The translations under genes were made by a program, and so were the position numbers. Positions 1 to 51,053 of a DNA stretch of 51,053 nt are shown in pieces; position 1 is the stretch's first letter, and each line of letters opens with the position of its first letter. Source of the stretch: a virus; IMG/VR virus record IMGVR_UViG_3300032288_005455, positions 1 to 51,053 of that record, one strand, 5' to 3'. The notes beneath the pieces are model-generated. The model did no database searches. It worked only from the letters and a program-made list of their open reading frames with translations, and had not been told where the DNA came from.

Positions 1-891
1 GATGATGTTTGTAATTCTGCTTGGCAAGGTGAAGAAGATTTTTTTGATTGGTGGATAGACCATAATTATATTTTAAATTTTGTCAATCTTAGAAAACAGC
101 TATTAGAAAAAAGTGTTGACGACCAGATGGTTCTTCAATCCGTTTCCGATGGGATGGGACTTCCTGGCGGTGTAGATGGTAATACAAAACCCGGTGAAGT
201 TGATCTTCCTTTGTTTATCACTAATGATGCTTTTTATCGAACTTACTCTTTTTTCATCACTGCTTATTCAGTAAAAAATGCTTCTGGAAATATTTCAAAC
301 AGTTTTGGATATGCCAGGGATCTTCAATTTTACGATACTAAATTAGTAAGTGATCGTCCTATTAATAAGTATGTTAAATATGAAGTTGAATATGTGACCG
401 AAAAAAACTTAGGACCTGGAAGTATTATTTTTAAAGGAAGGGTGAACGAAGAGGTGTACAAGAAGGAGAAAAAAAGAACTTGGGTAGGAACACAGTATGG
501 TGAGAATCAACACCAAAATTTACAACAAGCTTTAATCCAAAACAGAATCAACAGATACGAAAATTTTAAAGTTTACCTTGAGACCCAGATGCATTCTTTT
601 ATTCCTTGGATCTATCGAGGACAAACAGTACCTACTAGGATAGTCCATGCAAATGCTGCACAGGCTAAAATGGCATCACAAGAGGAAGGAGGAGGACAAC
701 CATACGATTCTAAGCAACATGAAGTAGGAGCTAAGGTTGATAATAAATTTCTAAGTGGGGTTTATATGGTTATGGGATCATATATTGAGTATATAAACAG
801 TAAAATAGTTCAATCGTTTATTCTTGGAAAAAGAGAATGGATGATTAACGACGGTAGAGGATCAGATCCCGACCCAGTAGTTAAAAATTAA
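1..891 (+). CDS. Baseplate hub protein, gp27-like, 5'-truncated by window edge
   Basis: The reading frame is open from base 1 with no stop, so the gene starts before the window; 296 residues are visible, and the first internal ATG (127) is not a convincing start. The segment around residues 16-40 (FFDWWIDHNYILNFVNL) and the C-terminal part (FLSGVYMVMGSYIEY...) resemble the hub/late-control-D family, which forms the trimeric ring joining spike and tail tube. By family knowledge it would sit at the centre of the baseplate above the gp5-type spike. Neighbours fit: a tube-fold protein follows after 2 bases and a gp5-like OB protein comes next. The assignment is by pattern and context; the N-terminal domain is missing, so the family is not proven. 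Confidence 0.55.
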   Translation, partial: DDVCNSAWQGEEDFFDWWIDHNYILNFVNLRKQLLEKSVDDQMVLQSVSDGMGLPGGVDGNTKPGEVDLPLFITNDAFYRTYSFFITAYSVKNASGNISNSFGYARDLQFYDTKLVSDRPINKYVKYEVEYVTEKNLGPGSIIFKGRVNEEVYKKEKKRTWVGTQYGENQHQNLQQALIQNRINRYENFKVYLETQMHSFIPWIYRGQTVPTRIVHANAAQAKMASQEEGGGQPYDSKQHEVGAKVDNKFLSGVYMVMGSYIEYINSKIVQSFILGKREWMINDGRGSDPDPVVKN

Positions 892-893
892 AA

Positions 894-2954
894 ATGGCCA
901 ATTTTCTAAACGATATTAAAGACAATTTAAGCAGTGTAGCTGATCCGAATCAAATTTTTAATAAAGGAATTGATAGAGGAAGAACTACGTTCTTAAAAGG
1001 TCTTAAAACAACTTCTTCAGGTCAAAAAGAAGATCCTACCTATACCGGATTTAGAATTATGTTCGATATGGGTTATGGCGGTTTAGTTGATCCTGAATCC
1101 TACCTTCCTATTAGTCCTTTATTTTCAAACGGAAGTAATCAGATAGTTGGTCCAATAAAAGGAATGAAAACCCCGGAACCTATTCCTAGAGACTTTTTTA
1201 ATCTTTCCCAAAATAAAATCACAAGTTTTCCTAATTACACTGCAGACATGCAATACATGACCGCAGAAGCTTATTTAAGGGAAAGAAGAAGCTTAGAAGA
1301 GAATGGACTCGGAGGAATAACAAGAGATGCCACTGGAAAAGTCATTCCACTAGATGCTAATAGTTTTAGTGGTGCTGGGGTTTCCCACAGAGCGGATGCT
1401 TTGGTTGGATTTAGAAATTTATTGTTTAGTATAAACGAAAAAAGTCCGTGGTTTATCAAAAGCATTGATGGATTAGATGGGGTATTAAAAAATCTAATTC
1501 CAAGACAGATAGGTCAAGGTGGTGGATACAGAGAACAAAGATCTGGAGTATTAACTTTTAATTGTATGGATTCAATTGATCTAAGAGTTAATGCTATGGC
1601 AGATCTATACAGAAAAGCCACTTACGATTACCAATATCAGAGAGAAACCATCCCGTCCAATCTGAGAAAATTCAGAATGTGGATCATAGTTACTGAAATA
1701 AGACAAGTTGATCTTCAAAGAAATTTGGCTGATGTTTTAAACCCTTTTAATCTCCCTGGTGTAAGAGGAATTGCAGAAACAATTAGAGATATTGGGCAAG
1801 GAACAGGATTATTAGATGGTGGTGCTAATCAATCTAAAAATCCTAGTAATGATTTAGAATCCTTTGTTAAATCTTTCGAAAAACTTACACCTTACATTTT
1901 AATGTATCAATTGGATCTATGTGAATTTAACTTCGACGAATCGTATCCTTTTACCACTTTAAATAACGCAGAAAACCGAAACGCAGTTGAAAATAAATTT
2001 AAAGTTCACGTTGGAAATATAAGAGAATATAAACTTCAATATAATATTCTTTCAGATTTATTAAAGAACGAATCTTCATTTGCCCCTATATTAGTTCAGG
2101 ATAGCTGGAATATGGCTGGTTCTAAAATTATGATGAAGGGGGTTAATTTAAATAACAACGTAGATCTTTTCAGAAAGCTAGCTAATAATTTTATTAATAA
2201 TTCGGTTGCTTCTGTTGTACAGCAGCAGGTGTCTCCGATAGTAACTCGACAGATTTTAGGTAATGCTTATGGATTTAATATTGCTGACGCGGTTAGATCT
2301 TTAAATTCTGCACAGGATCTTCTTAATGGAATAAAAACAATAAAATCACCTTTCCAGGATAACAAGCCACAGTCTAAGGGATTAGGGGGTCCAACTGAAA
2401 GAAATTATCCAACCATCAAAGAAGATGTTTATCCTACTGTTCCTGGATCTTCCCCATCTAATCTTGGCAATCAATATCCACAGGGTGGCACTGGAAATGG
2501 TTTAGGAAAGACTGACGTTTATCCAAATAACCCGGGGACTGATCTTGGATTACCTGACAGGGCATATCCAGTTGTTAAACAGGATGAATATAGAAACGTT
2601 GGTGGAGATTTAGACAACAAGGATCTTGGTGTTCCTGATAGAATTTACACTAAAACATCTGATGATGTTTACAAAGAAAGCCCGGGTGCTGATCTAGGAC
2701 TTCCCAAGAGAGTTTATGGTACGGTAAAACAAGACGTGTATAATGAAGTACCAGGAAAAGATCTTGGAGCTCCAGATAGAACCTATCCTAGCATTTCCGA
2801 TGACATTTATGAAAATAACCCAGGTGGTGATTTAGGACTACCCGATAGAACATATCCAGTAAACAAAGATGATGTTTACGGAAATATTCCAGGATCTGAT
2901 CTTGGAGTTCCAAAAAGAACATACCCCACAATTTCAGAAAACGTCTATAAATAA
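894..2954 (+). CDS. Tail/baseplate tube-type structural protein with C-terminal 23-residue repeats
   Basis: The product has 686 residues and starts ATGGCC two bases after the hub gene. Residues about 215-400 contain beta-rich stretches such as LRKFRMWIIVTEIRQVDL and YQLDLCEFNFDESYPF, of the kind seen in tail-tube and tube-initiator (gp19/gp48/gp54-type) proteins. Between the hub and spike genes, a tube-initiator or tube-cap role is plausible. From about residue 496 to the end there is a repeat array with consensus DLGLPDRTYPxxxDDVYxxxPG. The last six units begin at 2541, 2622, 2691, 2760, 2829 and 2898 and are spaced 27, 23, 23, 23 and 23 residues. Two or so looser units precede them. The repeats are unusual for a tube protein. 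Function is inferred from context and fold-like pattern only. Confidence 0.5.
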   Translation: MANFLNDIKDNLSSVADPNQIFNKGIDRGRTTFLKGLKTTSSGQKEDPTYTGFRIMFDMGYGGLVDPESYLPISPLFSNGSNQIVGPIKGMKTPEPIPRDFFNLSQNKITSFPNYTADMQYMTAEAYLRERRSLEENGLGGITRDATGKVIPLDANSFSGAGVSHRADALVGFRNLLFSINEKSPWFIKSIDGLDGVLKNLIPRQIGQGGGYREQRSGVLTFNCMDSIDLRVNAMADLYRKATYDYQYQRETIPSNLRKFRMWIIVTEIRQVDLQRNLADVLNPFNLPGVRGIAETIRDIGQGTGLLDGGANQSKNPSNDLESFVKSFEKLTPYILMYQLDLCEFNFDESYPFTTLNNAENRNAVENKFKVHVGNIREYKLQYNILSDLLKNESSFAPILVQDSWNMAGSKIMMKGVNLNNNVDLFRKLANNFINNSVASVVQQQVSPIVTRQILGNAYGFNIADAVRSLNSAQDLLNGIKTIKSPFQDNKPQSKGLGGPTERNYPTIKEDVYPTVPGSSPSNLGNQYPQGGTGNGLGKTDVYPNNPGTDLGLPDRAYPVVKQDEYRNVGGDLDNKDLGVPDRIYTKTSDDVYKESPGADLGLPKRVYGTVKQDVYNEVPGKDLGAPDRTYPSISDDIYENNPGGDLGLPDRTYPVNKDDVYGNIPGSDLGVPKRTYPTISENVYK
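2379..2951 (+). repeat. Array of about eight 23-residue (69-bp) coding repeats
   Basis: These tandem units encode D-L-G-[LVA]-P-[DK]-R-x-Y-P-x4-D-[DE]-[VI]-Y-x3-P-G. Six regular units run from 2541 to 2951 with 69-bp steps (first step 81 bp); degenerate units start near 2379. Codons differ between units (gatcttgga, gatctagga, gatttagga) while the protein pattern is kept. This suggests the peptide motif is selected and that this is not a fresh slippage product. Confidence 0.85.
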
Positions 2955-2968
2955 GGCATTTTAAATTC

Positions 2969-2982
2969 GGGATACATAAAGT
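2969..2982 (+). promoter_or_regulatory. Possible late promoter box upstream of the spike gene
   Basis: GGGATACATAAAG lies about 15-25 bases before the ATG at 2995, in a 40-base gap. It is a one-mismatch version of the GATATATAA box found before six other genes in the window. The resemblance is to the T4 late element TATAAATA; this is the weakest member of the set. Confidence 0.35.
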
Positions 2983-2994
2983 AAAATCCGAGCT

Positions 2995-3780
2995 ATGTCT
3001 TTAGATAATTTACAGGAATCCAATATAGAAAGATCCCAACATTTTCTTGGTGTCATCATTGATAACAAAGACCCAGAATTTCGAGCTAGATGTAAGGTTA
3101 GAGTCTTTGGCATGTATGATGATATAGCAGATGAAAATCTTCCTTGGGCATTTCAAAGATTTGATATTTCTTTCGGGGAAGGCGGAGGATCGGGAAGAGT
3201 TAGTATTCCTAAAGTAGGATCCATAGTTCATGTTCAATTTAACAATGGAAATTATTATGCTCCTGAATACAAAGCAGTTCAGGAATTATCTACTGATCTT
3301 ATTAATGAGATAAAGGCATCTTACGAAGGTGCTCACTCTTTAATCTATGACGGAATAGAACAGCTAAAAATATATTATACAGTAGCTAAAGGATTGGTTA
3401 TAGATTTAAAAGATTCCACCATAATAATATCTAACGACAACTCCATAACTGTTACCCATGCGGGGCAAACCGCAACACTAGAATTCAGAGGAGGAAAAAT
3501 CACCGAATATGCTAATTCTGAAATAGAAAGTACTGCAGTAACTAGAATTAAACAAAGCAGTAATGAAGTTTGGTCAGATGGAAAAGTAACAAAGCTAGGA
3601 CACGTTCCTGTTTATTCTGCTGTTCTTGCTGAGCCACTTTGGATGTTTTTAAAACAACTAGCAGCAGCAGTGGATGCTAAAGTACCTTCCTGTCCTGGAT
3701 GTATGACAACATTGGCAGAAAGTTATGAACAATTATCTACATCAAGTGTGATCAAGCTAACAAAAGAGAATGGACAATAA
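2995..3780 (+). CDS. 5: Baseplate central spike protein, gp5-like OB domain without lysozyme
   Basis: The product has 261 residues. Residues about 15-100 have the gp5/VgrG-type OB-fold pattern: FLGVIIDNKDPEFRARCKVRVFG, then LPWAFQRF, a glycine-rich turn and GSIVHVQFNNGNYYAPEY. Residues about 125-200 are short alternating beta strands (IIISNDNSITVTH) typical of a trimeric beta-helix/spike stem. T4 gp5 has a lysozyme domain between OB and needle. It is absent here, as in many T4 relatives, so cell-wall digestion would need another protein. The C-terminal part has a CPGC motif and is helical. The gene follows a possible late promoter and overlaps the next gene by 11 bases. By analogy it forms the membrane-piercing tip below the hub. 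Confidence 0.72.
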   Translation: MSLDNLQESNIERSQHFLGVIIDNKDPEFRARCKVRVFGMYDDIADENLPWAFQRFDISFGEGGGSGRVSIPKVGSIVHVQFNNGNYYAPEYKAVQELSTDLINEIKASYEGAHSLIYDGIEQLKIYYTVAKGLVIDLKDSTIIISNDNSITVTHAGQTATLEFRGGKITEYANSEIESTAVTRIKQSSNEVWSDGKVTKLGHVPVYSAVLAEPLWMFLKQLAAAVDAKVPSCPGCMTTLAESYEQLSTSSVIKLTKENGQ

Positions 3781-6700
3781 TTTAGAAAAAATACAAGCTC
3801 TAATTGATAGTTTAAATAGAGGGGAGATAACACCAGAGGAACTTGCTTCTAAGATAGTTCCTGGAAAAGATCCCTTGCCTAGCGACGATGAGATTATATC
3901 GATGGGTGAAGAAATTAATAAATCTTTAGAACCCGAGGAGTTAGTATTAAGCGACGATGAGATTAATGATATTCTTTGCCAATACGAAGGGGAAGAATTG
4001 GGGAACAGAATTCTGTGGAGATGTTTAGAAAAGCTGGGTCTTACTACAGATATTAAAGAGTTACCAGATTTTTCAAACAATGATTCATTCGATTCTTTTT
4101 TTGAGAAAAAAAATCTATCTGATAGATTACAGAGGGCTAAGGAGATGATTTCCGATAATCTGGATTTAGACCTAACAGGAATTAAATTTAAGAAAGCCAA
4201 TTTAAAAATAAGGAATTTTAAAATTGCTGGATTTAGTTTTCCATTGAATATAATAACCCATTTAGGAAAACCCCTCTTTTTTCATATCGCACCTCCTAAG
4301 CTTTCCCTTGCTAAAATACTTGAGAAATTAAAGATAAGGGCAAAAAGTAAAAAAACTAAAGATTGCGAGAAGAAGCTACAAAAGACCATGATTGATGACG
4401 ATGAGCTCATCAAAGACCTAGAGGATCTTTTGGATCAAGAAAAAGACTATAATGACATAGGAGAAATTGTAGAGGATCTTTTCTGCGAACCCAATATTCC
4501 AATTAACCCCGAAACGGGTGAACCTCTTTTCACGAAGAATGATCTGAATAAATTCCTTCAGGAAATATGTGAGCCGGATCCGGAGCCAGATCCTATAGAG
4601 AATCCAGAAATTCCCCCAATAGAAGATATCTCGGATAAAATAAATTCTTGTTTAAAACAGACAAAATCTATATTTAATGACATCAGAGAAAAGAATGAAG
4701 AAAAATCAAGATTACAAAAAGCGGAAAAAGAATTAGAGGAAATCCTGTTCCATTATAAGATAGTTAAAAATTATTATGATGGATTATATGAGCAATTTCA
4801 GAAAAAACAAGCTGCAGGAAAAAAGGGAAACCCTCTTCTTCTGACTTCTGTTTTGGTAATGAACTCTGAAGCAGCTAATAATTTTATGAAATCGGTAAAA
4901 TCTTTTTCGTCTAGATTTAAAGAATCTAAAAAGGAAGAGATAGCACTATTATCTGGATATGTTGGAATATCTTTTGTCTTACAGTTTCCCCACGGATTGG
5001 GAAAAGAAATACCATTCGAGAAAGTCAAGATGGATATAAATAACGACCTTCTCTCCCAGGATTACCAAAGAGTTGATATTACAAAATTACAGCTGGGAAT
5101 GGAGTTTTCCTCTAAGGGAGTTTTAGCAGGAAGAAATAAAGACTTTTTTAAGGATTTTAAAAATTTTATATCAATAAAAGATGAAAATCCTAAGAACGCT
5201 AAAGATTATTTTAATTTTGTTAGTGACATAGAAAATACAACAAAATCAAAAGAACAAATACTCAAGGAAATACAAATCGATCATGGTTTTTTATATTCTA
5301 ATTTAATTGAGACATCTGCTAGTCCTTGGTTGTTTTTTAATAAAGAAGAGAGGGGAGATAATGATGCAAGAAAATCCTCGGACATAAAACCTGCTAAAAC
5401 AGACAAAGATGGTAACCCAAACAAAGAATTTGAATCTTTTTGGCAGGATTATAAAACATCGTGGGATAAAAAATACACGCTAAGAAAAGAAGAGGTAGAA
5501 AAAAAGATTCTAGAGATAAAGAGTCTTTCCGATATTTTCGTTGAAAAATTAGCAGATTATTATTTCACTGTAAATCTAAATTCTGCTTCTAATAATCTTT
5601 CAATGTTAAAAGGTGCTTCTGAGGAAATATCAAAGAGAGTTTCTTCGATCGAGAATCAATTATTAGATATTGCTGAGAGAATTACAAAATTAGATCAGGA
5701 AAATTCCGCGGATAATTTATCTTCTAAGGCATCTGCAATATCATGCGCAAATCCTCCTCAGAAAGCACCTTGTCCTAGTGATTGCTGTGGACCGGCTGGA
5801 CAAAGTATTAATATAAGCAAAACGTGTACCTTTCCAGGAGCTCCTGATTGCCCAAATTTATTTACAGTTTGTTATTGGAAGGAGTTTTGTAAAAATCTAA
5901 ACAAAGTGGGTCTTCTCCCTCTTCCTGCTGGACTTCCCCCAATTGAAAATCCTGCTGGATTTTTACCTAATATTGGTTTAAAATATTGGCCGGTTGGTTA
6001 TTTACCGCCTTCATTTATTCCCCTGCCACCCCCGATAGTTAATCCACTTGATGGACTTCCTTTTATTAGAATTCCAATGCCGATGGTTTGGACCAAAGTG
6101 GATCCTATTGTTATTCCGATTGGAATAGGAGTTATTGTTATTTTCATTCCTTTCGTTGGTGGATTTATGCCTAGTCCTTTAGTTTATTTCCACGATTTTC
6201 TGACTGGTAATAATATCTTCTTATTAGGTATGAGAGGATTTAGATTCATTCCAAGAAAATCAGATCCTATAGCTAGAGATCCACTTGAGAATTATAAGAA
6301 GATGATTTCTAGAGGAATTCCAAATTTTCTTTTCCCTTTTCCTAATCTAGGAAAGGATAACGTGGACGATCCTGCTAGAGTTATTAAAGAGATAAAAGAT
6401 AACATAGACAAGAGACTTGCTAATTATAAGAAGCTTCCTGATATGGGGAAAATTCAAAAAATACAGGATAAGATCACTAAGAAAAAAGAAGAGGCAAACA
6501 AAAAGATTTTAGAAAAGAAAAGGAGAATAGCCTTAGAGGGTGGTGATATTAAAAAGGAACAGGAGGAGGTTAAAGAATTTTTAAAATCTATAGACAAGGA
6601 AAAAATAGAAGCAGTTAAAGAATGTATAAATGAATATTTGGTAGGAGCAGTCGATTTACCAGATATTCCTTTTCCTAAGAATTCAAAAAACTTAGTATTT

Positions 6701-8098
6701 GAAATACCTTCTGTGATAAAGAATGCTCAGGATGTAGCGAATAAGAAGAAGCTTGGGATTATCCCTGCTATTACCCCTAGTCCTAAAAAAATAAATCTCC
6801 TTTCCAATATATTAAGATCCGTAGATAATGTAAAATATCCAACACCTGCGGAATTTGATGATATTAATAAAGGTTTATCAAAAGATTCTAAGATTGTTGC
6901 CAGGTTTGATGAAAAACTAAAAGACATAAACAAAAATCCAGAGTCCATGAAAAAGATCTCAGATCTTGTTTCTGGTGGGGTAAAAAAAGTATTTGAAGGG
7001 AAAAAATCCCCGATTTCTAGCAAAAGTCTTTCTTCATTTAAAGCTAAGATAAATCCTGCACCTAGAATAGCGGGAGCAGGTGTTCCAGTCCCTAGCTCTT
7101 TAGAAGAAATTCCAAACCCAATAACGCAAACTTTAAAAAATTATATTTCAAGTAATTTAAATTTTAAACCGGAACAAATAAAAGATTCCATTGAGAATTT
7201 ATCAATCGGGGAAAATAAAGTTCTAAGGCAGAAAGATATTAAAATGCTTACCAAGAATGTTTTAAATAAAACTCTATCTGCATTTCCTGGCGGGGATCTT
7301 AAAAATTTTATAATACCAGATCCTGCTAGTATAACAGGTATGGTTAAATCTTTCTCCAATCTTTCTTCCTCATTGGATCTTCCAAAAATTCCTCCTAAAA
7401 AAAGTTCATTACCTTCTGCTCCTTTGCTTCCTGGTGGAATTCCTCAAATAATTATTCCGGGTAAGGCTATTGGTAAATTTTTAGTGGATGGTCTAATGTC
7501 TTCATTAGATACTTCCAGTTTTGATAAAATTCTTCCAGGTGGACTTGAAAATTTTGAATCATTAACTGATAGCGATTTAAAGGTTGTTTCTGATAATTTA
7601 ATTAAAAATTTTTCTAAGAGTGCCAAAATACCTGTTATTGAAAATCTTCCAAAAATTCCGATTACTTCCAGACCTCAGGATTACATAGAATTCACGATGA
7701 ATTTTTTACCAACTCATCCGTTTTCTGATATAGCTTTCACTGCTCTCTGGACTAAATTTAAGGCTCCTTCAAGAATTCCAATTCCTGGAGGATTTTTAGA
7801 AGAGTATTTAAAAGTACAAGATGCAATATTTTCTAAGATCCCCTGGCCAGTAATAGTGCTACTTGGTAGAAACGTTGTTAATATTCTTAATCCTTTATGG
7901 AACAAAGAAGATATTCCCAGATGGGATAGGATGTCTTTAAGAAATCCTTTCTATGTAGTTTTCCTCGACGAGTTCTTAAGATCAGCTACAGATATTTCGG
8001 GAGGATTTAAATTCTTTATAGGTGCAGGAAAATTATTTTATCCTCTCCCAGATTCTGAAATTAATTTGGGGTTTGGTACTAAAATAACCATAAGTTAA
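3770..8098 (+). CDS. Very large unknown structural protein with Cys cluster and hydrophobic Pro-rich core
   Basis: The product has 1442 residues; the family is not recognised. The ATG overlaps the end of the spike gene by 11 bases, which suggests translational coupling. Visible parts are: an acidic helical N-terminus; probable coiled coil near residues 285-345; another coiled coil near 625-655; a cluster of eight cysteines at about 657-708; a proline-rich hydrophobic block at about 715-810 with a membrane-like run (IVIPIGIGVIVIFIPFVGG); a Lys/Glu-rich helical block at about 860-945; and a C-terminus rich in Pro-Ile-Pro motifs. Its place between spike and gp25 suggests a virion part of the hub or inner baseplate. 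A tape-measure or membrane-interacting role is conceivable but not shown. Confidence 0.6.
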   Translation: MDNNLEKIQALIDSLNRGEITPEELASKIVPGKDPLPSDDEIISMGEEINKSLEPEELVLSDDEINDILCQYEGEELGNRILWRCLEKLGLTTDIKELPDFSNNDSFDSFFEKKNLSDRLQRAKEMISDNLDLDLTGIKFKKANLKIRNFKIAGFSFPLNIITHLGKPLFFHIAPPKLSLAKILEKLKIRAKSKKTKDCEKKLQKTMIDDDELIKDLEDLLDQEKDYNDIGEIVEDLFCEPNIPINPETGEPLFTKNDLNKFLQEICEPDPEPDPIENPEIPPIEDISDKINSCLKQTKSIFNDIREKNEEKSRLQKAEKELEEILFHYKIVKNYYDGLYEQFQKKQAAGKKGNPLLLTSVLVMNSEAANNFMKSVKSFSSRFKESKKEEIALLSGYVGISFVLQFPHGLGKEIPFEKVKMDINNDLLSQDYQRVDITKLQLGMEFSSKGVLAGRNKDFFKDFKNFISIKDENPKNAKDYFNFVSDIENTTKSKEQILKEIQIDHGFLYSNLIETSASPWLFFNKEERGDNDARKSSDIKPAKTDKDGNPNKEFESFWQDYKTSWDKKYTLRKEEVEKKILEIKSLSDIFVEKLADYYFTVNLNSASNNLSMLKGASEEISKRVSSIENQLLDIAERITKLDQENSADNLSSKASAISCANPPQKAPCPSDCCGPAGQSINISKTCTFPGAPDCPNLFTVCYWKEFCKNLNKVGLLPLPAGLPPIENPAGFLPNIGLKYWPVGYLPPSFIPLPPPIVNPLDGLPFIRIPMPMVWTKVDPIVIPIGIGVIVIFIPFVGGFMPSPLVYFHDFLTGNNIFLLGMRGFRFIPRKSDPIARDPLENYKKMISRGIPNFLFPFPNLGKDNVDDPARVIKEIKDNIDKRLANYKKLPDMGKIQKIQDKITKKKEEANKKILEKKRRIALEGGDIKKEQEEVKEFLKSIDKEKIEAVKECINEYLVGAVDLPDIPFPKNSKNLVFEIPSVIKNAQDVANKKKLGIIPAITPSPKKINLLSNILRSVDNVKYPTPAEFDDINKGLSKDSKIVARFDEKLKDINKNPESMKKISDLVSGGVKKVFEGKKSPISSKSLSSFKAKINPAPRIAGAGVPVPSSLEEIPNPITQTLKNYISSNLNFKPEQIKDSIENLSIGENKVLRQKDIKMLTKNVLNKTLSAFPGGDLKNFIIPDPASITGMVKSFSNLSSSLDLPKIPPKKSSLPSAPLLPGGIPQIIIPGKAIGKFLVDGLMSSLDTSSFDKILPGGLENFESLTDSDLKVVSDNLIKNFSKSAKIPVIENLPKIPITSRPQDYIEFTMNFLPTHPFSDIAFTALWTKFKAPSRIPIPGGFLEEYLKVQDAIFSKIPWPVIVLLGRNVVNILNPLWNKEDIPRWDRMSLRNPFYVVFLDEFLRSATDISGGFKFFIGAGKLFYPLPDSEINLGFGTKITIS

Positions 8099-8121
8099 AA
8101 CTCATTTTTAAAACAAAAAAA

Positions 8122-9246
8122 ATGGCTAAAAAAAGAAATTACACAAGGGATGAGTATTCTCCCGAAGAAAGAGCTCTCATGGATGAGCTGTACGAAGGAC
8201 ACTATCAGAGAAATTTTTATTCCAAATCCATAGAAATGACAAGTAAAGAACTTGAAGAAAATCAGGTTCTTAGAGTCAAAATATCAACCATAGCGGGAAA
8301 TAGAGCTATTGGAGAAACAAGTGTAGGACAATCTGTTTCGATTGATCTTGCTAAGGAAGAAAAAGCCATAAAAAGGCTTGGATTCCCTCCAATTGAGGTA
8401 ACTCTAGGAAGCGAACTTGATGTGGTTGTTTTTTCTGGAAAGAGCGGATCCTACAATGGATCATTGGCTGCTGGTTATGAAAATGCTCTTAAATCAGATT
8501 TACTTAAATCGATTAAAGACGAAGCCTCTGCATATGCATGTAGAATAGAATCTACCTGTCCTGGTGGATTCATGGTTAACCTGTCAGGAATCAAGTGTTT
8601 CCTTCCTGGTTCTCTTGCTGCTGCAAATAGAATTATAGATTTTCAATCTTTCGTTGGTAAAACAATTAACGTAATGATTGAAACCTATGATGAAAGAAGA
8701 GACATATTTGTAGTTTCATTTAAAAAGTATCTAAAGCATATCATCGACAGAAAAGTTGAAGAGCTTTCTTTAACCCAAGAATATACAGGAACCGTTACAG
8801 GAACATCAACTGCAGGGGTATTTGTTGAGTGGGACGAGTATTATACTGGCTTAATTCCTGCTGAAGAATTTGAAACATCCGGCAAAAACATGGGAATAGA
8901 ACCAGGTGGGTCCGTTTCTTTCTATGTTTCCGATTTTAGAAATCCAACAAGAATTGTGTTGAGATTAACCGCTCCTGAGGGGAAGGACAGAGATCTTCAG
9001 GAACTAAAAGATGTTTCTTTATCGGAAGACAAGGAAAATAAAATATATAGAGGTACAGTGTCCAAGGTTAAGAATTTTGGAGTTTTTATTAAGCTCGAAA
9101 ATAATATCGTTGGACTTGTAGAAAAGGACTGGTTAGCTAAAAATCCTAAGGAGTATGAAGTTGGATCTGAGATCAATTGTACAATTATGGATGTTGAACT
9201 ACAAAGTTCTAAACTGTATCTAAAAGAAAAAATTGAAAATACTTGA
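8122..9246 (+). CDS. Phage-encoded multi-S1-domain RNA-binding protein
   Basis: The product has 374 residues and starts after the SD-free leader AAAACAAAAAAAATGGC. Four OB/S1-like units can be traced: about 46-120 (divergent), 136-205, 220-292 and 307-371. The second contains GGFMVNLSGIKCFLPGS followed by FVGKTINVMI and VVSFKK. This is the signature arrangement of ribosomal protein S1 domains, where the core is GGxxVxxxGxxxFLPGS...FVGK. The last unit (YRGTVSKVKNFGVFIKL) is a canonical S1 start. S1 unfolds mRNA leaders and brings them to the 30S subunit. A shortened phage copy could steer ribosomes to phage mRNA or bind RNA otherwise. It lies inside a baseplate operon and its end overlaps the next gene by 14 bases. 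Confidence 0.85.
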   Translation: MAKKRNYTRDEYSPEERALMDELYEGHYQRNFYSKSIEMTSKELEENQVLRVKISTIAGNRAIGETSVGQSVSIDLAKEEKAIKRLGFPPIEVTLGSELDVVVFSGKSGSYNGSLAAGYENALKSDLLKSIKDEASAYACRIESTCPGGFMVNLSGIKCFLPGSLAAANRIIDFQSFVGKTINVMIETYDERRDIFVVSFKKYLKHIIDRKVEELSLTQEYTGTVTGTSTAGVFVEWDEYYTGLIPAEEFETSGKNMGIEPGGSVSFYVSDFRNPTRIVLRLTAPEGKDRDLQELKDVSLSEDKENKIYRGTVSKVKNFGVFIKLENNIVGLVEKDWLAKNPKEYEVGSEINCTIMDVELQSSKLYLKEKIENT

Positions 9247-10690
9247 TCAAAACTTCTTCTACGCTTCTAAAATCGGATTTGAATTCGAGTTCATGTCCTC
9301 TTTTAGAAGGGACGAGATAGCCGAAAAACTTGGGGAAAATTTAGGGAAAAAGATAAAGGTATTCAAGAAATACCACTCTAAATTTTCCCCAACTCGTGAT
9401 ATTTACAAGCTAGAGCCTGATTTTTCGGGTGGTCTTAAAATGGTTGAACTCGTAACCGGTCCAATGGATTATTACGAGGCAATTCCTGTTTTAATTAGAA
9501 TTCTGAAATGGATTGACGAAAACGGCTATACTAATGATAAATGCGCTTTGCAATTTAGCATTAGCTTTGATCGTGACAAATATCCCAACCTTACTGATTT
9601 CAAAAATTTAAATCCATTAAAATTTGTTCTTGGTTTTGATGAAGAATTTATTTGGAACAAATTTCCGGAAAGAAGAGGATCCCTATATGCTAAATCTATA
9701 AAGAGAGTTACCCCTTCCAATAAATTTGTTAGGAATTTTAAAAACCCATTAGGTGATAAAAATTCATATTCTGTGTTTGTTGAAAAGAATATGGGGGTTA
9801 ATTTAACCAAACTTAAGGAGGGATATATCGAAATAAGGTATATGGGTGGAACTGATTATCAGAAGAAATATACCGAGGTCAAAGACATTATCGATTATGT
9901 AGTGGAATATTCTTTTAGATGTTTATTAGAGAATGACACATTAAATCAGAAGGAAACTGCTACCCTTAGCGAATTGATTTCCAAGGCCCATAAAGAAGCC
10001 GAGACGTTTATAGACCCAGAGTCCTTTATGAAAAACTATCCAGATTTTCATATTACGATTGATTTAAGAGAGGATATTCAAATTATAAAGACATATTTTC
10101 ATGAGTTAAAAGATATTCTTTATAATTTAATTGTGGACAATCAAATAAGCAAGGGTTTTCTGAATTATGATACACAAATTGCTAGATACCAACTAAAAGA
10201 TGCAGAAACACAATCTGCTAACATTATTAAGAATCTGGATCTAATAGAATGTAAGATCGAAGGAAATGTTGCTAACTGCAGGCTTTTTGGTTGTGAAATT
10301 AAAAACTGTCAGGTAGAGGATTCAAATCTGGTGATGAATAACGATGTTTATGATTCAAAATTAACCGATTGTGACCTTGGATTTTCTAACAAAATCGAAA
10401 ATAGTTACATAGACTCTAAAGAAAGAGAAATTGGATGTGAGGTTACTGGCGGAGTTATTAGATCAGGATATGTTACATCAACTGCTATTATTTCAGACAA
10501 CACAGAGGTTATTAGCAGCACGGGCGACGCCAAAGGTAAGGGCAAAGGAAAAGGAGATAAAATGGTTAGAACTGAGATCTTCCCTGATAGAAACGAAGAT
10601 AGTTTCCTAGTAGGTAAAGAAAGATTTACTAACTTAAATGATAAACTTCCTTCCTACTCTGCGAATAGATATCTAAATAAGAACATTTAA
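9233..10690 (+). CDS. Amidoligase-like (GCS-type) protein with C-terminal pentapeptide/beta-helix region
   Basis: The product has 485 residues with a TTG start overlapping the S1 gene by 14 bases. An upstream start is needed because the first in-frame ATG lies after the conserved GFEFEF motif (residues 15-20). Next come EPDFSGG...MVELVTGP (about 61-77) and ALQFSISFD (about 104-112). This order of ExE, ELVTP-type and HxH-type strands is that of the amidoligase/glutamate-cysteine-ligase-like superfamily, which forms amide bonds with ATP. The usual HVH is replaced by QFS. Residues about 333-420 are short repeats around N/D/C/L (CKIEG..NCRLFGCEIKNCQVEDSNL), like a pentapeptide-type beta-helix, followed by a KGKGKGKGDK linker. 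Substrate unknown; it may modify a virion protein, peptide or cell-wall component. Confidence 0.55.
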   Translation: MKILDQNFFYASKIGFEFEFMSSFRRDEIAEKLGENLGKKIKVFKKYHSKFSPTRDIYKLEPDFSGGLKMVELVTGPMDYYEAIPVLIRILKWIDENGYTNDKCALQFSISFDRDKYPNLTDFKNLNPLKFVLGFDEEFIWNKFPERRGSLYAKSIKRVTPSNKFVRNFKNPLGDKNSYSVFVEKNMGVNLTKLKEGYIEIRYMGGTDYQKKYTEVKDIIDYVVEYSFRCLLENDTLNQKETATLSELISKAHKEAETFIDPESFMKNYPDFHITIDLREDIQIIKTYFHELKDILYNLIVDNQISKGFLNYDTQIARYQLKDAETQSANIIKNLDLIECKIEGNVANCRLFGCEIKNCQVEDSNLVMNNDVYDSKLTDCDLGFSNKIENSYIDSKEREIGCEVTGGVIRSGYVTSTAIISDNTEVISSTGDAKGKGKGKGDKMVRTEIFPDRNEDSFLVGKERFTNLNDKLPSYSANRYLNKNI

Positions 10691-10691
10691 A

Positions 10692-11465
10692 ATGGCTATA
10701 ACTACAGAACAAGAATTAATTCAGGAGGTAAAAGACGATCTTTCCCACTCCTGCGCTCTTCCTTATGCTTTAAACGACGGGGAGATTAAGAGAATTATCA
10801 AAAGGGCCAAGGCATTCTTTTATGACAATTATCAATATGCGGTGGAAGATAGAATTTTTGTTTTGGGAAAAGAATTATTTAGCCATGCTTCTTTTAGAGC
10901 AACCAGACAAATTCAACTACCTGAATGTATAGTTAGTGTCTACGACGTGAGGGAAGTAGGAGGATCGGGAATCGTAGGAACTCCAGATAGGGACTTTGGA
11001 GATTCCAAATTATTAGGATCTGAATTAATGCTAAGCCCATTTGTTGGGGATAACCTAGTGTATAGGACAGTTTTATACTCCTTTTTTGACCTTGCAAAAG
11101 CTTACCTATTAGAAACATTCGCTTTCAATTATAACAAAAATACGAAGAAATTAACCATATTAGGACGCGATCCTAATCGTACCACATCAACTGGATTAGC
11201 TCTTGGCGGTAAAGATGTCGGGGTTAGAGCATATGTTGCTATCCCGGAAGAGAATCTTTATTCCGATGAGCTTTTTGTAAGATACTGCTTGGCAGAGGCA
11301 AAAATTAACATAGGTCGATTATTAGGAACGTTTGGATATCAATTACCCGGTGGAGTATCAATTAATGCTTCTGCAATCAAGGAGCAGGGAACAGCAGAAA
11401 GAACCGAGGTAATGGATATGATCAAAAGCGAAAACACCCCAAGTTACTTTTTACAGTGGAATTAA
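10692..11465 (+). CDS. Unknown virion structural protein
   Basis: The product has 257 residues. ATGGCT starts one base after the previous stop. No motif of known function is seen. The N-terminal 40 residues are helical (EQELIQEVKDDL...RIIKRAKAFFYDNY). The middle is mixed, with YSFFDLAKAYLLETFAFNYN. The C-terminus (GRLLGTFGYQLPGGVSINASAI...TPSYFLQW) looks like that of head-tail connector or neck proteins in other large phages, a weak impression only. It sits directly before the promoter and gene for gp25, in a run of baseplate genes, so a structural role is the best guess. Confidence 0.5.
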   Translation: MAITTEQELIQEVKDDLSHSCALPYALNDGEIKRIIKRAKAFFYDNYQYAVEDRIFVLGKELFSHASFRATRQIQLPECIVSVYDVREVGGSGIVGTPDRDFGDSKLLGSELMLSPFVGDNLVYRTVLYSFFDLAKAYLLETFAFNYNKNTKKLTILGRDPNRTTSTGLALGGKDVGVRAYVAIPEENLYSDELFVRYCLAEAKINIGRLLGTFGYQLPGGVSINASAIKEQGTAERTEVMDMIKSENTPSYFLQWN

Positions 11466-11496
11466 TCTGGATAAATATCTTCTAGATATATTTTCT

Positions 11497-11510
11497 AAAT
11501 ATATAAGGGA
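11497..11510 (+). promoter_or_regulatory. Late promoter-like box upstream of gene 25
   Basis: AAATATATAAGGGA sits in the 50-base gap before the gp25 start at 11516. It matches the TATATAA core shared with the other boxes in this window. The AAGGGA at its end could also act as a weak Shine-Dalgarno, which is rare here. Confidence 0.45.
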
Positions 11511-11515
11511 AGATA

Positions 11516-11887
11516 ATGATCAAAATAACAGACATATATCCCAGAAATCCCGACGATCCCCTGTATGTTCCTAACAAACTGGAGACTGACGATGTAGTAG
11601 AATCTACTATAGGGATGATAAAGCAGATCATGCTGACTAAGCCTGGTTCTGTTTTAGGAGACCCATTTTTTGGTATAGATCTGGAATCTTTGGTATTTGA
11701 TTTTGAGGTTTCTCAGACTGAGCTAGAAGATGCTATAGAGCTACAACTTTATACATACTGCCCATTCGCTAGAGATATTCTTAAGGTCGATTTTAGTCTT
11801 GGGTTTTTTCAGGGTGAAACTAGAGATTCTTGCGTTATAGAATTTGGCATCAAGGGAAACCCGGTTTTAGGAATAAAGGTAATTTAA
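11516..11887 (+). CDS. 25: Baseplate wedge protein gp25 (GPW/gp25 family)
   Basis: The product has 123 residues, close to the usual 110-135. The motif order is typical: a helix VESTIGMIKQIMLTKPGSVLGDPFFGIDLESLVFDF, then an acidic helix ELEDAIELQLYTYCPF, then beta strands ending in the C-terminal domain (SCVIEFGIKGNPVLGIKVI). The Pro-Gly-x-x-x-Gly-x-P-x-x-G segment is the family hallmark (T4: tax-type EPR loop region). In contractile machines gp25 joins with gp6 to form the core bundle of the wedge and nucleates the sheath. It is preceded by a late promoter-like box and followed by gp6 after one base. Confidence 0.88.
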   Translation: MIKITDIYPRNPDDPLYVPNKLETDDVVESTIGMIKQIMLTKPGSVLGDPFFGIDLESLVFDFEVSQTELEDAIELQLYTYCPFARDILKVDFSLGFFQGETRDSCVIEFGIKGNPVLGIKVI

Positions 11888-11888
11888 A

Positions 11889-13622
11889 ATGGATTTATTT
11901 AAAAAGAACAGAGCGAAAATACAGGACCTAGTACAGGATTCGCTTACTTTGATCCAAAGAAGATATAACCAAGCAAATCAGCTATTTACAGTAGCATCTG
12001 CCTGGGGACAAATCCTATTTGTACTTCAAAACCTTTCTCAATTAATCCTGTTTTTTATTGAGGATTCCATAACGGAGCTGGACATTAAAAAAGCCACTAG
12101 GGAAAGCTCAATCTATGGACTTGCAGCTTTAACTGGTCACAACGCTTCTAGAAGTAGTTCTGCCAGAGGGCAAGTTGATATTTCATGGAATGGAACGGAT
12201 TCTACCACAGTAGGTGGGGGTGCAATTCTTATTCCTAAATATGCAAGCATTAAATTTCAAAACTCGGGAATTAGCTATGTTCTAAACCTAACACAGGATT
12301 ATGTGAGAATTAATCTCAATTCAACCTCTAAAGTTTCCTGTGAAATAATTGAAGGTAGTATTAGAGCTGCTTTATTCACAGGAACTGGCGAAGTTTTACA
12401 AAGCTATAACGTTTCGGATAGAATTACATCTGCTGTTGATAATTTCGAGGTTAAGGTCTTTGTTAATAGCGAAGAGTGGAAAATATATGATTCTTTATAT
12501 GATATTCCTTTCAATCAAAAAGGATGTCTTGTTAAAACAGGGATCAACAATGGAATAGACGTTATTTTCGGAAATAAAAATTTTGGAAAAATTCCAGAAT
12601 CCGGTACAACAATCGAAGTTAGATATTTAGAGACCTCAGGAATTTTAGGAAATATTAATTCGTTAGAAGCAGGTAAAATTCCTTTTGAATTTGAAGATGA
12701 GGGTACCGATGCTTTTGGAAATAGTGTTTCTCTGAAGGAATATTTAAATGTTGCATGCACCGTTGCTCCTCAGCTTGGAACAAACAGAGAATCTATAGAA
12801 TTAACAAGAATTTTAGCACCTAAAACATCTAGGTCTTATGTGCTAGCAAACCCTGATAGCTATATCACATTTTTTGAAAAATTTGGAACATTTTCCATTA
12901 TAGAAGCATTTTCAACTTTTGATGATCAGTATTTAGATGACGATAACATAATTTATGTTTTATTAGTTCCAGACATAACTAAAAAATTAAAAACTAATGA
13001 AACCTATTTTGATATTAAAGAGACAGAATTTAGATTAACAGAATTTCAAAAAAATAGATTACTAAATTCTATAGAAGAAAGCGGACAGAAGATTGTAACA
13101 ACTGAGGTAAAAATTCTTGAGCCTAAAATTTCCAGATATGTTATCAATATTTTAATAACAATCTTTGAAGGAAATGATCCTGATACTGTTAGAGGACAAA
13201 TTGTAGATGCAATGAGTAATTACTTTATTAATATCAGAAGGAGAGATAAAATTCCTAGATCTGATTTAATTTCAGTTGTAGAATCAATAACCGGTGTTGA
13301 TTCCGTTACTATTTTCTTTGTTTCTGAAAAGAATGAAAAATATGCACTAAGTGTTGCAGATCTTGAAGACACAGATCCTAAGAAAAAAATAGTTTTAGGA
13401 CTTGATGATTTTGGAGATATCCTGTTTGACAAAGATGAAATTGTTATTGTAACTGGTGGATGGTCTGATAGAGCAGGTCTTTTCTACGATAAAGGTGCAG
13501 ATCTCAATAAACTTTCATCTATAAATATAGACATCAGAAAGATAGTTCCTGTTACTTATAACACTGAAATAAATTATAAGAACAAACAGTTACTTAAAAA
13601 TTCCAATACTAATACTCTATAA
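11889..13622 (+). CDS. 6: Baseplate wedge protein gp6 (baseplate J-like)
   Basis: The product has 577 residues (T4 gp6 has 660). The N-terminal helical part (residues 1-80) would pair with gp25 in the core bundle. The middle is beta-rich (GTTIEVRYLETSGILGNINSL). The C-terminal region, about 410-480, has the J/gp6 arrangement SRYVINILITIFEGN..., then VDAMSNYFINIRR..IPRSDLISVVESITGVDSV. gp6 forms the inner ring of the baseplate that holds the wedges together. gp25 is directly upstream and the small protein at 13622 overlaps its stop by one base, a typical T4-like wedge operon. Confidence 0.82.
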   Translation: MDLFKKNRAKIQDLVQDSLTLIQRRYNQANQLFTVASAWGQILFVLQNLSQLILFFIEDSITELDIKKATRESSIYGLAALTGHNASRSSSARGQVDISWNGTDSTTVGGGAILIPKYASIKFQNSGISYVLNLTQDYVRINLNSTSKVSCEIIEGSIRAALFTGTGEVLQSYNVSDRITSAVDNFEVKVFVNSEEWKIYDSLYDIPFNQKGCLVKTGINNGIDVIFGNKNFGKIPESGTTIEVRYLETSGILGNINSLEAGKIPFEFEDEGTDAFGNSVSLKEYLNVACTVAPQLGTNRESIELTRILAPKTSRSYVLANPDSYITFFEKFGTFSIIEAFSTFDDQYLDDDNIIYVLLVPDITKKLKTNETYFDIKETEFRLTEFQKNRLLNSIEESGQKIVTTEVKILEPKISRYVINILITIFEGNDPDTVRGQIVDAMSNYFINIRRRDKIPRSDLISVVESITGVDSVTIFFVSEKNEKYALSVADLEDTDPKKKIVLGLDDFGDILFDKDEIVIVTGGWSDRAGLFYDKGADLNKLSSINIDIRKIVPVTYNTEINYKNKQLLKNSNTNTL

Positions 13623-13876
13623 TGTTTAATACAGGAAGAAAAAGTTACTACGACTATATAAATTCAACACAAGACAGAAGAACTAATGTTGGTTTTGATT
13701 ACGAAGGAAAAATCTTTGAAAAAACCCTATCGTCTGTTACCTTAGATGGCGATGGAAATAGAAAGTCCATTCTTAAATCTTTAGAAAAAGTAGTTTTTGC
13801 TTTAGTCGAAAAAACTAAGGATATTAAAAATTTCTTTAACTATCGTGTTCCTAAGAATAATAAGTATGTTAGATAA
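13622..13876 (+). CDS. Small hypothetical protein between gp6 and gp7-like genes
   Basis: The product has 84 residues. The start (TAATG) overlaps the gp6 stop by one base, and the stop overlaps the next start by one base in the same manner, so all three are probably translationally coupled. It is basic and tyrosine-rich, with a C-terminal helix KSILKSLEKVVFALVEKTKDIKNFF. No family is recognised. The place in the wedge operon suggests a small baseplate component or assembly factor. Confidence 0.65.
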   Translation: MFNTGRKSYYDYINSTQDRRTNVGFDYEGKIFEKTLSSVTLDGDGNRKSILKSLEKVVFALVEKTKDIKNFFNYRVPKNNKYVR

Positions 13877-16800
13877 TGAATTATAAAAATCTTTTATTCT
13901 TTAATAAATCTGGTAACCAAACAAATTTAATTTGGAATGGAAATTTTTGGGAGGCAAGATTATTGCTTCCTAAGGTATCTGTTGGTCTTTTTGAGATCGA
14001 GCACTTTTTTATTATTGAAAAATTCAAGGACTCTCTGGGAAATATTGTTTATGGATATCCACACATTACCCCCGACGTTTCTTCTAATAATTCAGGATCT
14101 GGAATTTATGGTAATTTTAAAAGCGGAAGTAATGTAGTTTATACTGACATAACCCCAATTTCTGATTATGTCGGGGCAAAACTTTTTTGTGACCAATTTC
14201 CTAATGGTAATACTATTACAGCAGTTGATACAACATTAAAGTCAATAACTCTTCAGAATAACGCAACAACTACTGTTAATGGCGCTCCTCTTCTTTTTAA
14301 TCTTTGGAGATCATCGTTTGAAACCACTAGAAACGTTTTAGATTTTGATGCATTTGATTCATTCGATGCTAAAATAGTAGCTGGAAAAGATTATATTACT
14401 ACAAACATAAATCTGTCTGCTATATCAGAAAGTGAAGAAGAACTTATGATACTAGGGGATGGCATTCCCAAAGACGCTAGAATTACCAGTGTTAGTGGAA
14501 AAAACATTTACCTTAATAAGATATGCACACAAAGTTTAGATAGCACAAAGATTTTTGTTTATCCAGTGGAGGAAAAAAACGATGTGTCTGAATACATTTA
14601 TCAATATGAGCTTCTTGAAGATTCCAAATTAGATGCTCCGGTTTTAAATTCATTACAGACTGCATATTTTAAGATTGGATACGATTCTTCAGAAACTATA
14701 GTTGATGATCTAAGAGTAAGTGGAAATATAGATTCAGCTAGCGTTTCAATTAACCTTGCTCTTAATTCAGCGGATGAGGGAATATTTGGAAGAACCTTAG
14801 TGATCGAGGATTTATCATTAGGATATCCGAAAATTGTTGCAAGAATAGAGATTCATGCAGAGACAGAAGGGGAAGACGAAAGATATAAAACTTTACTAAG
14901 TAACTTCGGAAGAAAATTAAATGCAGAGGATACCTATGTTTTAAGAGATGCTGATCCGAAAGAGCCATTAACGGATTATGAAATTTTAAACGTAAAGAGG
15001 AAGGAACTTCTTTTAGAGGGGCATGAGATTTTTCCTTATGTTGGATCTTATAAAGGTCTTATAAACGCAATTAGATTTTTTGGCTATCAAGATTTAAGAG
15101 TAAAGGAATATTGGTTAAATATTAAAAAATCAGAATCTCCAAAAAGCGCTTTAGAGGAAAATCAGGCTGTTTTAGATTCCATGAGTTCTCAAACTCGAAG
15201 TCAAAGCACCCTTATAGCAAGTTTACTTGATGACGAAAACTCTGATAAGTATAAGCAAGTAGAAATATATGGAAAAAAAGATGATGGGACATACGGTTTA
15301 AAATCTCCCATTGAAAAATTATTCCCATCTTCCAGCTTTAAGAAAACCGCTTTATTTGGTTTATTTTATGATATCAACAGAGTTGTAGAAAACAGATATG
15401 ATCAGTTTGATTATCCGGTTGTGGAAAATGCTTTTGTTTTTTCTCCGGACGAGGTTTTAATTAAACTCTTTGGACTTAAAGAAAAACTTAAAAAAGAATA
15501 TCTCCCCCTTAATGCTAGAATTATAGACATCACTGGAGAGGGAGTTTATTTCACAGTTTATAAAACTAGAGGATGGATTGATAATTTAAAGATAGATCAA
15601 TTGGATCAGGGTTTAGATGTAGAACTTTCTTTTAGTCCTGATTTTGGTTATATCGAAGATTTAAGATATTTTAATCTTAGACCTAATGATAGTGTTCCTA
15701 CAGTTCCTTATGTTGGACCTAATCCTTTTACGTATACATATTCAACATACGGAAATCTTACTCTTCCTTCTAGCTCAAACCCTGTTATCGATGGGAAAAA
15801 TTCGAAAAAGCTTGCTGATGCTATTTCTAATTTTTATAAAGAAAGAAACACATCAGGTCTTCCTAAGTTAAATCTAGGAGACAATCAGAAATATAGAAAA
15901 CTCTCCGATGGACAAGATTATGAAATTCCTTCTGGATTTCCAACTGTGTTGGAAATAACATCATTTAATCTTTCTTGGGACGAGTTAAATAACAAATGGG
16001 AAGGGCTAGACAGAAACGTATCAACATATTCAACAACATTAGCTTCTATTAGTGATTTAACAGGATATACCGGGAATAACCTAATTTCTTCATCGGTTAA
16101 TCACACTTTTGATAACACTTTAAAATTTGGTGATTTATTTGATGTTACTTTGCCAACTGGTATAACATACCTAATAGCATCGACCGGTAAGGTCCAACTT
16201 AAATTTACGTCTAACGATGATGCTGCTTATGCGTTTTTAGCAGAGGTTCAAACCTATAGTCAATCCACAGGAATTGCTAATATTAAGCTCCTTTGGCTTA
16301 AAGAAACCCCGATCATTCTAGATGATTGGAAGATTGAGATTGTAAATTTATTTTCGCAAAATCTAGATTTTGAATACTATGATTATTCCTTCAATTCTGA
16401 TGGATTCTATGCTTGGGACAATTTAAGATTTGCTGGTTTTTATGAGGTTGAATGGACGATCACAAAGAAGGACGATAGACCTTATAGATACGAATTTAGA
16501 GGCAAAATAAGCGACTATTATAAACTTCCAATCATATTACCTTATTCTGGAATATACTCCGTTAAATGCAGAGTATGGGATGGTTTTAACGACATCTGTG
16601 CTGTTCATTACGAAAACTCTATCGAGGTAAAAACAAGGGATCTTGAAGTTGCAAATGTTGCTAGATATAGGGAGTCTGAGGTTTATACCTGGGAGAATGT
16701 TTCTAAAACATGGGACGATCATAGTTCTCTCTGGGTTTTCCCGATTGAAAAAAATCAAGACGATAAACACAAAACAAGTAAGGAGATATTAACCCCAGCT

Positions 16801-19800
16801 GAATACGGGAATCAATTTAACGAAGGCCAAGAATGTAAAGTTCTAAAAAGATTTGGAGAAACCATAGGATCAGCTCCATTAAAATTCGGATTACAAAAAA
16901 TGGTACTTAGTGGATTCACAAGTACTTATCCAGGTGGAGGATTAGGTCCGGTATTGGTTACTATAAATTCTTCGTATCTTCCCCATTCTTTTACAAATGG
17001 TGAGAAAATAACACTAATAGATAATTACAACGTAACTGGAAATATTTCTGGTCAGTATAACATATTTAATGTCACATCGACTGGTTTTACACTTCCGATA
17101 GTTCTCAATTCATCAGTAACAGCTTCTCAGTTTAGTGTTATCAAAACTGGATCAATAAAAGTTCAGTACGAAGGTAAAACATATGCTAATATTAATTTTA
17201 ATGGCAGATTAGATACTACTCTAGGAAATTTAATGAGCGCTTTTAATAACGTTCTAAAAGATCCTCAATTTGCTATTGATACCATAACAGATACCTCGGT
17301 TTCTTCCATCACTGTACAAGAATGGAAGGAGGTAACATTTAAAGCCCCAATAGGGGTTGGAGACACTTTTAATGGTAAAAAATTAGATGTAACTACCACG
17401 GGGGGATTATATGTTTATGACGGAACATCAGTTGGAAGAACTGCACAGGCTGAAATCACTGGGGGAATAAATCCTTACGATCAATATGTTGATTTTGATT
17501 TTAACGGGGATCTTCCTGTTGAAAATATGAGATATTACGGAACAAAGGCACTGAATTGGGATGCTTTTGATCAATTAGAATGGGAAAATCTATATTCTCA
17601 AACCTGGGGATCTTATGATTTCCACGAAGGATGGTTAGGAGGATTTTCTCTTTACAATTTACAAAGTGGAGATAAACTTAGAGTGGGATCAGGATCAAGA
17701 GGTATTGTGTTAGGAAACGTAAGTTCTCCTGATCCTAGCCCTAATTACTTAGACTTAAATGAAGCTTGTGATCAACTAAATGCTTCGAGAGATCCTGGAA
17801 TATCTAAATTTAACTATGAAGTTAGAGGATTTTCAAAGCTAGGAAATAACTTTAATTTTCAAGGTAGTCCTATAGGATCTCCCCTAATTACACTAGCTAT
17901 ACCTTATAACGAGGAGAGCGAATCTTTCGATGTTCAAACCGGTGCATCTCCTGGTGCAGGAGCAGCTACTTCAATGTTCCCTGATAAGAACGGTGACATT
18001 ATTATGGGTGGTGTATATGATGTAAGAGTTTTTAAATCCCCTACTGATTTTGACAATTATCCAATCTCTGCACTATATCCGGGATCTGTTCCAAGAAAAG
18101 TTCAGGTTGATGAATATCATAGATGGTGGTGCTACGGAGAAAGTTGTACAGTTCCTTTAGTTGTTTATGACAGATATTACCCAGAGAACACTTTAATTTT
18201 TAGTACATCCCCAGTTACTTCTTTTGCTAATCCTGGATTAAATTATATAGTTCCTTTACCAGTTTCAAGTTTTCAAATTTTGTGTCTTGGGATTGATAAA
18301 TTGACTGACAATTTTACTATGTACGTAAAATATCAGCAGACATATACTATATCACCTGCTGCAACTGATAACGTATTTAGACTTTTAGAGTTCAATGCTT
18401 CCACTAAGGAATTTAAAAATCTTTCTGTTCAAGGACCGGTTTGGACCATAATCAAAACATACGATCAAGGAAGTATTATTACTTATAATGGTGAATCATA
18501 TATTTCTTTAATCAACTCTAATATTGGAAATAATCCATCAACATCTGCAAGCAGTTGGGAGATAATAGATCAGGATCCTCTAACGAAATTAGATACCAGT
18601 GTCATCTATATTAGACAACTTAAGTATGAATATTTTGGAAAATATTCTAAGCTTTGGATGGCTACTAATAATGGTATTAAAACATACGACGGTGTTAGAA
18701 TCTCATCTCTTGATATTTCCAATTCGGGATTACACACAAACGATGTTTATGCAATTACAATAGACGAGACAAATGCTAAATGGATAGGAACTTCCGATGG
18801 TATGGCTTATTATGATAATGGAAGATGGGGATGTTGGACACCTTCATCTAGATCGGAGTTACCAATAGCTAAATATAGAAACATTGTTAATTTAGGAAAT
18901 GGAAGAATATTCTGTATAGCACAGACAGGAAGTCAGAATTATAAATTAGTTTACTTTAATGGAATAACAATCAAGGTTTATGATTACGATCCTGGTACAA
19001 CTAATCAATTTGCTCCTGCCAATTATTTAGATTTTGATTATGAGGATCTTTACTTCATGATGAATGAGGTTAAATATATTGATGGAACATTTACCAGATA
19101 CCCCGGTGATATCATGTATTTGGGAGATGTTTATAGAATAGGACAAAATTATGTGGTTCCTGGATATTGGAATCCTACATATACAGGAACTTATTATCAA
19201 ACCCAAAATCTTTACATGAGAAAGGTAAGTTATACTATACCTTATATTCATGCATCTTCTAAGTATACTGGCCCGGGAGGATGGGATTTTGTTTATCATC
19301 TTTCGTATAGACCCGTACCAGATCCAATTTATTTAAAGCTAAAGGGAATTAGCGAAACTGAGGTTAACTTTAACTTTATTGTAGGTCCTCTTTATACTTC
19401 TTCTGTTAATATAGGTAAGGATCCACAACTTCCGTATGCTGATAGTAGATCTTGGAAAATGCCTCATTGGTTAAATTACGACTTCAGTAAGATTACGGAT
19501 GCTCATCCTAATATTAATCCTGATGATCTTTTCTTGGATGCTCCTTTAAGAGATATAGAAAGTGGCATAGCTAGTAAAGAACCATATTGGAGAAATTCAA
19601 ATTTGATTAGAAGTTCTGATAGAAATTCTGGAAATATAATAGACAGCTTTGAGTGGGTTATTAAAATAGGTGACGGGTCTGATGATAGGGGTATGAGAGT
19701 TTTTGTCGGAGATGATGGGTACATTTACGTAACTGGATATTTCCAAGACACCGCATATTTTGGTGCTAAGAATAACTTACCATCCGGGGCAAACACAACC

Positions 19801-21408
19801 CTTTCTTCCACTGGGTGCAGATCCATCTTTGTTGCAAAATACAACCAGGTAGGTGTAATCCAATGGGCTAGGAAATATGGGGAGGACGGAACCCTGGGAT
19901 CAAGAGATTACGATTATACCCCGATGGGTATTAAGGTAGATTACCTTGGAAACGTAATTGTTGTTGGATACAAAAACAAAGTCAGAAATAACACATCGGG
20001 TGAATTGCCCGATAATCTTTATATTAAATGGAATGGAGATGCACAGCTGGTGACATCTACTTCTTTGTTTACCTCTCCAACAATAAATGATACTGAGATT
20101 ATTAGTGATCTTGCTATTGATAGGGTAGGAAATGTTTATGTTGCTGGTAATTTCATAGGAACTATCACTTCCGGAACTAAAACAATAACAAGTGCAACTT
20201 CAACGCAAGAGGTTTTTGCTGCTAGAGTGGAAGGAGACGGAAGCATTAAATGGCTAAAGAAGATGAACACTGGCGGTGAAGAAAGCGATCCTTCTCTTCA
20301 TATAGGAGAATCCTATGAGGATCTATACATAGCTTTTAATTCTAAATCCGGATCAGACCAAAAGATCTATTTAAACCGATATACAAGTTATGATTTTCAT
20401 GCTGATTGGTCTAAAACAATAGCCAATACAGATTTTGGAACATTCACTACCAAGCCTCACATTAGAGTCTCTAAAAACGGTGAGATAGCTTTAGGTGCTA
20501 GCTTTAAAGGAAAACTTACTGTTGATGACATTTCATTCACTTCTATCGGTGATTCTGATATTGCGGTATTTAAGTTTAATGGATACCGACCATTATGGGG
20601 TAAAAATGTTGGATCTTTATATTCTGATTTCTGTCAGGATATCGGAATAGATTCAGAGGGAAGTATTTTTGTATTGGGATCTTATTCTGGATACGTTACA
20701 GCTTCCCCTAATTACTCATCGCCTAATTATTATCCTTCACCTCAAGGAAATCTGGACGTTATCATGTTTAAGTATGACCAGGATGGAACCCTTTTAGATA
20801 TAGTTGATTCTGGCGGCCTTGGTAGAGATGAGGGAATGTCTATCTCTTTTGATAAAGATGATAACATTTACCTAACTGGATATGTGACAGGTCAATCTAA
20901 TTTCTCCAATTGGGTAGTTTCACCAGGTGGTGGTGAAGATGCTTTTGTAGGTAAGATCTCTAATTTAAAATACAAAACTGGTAAAAAGATCGGTAACCCT
21001 TTCTCTTTATTTGGTTCTCAGACATGGGACATAGGTGACGATAAGATAACACACAAGGAATTTGAGGCACCAATGGGATCAACCGTAGTATTCAATCCTT
21101 TAGACTCTTTAATTCCTGGAAAAAGAAATCACGTTTGGAAATTAATTTATGACGGATCCGGGGAGGAGTTAATTAATGTTAAAGACGTCAAATCCTTCAT
21201 CTGGACATTTAATAAACCTGGCTTCTATAGTCTTTATTTACAGGTTGAAGATAGTAACGGAAACGTTTCTGTTTTTGACAAGAAGGGATACATTAGAATT
21301 ATCGATCACAAGAATCCACCATCCGGGGAAATCATAGAATATGTTAATAGCGATATCTTTAGAAAAAGAGCTATCTATGAAGCTAAAACATTTCCACAAT
21401 TAGCATAA
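13876..21408 (+). CDS. Giant baseplate wedge/adhesin protein: gp7/GpI-like N-terminus, PKD, CBM-like and propeller modules
   Basis: The product has 2510 residues, over twice T4 gp7. Residues about 220-420 resemble tail protein I/gp7 wedge regions (EIFPYVGSYKGLINAIRFFG, then RVKEYWLN). Later modules read as: PKD/Ig-like near 858-920 (FAGFYEVEWTITKK...SGIYSVKCRVWDG); a CBM5/12-like module near 1522-1562 (VWTIIKTYDQGSIITYNGESY...SSWEII); periplasmic-sensor-type propeller repeats near 1588-1655 (LWMATNNGIKTYDG, AKWIGTSDGMAYYDNGRW); SBBP-type propeller repeats at about 1935-2370 (DGYIYVTGYF, GNVYVAGNF, GSIFVLGSYSG, DNIYLTGYVTGQ); and a C-terminal PKD-like domain near 2405-2475. It probably anchors in the wedge and displays carbohydrate- or protein-binding surfaces. 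The gene converges on phoH one base away. Confidence 0.7.
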   Translation: MNYKNLLFFNKSGNQTNLIWNGNFWEARLLLPKVSVGLFEIEHFFIIEKFKDSLGNIVYGYPHITPDVSSNNSGSGIYGNFKSGSNVVYTDITPISDYVGAKLFCDQFPNGNTITAVDTTLKSITLQNNATTTVNGAPLLFNLWRSSFETTRNVLDFDAFDSFDAKIVAGKDYITTNINLSAISESEEELMILGDGIPKDARITSVSGKNIYLNKICTQSLDSTKIFVYPVEEKNDVSEYIYQYELLEDSKLDAPVLNSLQTAYFKIGYDSSETIVDDLRVSGNIDSASVSINLALNSADEGIFGRTLVIEDLSLGYPKIVARIEIHAETEGEDERYKTLLSNFGRKLNAEDTYVLRDADPKEPLTDYEILNVKRKELLLEGHEIFPYVGSYKGLINAIRFFGYQDLRVKEYWLNIKKSESPKSALEENQAVLDSMSSQTRSQSTLIASLLDDENSDKYKQVEIYGKKDDGTYGLKSPIEKLFPSSSFKKTALFGLFYDINRVVENRYDQFDYPVVENAFVFSPDEVLIKLFGLKEKLKKEYLPLNARIIDITGEGVYFTVYKTRGWIDNLKIDQLDQGLDVELSFSPDFGYIEDLRYFNLRPNDSVPTVPYVGPNPFTYTYSTYGNLTLPSSSNPVIDGKNSKKLADAISNFYKERNTSGLPKLNLGDNQKYRKLSDGQDYEIPSGFPTVLEITSFNLSWDELNNKWEGLDRNVSTYSTTLASISDLTGYTGNNLISSSVNHTFDNTLKFGDLFDVTLPTGITYLIASTGKVQLKFTSNDDAAYAFLAEVQTYSQSTGIANIKLLWLKETPIILDDWKIEIVNLFSQNLDFEYYDYSFNSDGFYAWDNLRFAGFYEVEWTITKKDDRPYRYEFRGKISDYYKLPIILPYSGIYSVKCRVWDGFNDICAVHYENSIEVKTRDLEVANVARYRESEVYTWENVSKTWDDHSSLWVFPIEKNQDDKHKTSKEILTPAEYGNQFNEGQECKVLKRFGETIGSAPLKFGLQKMVLSGFTSTYPGGGLGPVLVTINSSYLPHSFTNGEKITLIDNYNVTGNISGQYNIFNVTSTGFTLPIVLNSSVTASQFSVIKTGSIKVQYEGKTYANINFNGRLDTTLGNLMSAFNNVLKDPQFAIDTITDTSVSSITVQEWKEVTFKAPIGVGDTFNGKKLDVTTTGGLYVYDGTSVGRTAQAEITGGINPYDQYVDFDFNGDLPVENMRYYGTKALNWDAFDQLEWENLYSQTWGSYDFHEGWLGGFSLYNLQSGDKLRVGSGSRGIVLGNVSSPDPSPNYLDLNEACDQLNASRDPGISKFNYEVRGFSKLGNNFNFQGSPIGSPLITLAIPYNEESESFDVQTGASPGAGAATSMFPDKNGDIIMGGVYDVRVFKSPTDFDNYPISALYPGSVPRKVQVDEYHRWWCYGESCTVPLVVYDRYYPENTLIFSTSPVTSFANPGLNYIVPLPVSSFQILCLGIDKLTDNFTMYVKYQQTYTISPAATDNVFRLLEFNASTKEFKNLSVQGPVWTIIKTYDQGSIITYNGESYISLINSNIGNNPSTSASSWEIIDQDPLTKLDTSVIYIRQLKYEYFGKYSKLWMATNNGIKTYDGVRISSLDISNSGLHTNDVYAITIDETNAKWIGTSDGMAYYDNGRWGCWTPSSRSELPIAKYRNIVNLGNGRIFCIAQTGSQNYKLVYFNGITIKVYDYDPGTTNQFAPANYLDFDYEDLYFMMNEVKYIDGTFTRYPGDIMYLGDVYRIGQNYVVPGYWNPTYTGTYYQTQNLYMRKVSYTIPYIHASSKYTGPGGWDFVYHLSYRPVPDPIYLKLKGISETEVNFNFIVGPLYTSSVNIGKDPQLPYADSRSWKMPHWLNYDFSKITDAHPNINPDDLFLDAPLRDIESGIASKEPYWRNSNLIRSSDRNSGNIIDSFEWVIKIGDGSDDRGMRVFVGDDGYIYVTGYFQDTAYFGAKNNLPSGANTTLSSTGCRSIFVAKYNQVGVIQWARKYGEDGTLGSRDYDYTPMGIKVDYLGNVIVVGYKNKVRNNTSGELPDNLYIKWNGDAQLVTSTSLFTSPTINDTEIISDLAIDRVGNVYVAGNFIGTITSGTKTITSATSTQEVFAARVEGDGSIKWLKKMNTGGEESDPSLHIGESYEDLYIAFNSKSGSDQKIYLNRYTSYDFHADWSKTIANTDFGTFTTKPHIRVSKNGEIALGASFKGKLTVDDISFTSIGDSDIAVFKFNGYRPLWGKNVGSLYSDFCQDIGIDSEGSIFVLGSYSGYVTASPNYSSPNYYPSPQGNLDVIMFKYDQDGTLLDIVDSGGLGRDEGMSISFDKDDNIYLTGYVTGQSNFSNWVVSPGGGEDAFVGKISNLKYKTGKKIGNPFSLFGSQTWDIGDDKITHKEFEAPMGSTVVFNPLDSLIPGKRNHVWKLIYDGSGEELINVKDVKSFIWTFNKPGFYSLYLQVEDSNGNVSVFDKKGYIRIIDHKNPPSGEIIEYVNSDIFRKRAIYEAKTFPQLA

Positions 21409-21409
21409 A

Positions 21410-22090
21410 CTATCTGTCTCTATACTCTGTGTAAATTCCTAAAATTTCTGGTACAATAGGATGTCTGTGATTCTTTTTAAGTGAGATTATTTTAACTCCC
21501 TCCACTCTGGATTCTACGGTATTTAAAAAATCCAATCCTGAATCTTTTTTAACCTTCAGATCAATTTGAGAAATATCACCACAGATCATAATTTTAGATG
21601 CTACTCCTAATCTACCTAAGACCATTTCCATTTGATTGTTTGTAACGTTTTGAGCTTCGTCTACAATAACACATGCATTTAAAAATGTTCTTCCTCTCAT
21701 AAAAGGGAAAGGCAAAATTTCTATCACGTTTTCTTCCACTAATTTGTCTACTTTTTCTTTCTCGTAAAGTAGATACAGATTGGAATAAATTGGAGCTAAC
21801 CATGGGTCCATTTTCTCTTTTAAGTCACCTGGTAAGAATCCAATGTCTTCCTTAGCTACAGTAGGTCTTGTAATTATTATTTTTTCGACATCTCTACTAA
21901 AAAGGAGATCTAAAGCTATTTGACAAGCTAAAAGGGTCTTACCTGAACCTGCCATCCCTCGGATGACTGTAACTGGATTTTCTAGGATTAAAGATTTTGC
22001 TTCTTTTTGCTCTTCATTTAGCTGAATTTTGAATTTAATTGGGCCTTTAACTCTCCCTTTAGCAGGGGTTTCCTTCTCTTGTTTTTGCAT
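21410..22090 (-). CDS. phoH: PhoH-like ATPase
   Basis: The product has 226 residues on the minus strand, the only gene so oriented here. The Walker A motif is GMAGSGKT (residues 45-52), followed by ITRPTVAKEDIGFLPGDLKEKM, which is the PhoH-family signature. Walker B is VIVDEAQN near residue 140, then CGDISQIDL (sensor-like) and LKKNHRHPIVPEI. Length is short, lacking an N-terminal PIN domain, as in phage PhoH. The family is common in phages and related to RNA-associated ATPases/helicases; its phage role is unsettled. The 3' end lies one base from that of the giant wedge gene, with no room for a terminator between them. Confidence 0.92.
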   Translation of the reverse strand: MQKQEKETPAKGRVKGPIKFKIQLNEEQKEAKSLILENPVTVIRGMAGSGKTLLACQIALDLLFSRDVEKIIITRPTVAKEDIGFLPGDLKEKMDPWLAPIYSNLYLLYEKEKVDKLVEENVIEILPFPFMRGRTFLNACVIVDEAQNVTNNQMEMVLGRLGVASKIMICGDISQIDLKVKKDSGLDFLNTVESRVEGVKIISLKKNHRHPIVPEILGIYTEYRDR

Positions 22091-22210
22091 AAATCTTTAG
22101 TGTTAATTTTTAAGAAACTAATAAGTTTTTCTCTGTATGATCTTAGCATAGCGGATTTATTTCTTCGCTCGAGCTTATTTGATATATATATTCGGAATAA
22201 AAAACTAAAA
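22091..22210. other. Divergent intergenic region between phoH and the fibre gene
   Basis: This 120-base gap is the longest non-coding stretch in the window and must hold promoters for both directions. On the + strand it contains the late-type box at 22179-22193. On the minus strand I see no clear host-type -35/-10 pair. The box core TATATATA is nearly its own reverse complement, so it could also be read toward phoH. Confidence 0.6.
22179..22193 (+). promoter_or_regulatory. Late promoter-like box upstream of the 22211 fibre gene
   Basis: TTGATATATATATTC lies about 20-30 bases before the ATG at 22211, in the divergent gap. It shares the GATATATA core with boxes at 34608, 39209, 47052 and 50436. 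Confidence 0.45.
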
Positions 22211-23152
22211 ATGATTACTATTCAAGAGATACTAGGAACTGACTCGATCGCACCATCGAGATTAACCATTAATTCTAACTTTCTACTTATTGAGAATGAA
22301 ATTAACGATCTAGAGGACGTTTTTAATATAAATGTTGTTACTGGATCGATGGACATGTCTCAAGCAACAAGCGGTCAGCTAAAAGCCAAGACCTTTTTTG
22401 CCAATCAAGCAACATTCCCAGCTTCTGGGACTGCTACTGTTAATATTTATGGTACAGGAGCTAGCGCAGGAAATGCCTCTTTCTCTGGTATAGTTTCAGC
22501 TTCTCAGCTAACCCTTTCTGCTACTGGTTCTTTTAATCAGGTAAATGCATCGGGTCCTGCAGTATTTGGAGCAACCGGTACGTTTAACGGTGATGTTGTT
22601 TTCAACTCTGCCGTAATAAATGGGCCAACTGGATCATTTATAGAAAAAAACTCGATAGGTGCATCGGGTTCAACCAACGCATTTTTATCACCTGCAAACG
22701 GAGGAGGTGGAGTTACTGGAACATATAGCAATCCATATCCTTTAACTTTCGATGAAAGTGTAATTTATGCTAACTGCTCATATACTAGTACTGATTCAGC
22801 TGATGCCGGATTTACTCAAGGATTTTTCTTTTATGTTGCTACAGGAGCAGCCCCTTCAGGAAACCCACCATCAGTACCACAGGGATATAGATTAACTATT
22901 GTTAATACCGCACTTAATGCTGGATTAATTGCTACTGGTGTTACTGGACCAGCAGGAAGCACATACTATACAGGATTTAGCACAGGTAATGGACTTTACC
23001 AGCCAGCTGGTATTACTACAGCTGCTAGCATCCCTTATAAAAATACTTTAACCCTTCAGTGGGAGAATAGAATAGGTAAAGGAGCTACTACACAAAACGG
23101 ATCTTGGGTGGTTATATCCAACAGTGGATTTGTAGCTAGCGACTTCTTCTAA
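22211..23152 (+). CDS. Tail fibre/baseplate appendage protein
   Basis: The product has 313 residues. The frame is open further upstream to 22079, but that would run through the promoter box and the phoH start. The ATG at 22211 follows an A-rich leader (AAAAAACTAAAAATG), so I chose it. The N-terminus (residues 1-40: SIAPSRLTINSNFLLIENEINDLE) is the NxNF..xENEIN type found on trimeric phage appendages. The rest is Gly/Ser/Thr/Ala-rich with repeated short beta elements (ASGTATVNIYG, FSGIVSASQLTLSATGSF), as in a trimeric fibre shaft, and a beta-rich head at about 190-313. The receptor is unknown. Confidence 0.6.
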   Translation: MITIQEILGTDSIAPSRLTINSNFLLIENEINDLEDVFNINVVTGSMDMSQATSGQLKAKTFFANQATFPASGTATVNIYGTGASAGNASFSGIVSASQLTLSATGSFNQVNASGPAVFGATGTFNGDVVFNSAVINGPTGSFIEKNSIGASGSTNAFLSPANGGGGVTGTYSNPYPLTFDESVIYANCSYTSTDSADAGFTQGFFFYVATGAAPSGNPPSVPQGYRLTIVNTALNAGLIATGVTGPAGSTYYTGFSTGNGLYQPAGITTAASIPYKNTLTLQWENRIGKGATTQNGSWVVISNSGFVASDFF

Positions 23153-23167
23153 TAAATAAAAAATTGA

Positions 23168-25345
23168 ATGGCTAAAACCCCATACATAAGACCCCTCCAA
23201 GTACAAGGTGGAACTTTTTATACCTTTAGTTCTGCTGCGGAGGATCTTGCTCTAACTTTTAATAACACGGTCAATAAGTTCAGATTTTCAAAATACGTTC
23301 TTTTGAATCTTCCTGAATTTAGATCCCCGTTATATGGGGAGAATACCATCCAATTTAATACCATAGACAGCTCATTTCTGGACGTAGCTGAAGGAAGCTT
23401 TGATTTAGTCAATCCTAACAATTTAAGTCCAAATTTGGAAGTCTCTTTTCAAAACTATTGTCTTAACTTAGAAGCTTCTCTACTTGCCTCCGATGGATAC
23501 AATCCAACCTTAAAAAGAAATGTCTCAGAAAGAGTTTTTTGGAAGTGGTTAAAAGAAATGGGATCTATTAGATTTAGACCAGCAAACTCAAACGAGGTAA
23601 TACCCTCTTTGGATCAAAATGCAACAGGTCTTACTGGGGGATTCCCATATTCTGATAAAAGATGGACAGAAGAGGACGATTTCCTAACAGGAAATGGATC
23701 AGTTACCCCAAGATACTCTAGGGTCGTAAAATATATCGGAGAATGTGATATTGTAAATTCTGTACAAAGCAAAAACAATTCTTATTCAGAGGTTTATATT
23801 CACGTACCAACTAGCGATGGACACACCCCTTTGGTGATGTTTAAAACCCAGGCTGATGAAAATTATTATCCTGGACAAACAATAACAAATAATCCAACTG
23901 ATCCTTTAGATAGAGAATATCTTCAAGGAAGGAGCGCAGCTGATGGACTATATGGTCCTAACGGACTTCCTCGTTTGGCTATCTTTGATCAAGATGTTGT
24001 TGGACAACCAGGGATAACTGGAACATCTGCAACTGGTGCAACTTTTACCAATCAATGGTATTATCCAAGAAACACCGCAAATTCATATTATACTGATAAT
24101 TCTTTTTTTGATGCTGATACAGATTCAATGGTAAAACATTATCAGACGTATCAAGCAGAATATAAAAGAAGTAAACTTGATGGAATTCAATTAGATTTCA
24201 ATCCTGATAATTACAAACCGATAGTTGATAATCCTTCAATCAGTACAATCGAAGAATATAACTCAACTGTTGATTCTGATTCTTTCGAGTTTAACGCCGT
24301 TCTTTTGTATTATGATGTATACGATCCTAACAATCCTGCTGATGCGGAGACAAATCTATATGGTATTCTTTTCTTAGAGGATATAGAACCTATTTCAAAT
24401 AGCGCTGGTAGAATTCCTGTATTTAAAAAGTATAAGCCAGATCCAATTACTAAGTTAAATGGTAATTCTTACGGACTGAAGGTTAATATTAAATTTGATA
24501 CTGACATAGAAAGTACAGGGGTAGAACTTGCTGTTAATGATTATTCTTCTTTCTCTCTTTCAATGTTTATGGATGCAGCTAATGTTTTACAGGAGGCTGC
24601 TAGAACTTTAAATGATCAAACTACCGAAATTATAAACCTTGCTGATAGAGTAAACACTTTAGAAGGATTGGTTGTTACAATGGATGATAATACTTCAATT
24701 AATGCAAGACTAAAAGCATTGGAAGATTCTATGGTTGCAAACCAGGCTTTATTTAGAAATACTCAGGATATTTTAGGACTGATCGAGAGAAATTATACGA
24801 TGGTCAAAGATATTTTAAACGGTAGAACAAACATTAAGCTTTCCTATGATTTGGATCTAATTAAAAGTGGAGAAGGAGTAAATGTAGATAGATCAACACC
24901 TAATAGATTAGTTTTAAACAATAGTGTTCAACATTATAATCTACCGGATGAGAATGGATATAGTTTTACTATTAATCCAGTAAGTGGTAACAGTCTTACA
25001 TTGAAGCCATACAGTAACTATTATAAACATAGTAATTTTGGATTAACCATAACATTAACAAACGATCTTATAATTAAAATAGACGATACCAATTCTAAAT
25101 GGAAAAAAGGGCAAACCTTTAGGTTAGTCTTTGATGATAAGATTATTCTCAACGGAAATAATATTTTAATCTACACGGACTCTACTGGGCTTTACCCATT
25201 AGCAACACCTTCTGGAGTTTATTATAGTATTTTAGTTGGAGGATTCACACAAAACATTTTCAGTTCTTCTGATAACAAACCTATCTTTGATATTGTTTGT
25301 GTCGATGAAAAGAATTTAGTTTTCGAAATAGATCAAATAAAATAA
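23168..25345 (+). CDS. Virion structural protein, possible gp8-like wedge component
   Basis: The product has 725 residues and starts ATGGCT after an AT-rich 15-base gap. The first 440 residues are mixed alpha/beta; the stretch FEFNAVLLYYDVYDP followed by NLYGILFLEDIEP recalls T4 gp8-type wedge proteins, a weak match. Residues about 465-555 form a probable coiled coil (NLADRVNTLEGLV, NARLKALEDSM). The C-terminal 170 residues are beta-rich, with KPYSNYYKHSNFGLTITL. A similar PYxNYYK segment occurs in the protein encoded at 39226, so the two may share a domain. Context among baseplate and fibre genes supports a virion role. Confidence 0.55.
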   Translation: MAKTPYIRPLQVQGGTFYTFSSAAEDLALTFNNTVNKFRFSKYVLLNLPEFRSPLYGENTIQFNTIDSSFLDVAEGSFDLVNPNNLSPNLEVSFQNYCLNLEASLLASDGYNPTLKRNVSERVFWKWLKEMGSIRFRPANSNEVIPSLDQNATGLTGGFPYSDKRWTEEDDFLTGNGSVTPRYSRVVKYIGECDIVNSVQSKNNSYSEVYIHVPTSDGHTPLVMFKTQADENYYPGQTITNNPTDPLDREYLQGRSAADGLYGPNGLPRLAIFDQDVVGQPGITGTSATGATFTNQWYYPRNTANSYYTDNSFFDADTDSMVKHYQTYQAEYKRSKLDGIQLDFNPDNYKPIVDNPSISTIEEYNSTVDSDSFEFNAVLLYYDVYDPNNPADAETNLYGILFLEDIEPISNSAGRIPVFKKYKPDPITKLNGNSYGLKVNIKFDTDIESTGVELAVNDYSSFSLSMFMDAANVLQEAARTLNDQTTEIINLADRVNTLEGLVVTMDDNTSINARLKALEDSMVANQALFRNTQDILGLIERNYTMVKDILNGRTNIKLSYDLDLIKSGEGVNVDRSTPNRLVLNNSVQHYNLPDENGYSFTINPVSGNSLTLKPYSNYYKHSNFGLTITLTNDLIIKIDDTNSKWKKGQTFRLVFDDKIILNGNNILIYTDSTGLYPLATPSGVYYSILVGGFTQNIFSSSDNKPIFDIVCVDEKNLVFEIDQIK

Positions 25346-25346
25346 A

Positions 25347-28300
25347 ATGGCAGGAACCAAAAATTCTATAAGCTCACTATTAGCTCAATTTCTTAGACTC
25401 CAGAAGAATTCTATGGAGATCATTAATAAACTGAGTAACGCAACAACTTCAAACCAAGACATAGTTAGCGTTGAGTTTCTAGACGATAACAATCAAACTA
25501 GTACAGTATCAATACCATCTTGGGGATATATTCTAAATGAAATTAAAAGACTTGATTCTAATATCAAAGCTTTAAGTGGATTAGATGACGGTAATGCTAA
25601 TGTTAGAAATGCCGACGGCACAGTTTCTAGAATTTATCAATCAACACCCTTGGTTGATCCTATTGCTCCTGCTAATTTGCAAGTTCCTTCTGCTTTTAAA
25701 TTTAGAAGCAACTATTTCTTTGAAAGCTTTTTAAATCCACTTTTATTTGTTACCTTCAACCTTGATGGGCAGGTGGAAGCAGGCACAAAAAGGGTTTATG
25801 TTAAGAGAATAATTGCTAATACAACTTCTGATGTTCAGAAAAATTATTTTGATTCTAATCTGAAAGGAAGAAATGATATCTCTGATCTACAATTTATGAC
25901 CGAGCTAACTGGTCAGGGTATTACTTATTTCATAGACGAAGACACAGTAGATTTACCTTTACAAGTTATTAGATATACTGGATCTTTTTCTGTACTTAGG
26001 GTGTTTGATCAAACAATTCCAGTTACCGTAGGAGGACAAACAATAAATCAAAATGTAAGAAAATACAAACTAGATTTAACATCATATAAAGATATCATAG
26101 CAAGTTCTTCTAATGCTGACAGACAGCTTAAAGTTGGAGACAAGCTAATGACCTCTGGAGGAAGTAGATTTGAGATTACCAATATTGATTTATCTGAATC
26201 TACTGTTGTATTAAGAAGAATTAGTGGATACGAACCAGTTCCGATTGGAGATGGAGCATTAAAACTTGATTCGGAAGTTCTTTCCCCGCTTCAGGTTAAC
26301 GTTAATCTTGGTCATGATGAAAGACAAGCAATTTTCATCAAAGCAATTAATGATGAGTACCATGTTACAGGATCATCATATAGCAATGGCGTAGTTTTTT
26401 ATTCTAACGAGATGTTGATAAACACATCAGAAGGAACTATGACATTGGACGATTTTTATAAAAATCAAGTTTCAGATTTTGGATCTCAATTTTTATCAAA
26501 TACAAAGGAGAAGGTAATTCCTTCAGTTTATTCTATTGTTCCAAATTCTCCAGTATTAAGTTCTGCTAATTTCAAGGTAGTTCAGATTAACAAACAGATA
26601 ACTCAAACGACTACATCTGATAAGTTTTCTAGCAGTGTGCAAACCAAAGTTAAGATACAGAATGAGATAGAAGCAATTAATAAATCCATTGATCAAACAA
26701 GAAATGAAATATCTGCAATTGTTAGTGACTCTGTAACAAAGTCTTCTAGCTCAACCAGAGAAAGCTTACTTGCTAAAATAGATTCGTTGACTAAGGAGAA
26801 AGCAACTAAGACGTCTTTATTGCAAACTATTATTCAGGATCTAAATAACATTACATCTAGTGCACCAGAAATATCAGAAACCCCTAAATATAGAGTTAGA
26901 GGATTTTGGCCTATCCCTGAAGCAGTTACCGATGCAAAAACAGGATCTCAAGAAGTAATTCAATTTAGAGTTAGATACAGATACCTAACTAAACAGGGAA
27001 ATGCAACCTCTGCTGATGAGATTAAATTCTCGGATAACGATGGAACAGAAAGGAGAGGAACATATAGTAACTGGGTAGAGTATAAGACGGATATTAGAAA
27101 GAAGGGTTACAATACAACAACTAAGAAATACTATTGGTTAGACGAAGATGTTCAAAATGGAGACGTTCCTAATATAAACCAATTAGACATTCCTATTAAT
27201 GCAGGAGAAAAAGTAGAAATAAAAGTTTCTTCTATTTCTGAAGCAGGATGGCCTATGAATCCTGCAGAATCAGATTTTTCTACTTCGGTTCTTATAGATT
27301 TCCCAGAAGAGTTAACAACAGGAAACGGAAACACCCAGTATGTTGATCAGAATAAAAATGATCAGGTGTTGGTTGCTTTACAGCAGGATTTAACCTCAAG
27401 AGGCCTTGATGCTCACCTTTCTACTTCTTTTAACAGCGGAGATAAGTATTATGCACACGTCGGAGATACAATATTTTCTGGATTTTATGACACTACTGGA
27501 AAATCACTAGATCTTTATCAGAAGCTTCTTTCAATGGATCAGGAAATAGCTAATCTGAAGGCAATGATTAATGTTGCCAAAGGAATTCTTACAGTTTATA
27601 TTAATGATGGAACTAATCTCATCCCAGTTAAAAGAGGATCTGTAATTGAATTATTTGCAGGATATTATGACGAGCTCCTAGATCTTACAAATATATCGAA
27701 CTACGGAAAAATAGTAAGTACACAATATACAATAGAGTTAAGAAACGAAACAGCTTCTAAACTAGAACTTGCTTCTATAATTCCAGGAGGACAAAACGTA
27801 ATTGCATTAGCAAATACAGATCCCAAAGCTACTGCTGATTATTCTGCTGTTAGAAAATACGATTTAACTCCTATATCTTTAACAGGGATTAAATCTTCTG
27901 ATGTAAGACCTAATATATCAGGATCTACTGCATTTATTCAAGCAGCACCTTACCAATCTGGAAATTCAAACTCACAATTTATTTACCCAAGATTCAAATC
28001 TGTTGGATTGGATGAAGATGTTTATTTTACACCAGTAACTTCAACAACTTGGAACGATCAAACCGGAGTAGCTTCTGGAACTAGCTTTGTTCCTCAGGAT
28101 CAGGGCGTTTTAATTCCATTCTTACCAGGAGGAGCTTCTACCCCCGGTAGTTCAAACAGTAATGTTTGGGTAGGGACTTACAGCGGTGGAACCCCGGACG
28201 GAAACGGGAAACTTAATGAATTCTGTGTTCACATAGACCATCCTGTTGTAGTTGCTGAAGCAGCAAGTTCTTCTACTCCAAGAAATTTTGGAAATCTTGT

Positions 28301-28889
28301 TAGACCAACCCAGGGAACAAGCGGATTTAATTATCCTGCATTTAGACATGCTACCGGATTCCAGGCTTCAACTTCAGATAGCTTCGATCCTGCAATTACC
28401 AACCAAACTAAGAATTATCAGCAACTAGCTTATACCCAAATTAATAACACAAGCTATGGAACTGATAATCATGCATATCCTGGAAAATTAGGATTTGAAG
28501 CAAATGACGAATATCTTTTAGGAAAATATTCATGCGGAGCTTATTTATTTATGGCTCCTTCCAGCCACTCTCCAATTCAAGTTGAAGGATCCACAACTCT
28601 TGCAGTTAAATCTCTGGAATCAGGAACACAGAACGCAATTGTTATCCCTGTTATATTCCAGATGAGATCTCAGGATAAACTGGGTTACATCGGGGGATAT
28701 AGATCGACAGGAACTATTCGTAATATAACATACTCTAAAAAATTAGGAATAGATATAAAGGTAAGTAACGAGGAACTATTCTCTTTTGACTTGGTTGTTA
28801 GTGGTAGCTATACTAAGACTGCTCTAACTTCACCGATTTACTCAAGTTTCAGAGATAACCTCGGTTATAGAAGATTAGCTCAGATCTAA
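25347..28889 (+). CDS. Large baseplate/fibre structural protein with FN3-like region
   Basis: The product has 1180 residues and starts one base after the previous stop (TAAAATGGC). The N-terminus is helical (LLAQFLRLQKNSMEIINKL). Residues about 420-510 are a strong coiled-coil candidate (KVKIQNEIEAINKSIDQTRNEI). Residues about 515-650 read as a fibronectin-III-like fold: KYRVRGFWPIPEAV, QFRVRYRYLT, WVEYKTDI, KVEIKVSSISEAGWP. The C-terminal half is Ser/Gly/Asn-rich and beta-like. No enzyme motif is seen. The order suggests a wedge-periphery or fibre-anchor protein analogous in place to T4 gp9/gp10/gp11, but no homology is claimed. Confidence 0.55.
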   Translation: MAGTKNSISSLLAQFLRLQKNSMEIINKLSNATTSNQDIVSVEFLDDNNQTSTVSIPSWGYILNEIKRLDSNIKALSGLDDGNANVRNADGTVSRIYQSTPLVDPIAPANLQVPSAFKFRSNYFFESFLNPLLFVTFNLDGQVEAGTKRVYVKRIIANTTSDVQKNYFDSNLKGRNDISDLQFMTELTGQGITYFIDEDTVDLPLQVIRYTGSFSVLRVFDQTIPVTVGGQTINQNVRKYKLDLTSYKDIIASSSNADRQLKVGDKLMTSGGSRFEITNIDLSESTVVLRRISGYEPVPIGDGALKLDSEVLSPLQVNVNLGHDERQAIFIKAINDEYHVTGSSYSNGVVFYSNEMLINTSEGTMTLDDFYKNQVSDFGSQFLSNTKEKVIPSVYSIVPNSPVLSSANFKVVQINKQITQTTTSDKFSSSVQTKVKIQNEIEAINKSIDQTRNEISAIVSDSVTKSSSSTRESLLAKIDSLTKEKATKTSLLQTIIQDLNNITSSAPEISETPKYRVRGFWPIPEAVTDAKTGSQEVIQFRVRYRYLTKQGNATSADEIKFSDNDGTERRGTYSNWVEYKTDIRKKGYNTTTKKYYWLDEDVQNGDVPNINQLDIPINAGEKVEIKVSSISEAGWPMNPAESDFSTSVLIDFPEELTTGNGNTQYVDQNKNDQVLVALQQDLTSRGLDAHLSTSFNSGDKYYAHVGDTIFSGFYDTTGKSLDLYQKLLSMDQEIANLKAMINVAKGILTVYINDGTNLIPVKRGSVIELFAGYYDELLDLTNISNYGKIVSTQYTIELRNETASKLELASIIPGGQNVIALANTDPKATADYSAVRKYDLTPISLTGIKSSDVRPNISGSTAFIQAAPYQSGNSNSQFIYPRFKSVGLDEDVYFTPVTSTTWNDQTGVASGTSFVPQDQGVLIPFLPGGASTPGSSNSNVWVGTYSGGTPDGNGKLNEFCVHIDHPVVVAEAASSSTPRNFGNLVRPTQGTSGFNYPAFRHATGFQASTSDSFDPAITNQTKNYQQLAYTQINNTSYGTDNHAYPGKLGFEANDEYLLGKYSCGAYLFMAPSSHSPIQVEGSTTLAVKSLESGTQNAIVIPVIFQMRSQDKLGYIGGYRSTGTIRNITYSKKLGIDIKVSNEELFSFDLVVSGSYTKTALTSPIYSSFRDNLGYRRLAQI

Positions 28890-28891
28890 AG

Positions 28892-31800
28892 ATGGCAGAT
28901 AAAAAAGAAAAATATAAATCTTCGTTTGGAATCGTTAGATCCAATCCTAGAATTTCTGGAAATGTAAAAATTACAGTGGATTCTTCAGAGAATCTCTGGC
29001 TTAATTCTATTGATTCAAACGATGAGATGTCTAAGAATCAATACAAGGGATTTAAAATATCCTCAGATACGAATTATGCTCAGGATGTATATAATTTCTT
29101 TTCCCAGGGTAAAACCCCTTATAATTTTATTTTTGGACTAAAGAATGAAGATAGATTAAAGGATACCTATACCAATACCCTAGTTGATCAGTACGATGGC
29201 TTTTATCATGCTGGTGCAGTTCCTTTAATTTCTGATGTTTACAATGAAAATTTTTCTTATTTAGCTCCATTTTGGCTGGGTAAAAAAATACCTAAGTATT
29301 TTGTAATTTTTAGAATAGATGATCCTATAGATTTTTCTTATGTAATTAAGGTTACCTCTCTTGAAGTAGGAAAGATTTATAAGGTACTAGAAGATTATGA
29401 TGTTGATACTACTGCATCAAATTACAATAAGTATACAATAATTTCAGGGGGAAATCAGTATTCTGCAGGACAAGCTTTTACTGCTAATGCAACAACGTTT
29501 GACGAGGTTCAAGGAAACGGTAGTGTTATTTTAATTGATGCAGAATATAACACATCCAAGATAGGAAATATCCAAGATCATTTTATTGATAGCATTCTTC
29601 CTAAATCTTCGATAGTATCAACATATTCATTACAGGAGAATTCCAAAATTGGAAAATATCTAAGAAAAATTCAAAATTTTTCTAATTATACACAATCCCT
29701 TATTGATGTTAGATTTGAAAAGGATGCTTTAACAACTTACAGCGGTGCCTCTATCAAAGACGGGGTTTTTGCAAAAAAAGGTGAGTATCTTTATAACACC
29801 TTTAATAACGATTCAAACATCATAGATTTTGAAGAATATATTACGGATGGGTTTAGAAGGAATGGAATTGTTTCTTACAATCTGTTGAATCTTGAATTTT
29901 TATTTGATGACCCAGATGCAGATCTTTATAGTATAAATAGATATTTTGGATTATACGTAGACGATATCCCAACTGGCAAATTTCAAATTTCAGGAGATCT
30001 TTTCTATAACCAATCTATTTCTGTTGGAAATTTTCCAGAGCCTAAATCTTCATTACAACTTTCTAAGATAATGACTTCTCCTTTTTATCAGGAGAATCAA
30101 GAGGGTTTAAGAATATTTATAGATTCCGAAAACACCTGGGGACATATTCCTACATCGGACGATGTTCACACAAACGACAGACTTAAGATCCTTTATGTCA
30201 AGGATAAGAATGACAATTTTTATTCTTTTAAACAAATTAAAGATTATTCTGGATCCGCTACTGATAGCGATAAATGGGGAGCGGGAACACCTCAAGATAA
30301 TCTAATTATTCTTAAAAACAAAAACCTGGACCTTTCTGTATTTTCAGGTTCAGATCCCGAAAAAACAAAAGAATATAAAGCGGAACTTGCTAAGGATACC
30401 GGTAGATCTTATACTATATTAAGAATAGAAGGAGAGCTTACCCCAAACGACGCAATAGTTCTATATCATCCATTCGGTCAATACATTTCTGATAACAAGA
30501 GGTATGATTATTTTCTTGCGTCGGATATGACTTATGTTAAACCCGGATGGGGAGTCGGAAGTTTTACTGACGAAAGCGGTGCTTACTACTTTCATCCATT
30601 TGGTGCTAAAGAACAAATAGCTAAAGCAATAGCCGGTGTACTTAATAGTGTTAATTATAAATCATACAAGGCATTTAATATAGGAAATGAGATTGTAATA
30701 AGAACAGAGGGAAGCGATGTTAGAAACGATGACATATTTTCTGTTTATGTCTATTCTGATTATTATAATCAAGTAAATTTTACATCCGCTAGCAAAATTT
30801 TTATAGATGAAATAGATTCAATTAATCTAACGGCTCCCTATAAATTTATTGGAGGATCTAAATATGCTAATACCCGAATAAAGCTTAAAAAAGAAGATGC
30901 TGCAAAAATTACGACTTCTAATTACATAAAAACTAATTCTGGTTTATCTAAGATTAAATTTATAGGTAAATGTATTGATGAAGATGAATCTGAATTGTCT
31001 AATGGTGTAATTAAAGACTATTCTACTCATTCAATCATAGAAATAGAAGATCACACACATACTATTCTCTTTGGTAGTTTAGGTACCATTATTGTTGAAC
31101 AGCTGATAGAAATAGAAACAGGTGCATTTTCCATTTATCCATTGAAGGATTTGGATGTAGATTTCTGGTCTAGTACATACGGAAGAACTCCAACTGAGGA
31201 ATATTATAGATATGTTGATATTCAGCCAGGAACGGATTCAATTAGGGAAGGAATAGATTATGCTGTTGCTTCGGGGGCTATTGTTAGATATAACGGTTTA
31301 AATTACGGTCAAGGAGCTACCGCAGGATTTATTTTTAGAGGCAATGCTGGGGTAACATCATATACTCTTATTCAATCCTCTACTACCTTAAGATCCAATG
31401 TAGTTCCTTCCATTTACGTAAATTCAATTGATGATGCGATCAGCAATGGAATTAATGATTCTTTGGTTGACATAGATAGATTTCCAGGATTCGTTGGGCT
31501 TCAGGAGATTAAATATTTAAATGACGGAGACGGAATTTCCACTAAGAAAGAACAGATGGAATTCGGAAAGGCTTCCAACGAATATGATGTACTTAAAGAA
31601 AATTATCAAAGATCATTAACACTAAAATCTAGAATAAATCCTTACATTACTAAATGGGTATACGAAGGAGGTATAGATGCAAGGGGAAATGATTACAGGC
31701 TAAATTCAAGCAATACCTTTACACCTTTGAATTTTTCGCCTAGCTTTTTTAGTTCAGGAAGAGATCCTTTATATTTTACCAATGAATGGTACGTGTTAGA

Positions 31801-34591
31801 GAAAGTTCCTATTGATGCTACCTCTAATCTTTTAAAGAATACTTCAAGTTATTGTCCTGGACCTACGGGGGGAATCAGTTTATCAAATTTACAAAATGCT
31901 GATCCCTCTTCCAGAGATTATTTTGAAGACTATTTTACGGTTGATGGAGAAGATTACTATAATTTAGATAATGTAAGATTTAGCGATGTTAGAAAAAAAC
32001 CTGTAGAATCTTTTTATACATATTTTGATTATAATCAATCATCAGGATATTCTGAAACCCTGTTTAGAGGAGTGAAGGTTAGGATTAAAGAGAGAACTGA
32101 TTTTTCAGTCCAAACTAGCAACAGGAATTCTTTTAAATTTGGCGATCAGAAATTTAAAGATTATAAGTTTACCTGTGTTTTAAAATCAATAGATGACCCC
32201 GATCCTTATACTGTCAATGCCCCTATAACCTTTAAGGTTCATCAGAACGATCAATTCAAGACAGTGACTCTTCTTATTACTGTCGTTAATAATGATAGCA
32301 GATTTATTGATCCTGAAAAATTTACTTCTCTGATATACGATTCAGGAACAGATGCCAATGCCTCTTTTAGTTCTGCAACGGGTTCTTGGTATTATAACCC
32401 GACAGGGATTTATGGAGGATCTGATTACTTTGGATTATATTCTTTAAAAAATAAGGTTAGACATTCAATCAGGGGAGGAACAGGAGGAAATTCTGAATAT
32501 GATAGAATAACTACAGGGGGTGTGCTTTTCTCTAGTAATACCTATATAAAATTAAGCAGCGGTTTAAATTATTCCTCTAGGGGAACTATTGGAATTTTAC
32601 CACTAGTAAACTCCTCAACAGCTAACGGAACAGGCATTGTTCCTATCGCAGCTAATCCTGATTATGATACAGATTTAAGGGAGGAAGTTAAATTTTATTC
32701 CCCTATCACTCCTGTTACTGGGATTGGAAGTAGGGATGCTTTAAAATTAAATGGTGTTATTTATCCATATACACTTTTCAGCCCTAGAAGAAATACCCCA
32801 GGAACTTATCTAATGAGAGCACCTTGGCCGGTTGGAACTGGTAAAAATTATCTTAATTTTAATGAGGTATATTACGGAGGGGGTACCGGATATTATTTCG
32901 ATTATACTAATTTAGGATATTCCGCTCCAACCTTTACAAACGTTCCAGTCCCAGTTCCTTATGCTACGATAGACGATTTAGCAGTGTATCAGTCTTTAGG
33001 TGGGGAAAATTACTGGGAATCAGTTTTTACTAAGATCTCTTTCCCTGAAATTTATAAATTATTTAGAGAGGATAGCAGATACATTAAATACACCCGAAGC
33101 TATTGGGACGGAAATACAAATCAAACTGTTATTGATTCTAATACTTTTGTTTTAGAATTCGTGAAGCCTTCTTCATTCTTACAGACAACGAGAAAAATCC
33201 CGATCGAGGAAACAGTAAAGCCAGAAGATTTTTCTAGCACACTTGTTGGATATCAAATAGCAGAGGAAGACGCATTAACCGAATTCTTTAGATACGGAGG
33301 AGGATATTCTCCTAAGTTTAGAGAGGTCTTGCATTTTAATAATATTAAAAATGATCTATTTTCGTATGATAGAAACACAACAGGTGGATTTGAATTTGTT
33401 GTATCATTGAAGGAAAAAACTAAAGATTCAATTTTTTACGGGGTTGGGTCTGATTATGAGATTTTAATAGACGGAACCTCAAGAAAAAAACTAAGATTAG
33501 TAAGAGGAAACACATATTATTTTAATTTTCAAAATTTTGCTGCATTAGGATATTCAGCTTCTCCTGATCTATTTCCTGTGAAGAAAAATTTCGTTCTCTC
33601 TCAGGTTAGAAATTCAGGAAATACCTCTGATTTATATACTGATGGATTTTATTTTAACTCTGGTTTAACTGGAGCATATTTTACTGTTCCTCAAGATGCT
33701 CCTGAAAATATTTATTATGAAATACAGGGAGAGGGTTATGCTGGAGATCTTTCTATCGTGACGGAGGGTCTAGAATACAAAAACTTAACATTAGGTGTAA
33801 ATAAAGAATTTTTTGGATTTATTAGAAATACTAACTATTACAAGTATGCTAAAAATAGTCCATTCAGAATTGATCCAAAGAGTGGATATAAACCAGAATA
33901 CAATCTTATAGGAGAAACACCAATAGACAGAAGAGATTTATTCATATTTGAAAGTACATGGGACCCTGGTAGATATAAAGAATATATTTCTTCCAAATCT
34001 TTTTCAAATATTCCTGGATCTAAGAACATGCTGGAACAAAAATCTTTCTTCGGAAGCAAGGTGATGAAAACACCAAACACGATCAAAGAGTCTCTGCAAT
34101 TAAAATATGATTCTTCCATCGTTGATGTATTCAATACGCAGATTGATTTATACCCTAAGTATGAAATCCTTTGGGAAGAAACAGAAACAGAAATAAAAGC
34201 TTTACTTCTTGTAGATAGAACTGCAATCAAACATTTTAACGAAGGTGGAATTGGTAAGAAATTTTATTCATTATTGGTTTCTGAGTTTGGAGTTGGAAGT
34301 GAAACCGTTTTATCTGACGACGTTGATGAGTATATAAAATTAAATGTTATACCTCAATACGAGGCAAAAGAAATATCAGTCTGGATTAAAAAGATACAAA
34401 AAACAGCTGGAGTTGATTTACCCCCTATAGTAAGCAATCTTGCTGATTTTAATAAAATGAAGAATGGATTTATTAAATCCACTAATAACAACATAACAAA
34501 AAGAGGATCCCTGCAGTATGAATTTAGATTCCAGAAGGACCCAGCTTATGATTATTCTGTAGCCTTCTCATTTTTAATAGGAAAAATATAA
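28892..34591 (+). CDS. Very large virion structural protein with cupredoxin-like module
   Basis: The product has 1899 residues and starts ATGGCA two bases after the previous gene. The family is not recognised from its N-terminus (SSFGIVRSNPRISGNVKITV, then LAPFWLGKKIPKYFVIFRID). Two regions look familiar. Residues about 1070-1135 form an Ig-like beta module (ITFKVHQNDQFKTVTLLITV). Residues about 1525-1625 follow the pattern LRLVRGNTYYFNFQN...GAYFTVPQDAPENIYYE, which resembles the cupredoxin-like module repeated in marine myovirus structural proteins. The usual copper-binding histidines are absent, so it would be structural. The gene lies between fibre genes and ahead of a late-type promoter. 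A peripheral baseplate role is inferred. Confidence 0.5.
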   Translation: MADKKEKYKSSFGIVRSNPRISGNVKITVDSSENLWLNSIDSNDEMSKNQYKGFKISSDTNYAQDVYNFFSQGKTPYNFIFGLKNEDRLKDTYTNTLVDQYDGFYHAGAVPLISDVYNENFSYLAPFWLGKKIPKYFVIFRIDDPIDFSYVIKVTSLEVGKIYKVLEDYDVDTTASNYNKYTIISGGNQYSAGQAFTANATTFDEVQGNGSVILIDAEYNTSKIGNIQDHFIDSILPKSSIVSTYSLQENSKIGKYLRKIQNFSNYTQSLIDVRFEKDALTTYSGASIKDGVFAKKGEYLYNTFNNDSNIIDFEEYITDGFRRNGIVSYNLLNLEFLFDDPDADLYSINRYFGLYVDDIPTGKFQISGDLFYNQSISVGNFPEPKSSLQLSKIMTSPFYQENQEGLRIFIDSENTWGHIPTSDDVHTNDRLKILYVKDKNDNFYSFKQIKDYSGSATDSDKWGAGTPQDNLIILKNKNLDLSVFSGSDPEKTKEYKAELAKDTGRSYTILRIEGELTPNDAIVLYHPFGQYISDNKRYDYFLASDMTYVKPGWGVGSFTDESGAYYFHPFGAKEQIAKAIAGVLNSVNYKSYKAFNIGNEIVIRTEGSDVRNDDIFSVYVYSDYYNQVNFTSASKIFIDEIDSINLTAPYKFIGGSKYANTRIKLKKEDAAKITTSNYIKTNSGLSKIKFIGKCIDEDESELSNGVIKDYSTHSIIEIEDHTHTILFGSLGTIIVEQLIEIETGAFSIYPLKDLDVDFWSSTYGRTPTEEYYRYVDIQPGTDSIREGIDYAVASGAIVRYNGLNYGQGATAGFIFRGNAGVTSYTLIQSSTTLRSNVVPSIYVNSIDDAISNGINDSLVDIDRFPGFVGLQEIKYLNDGDGISTKKEQMEFGKASNEYDVLKENYQRSLTLKSRINPYITKWVYEGGIDARGNDYRLNSSNTFTPLNFSPSFFSSGRDPLYFTNEWYVLEKVPIDATSNLLKNTSSYCPGPTGGISLSNLQNADPSSRDYFEDYFTVDGEDYYNLDNVRFSDVRKKPVESFYTYFDYNQSSGYSETLFRGVKVRIKERTDFSVQTSNRNSFKFGDQKFKDYKFTCVLKSIDDPDPYTVNAPITFKVHQNDQFKTVTLLITVVNNDSRFIDPEKFTSLIYDSGTDANASFSSATGSWYYNPTGIYGGSDYFGLYSLKNKVRHSIRGGTGGNSEYDRITTGGVLFSSNTYIKLSSGLNYSSRGTIGILPLVNSSTANGTGIVPIAANPDYDTDLREEVKFYSPITPVTGIGSRDALKLNGVIYPYTLFSPRRNTPGTYLMRAPWPVGTGKNYLNFNEVYYGGGTGYYFDYTNLGYSAPTFTNVPVPVPYATIDDLAVYQSLGGENYWESVFTKISFPEIYKLFREDSRYIKYTRSYWDGNTNQTVIDSNTFVLEFVKPSSFLQTTRKIPIEETVKPEDFSSTLVGYQIAEEDALTEFFRYGGGYSPKFREVLHFNNIKNDLFSYDRNTTGGFEFVVSLKEKTKDSIFYGVGSDYEILIDGTSRKKLRLVRGNTYYFNFQNFAALGYSASPDLFPVKKNFVLSQVRNSGNTSDLYTDGFYFNSGLTGAYFTVPQDAPENIYYEIQGEGYAGDLSIVTEGLEYKNLTLGVNKEFFGFIRNTNYYKYAKNSPFRIDPKSGYKPEYNLIGETPIDRRDLFIFESTWDPGRYKEYISSKSFSNIPGSKNMLEQKSFFGSKVMKTPNTIKESLQLKYDSSIVDVFNTQIDLYPKYEILWEETETEIKALLLVDRTAIKHFNEGGIGKKFYSLLVSEFGVGSETVLSDDVDEYIKLNVIPQYEAKEISVWIKKIQKTAGVDLPPIVSNLADFNKMKNGFIKSTNNNITKRGSLQYEFRFQKDPAYDYSVAFSFLIGKI

Positions 34592-34607
34592 GGGAGCTAA
34601 AAAAGAT

Positions 34608-34622
34608 GATATATATAAAAAC
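34608..34622 (+). promoter_or_regulatory. Late promoter-like box upstream of the collar fibre gene
   Basis: GATATATATAAAAAC lies in the 43-base gap before the ATG at 34635. It is a good match to the GATATATAAA consensus of this window and close to T4 late TATAAATA. Confidence 0.5.
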
Positions 34623-34634
34623 TAAGAATTAGAG

Positions 34635-37600
34635 ATGCCAAAGATTAATCTACTGAATATACTTCCAGGTGACAGCCAAACAATTCTTATTGACAAAGTT
34701 AATTATAACTTTGATCAAATTCTGACTGCTGGGGGTGGACCTCAGGGATCACAGGGAATTAGAGGTGCTACCGGACCTATCGGTCCTCAAGGAATCCAAG
34801 GTCCTACTGGTCCACAGGGACTAAGAGGAGCTAGATGGTATGTTCAGCCAGTTGCTCCCTCGTCATTAAACGTCGGATCCTACCCAACACCTTGGGGAGA
34901 GCCTGAATTAGGTGATTATTGGTTAGCTGGTGAAACCGGAGCTAATCCTTATGGAGTATATGTTTATAATGATTTAGGGGGAGGAACATTAGGGTGGGAT
35001 TATTCTGGTGTTTATATCAATACCCAATCCGCTTTCAGTGCGGTTGACGACATCAACCTTACTACAGGGGAAAGAGTTTTGCTTCACAATACCCAATTTA
35101 GTCACACGTATGGCCTATTATTAAGCGATTATGGAGCATCAGGAGGTGCACCTGGATATAACTACAGTAATCTAGGACAATTTGGTTTAAACAGCGAAAG
35201 GGCTAAGTTAAAAATAGCTACCGATCCTTCCTCCGCTATGGCAACTTTACTTTCCTTCGGTAGAGCGGATCAAGATGCTATCAACTATTCAAGTCCATCT
35301 TATAGTCAAGGAAAAAATCCAAGATTTCTTTGGACTGCTGCAAGCGGCTATAATCTTGATTTTACAAACCCCGGAGGGGATTTTAATATTAAAACTCCTG
35401 GCAACAATTTTAACGTTCCTCTTTCTGTTAACATTTCTTTAATAGCTTCTAGCAATATTCAGGCTAATGCTTTGAATGTTTCGATAACAAGAGCTGGATC
35501 AAGTAATTCTTTTAATAACTACGGGACTGGATCTTATTATGCAGAGGGTTCTGTAATGAGATATAGTCCTAATTACGGATTAGCCTCCGGTAATTTCATA
35601 GTAGGTGACACAGTTTCTACTTCAGGAACAAAGGGACTAGTTATTTCATCATCATCAACATCTGCTGGAAGAGCTTTAGTTTTAAAATCTGCAGTTACCA
35701 CTAATAATTCAGTTTATGGTAGAATTGTTGCAGAGGGGCAATCTTCCTCAATAGCAGCTGCTGGAATATCTTTTGCAATAGATGGATCTACTGCAGCTGA
35801 TTCTAGAATAGATTTTGCTACGAGTAGTTCTTCTGGAGGATATGATGTTACTAGATTAAGACTAGATAGAATTGGAAATCTTCAATTTAGATTCGGATCT
35901 ATAACAGGATCCGATAGGGATGCTCTTATTTATATTCAAGAATCTGCTGGAACTGATTCTGGAGCAAACGTTTCTGTCAAAGGTGGATCAAGCCAGGGTG
36001 GAAGTTATGGAGGTGGATCGTTATACTTGGCAGGAGGAACAGGTGGATCAGTAAGTGGAAAAAGTGGTAATGTTGTTATTTCTTCAGGTTTTGTTCCTGC
36101 TGCAGGATCTGCAATGGGTGGCAGCATTTATATACATCCTCCATTAGCTAATAAGACTAATGTTACTGGTGTAGCAATAGGTTTGGCGGAAAGTGCTAGT
36201 GTTGATGCTGCATTGGTAGTAAAAGACACCTCAGATGGAATTGCTGGTGGTGATGTTTTACAACTGAAAAAAGCAAACGACACTACGTTCTTTGGCTTTG
36301 ATAGCGATGGATATTTAACAAAGGGCGTACCTTTTACTTCCGTCTCTAATTTATCATCCGTTCTTTCTTCCGATGCAAATAATTTGGATTATTATGACGA
36401 GGGCGATTGGTCAGGAACCTTAGAGCTTGTTCCTAGGGTAACACAATCTGGATGGAATTCTTCCAAATATAAAATAGTTAAATCAAAATATACTAGAATA
36501 GGTGATACTGTTCAGGTGGACTTTGTTGTAAAGATTGATTCTTTAACATCCGGAGTAACACCACCAACTACTGCTAGCGATGGTTATCTTTATATTAAAG
36601 GATTCCCTTACGGGGCAGATTTTTCAAATGTTAGATTAGGAACTGCTACTAATAGTTACTCCGCCCCAGCCTTACCTTATGTTAGTATAAAGGGAATGGG
36701 ACTCGGAAATGCTGGAAATCCTATAGGTGCTAATCCCGTTGGAACAATTCAGCCTTATCCCTCATCAACTGCACCGAGTGGTTGGGTAAACTGTGACGGT
36801 GGGTCTCTTTCTATCAATTCTTACAGAGATCTGTATAATGCTTTAGGAGGTTCATCTAGTCCATATGGATCAAATGATGGATTCTCCTCAACATTCAAAG
36901 TTCCTGATCTAAGCGGTAAATTTATTAGGGGTGTTGGGGGAAATGCAGATTCATTAGGTAACACACAATCTGATGATATAAAATCTCACACTCATACTAT
37001 TACTTGGCAGAAAGGACAAGCTGACATGAACGAATCCGGAACTTACGGAGAACTTTATGACGCAAGAACTCCTCATAACAGAACAACAACAACCTCCTCA
37101 GCAGGTGGGACAGAAACTCGCCCGATTAATATGGCGATGAATTACATTATTTATACAGGGGGTGGATCTGTTGGTATTTCTGATCTTTCTGGAGCGTTTA
37201 TCAACGAAAGTTCTGAGTCTAGACTATATCTCTATAATGGGATAGGAAACTTAAGTGTTTCTAGTATTCCTGGAGGTTCCGGTGTGGTTTCGTATTTGCA
37301 TGGAAATTTCTCTTATTTCACTACAAGTTCTACTAAGTATTCAGGAACTCCTGCTCCTAGTCCTAGCCCAACGCCGACACCACCAACGCCACCAACGCCG
37401 CCGCCATCGCCTGCTTCTTCTTGTGATGCTGCTCCGTCTATAGATACAATAACTTCGATCGGGGGAGGACAAATATCAATTGCTTTCACTCTTGCAAACA
37501 GCGGAACTAATGCTACTTCAGTAACCCTTGAATCATCAACTGATAATTCAACATGGACGCCAAGCACAGCAGGAACAACTAGTCCGATAACAATAACTGA

Positions 37601-38042
37601 GCCGATTGTAACAACATATTATAGATTAAAGACCAATTGCTCAGGATCTCCTGCTACATCATCATACTCAAGCACTGATACATACGTTGTATCTGCTCCT
37701 CCTTCTAGCACAAGAACTGGAAATATTATAGTTAACCTAGCAGGAGATAAGTTTAGGGTGAATCTGGATCAACCAGCAACGTGTACATATACCTTCTCAC
37801 TTACTGGAACATGGCTTGATTGGGATACTTCAGCAAGTGGTAACTGGAGTTCTGCTCCATTCCAGATAAATGCTGGATCATCTGTATCCTCGCCAATTTG
37901 GGTAGATTGTATAAATAATAATTTCCCTTACACTGATCTAAATTCACTAGCGGGAGGAAGTCCAAATTATAACACTATCGTTACTGGCGGAACAACTTCT
38001 TCTCAATGCTCTGGAACCGTAACATTAGTTCTAACACCATAA
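34635..38042 (+). CDS. Tail fibre with collagen-like stem and phage collar domain, gp12-like
   Basis: The product has 1135 residues. Residues 1-32 are an appendage N-terminus with NYNFDQIL. Residues 35-65 are about ten Gly-X-Y triplets (GPQGSQGIRGATGPIGPQG), a collagen-like triple helix. A beta-rich shaft follows. Residues about 700-830 form a tail-collar domain: GTIQPYPSSTAPSGWVNCDG, FKVPDLSGKFIRGVGG, HTHTITW, and TRPINMAMNYIIYTGG near the end. Collar domains occur in short tail fibres such as T4 gp12 and may carry metal-binding histidines (HxH). Residues about 905-928 are a Pro/Thr/Ser linker, followed by an FN3-like domain (about 935-1020) and a C-terminal beta domain. This is probably a receptor-binding or anchoring fibre with extra surface modules. 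Confidence 0.82.
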   Translation: MPKINLLNILPGDSQTILIDKVNYNFDQILTAGGGPQGSQGIRGATGPIGPQGIQGPTGPQGLRGARWYVQPVAPSSLNVGSYPTPWGEPELGDYWLAGETGANPYGVYVYNDLGGGTLGWDYSGVYINTQSAFSAVDDINLTTGERVLLHNTQFSHTYGLLLSDYGASGGAPGYNYSNLGQFGLNSERAKLKIATDPSSAMATLLSFGRADQDAINYSSPSYSQGKNPRFLWTAASGYNLDFTNPGGDFNIKTPGNNFNVPLSVNISLIASSNIQANALNVSITRAGSSNSFNNYGTGSYYAEGSVMRYSPNYGLASGNFIVGDTVSTSGTKGLVISSSSTSAGRALVLKSAVTTNNSVYGRIVAEGQSSSIAAAGISFAIDGSTAADSRIDFATSSSSGGYDVTRLRLDRIGNLQFRFGSITGSDRDALIYIQESAGTDSGANVSVKGGSSQGGSYGGGSLYLAGGTGGSVSGKSGNVVISSGFVPAAGSAMGGSIYIHPPLANKTNVTGVAIGLAESASVDAALVVKDTSDGIAGGDVLQLKKANDTTFFGFDSDGYLTKGVPFTSVSNLSSVLSSDANNLDYYDEGDWSGTLELVPRVTQSGWNSSKYKIVKSKYTRIGDTVQVDFVVKIDSLTSGVTPPTTASDGYLYIKGFPYGADFSNVRLGTATNSYSAPALPYVSIKGMGLGNAGNPIGANPVGTIQPYPSSTAPSGWVNCDGGSLSINSYRDLYNALGGSSSPYGSNDGFSSTFKVPDLSGKFIRGVGGNADSLGNTQSDDIKSHTHTITWQKGQADMNESGTYGELYDARTPHNRTTTTSSAGGTETRPINMAMNYIIYTGGGSVGISDLSGAFINESSESRLYLYNGIGNLSVSSIPGGSGVVSYLHGNFSYFTTSSTKYSGTPAPSPSPTPTPPTPPTPPPSPASSCDAAPSIDTITSIGGGQISIAFTLANSGTNATSVTLESSTDNSTWTPSTAGTTSPITITEPIVTTYYRLKTNCSGSPATSSYSSTDTYVVSAPPSSTRTGNIIVNLAGDKFRVNLDQPATCTYTFSLTGTWLDWDTSASGNWSSAPFQINAGSSVSSPIWVDCINNNFPYTDLNSLAGGSPNYNTIVTGGTTSSQCSGTVTLVLTP
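34737..34830 (+). repeat. Collagen-like Gly-X-Y coding repeats
   Basis: About ten consecutive Gly-X-Y codon triplets with Pro, Gln, Ile, Thr and Arg at X/Y. Such tracts form trimeric stems in phage fibres. Confidence 0.85.
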
Positions 38043-38052
38043 TATAATAGAT
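38038..38052 (+). promoter_or_regulatory. 15-base element shared with 47734-47748
   Basis: CATAATATAATAGAT overlaps the stop of the fibre gene and ends one base before the ATG at 38054. The same 15 bases occur at 47734-47748, four bases before the ATG at 47753. It could be an alternative promoter core (TATAATA) or chance in AT-rich DNA. Confidence 0.25.
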
Positions 38053-38053
38053 T

Positions 38054-38341
38054 ATGATTCTATCAAATTCTGAAATAATAGAGATTAAAGAGATCATGAA
38101 ATCTTATAAAGATCTTCACGATTCCCTAAATCTTTATGAAAAAAATCTGGAAGAATTTTCAAATTCAGAAGGGAAAGATCCAAATAGAGTTTTAGAGATC
38201 GGATCAAAAATTAGAAGCTGTATTAATAAGCTTACAGAAGAAAGAGAAAGAGAATTTAAATTTTCCCAAGCATTGGAAGAAAAATATGGCCACGGGGAAT
38301 TAGATCTTGCTACTCTCGAATATAAAACAAAAATCTTCTGA
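38054..38341 (+). CDS. Small coiled-coil protein of unknown function
   Basis: The product has 95 residues and is strongly charged and helical throughout (SEIIEIKEIMKSYKDLHDSL, KLTEEREREFKFSQALEEKY). It has no membrane segment and no enzyme motif. It lies between the collar fibre gene and a membrane protein gene, so it may be a fibre assembly chaperone or an accessory protein. T4 also encodes small chaperones next to fibre genes (gp57A, gp38), but no sequence link is claimed. Confidence 0.65.
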   Translation: MILSNSEIIEIKEIMKSYKDLHDSLNLYEKNLEEFSNSEGKDPNRVLEIGSKIRSCINKLTEEREREFKFSQALEEKYGHGELDLATLEYKTKIF

Positions 38342-38374
38342 GTTAAATCATGAAGTACTAATAAAAAAATAGCT

Positions 38375-39151
38375 ATGAAAAAACCAAAAACATTTAGCTT
38401 AGAAGTGGAAGAAACCGTGAAAGAAAAAGTAGAAGCTGTACAGAAATTTAAAAACAATAACAAGGGACTACTGATATTAGCTGCTCTTATCATATTGGGA
38501 TTTTTATTATATGGCATCTTTACTAATGATTATCACAAAAAAGAGATCAAAGCTTTAGAAAAAGAAATCACCCTTGTTGAAGAAAAATTCAATGCAGCAG
38601 TAGAAGAAAAAGAAAAACTGAGAGACTCTTCTTTAGTTTATGAGAACTTAGCAGAGGAAGCAGGGAAGGAAGCTGACACATTCAGAGCAAAGGCTGCAAA
38701 AGAAAAGAAGGAGAAAGAAGCAGCATTAGCCGCATTACAGAATTTACCTAAAGATGTAATTGATACATTCTTCTCCCAAAGATATGCTGAAGTTCCTAAG
38801 TCTGATATCGGATTGGAATTGGATAAAAATGTGGGCAATGCGATAGTTGTAGAATTGGTAGAAAAAGACCATTTAGTGGGAGAATTAAAAACATCTCAGG
38901 ATCTTTCAAATACCTTAACTACTCAAGTTGTTACCCTTCAAACCTCTTTAAATTTTTCTAAATCTGCCCTTATAAGTGCTGATTCTGCAATTGCTGCTAG
39001 ATCTAAGCAATTTGAACTTCAACAAAGAGTAAGTGATTTACTTAAAGAAGATCTAAAAACTGCTAAGAAAAAGGCATTTTGGAACAAAATAAAAGGTACA
39101 GCAGTTGGTCTAGCAGTAGGTTTAACTGTAGGAATTATTGCAGTAAAATAA
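38375..39151 (+). CDS. Membrane-anchored coiled-coil protein, possible spanin/lysis component
   Basis: The product has 258 residues. A clear membrane segment occupies residues about 30-48 (GLLILAALIILGFLLYGIF). A long charged coiled coil follows (about 55-120: KALEKEITLVEEKFNAAVEE). A second helical region spans about 170-230, then the C-terminus is Gly/Val/Ala hydrophobic (GTAVGLAVGLTVGIIAVK). A single N-terminal anchor plus periplasmic coiled coil is the layout of inner-membrane spanins. The hydrophobic C-terminus is unusual and could be a second membrane segment. No lipoprotein partner gene is seen nested in it. Its place beside fibre genes does not by itself point to lysis. Confidence 0.5.
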   Translation: MKKPKTFSLEVEETVKEKVEAVQKFKNNNKGLLILAALIILGFLLYGIFTNDYHKKEIKALEKEITLVEEKFNAAVEEKEKLRDSSLVYENLAEEAGKEADTFRAKAAKEKKEKEAALAALQNLPKDVIDTFFSQRYAEVPKSDIGLELDKNVGNAIVVELVEKDHLVGELKTSQDLSNTLTTQVVTLQTSLNFSKSALISADSAIAARSKQFELQQRVSDLLKEDLKTAKKKAFWNKIKGTAVGLAVGLTVGIIAVK

Positions 39152-39208
39152 TTTTATAAATGAAGGTATCGAGGAATTTTATCGCAATATTATTCGGTGC
39201 GAAAAAAC

Positions 39209-39220
39209 TTGATATATAAT
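39209..39220 (+). promoter_or_regulatory. Late promoter-like box upstream of 39226
   Basis: TTGATATATAAT lies in the 74-base gap after the membrane protein gene, only 5 bases from the ATG at 39226. If used like T4 late promoters, the leader would be extremely short or the true start would be internal. A short TTCG-GTG-CGAA hairpin followed by A residues lies just upstream (39193-39207). Confidence 0.4.
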
Positions 39221-39225
39221 GGCAT

Positions 39226-41550
39226 ATGTCAAGCTTCACATACACAAGTAAATTTTTCAGTCTAGCTCCGTATCTACTTATGGAGTACAGATATGGTGTT
39301 TCACCTAATCCTGAATATCACCCGGTAATTTATGGGACTAATTCAGTTGGTTTTGAAAAGATTGTAAATGGATATTTAGATAACGCAGTTCAAATAACCA
39401 ATAGAAATAACGATCAGCAAACAACAGGAAACGTAAGGGATCTTAGTTCTGTTCAAATATCTAAAAATACATTTGTTAGGCTAGACGTTGATAGATTGGT
39501 TCAATTTCTTGATTATGATAATAAATTGACTGACGTTGCTAATCTTCCTGTTCCGTTTGACACCAATCTTAATGTTTATTATGACACTATCAGATATCAC
39601 TTTTTAAGTGGGTTTGATTTTGGTATTTCCGATGGAGTAATTCTTCAGGTTCAATTTCAGGAGAGAAATGGTAAGAAATCTACCATTTCCCAGATTACTT
39701 ACGAGAAAGGTGACATTGATATTATAAGGGCTAATCCTAATCCAATTTATTTTAACGCAGGCATTTATGATAATTTTATAGAGGTTAAGATTCCTAGTTA
39801 TTCTTCAATAACTTACGAATTTGAGACTCAAATGAATACTTCAACAGTAAGTCAAACAACTGCTGCAAAGTTAAGTTCTGATGGGCAAGGATTTATTAAA
39901 AATCAGCCTTTTACTATTAGTCTTTACGAAATAGAGACAACCCAAAATTTAAATGGATTCTATTATTACAATACCCAGTTAAACAGTGTAGCAACAATTA
40001 CTCCATCTGATGAATTTGGTGATCTTGCTGCTAATGTTATAGAGAACACATCTTTCGATTATTTTGAGTATTATCCTTCGTGGCAAGGAAACTACATCGA
40101 AGATTTTTTATATGTGGAAAATAGCTTAGGTAATATCTATTATGTTATCCATGATATAGAATTAAGGGAGCAAGTGGGAATGAGACAAATTACCACTCAG
40201 AAAATTCAAGTTCTTCAAGATAAGGATTTTAATTCTCCGTATGTTTATAGACCAGTGGTCTTAAATCCTAAAGCAACGAGTTTTAGTATTTCATATACTC
40301 TTAGGTTAGTAAACAAGAATTCTAATGTCTCCATTTTAAGAACTGCAACAGTTACAAGTACAGAGGTTGATAAGTACGGACCTGGATTAAAAAAGATTAC
40401 ACTATTGCATCAGCCATATCCACAAAAGGTTTATAATAAAGTTGTCGAGCCTGTAGTTTCTAAGGCGTATACTCTTAATGTGAACCCGATAGAAAGGGTA
40501 ATTACTAAATACGTTCCAGCTTTCTTCGAGAGAGAAAGTGTAAATATTTCAGAAGAGAATTTAACCATCGATACTTTAGGGGGTCTAACACAATCTCCAA
40601 CTACTGACGCAACTGTAGCATTTGGACAGGGCAATGCAAAAATTGTGGTAAATCCTTACGATAATTATTACAAATTCAGAATCTTTACTAAGAATGATGG
40701 CAAAGAGAATACAATTCTGGATCTTGGAAGTAACACAGAATTTTATCTAGTCTTCGAAGGGGGAAATGATAAAACTGTTAAAGTTGCAAGTATGTCTGAT
40801 AGCACATTCCAAAATCCAACTAAAGGAGAATTAGTCTTCAGACTTGTTGAGGGTGATTCTAAAAAAGTTTTGGCTTTTACCGGAAGAGATTTTCATATTG
40901 TAAGTAAAACAAATAATGGAATAGAAACATCAATCTATCACGGATATTGGATTCTTCCAAGCGAAAGAGATCAGAAACCAGTTGCAACAGTAACTGCTAG
41001 TCCTGCTCCTGCACCTACCCCAGTGGTTATCGGAACAACTGTAGAAACTACTGAACCAGTAGTTAATGTTATACCAGAGCAACCTAAAGATTATTTTGAC
41101 ATTAAAACAGATCCTGTAATTCTCAATGTAGAACCAACATCAGTTTCGGTAACAACTGCTGAAGAACCAATTGTAGTTCCAACAAGGCCATTAAGAGTTG
41201 ATGTTGATTCTTTAGCTAATGCAATCAGTATGGACGAATCAGCAGGAAAGACCTTTAAAGAAATTGCAGATTACTATACAGTTCCTGGAAATCCTGGTAA
41301 TAATCTTTTTGAAGGAATCACAACTATGTTCTTCTTAAATGCGGTAAGACTAGTTCATCCAGACGTTTCTGGTATAAGAAGCCCGGAATTCTTGAAATAT
41401 TCAAACTATCTTAAAAAGATTTACGATCCATATGAGAATGTAAAATATACAGCTGGAGGCGGTGGTGGAGGTGGATATGGATACACTTCTATGGGTGAGG
41501 ATGGAGGTTTGAGAAATGACAATGGATATACGAATCAAATATTTCTTTAA
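39226..41550 (+). CDS. Virion structural protein with Gly-rich C-terminus
   Basis: The product has 774 residues; no known family is recognised. It is beta-rich for most of its length (YFNAGIYDNFIEVKIPSYSS, FSISYTLRLVNKNSNVSIL). Around residue 480 the segment VNPYDNYYKFRIFTKNDGKENTILDLG resembles a segment in the protein at 23168. Residues about 590-660 are a Pro/Thr/Val-rich linker. The C-terminal 110 residues are helical, then include eight consecutive Gly residues and a GYGYTSMG tail. The ATG at 39226 follows the late-type box closely. It is followed after 6 bases by a tube-fold protein, which suggests a tail or baseplate role. Confidence 0.5.
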   Translation: MSSFTYTSKFFSLAPYLLMEYRYGVSPNPEYHPVIYGTNSVGFEKIVNGYLDNAVQITNRNNDQQTTGNVRDLSSVQISKNTFVRLDVDRLVQFLDYDNKLTDVANLPVPFDTNLNVYYDTIRYHFLSGFDFGISDGVILQVQFQERNGKKSTISQITYEKGDIDIIRANPNPIYFNAGIYDNFIEVKIPSYSSITYEFETQMNTSTVSQTTAAKLSSDGQGFIKNQPFTISLYEIETTQNLNGFYYYNTQLNSVATITPSDEFGDLAANVIENTSFDYFEYYPSWQGNYIEDFLYVENSLGNIYYVIHDIELREQVGMRQITTQKIQVLQDKDFNSPYVYRPVVLNPKATSFSISYTLRLVNKNSNVSILRTATVTSTEVDKYGPGLKKITLLHQPYPQKVYNKVVEPVVSKAYTLNVNPIERVITKYVPAFFERESVNISEENLTIDTLGGLTQSPTTDATVAFGQGNAKIVVNPYDNYYKFRIFTKNDGKENTILDLGSNTEFYLVFEGGNDKTVKVASMSDSTFQNPTKGELVFRLVEGDSKKVLAFTGRDFHIVSKTNNGIETSIYHGYWILPSERDQKPVATVTASPAPAPTPVVIGTTVETTEPVVNVIPEQPKDYFDIKTDPVILNVEPTSVSVTTAEEPIVVPTRPLRVDVDSLANAISMDESAGKTFKEIADYYTVPGNPGNNLFEGITTMFFLNAVRLVHPDVSGIRSPEFLKYSNYLKKIYDPYENVKYTAGGGGGGGYGYTSMGEDGGLRNDNGYTNQIFL

Positions 41551-41556
41551 TACTAC

Positions 41557-42108
41557 ATGTTATTAAATTCTAGGCAGAATGGTTTTATTTTTAATTTCCC
41601 AAGAGGATATTTTGGAACATCCTTGGAAGAGAAATACAATGCCTATGTAAATAGAATGCCTATCCCATGGGACACTCTGAAGGATTTTATGAATTCAACA
41701 ATCCAGCAGGTTTCTTTTCCGACCTTTCAAGGGATAGATCACGTAGAACAAACCAGACCCGGCGGATATAAGCAATCATATAAGAGTGCTACTAATATTC
41801 AAAATTTAATCAGGAGAGACTTCAGTGTTTCCTTTAAACTCGGAGAGGGATTCATTAACTATTGGATCATGTATGAGCACATGGTTAACTTTCTGGATTT
41901 TAATAACGAAGAACAATATCTTCCGGATTTGAAACTACATTTGCTAGACCATGAGGGAATTATTATGGCTAGCGTTGAATTTCAGCAACCGATATATACA
42001 TCGTTATCCGAGGTACAATTAAACTATTCCAGCACGACTCCTCAGTTTTCCACTTTTAGCGTGGGCTTCAGATGCAACTACGTAAAAATAAAACTAGAGA
42101 TTGGCTAA
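41557..42108 (+). CDS. Tail-tube-fold protein (gp19/gp54-like)
   Basis: The product has 183 residues, near the 160-300 of tube-type proteins. The C-terminal third (IIMASVEFQQPIYTSLSEVQ, LNYSSTTPQFSTFSVGFRCN) follows the pattern of T4 gp19, where an equivalent stretch reads WPTNVGELQLDWDSNNEIQ then TFEVTLALDYWE. The N-terminal half has FMNSTIQQVSFPTFQG, also seen in tube proteins. It could be the main tube subunit, a tube initiator or a baseplate-to-tube adaptor; copy number would decide. The stop overlaps the TTG start of the next gene by 8 bases, linking a structural gene to a nuclease gene. Confidence 0.6.
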   Translation: MLLNSRQNGFIFNFPRGYFGTSLEEKYNAYVNRMPIPWDTLKDFMNSTIQQVSFPTFQGIDHVEQTRPGGYKQSYKSATNIQNLIRRDFSVSFKLGEGFINYWIMYEHMVNFLDFNNEEQYLPDLKLHLLDHEGIIMASVEFQQPIYTSLSEVQLNYSSTTPQFSTFSVGFRCNYVKIKLEIG

Positions 42109-42769
42109 AAAAATATTGGGAATAGACTTCTCCCTAAATAGTCCAGCTTGGTGTCTTTTATCCAAGGATGAGGCGAAATGGGGATCCTTCCACAGAACCA
42201 CAAAAAAGATTGATCGGATGTTATCCGCGGAGACCTCACCGTTCAAGGTGTTTTCCGAAAGCCCTAATTTCCTGATCCAGATTATTGAGAAGGAGAGGGC
42301 AGAGGGTGAATATTGGGAAATAGAAAGAAAGAAAATTGAAAATTTTGTCACGATCGCAGATAGCTTCACTTTTATGCTAGACAAGATCATAGATGATGAA
42401 ACTGTGGTTTTCATGGAGGGTATTTCTTTTGGAAGTTCTGGTAACTCCCTTATTGATATCTCGATGTGCACTGCTTTAGTAAGGGAAAGAATAGTAGAAT
42501 TAGTAGGATACAGCAATCTAAACATCTATTCCCCGACAGCAATCAAAAAATTTGCTTTTAAGGGTAATGCAAAAAAAGACGAATTATACAACGCACTTTT
42601 GGATAAATATAGCGACGACCAAATTCTAAGTCCTCTAGTTGAACCTCTGAAACAAAACAGGGACATCTGGATAAAGAAAAGCAAGGAGGTAGAAACCCCC
42701 TGTTCGGATTTGATAGATGCAACTTGGATTAGTTTATTTGGAAAATCACTTTTAGGGGAAACTTTTTAG
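42101..42769 (+). CDS. RuvC-like (RNase H-fold) Holliday-junction nuclease
   Basis: The product has 222 residues with a TTG start (TTGGCTAAAAAA) overlapping the tube gene by 8 bases. The next ATG would remove the catalytic strand, so TTG is preferred. Residues 5-14 (ILGIDFSLNS) hold the first acidic residue, D9. VVFMEGISFG holds E106, followed by a helix. NIYSPTAIKKFAFKGNAKKD matches the RuvC region, and the C-terminal DLIDATW holds D203/D206. The D-E-D(D) order is that of RuvC-type resolvases, which cut four-way DNA junctions. T4 itself uses endonuclease VII, so this phage likely uses a RuvC-type enzyme to debranch DNA before packaging. It heads the replication cluster. Confidence 0.8.
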   Translation: MAKKILGIDFSLNSPAWCLLSKDEAKWGSFHRTTKKIDRMLSAETSPFKVFSESPNFLIQIIEKERAEGEYWEIERKKIENFVTIADSFTFMLDKIIDDETVVFMEGISFGSSGNSLIDISMCTALVRERIVELVGYSNLNIYSPTAIKKFAFKGNAKKDELYNALLDKYSDDQILSPLVEPLKQNRDIWIKKSKEVETPCSDLIDATWISLFGKSLLGETF

Positions 42770-42825
42770 AACACTTAGGTATAAATTAGGATAATTTTAA
42801 ACATTTAAATAAAACTTGAAAAAAC
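42770..42825 (+). promoter_or_regulatory. AT-rich leader of gene 32 with promoter-like boxes
   Basis: The 56-base gap holds GGTATAAATTAGG (42780-42792), close to T4 late TATAAATA, and then TTTAAATAAAACTTG before the ATG. T4 gene 32 is also separately regulated. No clear stem-loop for autogenous control is visible. Confidence 0.3.
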
Positions 42826-43785
42826 ATGGAAAATTTTGACATCTTTAGTTTGGACAACGAGGACTTTTTAAAACCAGAAGCTCAGACCAACACCGGCGAC
42901 TCCAACATCTACAAACCTTATCCTGAACTAGGAAAGGACGGAGTTTACAAAGCACTAATCAGATTTTTACCCAACATTGCAAATCCCAAGAAATCTAAAA
43001 TCCACAAATATTATGTGTGGTTGAAAGATCCAGTGGACAATAGCAATTTGGTGGCAGATTGCCCATCAACTGTAGGTAAAAAATCAATTCTGAAAGATAT
43101 TTTCTGGAAATTGAAAAATTCTCCGTCAGCAAAAGATCAAGAACTTGCTAAATCCTTCTCCCGTAAAGAAGATTATTATTCTTTAATCCAAGTGGTTAAA
43201 GATCCTAATAAGCCTGAATTAGAAGGCAAAATTATGGTTTTCAAATTCGGTAAAAAAGTTGCAGATCTAATCGAGCAACAAATTAAGCCCGAATATGGAT
43301 CACCTTGTAATCCTTATGATTTATTCGACGGTAAAAACTTCGGAGTACACGTAAGAAAGGTAGGGGATTGGAATAACTATGATCTTTGTCAATTTGTTGG
43401 CGAGAAAGGACCTATCTCTATTAGCGGTCAGCCGGTTGAAAAATCAGAAAGCGATCAAAAAAGAATTGTAGATTATTTGAAGACTGGTCCTCAGGATCTA
43501 GTTGAAAAATACGATTACAAAGAATGGACAGACGAGGAGAGAGACAAGATCATGAGTATCATCAGAAATACAGTTCCAGATGGACGTATGCTTTCCGATA
43601 TTCTTTCAGGATCCCCAGATTCTAAACCAACCTCATCTGCATCTAATAATCCACTTAAAAAAGAAACTAAGAAACAGGAGGAAGATTTCTTTGGCGGCGA
43701 CGCTGAGGAAGAAGCAGCACCTGCTAAAGCAGCAACTTCTAAATCTTCTGGAAACAGTTTAGATGACCTTTACAACGATCTTTAA
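42826..43785 (+). CDS. 32: Single-stranded DNA-binding protein gp32
   Basis: The product has 319 residues (T4 gp32 has 301). The core reads as gp32: ALIRFLPNIANPKKSKIHKYYVWLKDP, SLIQVVKDPNKPELEGKIMVFKFGKK, and NFGVHVRKVGDWNNYDLCQF (aligned to T4 [22 protein letters not shown]). The C-terminus is acidic and ends SLDDLYNDL, the protein-interaction tail. The T4 zinc site (His and three Cys) is not preserved: only one Cys (DCPSTVG) remains in that region, followed by a helical insert. It coats single-stranded DNA and recruits primase, UvsY and UvsW-type partners, which are encoded immediately downstream. Confidence 0.92.
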   Translation: MENFDIFSLDNEDFLKPEAQTNTGDSNIYKPYPELGKDGVYKALIRFLPNIANPKKSKIHKYYVWLKDPVDNSNLVADCPSTVGKKSILKDIFWKLKNSPSAKDQELAKSFSRKEDYYSLIQVVKDPNKPELEGKIMVFKFGKKVADLIEQQIKPEYGSPCNPYDLFDGKNFGVHVRKVGDWNNYDLCQFVGEKGPISISGQPVEKSESDQKRIVDYLKTGPQDLVEKYDYKEWTDEERDKIMSIIRNTVPDGRMLSDILSGSPDSKPTSSASNNPLKKETKKQEEDFFGGDAEEEAAPAKAATSKSSGNSLDDLYNDL

Positions 43786-43806
43786 TATCAAAAAAGATGA
43801 GATCGT

Positions 43807-44859
43807 ATGCAAAAGTTAGGATTAGAAGATGTCAAGAATCTAATTTTGAAGGTTCTCCAGAAATCATTTCCAGGGAACCATCAGAAGCAGATCATCTACT
43901 CTTCACAGAATAGATTAAATTTTTCCTGTCCTTATTGCGGGGATTCTAATAATGCTAGAAAAAAGAGAGGCAATCTATACGTAGATAGCCTCTCTTTTAA
44001 GTGTTATAATGGTGGATGTGGAACATTCAAGGATCTTATTGGATTCTTATATGATCATGGGCTTAACAGGGAATTAACTGTTGAGCAAATAGAGGAAGCT
44101 AAAAACACTATAAATTCTAAGAAAACATCAAGGAGGATTTCTGCCAAGATCGATGTTTTCCTTCTGGACAATTTTAAGGATGTTTTAATTCCTAGGGAGG
44201 AGTATAAAAATAAACTTGGATTGATAGAGCTCCCTAATAATATTAGGGAATACCTAAGAAGAAGAAATCAAACTATAGATTCTAGATATCTTTTTTCCCC
44301 TGATAAGAATTCTTTACATATTTTGAACCTGACCTCCGATGGAAATTATATCCTAGGACTTCAACTTAGAAATATGAACAAATGGGCAACGAATAAATAC
44401 TTTACCTACAAGCTTAGTGGCATCTATAAGAACCTCTTTAGGATAAATACTCCGGATCTTATCGAGAAAGCAGAGCAGTTAGATCCAATTTCGACAGTCT
44501 TTGGTTTTAGCTATGTTAACTTGGATGATGAAGTAACTATTTTTGAAGGACCATTAGATTCATTTCTTTTTCATAATTCGGTTGGTCTTTGTTCTGTGAA
44601 TAATCAATTTCCTTTCGACATATCTAATAAGAGGTGGTTCTTTGACGGAGACGAAGCAGGAAGAGAAGCTCTAAGAAAAAAGCTGGCAGATGGTGAAAAA
44701 GTCTTTCTCTGGAAGAAGTTTATCGATGATAATCGTTTACCTGAGAGAGATAAATGGGATTGGAACGATGTAGTAAATTATGTAAGAACCACAGGAAATA
44801 AAATTAATAGACCTGACAAATATTTTTCGCAGGATAAATGGGACACGATTTTAGTTTAA
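43807..44859 (+). CDS. 61: DNA primase (gp61-type, zinc finger plus TOPRIM)
   Basis: The product has 350 residues (T4 gp61 has 342). The N-terminal zinc-binding domain has C41, C44, C66 and C71 (CPYC...FKCYNGGC). The TOPRIM core has E247 in IFEGPLDSFLF, then WFFDGDEAGREA near residues 278-289, giving the acidic metal-binding set. Primase makes short RNA primers for lagging-strand synthesis and works with a gp41-type helicase, which is not in this window. It follows gp32 by 21 bases, and its 3' end overlaps the next small gene by 22 bases. Confidence 0.9.
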   Translation: MQKLGLEDVKNLILKVLQKSFPGNHQKQIIYSSQNRLNFSCPYCGDSNNARKKRGNLYVDSLSFKCYNGGCGTFKDLIGFLYDHGLNRELTVEQIEEAKNTINSKKTSRRISAKIDVFLLDNFKDVLIPREEYKNKLGLIELPNNIREYLRRRNQTIDSRYLFSPDKNSLHILNLTSDGNYILGLQLRNMNKWATNKYFTYKLSGIYKNLFRINTPDLIEKAEQLDPISTVFGFSYVNLDDEVTIFEGPLDSFLFHNSVGLCSVNNQFPFDISNKRWFFDGDEAGREALRKKLADGEKVFLWKKFIDDNRLPERDKWDWNDVVNYVRTTGNKINRPDKYFSQDKWDTILV

Positions 44860-45062
44860 CAAAGGAAGAGATAGAAGCTATAGATAGAAAGAAATGTCTA
44901 TTGAAGGGCCAGATATCATACAAGATTGACGATGCTTTGGAATTTCCAGATTTGGAAAATAATTTTAAGCCGGAGAAGATCAAGAGGAAGGAGAAGGTTA
45001 AACCCGTGGTAGTAGATTTAAAAAAGAAACCAAAGAATAAAAGTAATCAATTATATGAGTGA
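44838..45062 (+). CDS. Small basic hypothetical protein
   Basis: The product has 74 residues. Its ATG lies within the primase gene in another frame (22-base overlap), and its stop overlaps the next ATG (ATGA type, 8 bases). An acidic N-terminal half (KEEIEAIDRKKCLLKG, DDALEFPDLENNF) is followed by a Lys-rich tail (KIKRKEKVKP, KKKPKNKSNQ). No family is recognised. Tight coupling between primase and UvsY-like genes suggests a replication accessory factor. Confidence 0.6.
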   Translation: MGHDFSLTKEEIEAIDRKKCLLKGQISYKIDDALEFPDLENNFKPEKIKRKEKVKPVVVDLKKKPKNKSNQLYE

Positions 45063-45498
45063 TCAGCAGGAAAATTTTGAGGATACATTTAACAGGGAGA
45101 GAACCGAATGGACAGAAAGAATCCGAGAGCTTTCCGTCAGAATGAAAAATATCAGGGAGATAGCTGAAGTTCAGGTTGATCTTTATTCAGATCGCCAGAA
45201 ATTACTAGAATATGCTTATAAACTAGGACAAATTGTATCGAGACAGAATGCTAAGTACAGATCAGATAAAAGAACCAAGATGGTTTATTATTCTGAAGAG
45301 CATAATGTTAGATACGGTTCTAATGAGAAAACGTCCCTCATAGAAGGGGATTTAAGCGATTTAAAAAAGAAAATAGATATAGTAGATAATCACGTAAGTT
45401 TTGTGAACGAAACAATAAAAACTGTGGATCACATGTTATATGGTATTAAGTCTAGAATATCGTTGGAGGAGTTTATGCGAGGAGGGGGAATAAAATAA
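45055..45498 (+). CDS. uvsY: UvsY-like recombination mediator
   Basis: The product has 147 residues (T4 UvsY has 137). It is almost all helical: LYSDRQKLLEYAYKLGQIVSRQNAK, then a KMVYYSEEHNVRYGSNEKT hinge, then DIVDNHVSFVNETIKTVDHM and a C-terminus GIKSRISLEEFMRGG. The order helix, YYSG-like hinge, KTxxIxxD, helix, IKSR matches UvsY. UvsY loads the UvsX recombinase on gp32-coated DNA. Adjacency to uvsW, as in T4, supports this. The call rests on pattern and neighbourhood; simple coiled-coil proteins can look similar. Confidence 0.62.
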   Translation: MSDQQENFEDTFNRERTEWTERIRELSVRMKNIREIAEVQVDLYSDRQKLLEYAYKLGQIVSRQNAKYRSDKRTKMVYYSEEHNVRYGSNEKTSLIEGDLSDLKKKIDIVDNHVSFVNETIKTVDHMLYGIKSRISLEEFMRGGGIK

Positions 45499-45505
45499 TC
45501 TATGG

Positions 45506-47032
45506 ATGCTAAAATTTATTGTATCAGAGGACTTACAATGGTTAATTCTTCAAGACTATGACGAAGAGGTAGATCGTAAACAACTCGAGATTTCGCTCAC
45601 GAGAAAAATACATAATTATTTTTTTCACCCGCTAGTTAAAAAGAAACACTGGGATGGAGCTATTTGCTTTGTTGATAAAAGAGGTCCATTGTGGAAAATT
45701 CCAGTGGGTCTATGGAGTGAAGTTTTCGATATTTGTGAGAAATATAAAATAGACGTAGAGATCTTAGGTCTAGAGTATATTATAGAGAATGAACTAACTT
45801 TAGAGGATTTTACCGAATGGTGTAATGATTTTTTCAAAGATAAAAAATTCAGTCCTAGAGACTATCAAATAGAAGCAGCATGGAAGATTGTTAAGTTCAG
45901 ATATTCCTGTTTAGAAATTGCAACCTCTTCTGGTAAAACCCTAATAGCTTTTATCGTTCTTTCTTACTTAAAGAAAGTAAAGGACATCAATAAATTTCTA
46001 ATGATTGTTCCTAATACCACTCTGATTATTCAAGGAGCAGAGGATTTTGAGGAATATGGTCTAAAAGAAGTTGAAAATTGTGATATTCAATTAATTCATG
46101 GGGGAAATAAGAACAAGATTTCATCTGGTCTAATGATTGGGACATATCAATCTCTGGTTAAACAAGATGATTCTTTTTTTGATGGGGTTGAAGCTATCTT
46201 TGTTGACGAATCACATCAGAGTCATTCTAAGTCAATTAAAGAGGTTATTTCTAAATGTAAAGACTCTAGATATCGATTTGGGCTTTCTGGAACCCTTACT
46301 AATAGAAATACTGCTGAGCATCTAACCATCCAGCAATATCTTGGTCCTTTGACCATGGAGATCAGTCCTAAGTTCCTGTTTGATAACAAGTACGCTACTC
46401 CTGTTTCGATTAAGGTGGTTAAAATGAATTGGCTCCAGGAGGATTATAAAGAAAAGCTATATCAACTAAGAACTAATAAACAAGACCTAGACGGAAATGA
46501 GATTTTCAATGTGGAGAGAAAGCTGGTAATTTCCTCTGATAAAAGATTAAACTATATTGTTGATTTCATCTCTAAGACCAGTAAAAACTCTCTGGTCCTT
46601 TTCCAGTCTGTCGGGGAGGGATACGGAAAAAGAATCTATGATTTATTAAGAGAGATCCAATCTGAAAAAGAAATCTACTACGTGGACGGTGACACTGATC
46701 CTAGTCAAAGAGATTTTTTCAAGACCAAGCTAGAAGAGGGAACCAATAAGATTTTAGTTGCTAGCTTTGGTACACTAAGTACCGGTGTGTCGGTTAAAAA
46801 TATTCACAATCTATTTCTAACTGAATCATACAAATCTGAGGTTCTTATCAAGCAAAGTCTTGGAAGGGGGATGAGATTGTATGAAGGAAAAGAAAAAGTC
46901 AATGTGATTGATTTTGTTGACGACTTTTCCTGGAATGGATCTGCTAACTATCTACTGAAGCATTCTGCCGAAAGAATAGAGATCTACAAGAGGGAAAAAT
47001 TCGACTATAAAATCTACGACGTGACTTTATAA
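45506..47032 (+). CDS. uvsW: UvsW-like DNA/RNA helicase (superfamily 2)
   Basis: The product has 508 residues (T4 UvsW has 502). The N-terminal substrate-binding domain has KKHWDGAICFVDKRG (about 48-65). The Q-motif-like FSPRDYQIEAAWKI precedes Walker A EIATSSGKTLIAF near residue 140, DESH (FVDESHQSHS) near 234, SGTLTN near 261, and motif VI QSLGRGMRL near 450. UvsW unwinds branched DNA and R-loops and helps switch from origin-dependent to recombination-dependent replication. It follows the UvsY-like gene by 7 bases and ends the replication cluster. Confidence 0.93.
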   Translation: MLKFIVSEDLQWLILQDYDEEVDRKQLEISLTRKIHNYFFHPLVKKKHWDGAICFVDKRGPLWKIPVGLWSEVFDICEKYKIDVEILGLEYIIENELTLEDFTEWCNDFFKDKKFSPRDYQIEAAWKIVKFRYSCLEIATSSGKTLIAFIVLSYLKKVKDINKFLMIVPNTTLIIQGAEDFEEYGLKEVENCDIQLIHGGNKNKISSGLMIGTYQSLVKQDDSFFDGVEAIFVDESHQSHSKSIKEVISKCKDSRYRFGLSGTLTNRNTAEHLTIQQYLGPLTMEISPKFLFDNKYATPVSIKVVKMNWLQEDYKEKLYQLRTNKQDLDGNEIFNVERKLVISSDKRLNYIVDFISKTSKNSLVLFQSVGEGYGKRIYDLLREIQSEKEIYYVDGDTDPSQRDFFKTKLEEGTNKILVASFGTLSTGVSVKNIHNLFLTESYKSEVLIKQSLGRGMRLYEGKEKVNVIDFVDDFSWNGSANYLLKHSAERIEIYKREKFDYKIYDVTL

Positions 47033-47051
47033 AGGTTCCCCCTCCCGGTTA

Positions 47052-47064
47052 GGATATATAAAAA
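47052..47064 (+). promoter_or_regulatory. Late promoter-like box upstream of 47070
   Basis: GGATATATAAAAA lies between uvsW and the 217-residue gene. It fits the window consensus and begins about 18 bases before the ATG. Confidence 0.5.
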
Positions 47065-47069
47065 TAAAA

Positions 47070-47723
47070 ATGAAACATATAGATTCCTTTAAGATTTTTG
47101 AGGCCAAGAAGAATCCCAATAGATTTTTTGATAGCTATACTGATTCTGACTATACCAGTGTTTCTGGATCAAATACTGCACCTGGATGGAAGGATTGGCT
47201 TTATAATATGTTTAAAAATCTAGAGGACAGATTCGAAAGATTTGACACATATTACCAGCAAAATATTGCGGTTAAGGATATTAACGGCAGACCAATCGAT
47301 ACTGGAATGGGGTGGCTGATAGGAACAGCGGGATCCCTTGCTGCTAACGTGGCTTCCAAGATATTTAAACCTGCTGGCTGGGGAAAGGTGATTAAGAAAG
47401 ATCCAGCAACCTCCGGGGCCGGAACCTCTGCTAGCGACATGACAATCAAGACTGAACATCAAAGATTAATGAATGATTCTTTTATGAAGAACGATCTTCC
47501 TAAGATCAAAAGCGATGATGATTTTAAAGAATATGTTTGGGATTACTATAAACACGCAGGAGTTAAACCAGGAATAAACAAAGAGGTTGACACAGGGGCA
47601 GCAACTATTGCTAATACATATTTAAATAGCAAAAGAGGGGTTTTACCAGCAGCTCCCTCAATCACAGCAGAAACACCAGTTTCTACTGGGATAAATCCAG
47701 CAAATATCCCGATGGGGAATTAA
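47070..47723 (+). CDS. Hypothetical protein, possible internal head protein with prohead-targeting N-terminus
   Basis: The product has 217 residues. The N-terminus MKHIDSFKIFEAKKNP resembles the capsid-targeting sequence of T4 internal proteins (MKTYQEFIAEA) and contains IFE-A, which fits the T4 prohead protease rule (hydrophobic-x-Glu before a small residue). The rest has WKDWLYNMFKNLEDRFERFDTYY, a Gly/Ala-rich hydrophobic stretch near 80-105 (GWLIGTAGSLAANVASKIF), and a Pro/Ala/Thr-rich C-terminus. It has its own late-type promoter. If the signal works, it would be packaged in the head and injected with DNA. This is inference from a short motif. Confidence 0.45.
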   Translation: MKHIDSFKIFEAKKNPNRFFDSYTDSDYTSVSGSNTAPGWKDWLYNMFKNLEDRFERFDTYYQQNIAVKDINGRPIDTGMGWLIGTAGSLAANVASKIFKPAGWGKVIKKDPATSGAGTSASDMTIKTEHQRLMNDSFMKNDLPKIKSDDDFKEYVWDYYKHAGVKPGINKEVDTGAATIANTYLNSKRGVLPAAPSITAETPVSTGINPANIPMGN

Positions 47724-47733
47724 AAAATAAAAT

Positions 47734-47748
47734 CATAATATAATAGAT
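47734..47748 (+). promoter_or_regulatory. 15-base element shared with 38038-38052
   Basis: CATAATATAATAGAT, four bases before the ATG at 47753, is identical to the element before the gene at 38054. It contains TATAATA and could be a promoter core; chance is not excluded. Confidence 0.25.
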
Positions 47749-47752
47749 ATAA

Positions 47753-48016
47753 ATGAAAAAGGTATCACAGATCCAAGAGAGCATCAAGATTGAAAAACTA
47801 AAGACGATTTCAAAAATTGATGAGACTAATAAATATTTAACTTTTGCAAAAAAGTATTATAAGAAGCATGGAGTTTCTGGTCCATTTGATGAAAAGTTCA
47901 GAGAGGATAAAAAAGCCCAAGAAAAATTCATGGAGGATCTAGGAAAAGAATGGTCTGCTTATAAAGAAAAACACGGGATTGTAACGAAGAGTTCAAAGCC
48001 TTTTGGTAAAAAATAA
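47753..48016 (+). CDS. Small basic helical hypothetical protein
   Basis: The product has 87 residues, Lys-rich and helical (KYLTFAKKYYKKHGVSGPFD, KFMEDLGKEWSAYKEKHG). The N-terminus MKKVSQIQESIKIEKL includes IQE-S, which also fits the T4 prohead protease rule, so it may be a second internal head protein like its upstream neighbour. No family is recognised. Confidence 0.6.
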   Translation: MKKVSQIQESIKIEKLKTISKIDETNKYLTFAKKYYKKHGVSGPFDEKFREDKKAQEKFMEDLGKEWSAYKEKHGIVTKSSKPFGKK

Positions 48017-48020
48017 AAAT

Positions 48021-48446
48021 ATGTACGATATACTTTATCCTATCATCGAACACTATATTGGAATTCGAGTAGTCGGAGTCGAGAGGGATGAAGAGATCGT
48101 TCAATTTAAAACCATGCTTGGACAGGGTGGAAAAATTGAAAGAAATTTGTCAGGGGATTGGGATTTACTAATAGAGGAAGAAAAGGTAGCTGAAATTGAG
48201 GATGTTCTTTTTTCTATTTTTTGTGAAGCAAAAAAACAACCCCCGATAGATAAGTATTATAAGAAGCTATTAAAATTAAAAAAGAAAGGATTAAAATATA
48301 GATCAGATGTTCTTGTCGATCAATTACTTCTTTCGATTGAATTTTTACTTCTTAATGCGGAAGTTAAAGTTAATAAGCCTATCAGTTTAGGTGAATTTTT
48401 TATTTTTAATTTGAACGGAAAAAAAGAAATTATAGTATTAAACTAG
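48021..48446 (+). CDS. Hypothetical protein
   Basis: The product has 141 residues. I chose the ATG at 48021 after the A-rich leader AAAAATAAAAAT over a TTG at 48003, which would overlap the previous gene. The sequence is acidic then basic and helical (CEAKKQPPIDKYYKKLLKLK, DVLVDQLLLSIEFLLLN). No motif is recognised. It ends three bases before the ligase-fusion gene and may be co-transcribed with it. Confidence 0.6.
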   Translation: MYDILYPIIEHYIGIRVVGVERDEEIVQFKTMLGQGGKIERNLSGDWDLLIEEEKVAEIEDVLFSIFCEAKKQPPIDKYYKKLLKLKKKGLKYRSDVLVDQLLLSIEFLLLNAEVKVNKPISLGEFFIFNLNGKKEIIVLN

Positions 48447-48449
48447 TAT

Positions 48450-50390
48450 ATGTCAGGGATAAAACATTTAAGTGAGATTTATAAGAAGCAGGGAGTTGAA
48501 TTCCTGAATGATCTTTTTAGTAAGGAAGTTACTGTATCTGAAAAGTTAAACGGAATGTCTTTCTCCTTTGAAAGAAATCCTTTTGATGGTACAATATATT
48601 TTTATAAGAGGGATCAGAATAATCCTATTTCCAAGATCGATAGGGTTTTGATGAATTATTATGATGAGCCCATTTCTTACATAAAAAATCTTCCTGAAAA
48701 TATTCTAAACGAAATTCCAAGCGGATGGAGATTTGGAATGGAATTTTTTATCAATAGCAGTCCAGTTGTTCTTTCGTATCAGAGGATGCCAAAGAACAGT
48801 TTAGTTTTAACTCATATCATAGTTAAGAATCAATTCGGAGACGTAGAAAGAACTATTGTTAATAGGGAAGAATTAGATTACTGGGCAGATCTTATTGGAG
48901 TTGAAAAATCCCCGATTATTTTTCAGGGCAAGTTATCAGATGAACAAAAAGTTGCTGTCAATGATTTTATTAATTCGCCAAACGATGTTCTTAAAAAGAG
49001 CCACGGGACAGAGAGCTTTGCTAAATATTTAATAACAGTTTTAAATCCTGAATTAGATAAAAGCTTCCTCCACGATTCTTTAGAAGAGCCCATCGAAGGA
49101 GTAGTTTTCAGATTTGGACCTTTAGATGGTGCTGGTGAATCTTTTACCGCCAAAATTTTAGATCCTATTTTTTCTGATATCACTAAACAAAATAATCTTA
49201 AGAAAACTAGCTATTTTCCAAACGATATTTACGGGATTACCATTTTAGAGGTGATGAACTTCATTCTAGATGAAGGAATAGATTCTTTTGATTATACTGG
49301 TGAAGATCCTAATGACAAATACATTTCATACATCTGTTCAGTTTTTAATTCTTTCATAGAAAAAAACGGAGAAAAATATTTGGGCTTGGACTTTCAAGAG
49401 CCTGACTATTTAAAGCAAACTGAAAATGATATTAATCTGGAATTAATCAGTGATGATAAAACTAGGGAATTACTTAGTGAAGATGAGAGCTACCAATCTC
49501 TTTTTAGACTTATTCTTTCTGCATTTAGAAAACTGAAAAAGAAGCCTGGTGGATTCTTTACACAAGGAGCTGTTGAACAGTTTAATATTCTAGTTAGAGA
49601 AATTTCAGAATACCTAAATAGAAAGAACATCGTAGTGGAATCTATGATTCCTACTTTCGATCAATTTAGGAAAGAAAAGAAAGTATTTGTACCTCAAGAG
49701 GAAGTCGAGTCTGATGACGAGGAAGAAGTAGAGGCAGAGGTAGAGGAAGTTCCTGCTGCTCCTGAGGAAGAAGAAAAGATTGAAGACTTTGAGGAGATTG
49801 AAGTTAGCCCAGAAAACGAGGTTGATCCTGAGATAGTTGATAGAATTAAATCCATTCTAAACACTGATCACCAAAAGCAAATTCCAAGAGAAACCGGGAA
49901 TGATGTTAATATTGTGATTGGTAAATTTCATCCTTTTAATAATGGACATCTTAAACTAATAAAGAAAGCAAATCAGCATAACGGACTTCCTGTTTGTGTG
50001 TTTGTAACTAAACCTAAAAGAGAAATTATAGATCAGGAAACTGTAAAGAAAATGATGCACCTGGTTGCTGATGAATTGTCCGGGATAATTTCTTCCGTTA
50101 ATTATGTAGATGATGATCTTCTAGCAACTGCTTTGGACAATTTGGATAAATCATTAATTCCTAAAACATTAACTGTAGGTAAGAAAAGACTAGATAACTA
50201 TTTACTTCAATCTAGATCGCTTAAAAGAAAGGACAGAGTTCCAGAGGACTTCAGCGTGCAAGCTGCTCCTGAATGGATATCATCTACTATAGTAAATAAC
50301 TCCTTAAAAGAGAAGAATTACATAGATTTTAAAAAGCACGTTCCAAAATCTATTCATTCCCTTTGGGAAGAGATCTCCCGTAAATTTTAG
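48450..50390 (+). CDS. Fusion of polynucleotide ligase-type adenylyltransferase and HxGH nucleotidyltransferase (NMNAT-like)
   Basis: The product has 646 residues. The N-terminal half has nucleotidyltransferase motifs of RNA/DNA ligases: I at K32 (EKLNGMSFSFE), III-like WRFGMEFF near 93-100, IV EGVVFRF near 216-222, and V FTAKILDP near 231-238. Residues about 417-466 are a very acidic linker. The C-terminal domain begins with VNIVIGKFHPFNNGHLKLI (about 486) and ends with ISSTIVNNSL (about 610), the two landmarks of cytidylyltransferase/NMN-adenylyltransferase folds. Both differ from the classical form: (H/T)xGH is NNGH, and the Arg of ISSTxxR is Asn. One polypeptide may thus link nucleic-acid sealing with NAD-type nucleotide chemistry, or the second half may be a binding domain. 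Confidence 0.75.
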   Translation: MSGIKHLSEIYKKQGVEFLNDLFSKEVTVSEKLNGMSFSFERNPFDGTIYFYKRDQNNPISKIDRVLMNYYDEPISYIKNLPENILNEIPSGWRFGMEFFINSSPVVLSYQRMPKNSLVLTHIIVKNQFGDVERTIVNREELDYWADLIGVEKSPIIFQGKLSDEQKVAVNDFINSPNDVLKKSHGTESFAKYLITVLNPELDKSFLHDSLEEPIEGVVFRFGPLDGAGESFTAKILDPIFSDITKQNNLKKTSYFPNDIYGITILEVMNFILDEGIDSFDYTGEDPNDKYISYICSVFNSFIEKNGEKYLGLDFQEPDYLKQTENDINLELISDDKTRELLSEDESYQSLFRLILSAFRKLKKKPGGFFTQGAVEQFNILVREISEYLNRKNIVVESMIPTFDQFRKEKKVFVPQEEVESDDEEEVEAEVEEVPAAPEEEEKIEDFEEIEVSPENEVDPEIVDRIKSILNTDHQKQIPRETGNDVNIVIGKFHPFNNGHLKLIKKANQHNGLPVCVFVTKPKREIIDQETVKKMMHLVADELSGIISSVNYVDDDLLATALDNLDKSLIPKTLTVGKKRLDNYLLQSRSLKRKDRVPEDFSVQAAPEWISSTIVNNSLKEKNYIDFKKHVPKSIHSLWEEISRKF

Positions 50391-50435
50391 ATAAATCCTG
50401 TCATCCGGATCTTTCCGTAGTTGTGATTTATATTT

Positions 50436-50449
50436 GGGATATATAAATC
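50436..50449 (+). promoter_or_regulatory. Late promoter-like box upstream of 50463
   Basis: GGGATATATAAATC contains TATATAAAT and lies 14-27 bases before the ATG at 50463, in a 72-base gap. It is the closest match to T4 TATAAATA in the set. Confidence 0.5.
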
Positions 50450-50462
50450 AAAAATCTAAGAA

Positions 50463-51053
50463 ATGTCTAAAATATCAAATTGGTCCCAATTTAAAAATTC
50501 CAATCCGGTTCTAGAAAACACATCAGACATTAGTAGCAGAGCATTTAAAAAGATGCAATTCTGTAGAATGCAGGTTGTAAAAAACAATCCATTTTTTGGC
50601 CATTTGGCTATGAAGCTTGTTTTCCAGGAAAGACTTGATCTTCCATATAAAACAATGGCTACTGATGGTAATAATCTTTATTACGATCCTAATTTTGCTT
50701 TAGAGAAAACCGGTCCTGAAATTGAGTGGGTTATTATCCATGAAGTAATGCACTGTGTTCTTTTTCACTTTGCTAGAAAGATGCCAGACCCTCGCGTTTG
50801 GAATGCTGCTTGTGATTATGCACTTAATGCTTTAATAGATCCTAGCAATCCTGCAAACAGAGAACAAAGTTCAAAATTAGGAAAAATGGTTGAGGGAGCT
50901 TTAAGAGATCCTAAGTTTGACGGAATGAGAGCAGAAGACATCTATCAATTTTTAATCGAAAATGACGTTCAGTTACCCCCTGATGAGGGATGGAACTATG
51001 GCGGTGTATTACCTCCGGTTCCCCCTAAAAAAGGCGGTGGGGGAGGAACATCA
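50463..51053 (+). CDS. DUF2201-type putative metallopeptidase, 3'-truncated by window edge
   Basis: The frame is open from ATG 50463 to the window end; 197 residues are visible. Residues about 82-108 include EIEWVIIHEVMHCVLFHFAR, a zincin-type HExxH motif. It is followed by WNAACDYALNALI, typical of the N-terminal domain of VWA-like metallopeptidases (DUF2201). In cellular genomes these are often next to MoxR-type ATPases; the downstream neighbour here is out of view. The visible end is Pro/Gly-rich (LPPVPPKKGGGGG), a probable linker to a VWA-like domain. Its own late-type promoter suggests late expression. A role in protein processing is inferred. Confidence 0.78.
   Translation, partial: MSKISNWSQFKNSNPVLENTSDISSRAFKKMQFCRMQVVKNNPFFGHLAMKLVFQERLDLPYKTMATDGNNLYYDPNFALEKTGPEIEWVIIHEVMHCVLFHFARKMPDPRVWNAACDYALNALIDPSNPANREQSSKLGKMVEGALRDPKFDGMRAEDIYQFLIENDVQLPPDEGWNYGGVLPPVPPKKGGGGGTS

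Follow-up and report, generated by a model that had tools for sequence, protein, structure and literature searches.

The window, a 51,053-nucleotide stretch of viral DNA, encodes a 646-aa protein in which a predicted Rnl2-type RNA ligase half is joined through an acidic linker to a NadM/NMNAT-like nucleotidyltransferase half of the HIGH superfamily. This fusion of RNA ligase and HIGH nucleotidyltransferase is genuine, old and widespread; both enzyme types were already known. Our main explanation, to which we give about an even chance, is a two-headed RNA ligase and NMNAT of huge T4-related phages. With AMP accepted from ATP at Lys32, the N-terminal half would activate RNA ends that bear a 5'-phosphate and seal them, while the C-terminal half, by descent, would convert NMN and ATP to NAD+ and PPi and, in relatives, supply the last step of NAD+ salvage alongside a phage NAMPT. 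A single protein would counter two outcomes of anti-phage defence, broken RNA and drained NAD+, and the fusion may help huge phages survive RNA-cutting or NAD-draining defences. We infer both enzymatic activities and the counter-defence purpose from the folds, the sites and the company of the gene. If the sites predict function, one phage protein deals with two common results of bacterial immunity, RNA cleavage and loss of NAD+, which tend to be treated as separate phage systems; given the age of the fusion and its wide occurrence among huge phages, the strategy would then be general and no mere curiosity. Half-degenerate natural variants show which half each lineage can spare, and the canonical members are testable enzymes.

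Architecture and distribution of the fusion

The open reading frame starts with ATG and contains no internal stops. Its Pfam matches are weak (RNA_ligase, E 5e-5; CTP_transf_like, E 2e-3), and the Pfam and NCBIfam matches span residues 25-221 for the RNA ligase and 488-541 for the cytidylyltransferase-like domain; NCBIfam TIGR00125 scores above its cut-off (28.0 bits against 27.7). These library signals for the two halves are low-scoring, yet independent of each other. The features of the gene are as follows.

48450..50390, + strand: fusion gene, Rnl2-type RNA ligase half, acidic linker and NadM/NMNAT-like HIGH nucleotidyltransferase half, 646 aa (ORF, motifs, profile matches, Foldseek)
48450..49634, + strand: ligase half, residues 1-395, predicted adenylyltransferase core and C-terminal helical region (AlphaFold pLDDT 84.5; Foldseek best match T4 Rnl2 2hvr, E 3.9e-8)
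48540..48557, + strand: ligase motif I, EKLNGM, residues 31-36, predicted nucleophile K32 (Lys in 76/80 members; aligns with Rnl2 K35)
48729..48749, + strand: ligase motif III, RFGMEFF, residues 94-100, E98 (Glu in 78/80; aligns with Rnl2 E99)
49092..49115, + strand: ligase motif IV, IEGVVFRF, residues 215-222, E216 (Glu in 78/80; aligns with Rnl2 E204)
49146..49166, + strand: ligase motif V, TAKILDP, residues 233-239, K235 (Lys in 80/80; aligns with Rnl2 K225)
49650..49673, + strand: F-x-x-F-type motif in the linker, PTFDQFRK at residues 401-408, which resembles the T4 capsid targeting peptide (conservation)
49686..49889, + strand: acidic linker, residues 413-480, 40% Asp/Glu (composition)
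49860..50387, + strand: HIGH nucleotidyltransferase half, residues 471-646 (pLDDT 92.6; Foldseek PPAT/NadD/NadM; profile match 1f9a)
49920..49949, + strand: GKFHPFNNGH at residues 491-500, the HxGH site with Asn497 for the first His (63/80 family members have His and 12/80 have Asn)
50274..50303, + strand: WISSTIVNNS at residues 609-618, the ISSTxxR site with Asn616 for the Arg (66/80 family members have Arg)

An earlier note on this DNA had recognized ligase motifs I, III, IV and V in the N-terminal half and both landmarks of an HxGH nucleotidyltransferase in the C-terminal half. All of them are present, and structure prediction agrees with the assignment, placing the N-terminal half with Rnl2 and the C-terminal half with PPAT/NadD/NadM.

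A single-sequence scan of IMG/VR returned eight loci with the whole fusion (61-99% identity), and in a 462-kb phage the fusion is matched in two pieces with 35% identity. The profile scan of IMG/VR gave 296 ligase-half relatives, 80 of which were kept; complete ORFs of 627-871 aa are found in 78, and in all 78 the nucleotidyltransferase signature follows the ligase half, the other two (L077 and L093) being interrupted by contig ends. LR756500 carries the two halves in the same order, and UniProt A0A6J5NWC5 (623 aa, uncultured Caudovirales phage, named cytidyltransferase-like) includes the ligase half too. That two genes had been joined by sequencing or assembly, which the same note allowed for, is refuted by this agreement between independent contigs, and we give the artefact practically no weight. 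A near-DNA search of INPHARED with the window returned no match; the ligase-profile search of genome contigs found no relative and hence no host is inferred.

The earlier note knew of no such fusion as a described system, and as far as we could check it is absent from described systems: in the parts covered by a term search, the surveys of phage NAD and RNA-repair enzymes do not mention a ligase-NMNAT fusion (PMC9503650; PMC7824862). The NMNAT fusions surveyed in these parts are with Nudix and kinase domains, and the Rnl2 fusion is with HNH (PMC9503650; PMC7824862).

Active sites of the two halves

The best PDB matches of the ligase half in Foldseek are the T4 Rnl2 structures 2hvr, 2hvq and 1s68, followed by TbREL1. 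Since the TM-scores are modest (about 0.3-0.36 by query length), the assignment relies on the E-value, the motifs and a collinear alignment rather than on close superposition; on these grounds, an Rnl2-type nucleotidyltransferase-ligase fold is highly probable. The alignment with T4 Rnl2 is collinear through the nucleophile, motif III and beyond, although the E-value was not significant when hhalign compared the ligase family with Rnl2 as a lone sequence. A comparison of the ligase-half profile with PDB sequences likewise returned nothing significant.

In the window protein, motif I reads SEKLNG, with K32-x-x-G35 in the KxxG form of the nucleophile, and this copy is possibly ligase-competent. 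Beyond what the earlier note had described, the linker contains a conserved F-x-x-F motif (see below), and the second Lys of motif V (Rnl2 K227) is replaced, by Leu237 in the window and by Leu, Val or Ile in 80/80 members, so that the two-Lys motif V by which an Rnl2-type RNA ligase is recognized occurs in none of them. Similarly, the Phe-Asp of Rnl2 motif IIIa is Leu-Thr/Ser in the sequences aligned. In Rnl2, mutational work has shown the second motif V Lys and the motif IIIa residues to be essential. Most of the records examined also carry one or more stand-alone RNA ligases, and for this reason the fusion ligase may be redundant or non-sealing. For RNA sealing by the ligase half of the window protein, we consider the chances evenly balanced.

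For the C-terminal half, Foldseek returned PPAT, NadD and NadM structures (E 4e-8 to 1e-6, probability 1.00), and a fold of the HIGH superfamily is virtually certain from the model. The single best structural matches are PPATs, not NMNATs, and the nearest phage families in PHROG are named cytidyltransferase. Both observations would fit a protein of RNA repair only, in which the HIGH domain acts on RNA ends or on some other small molecule (CoA precursor, cytidylyl transfer) and NAD plays no part. We regard this as quite unlikely, as sequence profiles put archaeal and NadM/NadR NMNATs first: the nearest profile matches are the archaeal NMNATs 1f9a (E 6.4e-7) and 1ej2 (E 6.8e-6), and among 24 members, 21 match the NMNAT model PRK01153 and 20 the archaeal NMNAT model TIGR01527, in each case below the curated full-length cut-offs. 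Most likely, the C-terminal half is a NadM-type NMNAT by descent.

The earlier note was correct that Asn takes the place of the first His of HxGH and of the Arg of ISSTxxR. Among the 80 full-length rows, which include the window and L009 and in which near-identical rows are counted separately, so that the counts overstate independence, the first His is kept in 63, the second His in 75 and the Arg in 66; most family members have canonical sites in both halves. As His and Arg prevail among the relatives, the Asn substitutions are a derived feature of one lineage. In the ligase-half tree, the window falls in an 11-row group (96/84 support), and 10 of the 11 lack the full HxGH. The suggestion that the chemistry may differ thus holds insofar as the NMNAT site of the window is probably crippled or altered, but the change is best understood as decay of the site within a single lineage. 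The window copy has neither the first His (or Thr) of HxGH nor the Arg of ISSTxxR that mark an NMNAT. With these residues missing, the adenylyltransferase activity of the C-terminal half in the window's clade is doubtful and probably weak, altered or none. Judged from the sites, NMNAT activity is rather probable in canonical family members and unlikely in the window protein.

Loss of sites is not confined to one half. The ligase Lys is missing in L009, L024-L026 and the 634-735-kb phages; L090-L092 and the window's clade have lost the HxGH site. The 634-735-kb phages (L010-L013; four distinct proteins, LR756501 and LR756503 being equal in length and match) encode the ligase half alone, with Asp or Asn for the nucleophile, apparently a dead ligase retained for another role. 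Even in these nucleophile-less versions W93, F95, N116 and LNP198-200 are invariant. Such a pattern, with several lineages lacking the ligase Lys or HxGH/ISSTxxR, could be expected of a capsid-core, structural or binding protein made from two exapted nucleotidyltransferase folds, in which the scaffold and a binding surface are kept and the active sites are dispensable by lineage. However, most members retain ligase motifs I, III and IV together with HxGH and ISSTxxR, which drift alone would not achieve, and we consider the exapted protein rather unlikely.

The physical fusion itself, and nothing else, would favour a coupling of the halves, in which NAD+ from one is used by the other (an NAD-dependent ligase step) or the ligase acts on NAD-capped RNA. 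This is very improbable: the ligase half resembles ATP-dependent RNA ligases, the adenylation domain of an NAD-dependent ligase (1b04) is matched by Foldseek only at E 0.25, and L010-L013 carry the ligase half without the NMNAT half. The two-headed enzyme remains our preferred reading.

Gene neighbourhood, probable NAD+ synthesis and capsid-targeting-like peptides

Across 72 loci, the usual gene order is SSB, primase-like, UvsY, UvsW, one or two small genes, the fusion and a 179-aa gene. The small genes include a Pol-beta-type nucleotidyltransferase in 61 of the 72 loci, with the GS...DxD signature in 61/61, and this type of gene is a partner expected in RNA repair (PMC7824862). In most loci it adjoins the fusion on the upstream side or is separated from it by a single gene (L046:5060-5977 and 60 homologues). 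The gene had no match to Pfam or PHROG, RlaP PF10127 did not detect it, and a PDB comparison with its profile gave no significant match; we therefore call it Pol-beta-like by signature only, and it is a possible RNA-repair partner. Its frequency would also suit a function in RNA repair only. The window has a different set of genes between UvsW and the fusion, with no Pol-beta-type gene there:

45055-45498, + strand: UvsY-like mediator (PHROG match; synteny across loci)
45506-47032, + strand: UvsW-like helicase (PHROG match; synteny across loci)
47070..47723, + strand: neighbour ORF, 217 aa, capsid-targeting-like N-terminus MKHIDSFKIFEAKK (motif in 5/5 distinct family N-termini)

Downstream of the fusion, the window's clade encodes a DUF2201_N metallopeptidase-like gene, a vWA-like gene and a MoxR-type ATPase (window 50463-51053; L001:10014-13377), the last with a capsid-targeting-like N-terminus. 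Elsewhere, the 179-aa gene is apparently joined to the C-terminus of the fusion, giving three-part proteins (L040:6001-8601, L082:6001-8613, L079), and the UvsW gene is in two parts, separated by an ORF of 270-289 aa that belongs to a single family, cluster 33 (L053:2703-3539, L056, L026, L082), possibly a homing endonuclease element.

A NAMPT family match (PF04095) is present in five of the six IMG/VR records of at least 340 kb and in a 250-kb record (G007). Among the 16 records first tested, nine gave a PF04095 match, that of LR745206 being weak; the match in LR756500 (W01) was rejected as NAMPT because it is PncB-like, and that in LR756501 (W03; 391 aa) was discounted since it looks PncB-like too. 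The NCBIfam NAMPT check was applied to G006 and G007; the 523-aa ORF of L098 (G007) scores above the PRK09198 cut-off and matches solved NAMPTs at E 5e-163. As G001/G002 and G003/G004 are close pairs, the independent NAMPT cases number about four. Neither G005 (348 kb) nor any record of the window's clade, these last being fragments, yielded a NAMPT, and no NAD genes were seen adjoining the fusion.

In G001 and G002 the fusion is the sole PF01467 match, and the presence of NAMPT without another NMNAT in these two records argues against a function in RNA repair only; an extra short PF01467 match in G004 proved to be RfaE/TagD-like on checking. A search for Prs/Adps (PF13793) in G001-G004 and G007 found none; the NARP1 route is thus not indicated in these records, and an NMNAT would be needed, as the canonical NAD+ salvage route requires one (PMC12774641). 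NadV is reported from every surveyed phage that has NadM (PMC9503650). As a consumer of NAD+, an NAD-dependent DNA ligase was considered and rejected, PF01653 being present in only 3/16 records. With NAMPT in several records and the fusion C-terminal half as the sole such nucleotidyltransferase in two, NAD+ synthesis is the likeliest family-level job. The link to NAD made in the earlier note is thus supported for the family and is weakened for the window by the condition of its NMNAT site; we favour NAD+ salvage for canonical members and doubt it for the window protein.

The linker is acidic, as had been noted, but it is more than a spacer, since it holds an invariant F-x-x-F motif. The form F..[FY][KRIQ] occurs in 80/80 full-length members, and in 27/27 representatives compared with 2.0 in shuffled linkers. 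In the families around the fusion, h-x-x-F-x-x-F is found at 34/39, 38/41, 5/5 and 41/44 distinct N-termini, against 0/46 for UvsW, 1/50 for UvsY, 0/48 for the primase-like family and 1/15 for SSB. The T4 internal proteins IPII and IPIII start with MKTYQEFIAEA, which fits this pattern, and T4 internal proteins are packaged via such a capsid-targeting sequence (PMC3012670). The N-terminal and linker patterns were written after examples had been viewed, and the shuffles measure enrichment of a chosen pattern rather than test a prior hypothesis; the contrast between families is less exposed to this choice.

The stricter start h-x-x-[FY]-x-x-[FY]-x-x(x)-[ED] occurs in 42/467 N-termini of G001, compared with 6.0 (SD 2.4) after shuffling, and in 8/228 of G010, from the window's clade, compared with 2.5 (SD 1.7), a weak enrichment. 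As the signal is strong in G001 and weak in G010, we keep packaging out of our high-confidence main claim. Among the G001 proteins (L109-L128) that begin in this way are an RNase T exonuclease, a CHAP endolysin, a RimK ATP-grasp protein and a MoxR ATPase, and the 42 ORFs possibly form a large set of capsid cargo. A T4-type S77 prohead protease (PF03420) is present in 11/11 records. It is fused to a scaffold-like region (L119:16799-18760 in G001; L142:1872-3950 in G010; L131, L132), which in G001 and G010 has at least 11-12 tandem 14-residue repeats of the NLDKNISYSEYLAE type, ending in YSEYLAE. The repeats resemble the T4 capsid targeting peptide, and the protein is possibly a combined protease and scaffold in which they bind or mimic cargo signals.

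The linker motif PTFDQFRK is internal and lacks a cleavage-type Glu, and the N-terminus of the fusion is its ligase half, not a capsid targeting sequence. Nevertheless, the N-termini of the neighbours, together with the invariant related motif in the linker, make it plausible that the fusion is packaged in the capsid through this motif, as its neighbours appear to be; we hold this tentatively, somewhat below an even chance. The same two observations would also suit the exapted capsid-core protein considered above. Unlikely, too, is a reading in which the virion delivers the fusion as a dual counter-defence enzyme: packed in the capsid core via the internal motif, alongside the Pol-beta-type nucleotidyltransferase and other cargo, it would enter with the genome, seal cut RNA and rebuild NAD+ before phage gene expression.

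Comparison with known systems

A related UniProt entry is A0A6J5NWC5, for which no described function was found; its model matches the ligase half of the window over 399 columns (TM 0.85, 32% identity), and its name, assigned automatically, points to the same C-terminal half. With T4 Rnl2 (gp24.1) the ligase half shares the predicted fold, the nucleophile Lys, the Glu of motifs III and IV, the first motif V Lys and a collinear alignment. It differs in having Leu, Val or Ile for the second motif V Lys, Leu-Thr/Ser for the Phe-Asp of motif IIIa and Asp or Asn for His37 of Rnl2, and the fusion adds the HIGH domain.

Compared with NadM-type NMNATs (archaeal 1f9a/1ej2; NadM with Nudix; NadR with kinase), the C-terminal half has the same predicted HIGH fold, is nearest to them by sequence profile and, in canonical members, has the GRFQPFHxGH and SGTxVR sites. 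In contrast, the fusion partner is an RNA ligase rather than a Nudix or kinase domain, and in the window copy two residues, the first HxGH His and the ISSTxxR Arg, are missing. As in phage salvage by NadV/NAMPT and NMNAT, several fusion genomes contain a NAMPT gene, without Prs/Adps in G001-G004 and G007, whereas here the NMNAT is part of the fusion and does not adjoin NAMPT. Finally, the families flanking the fusion begin with a peptide similar to that of T4 IPII/IPIII, and a T4-type S77 prohead protease is present; the fusion differs from these internal proteins in that its motif is internal and has no cleavage-type Glu.
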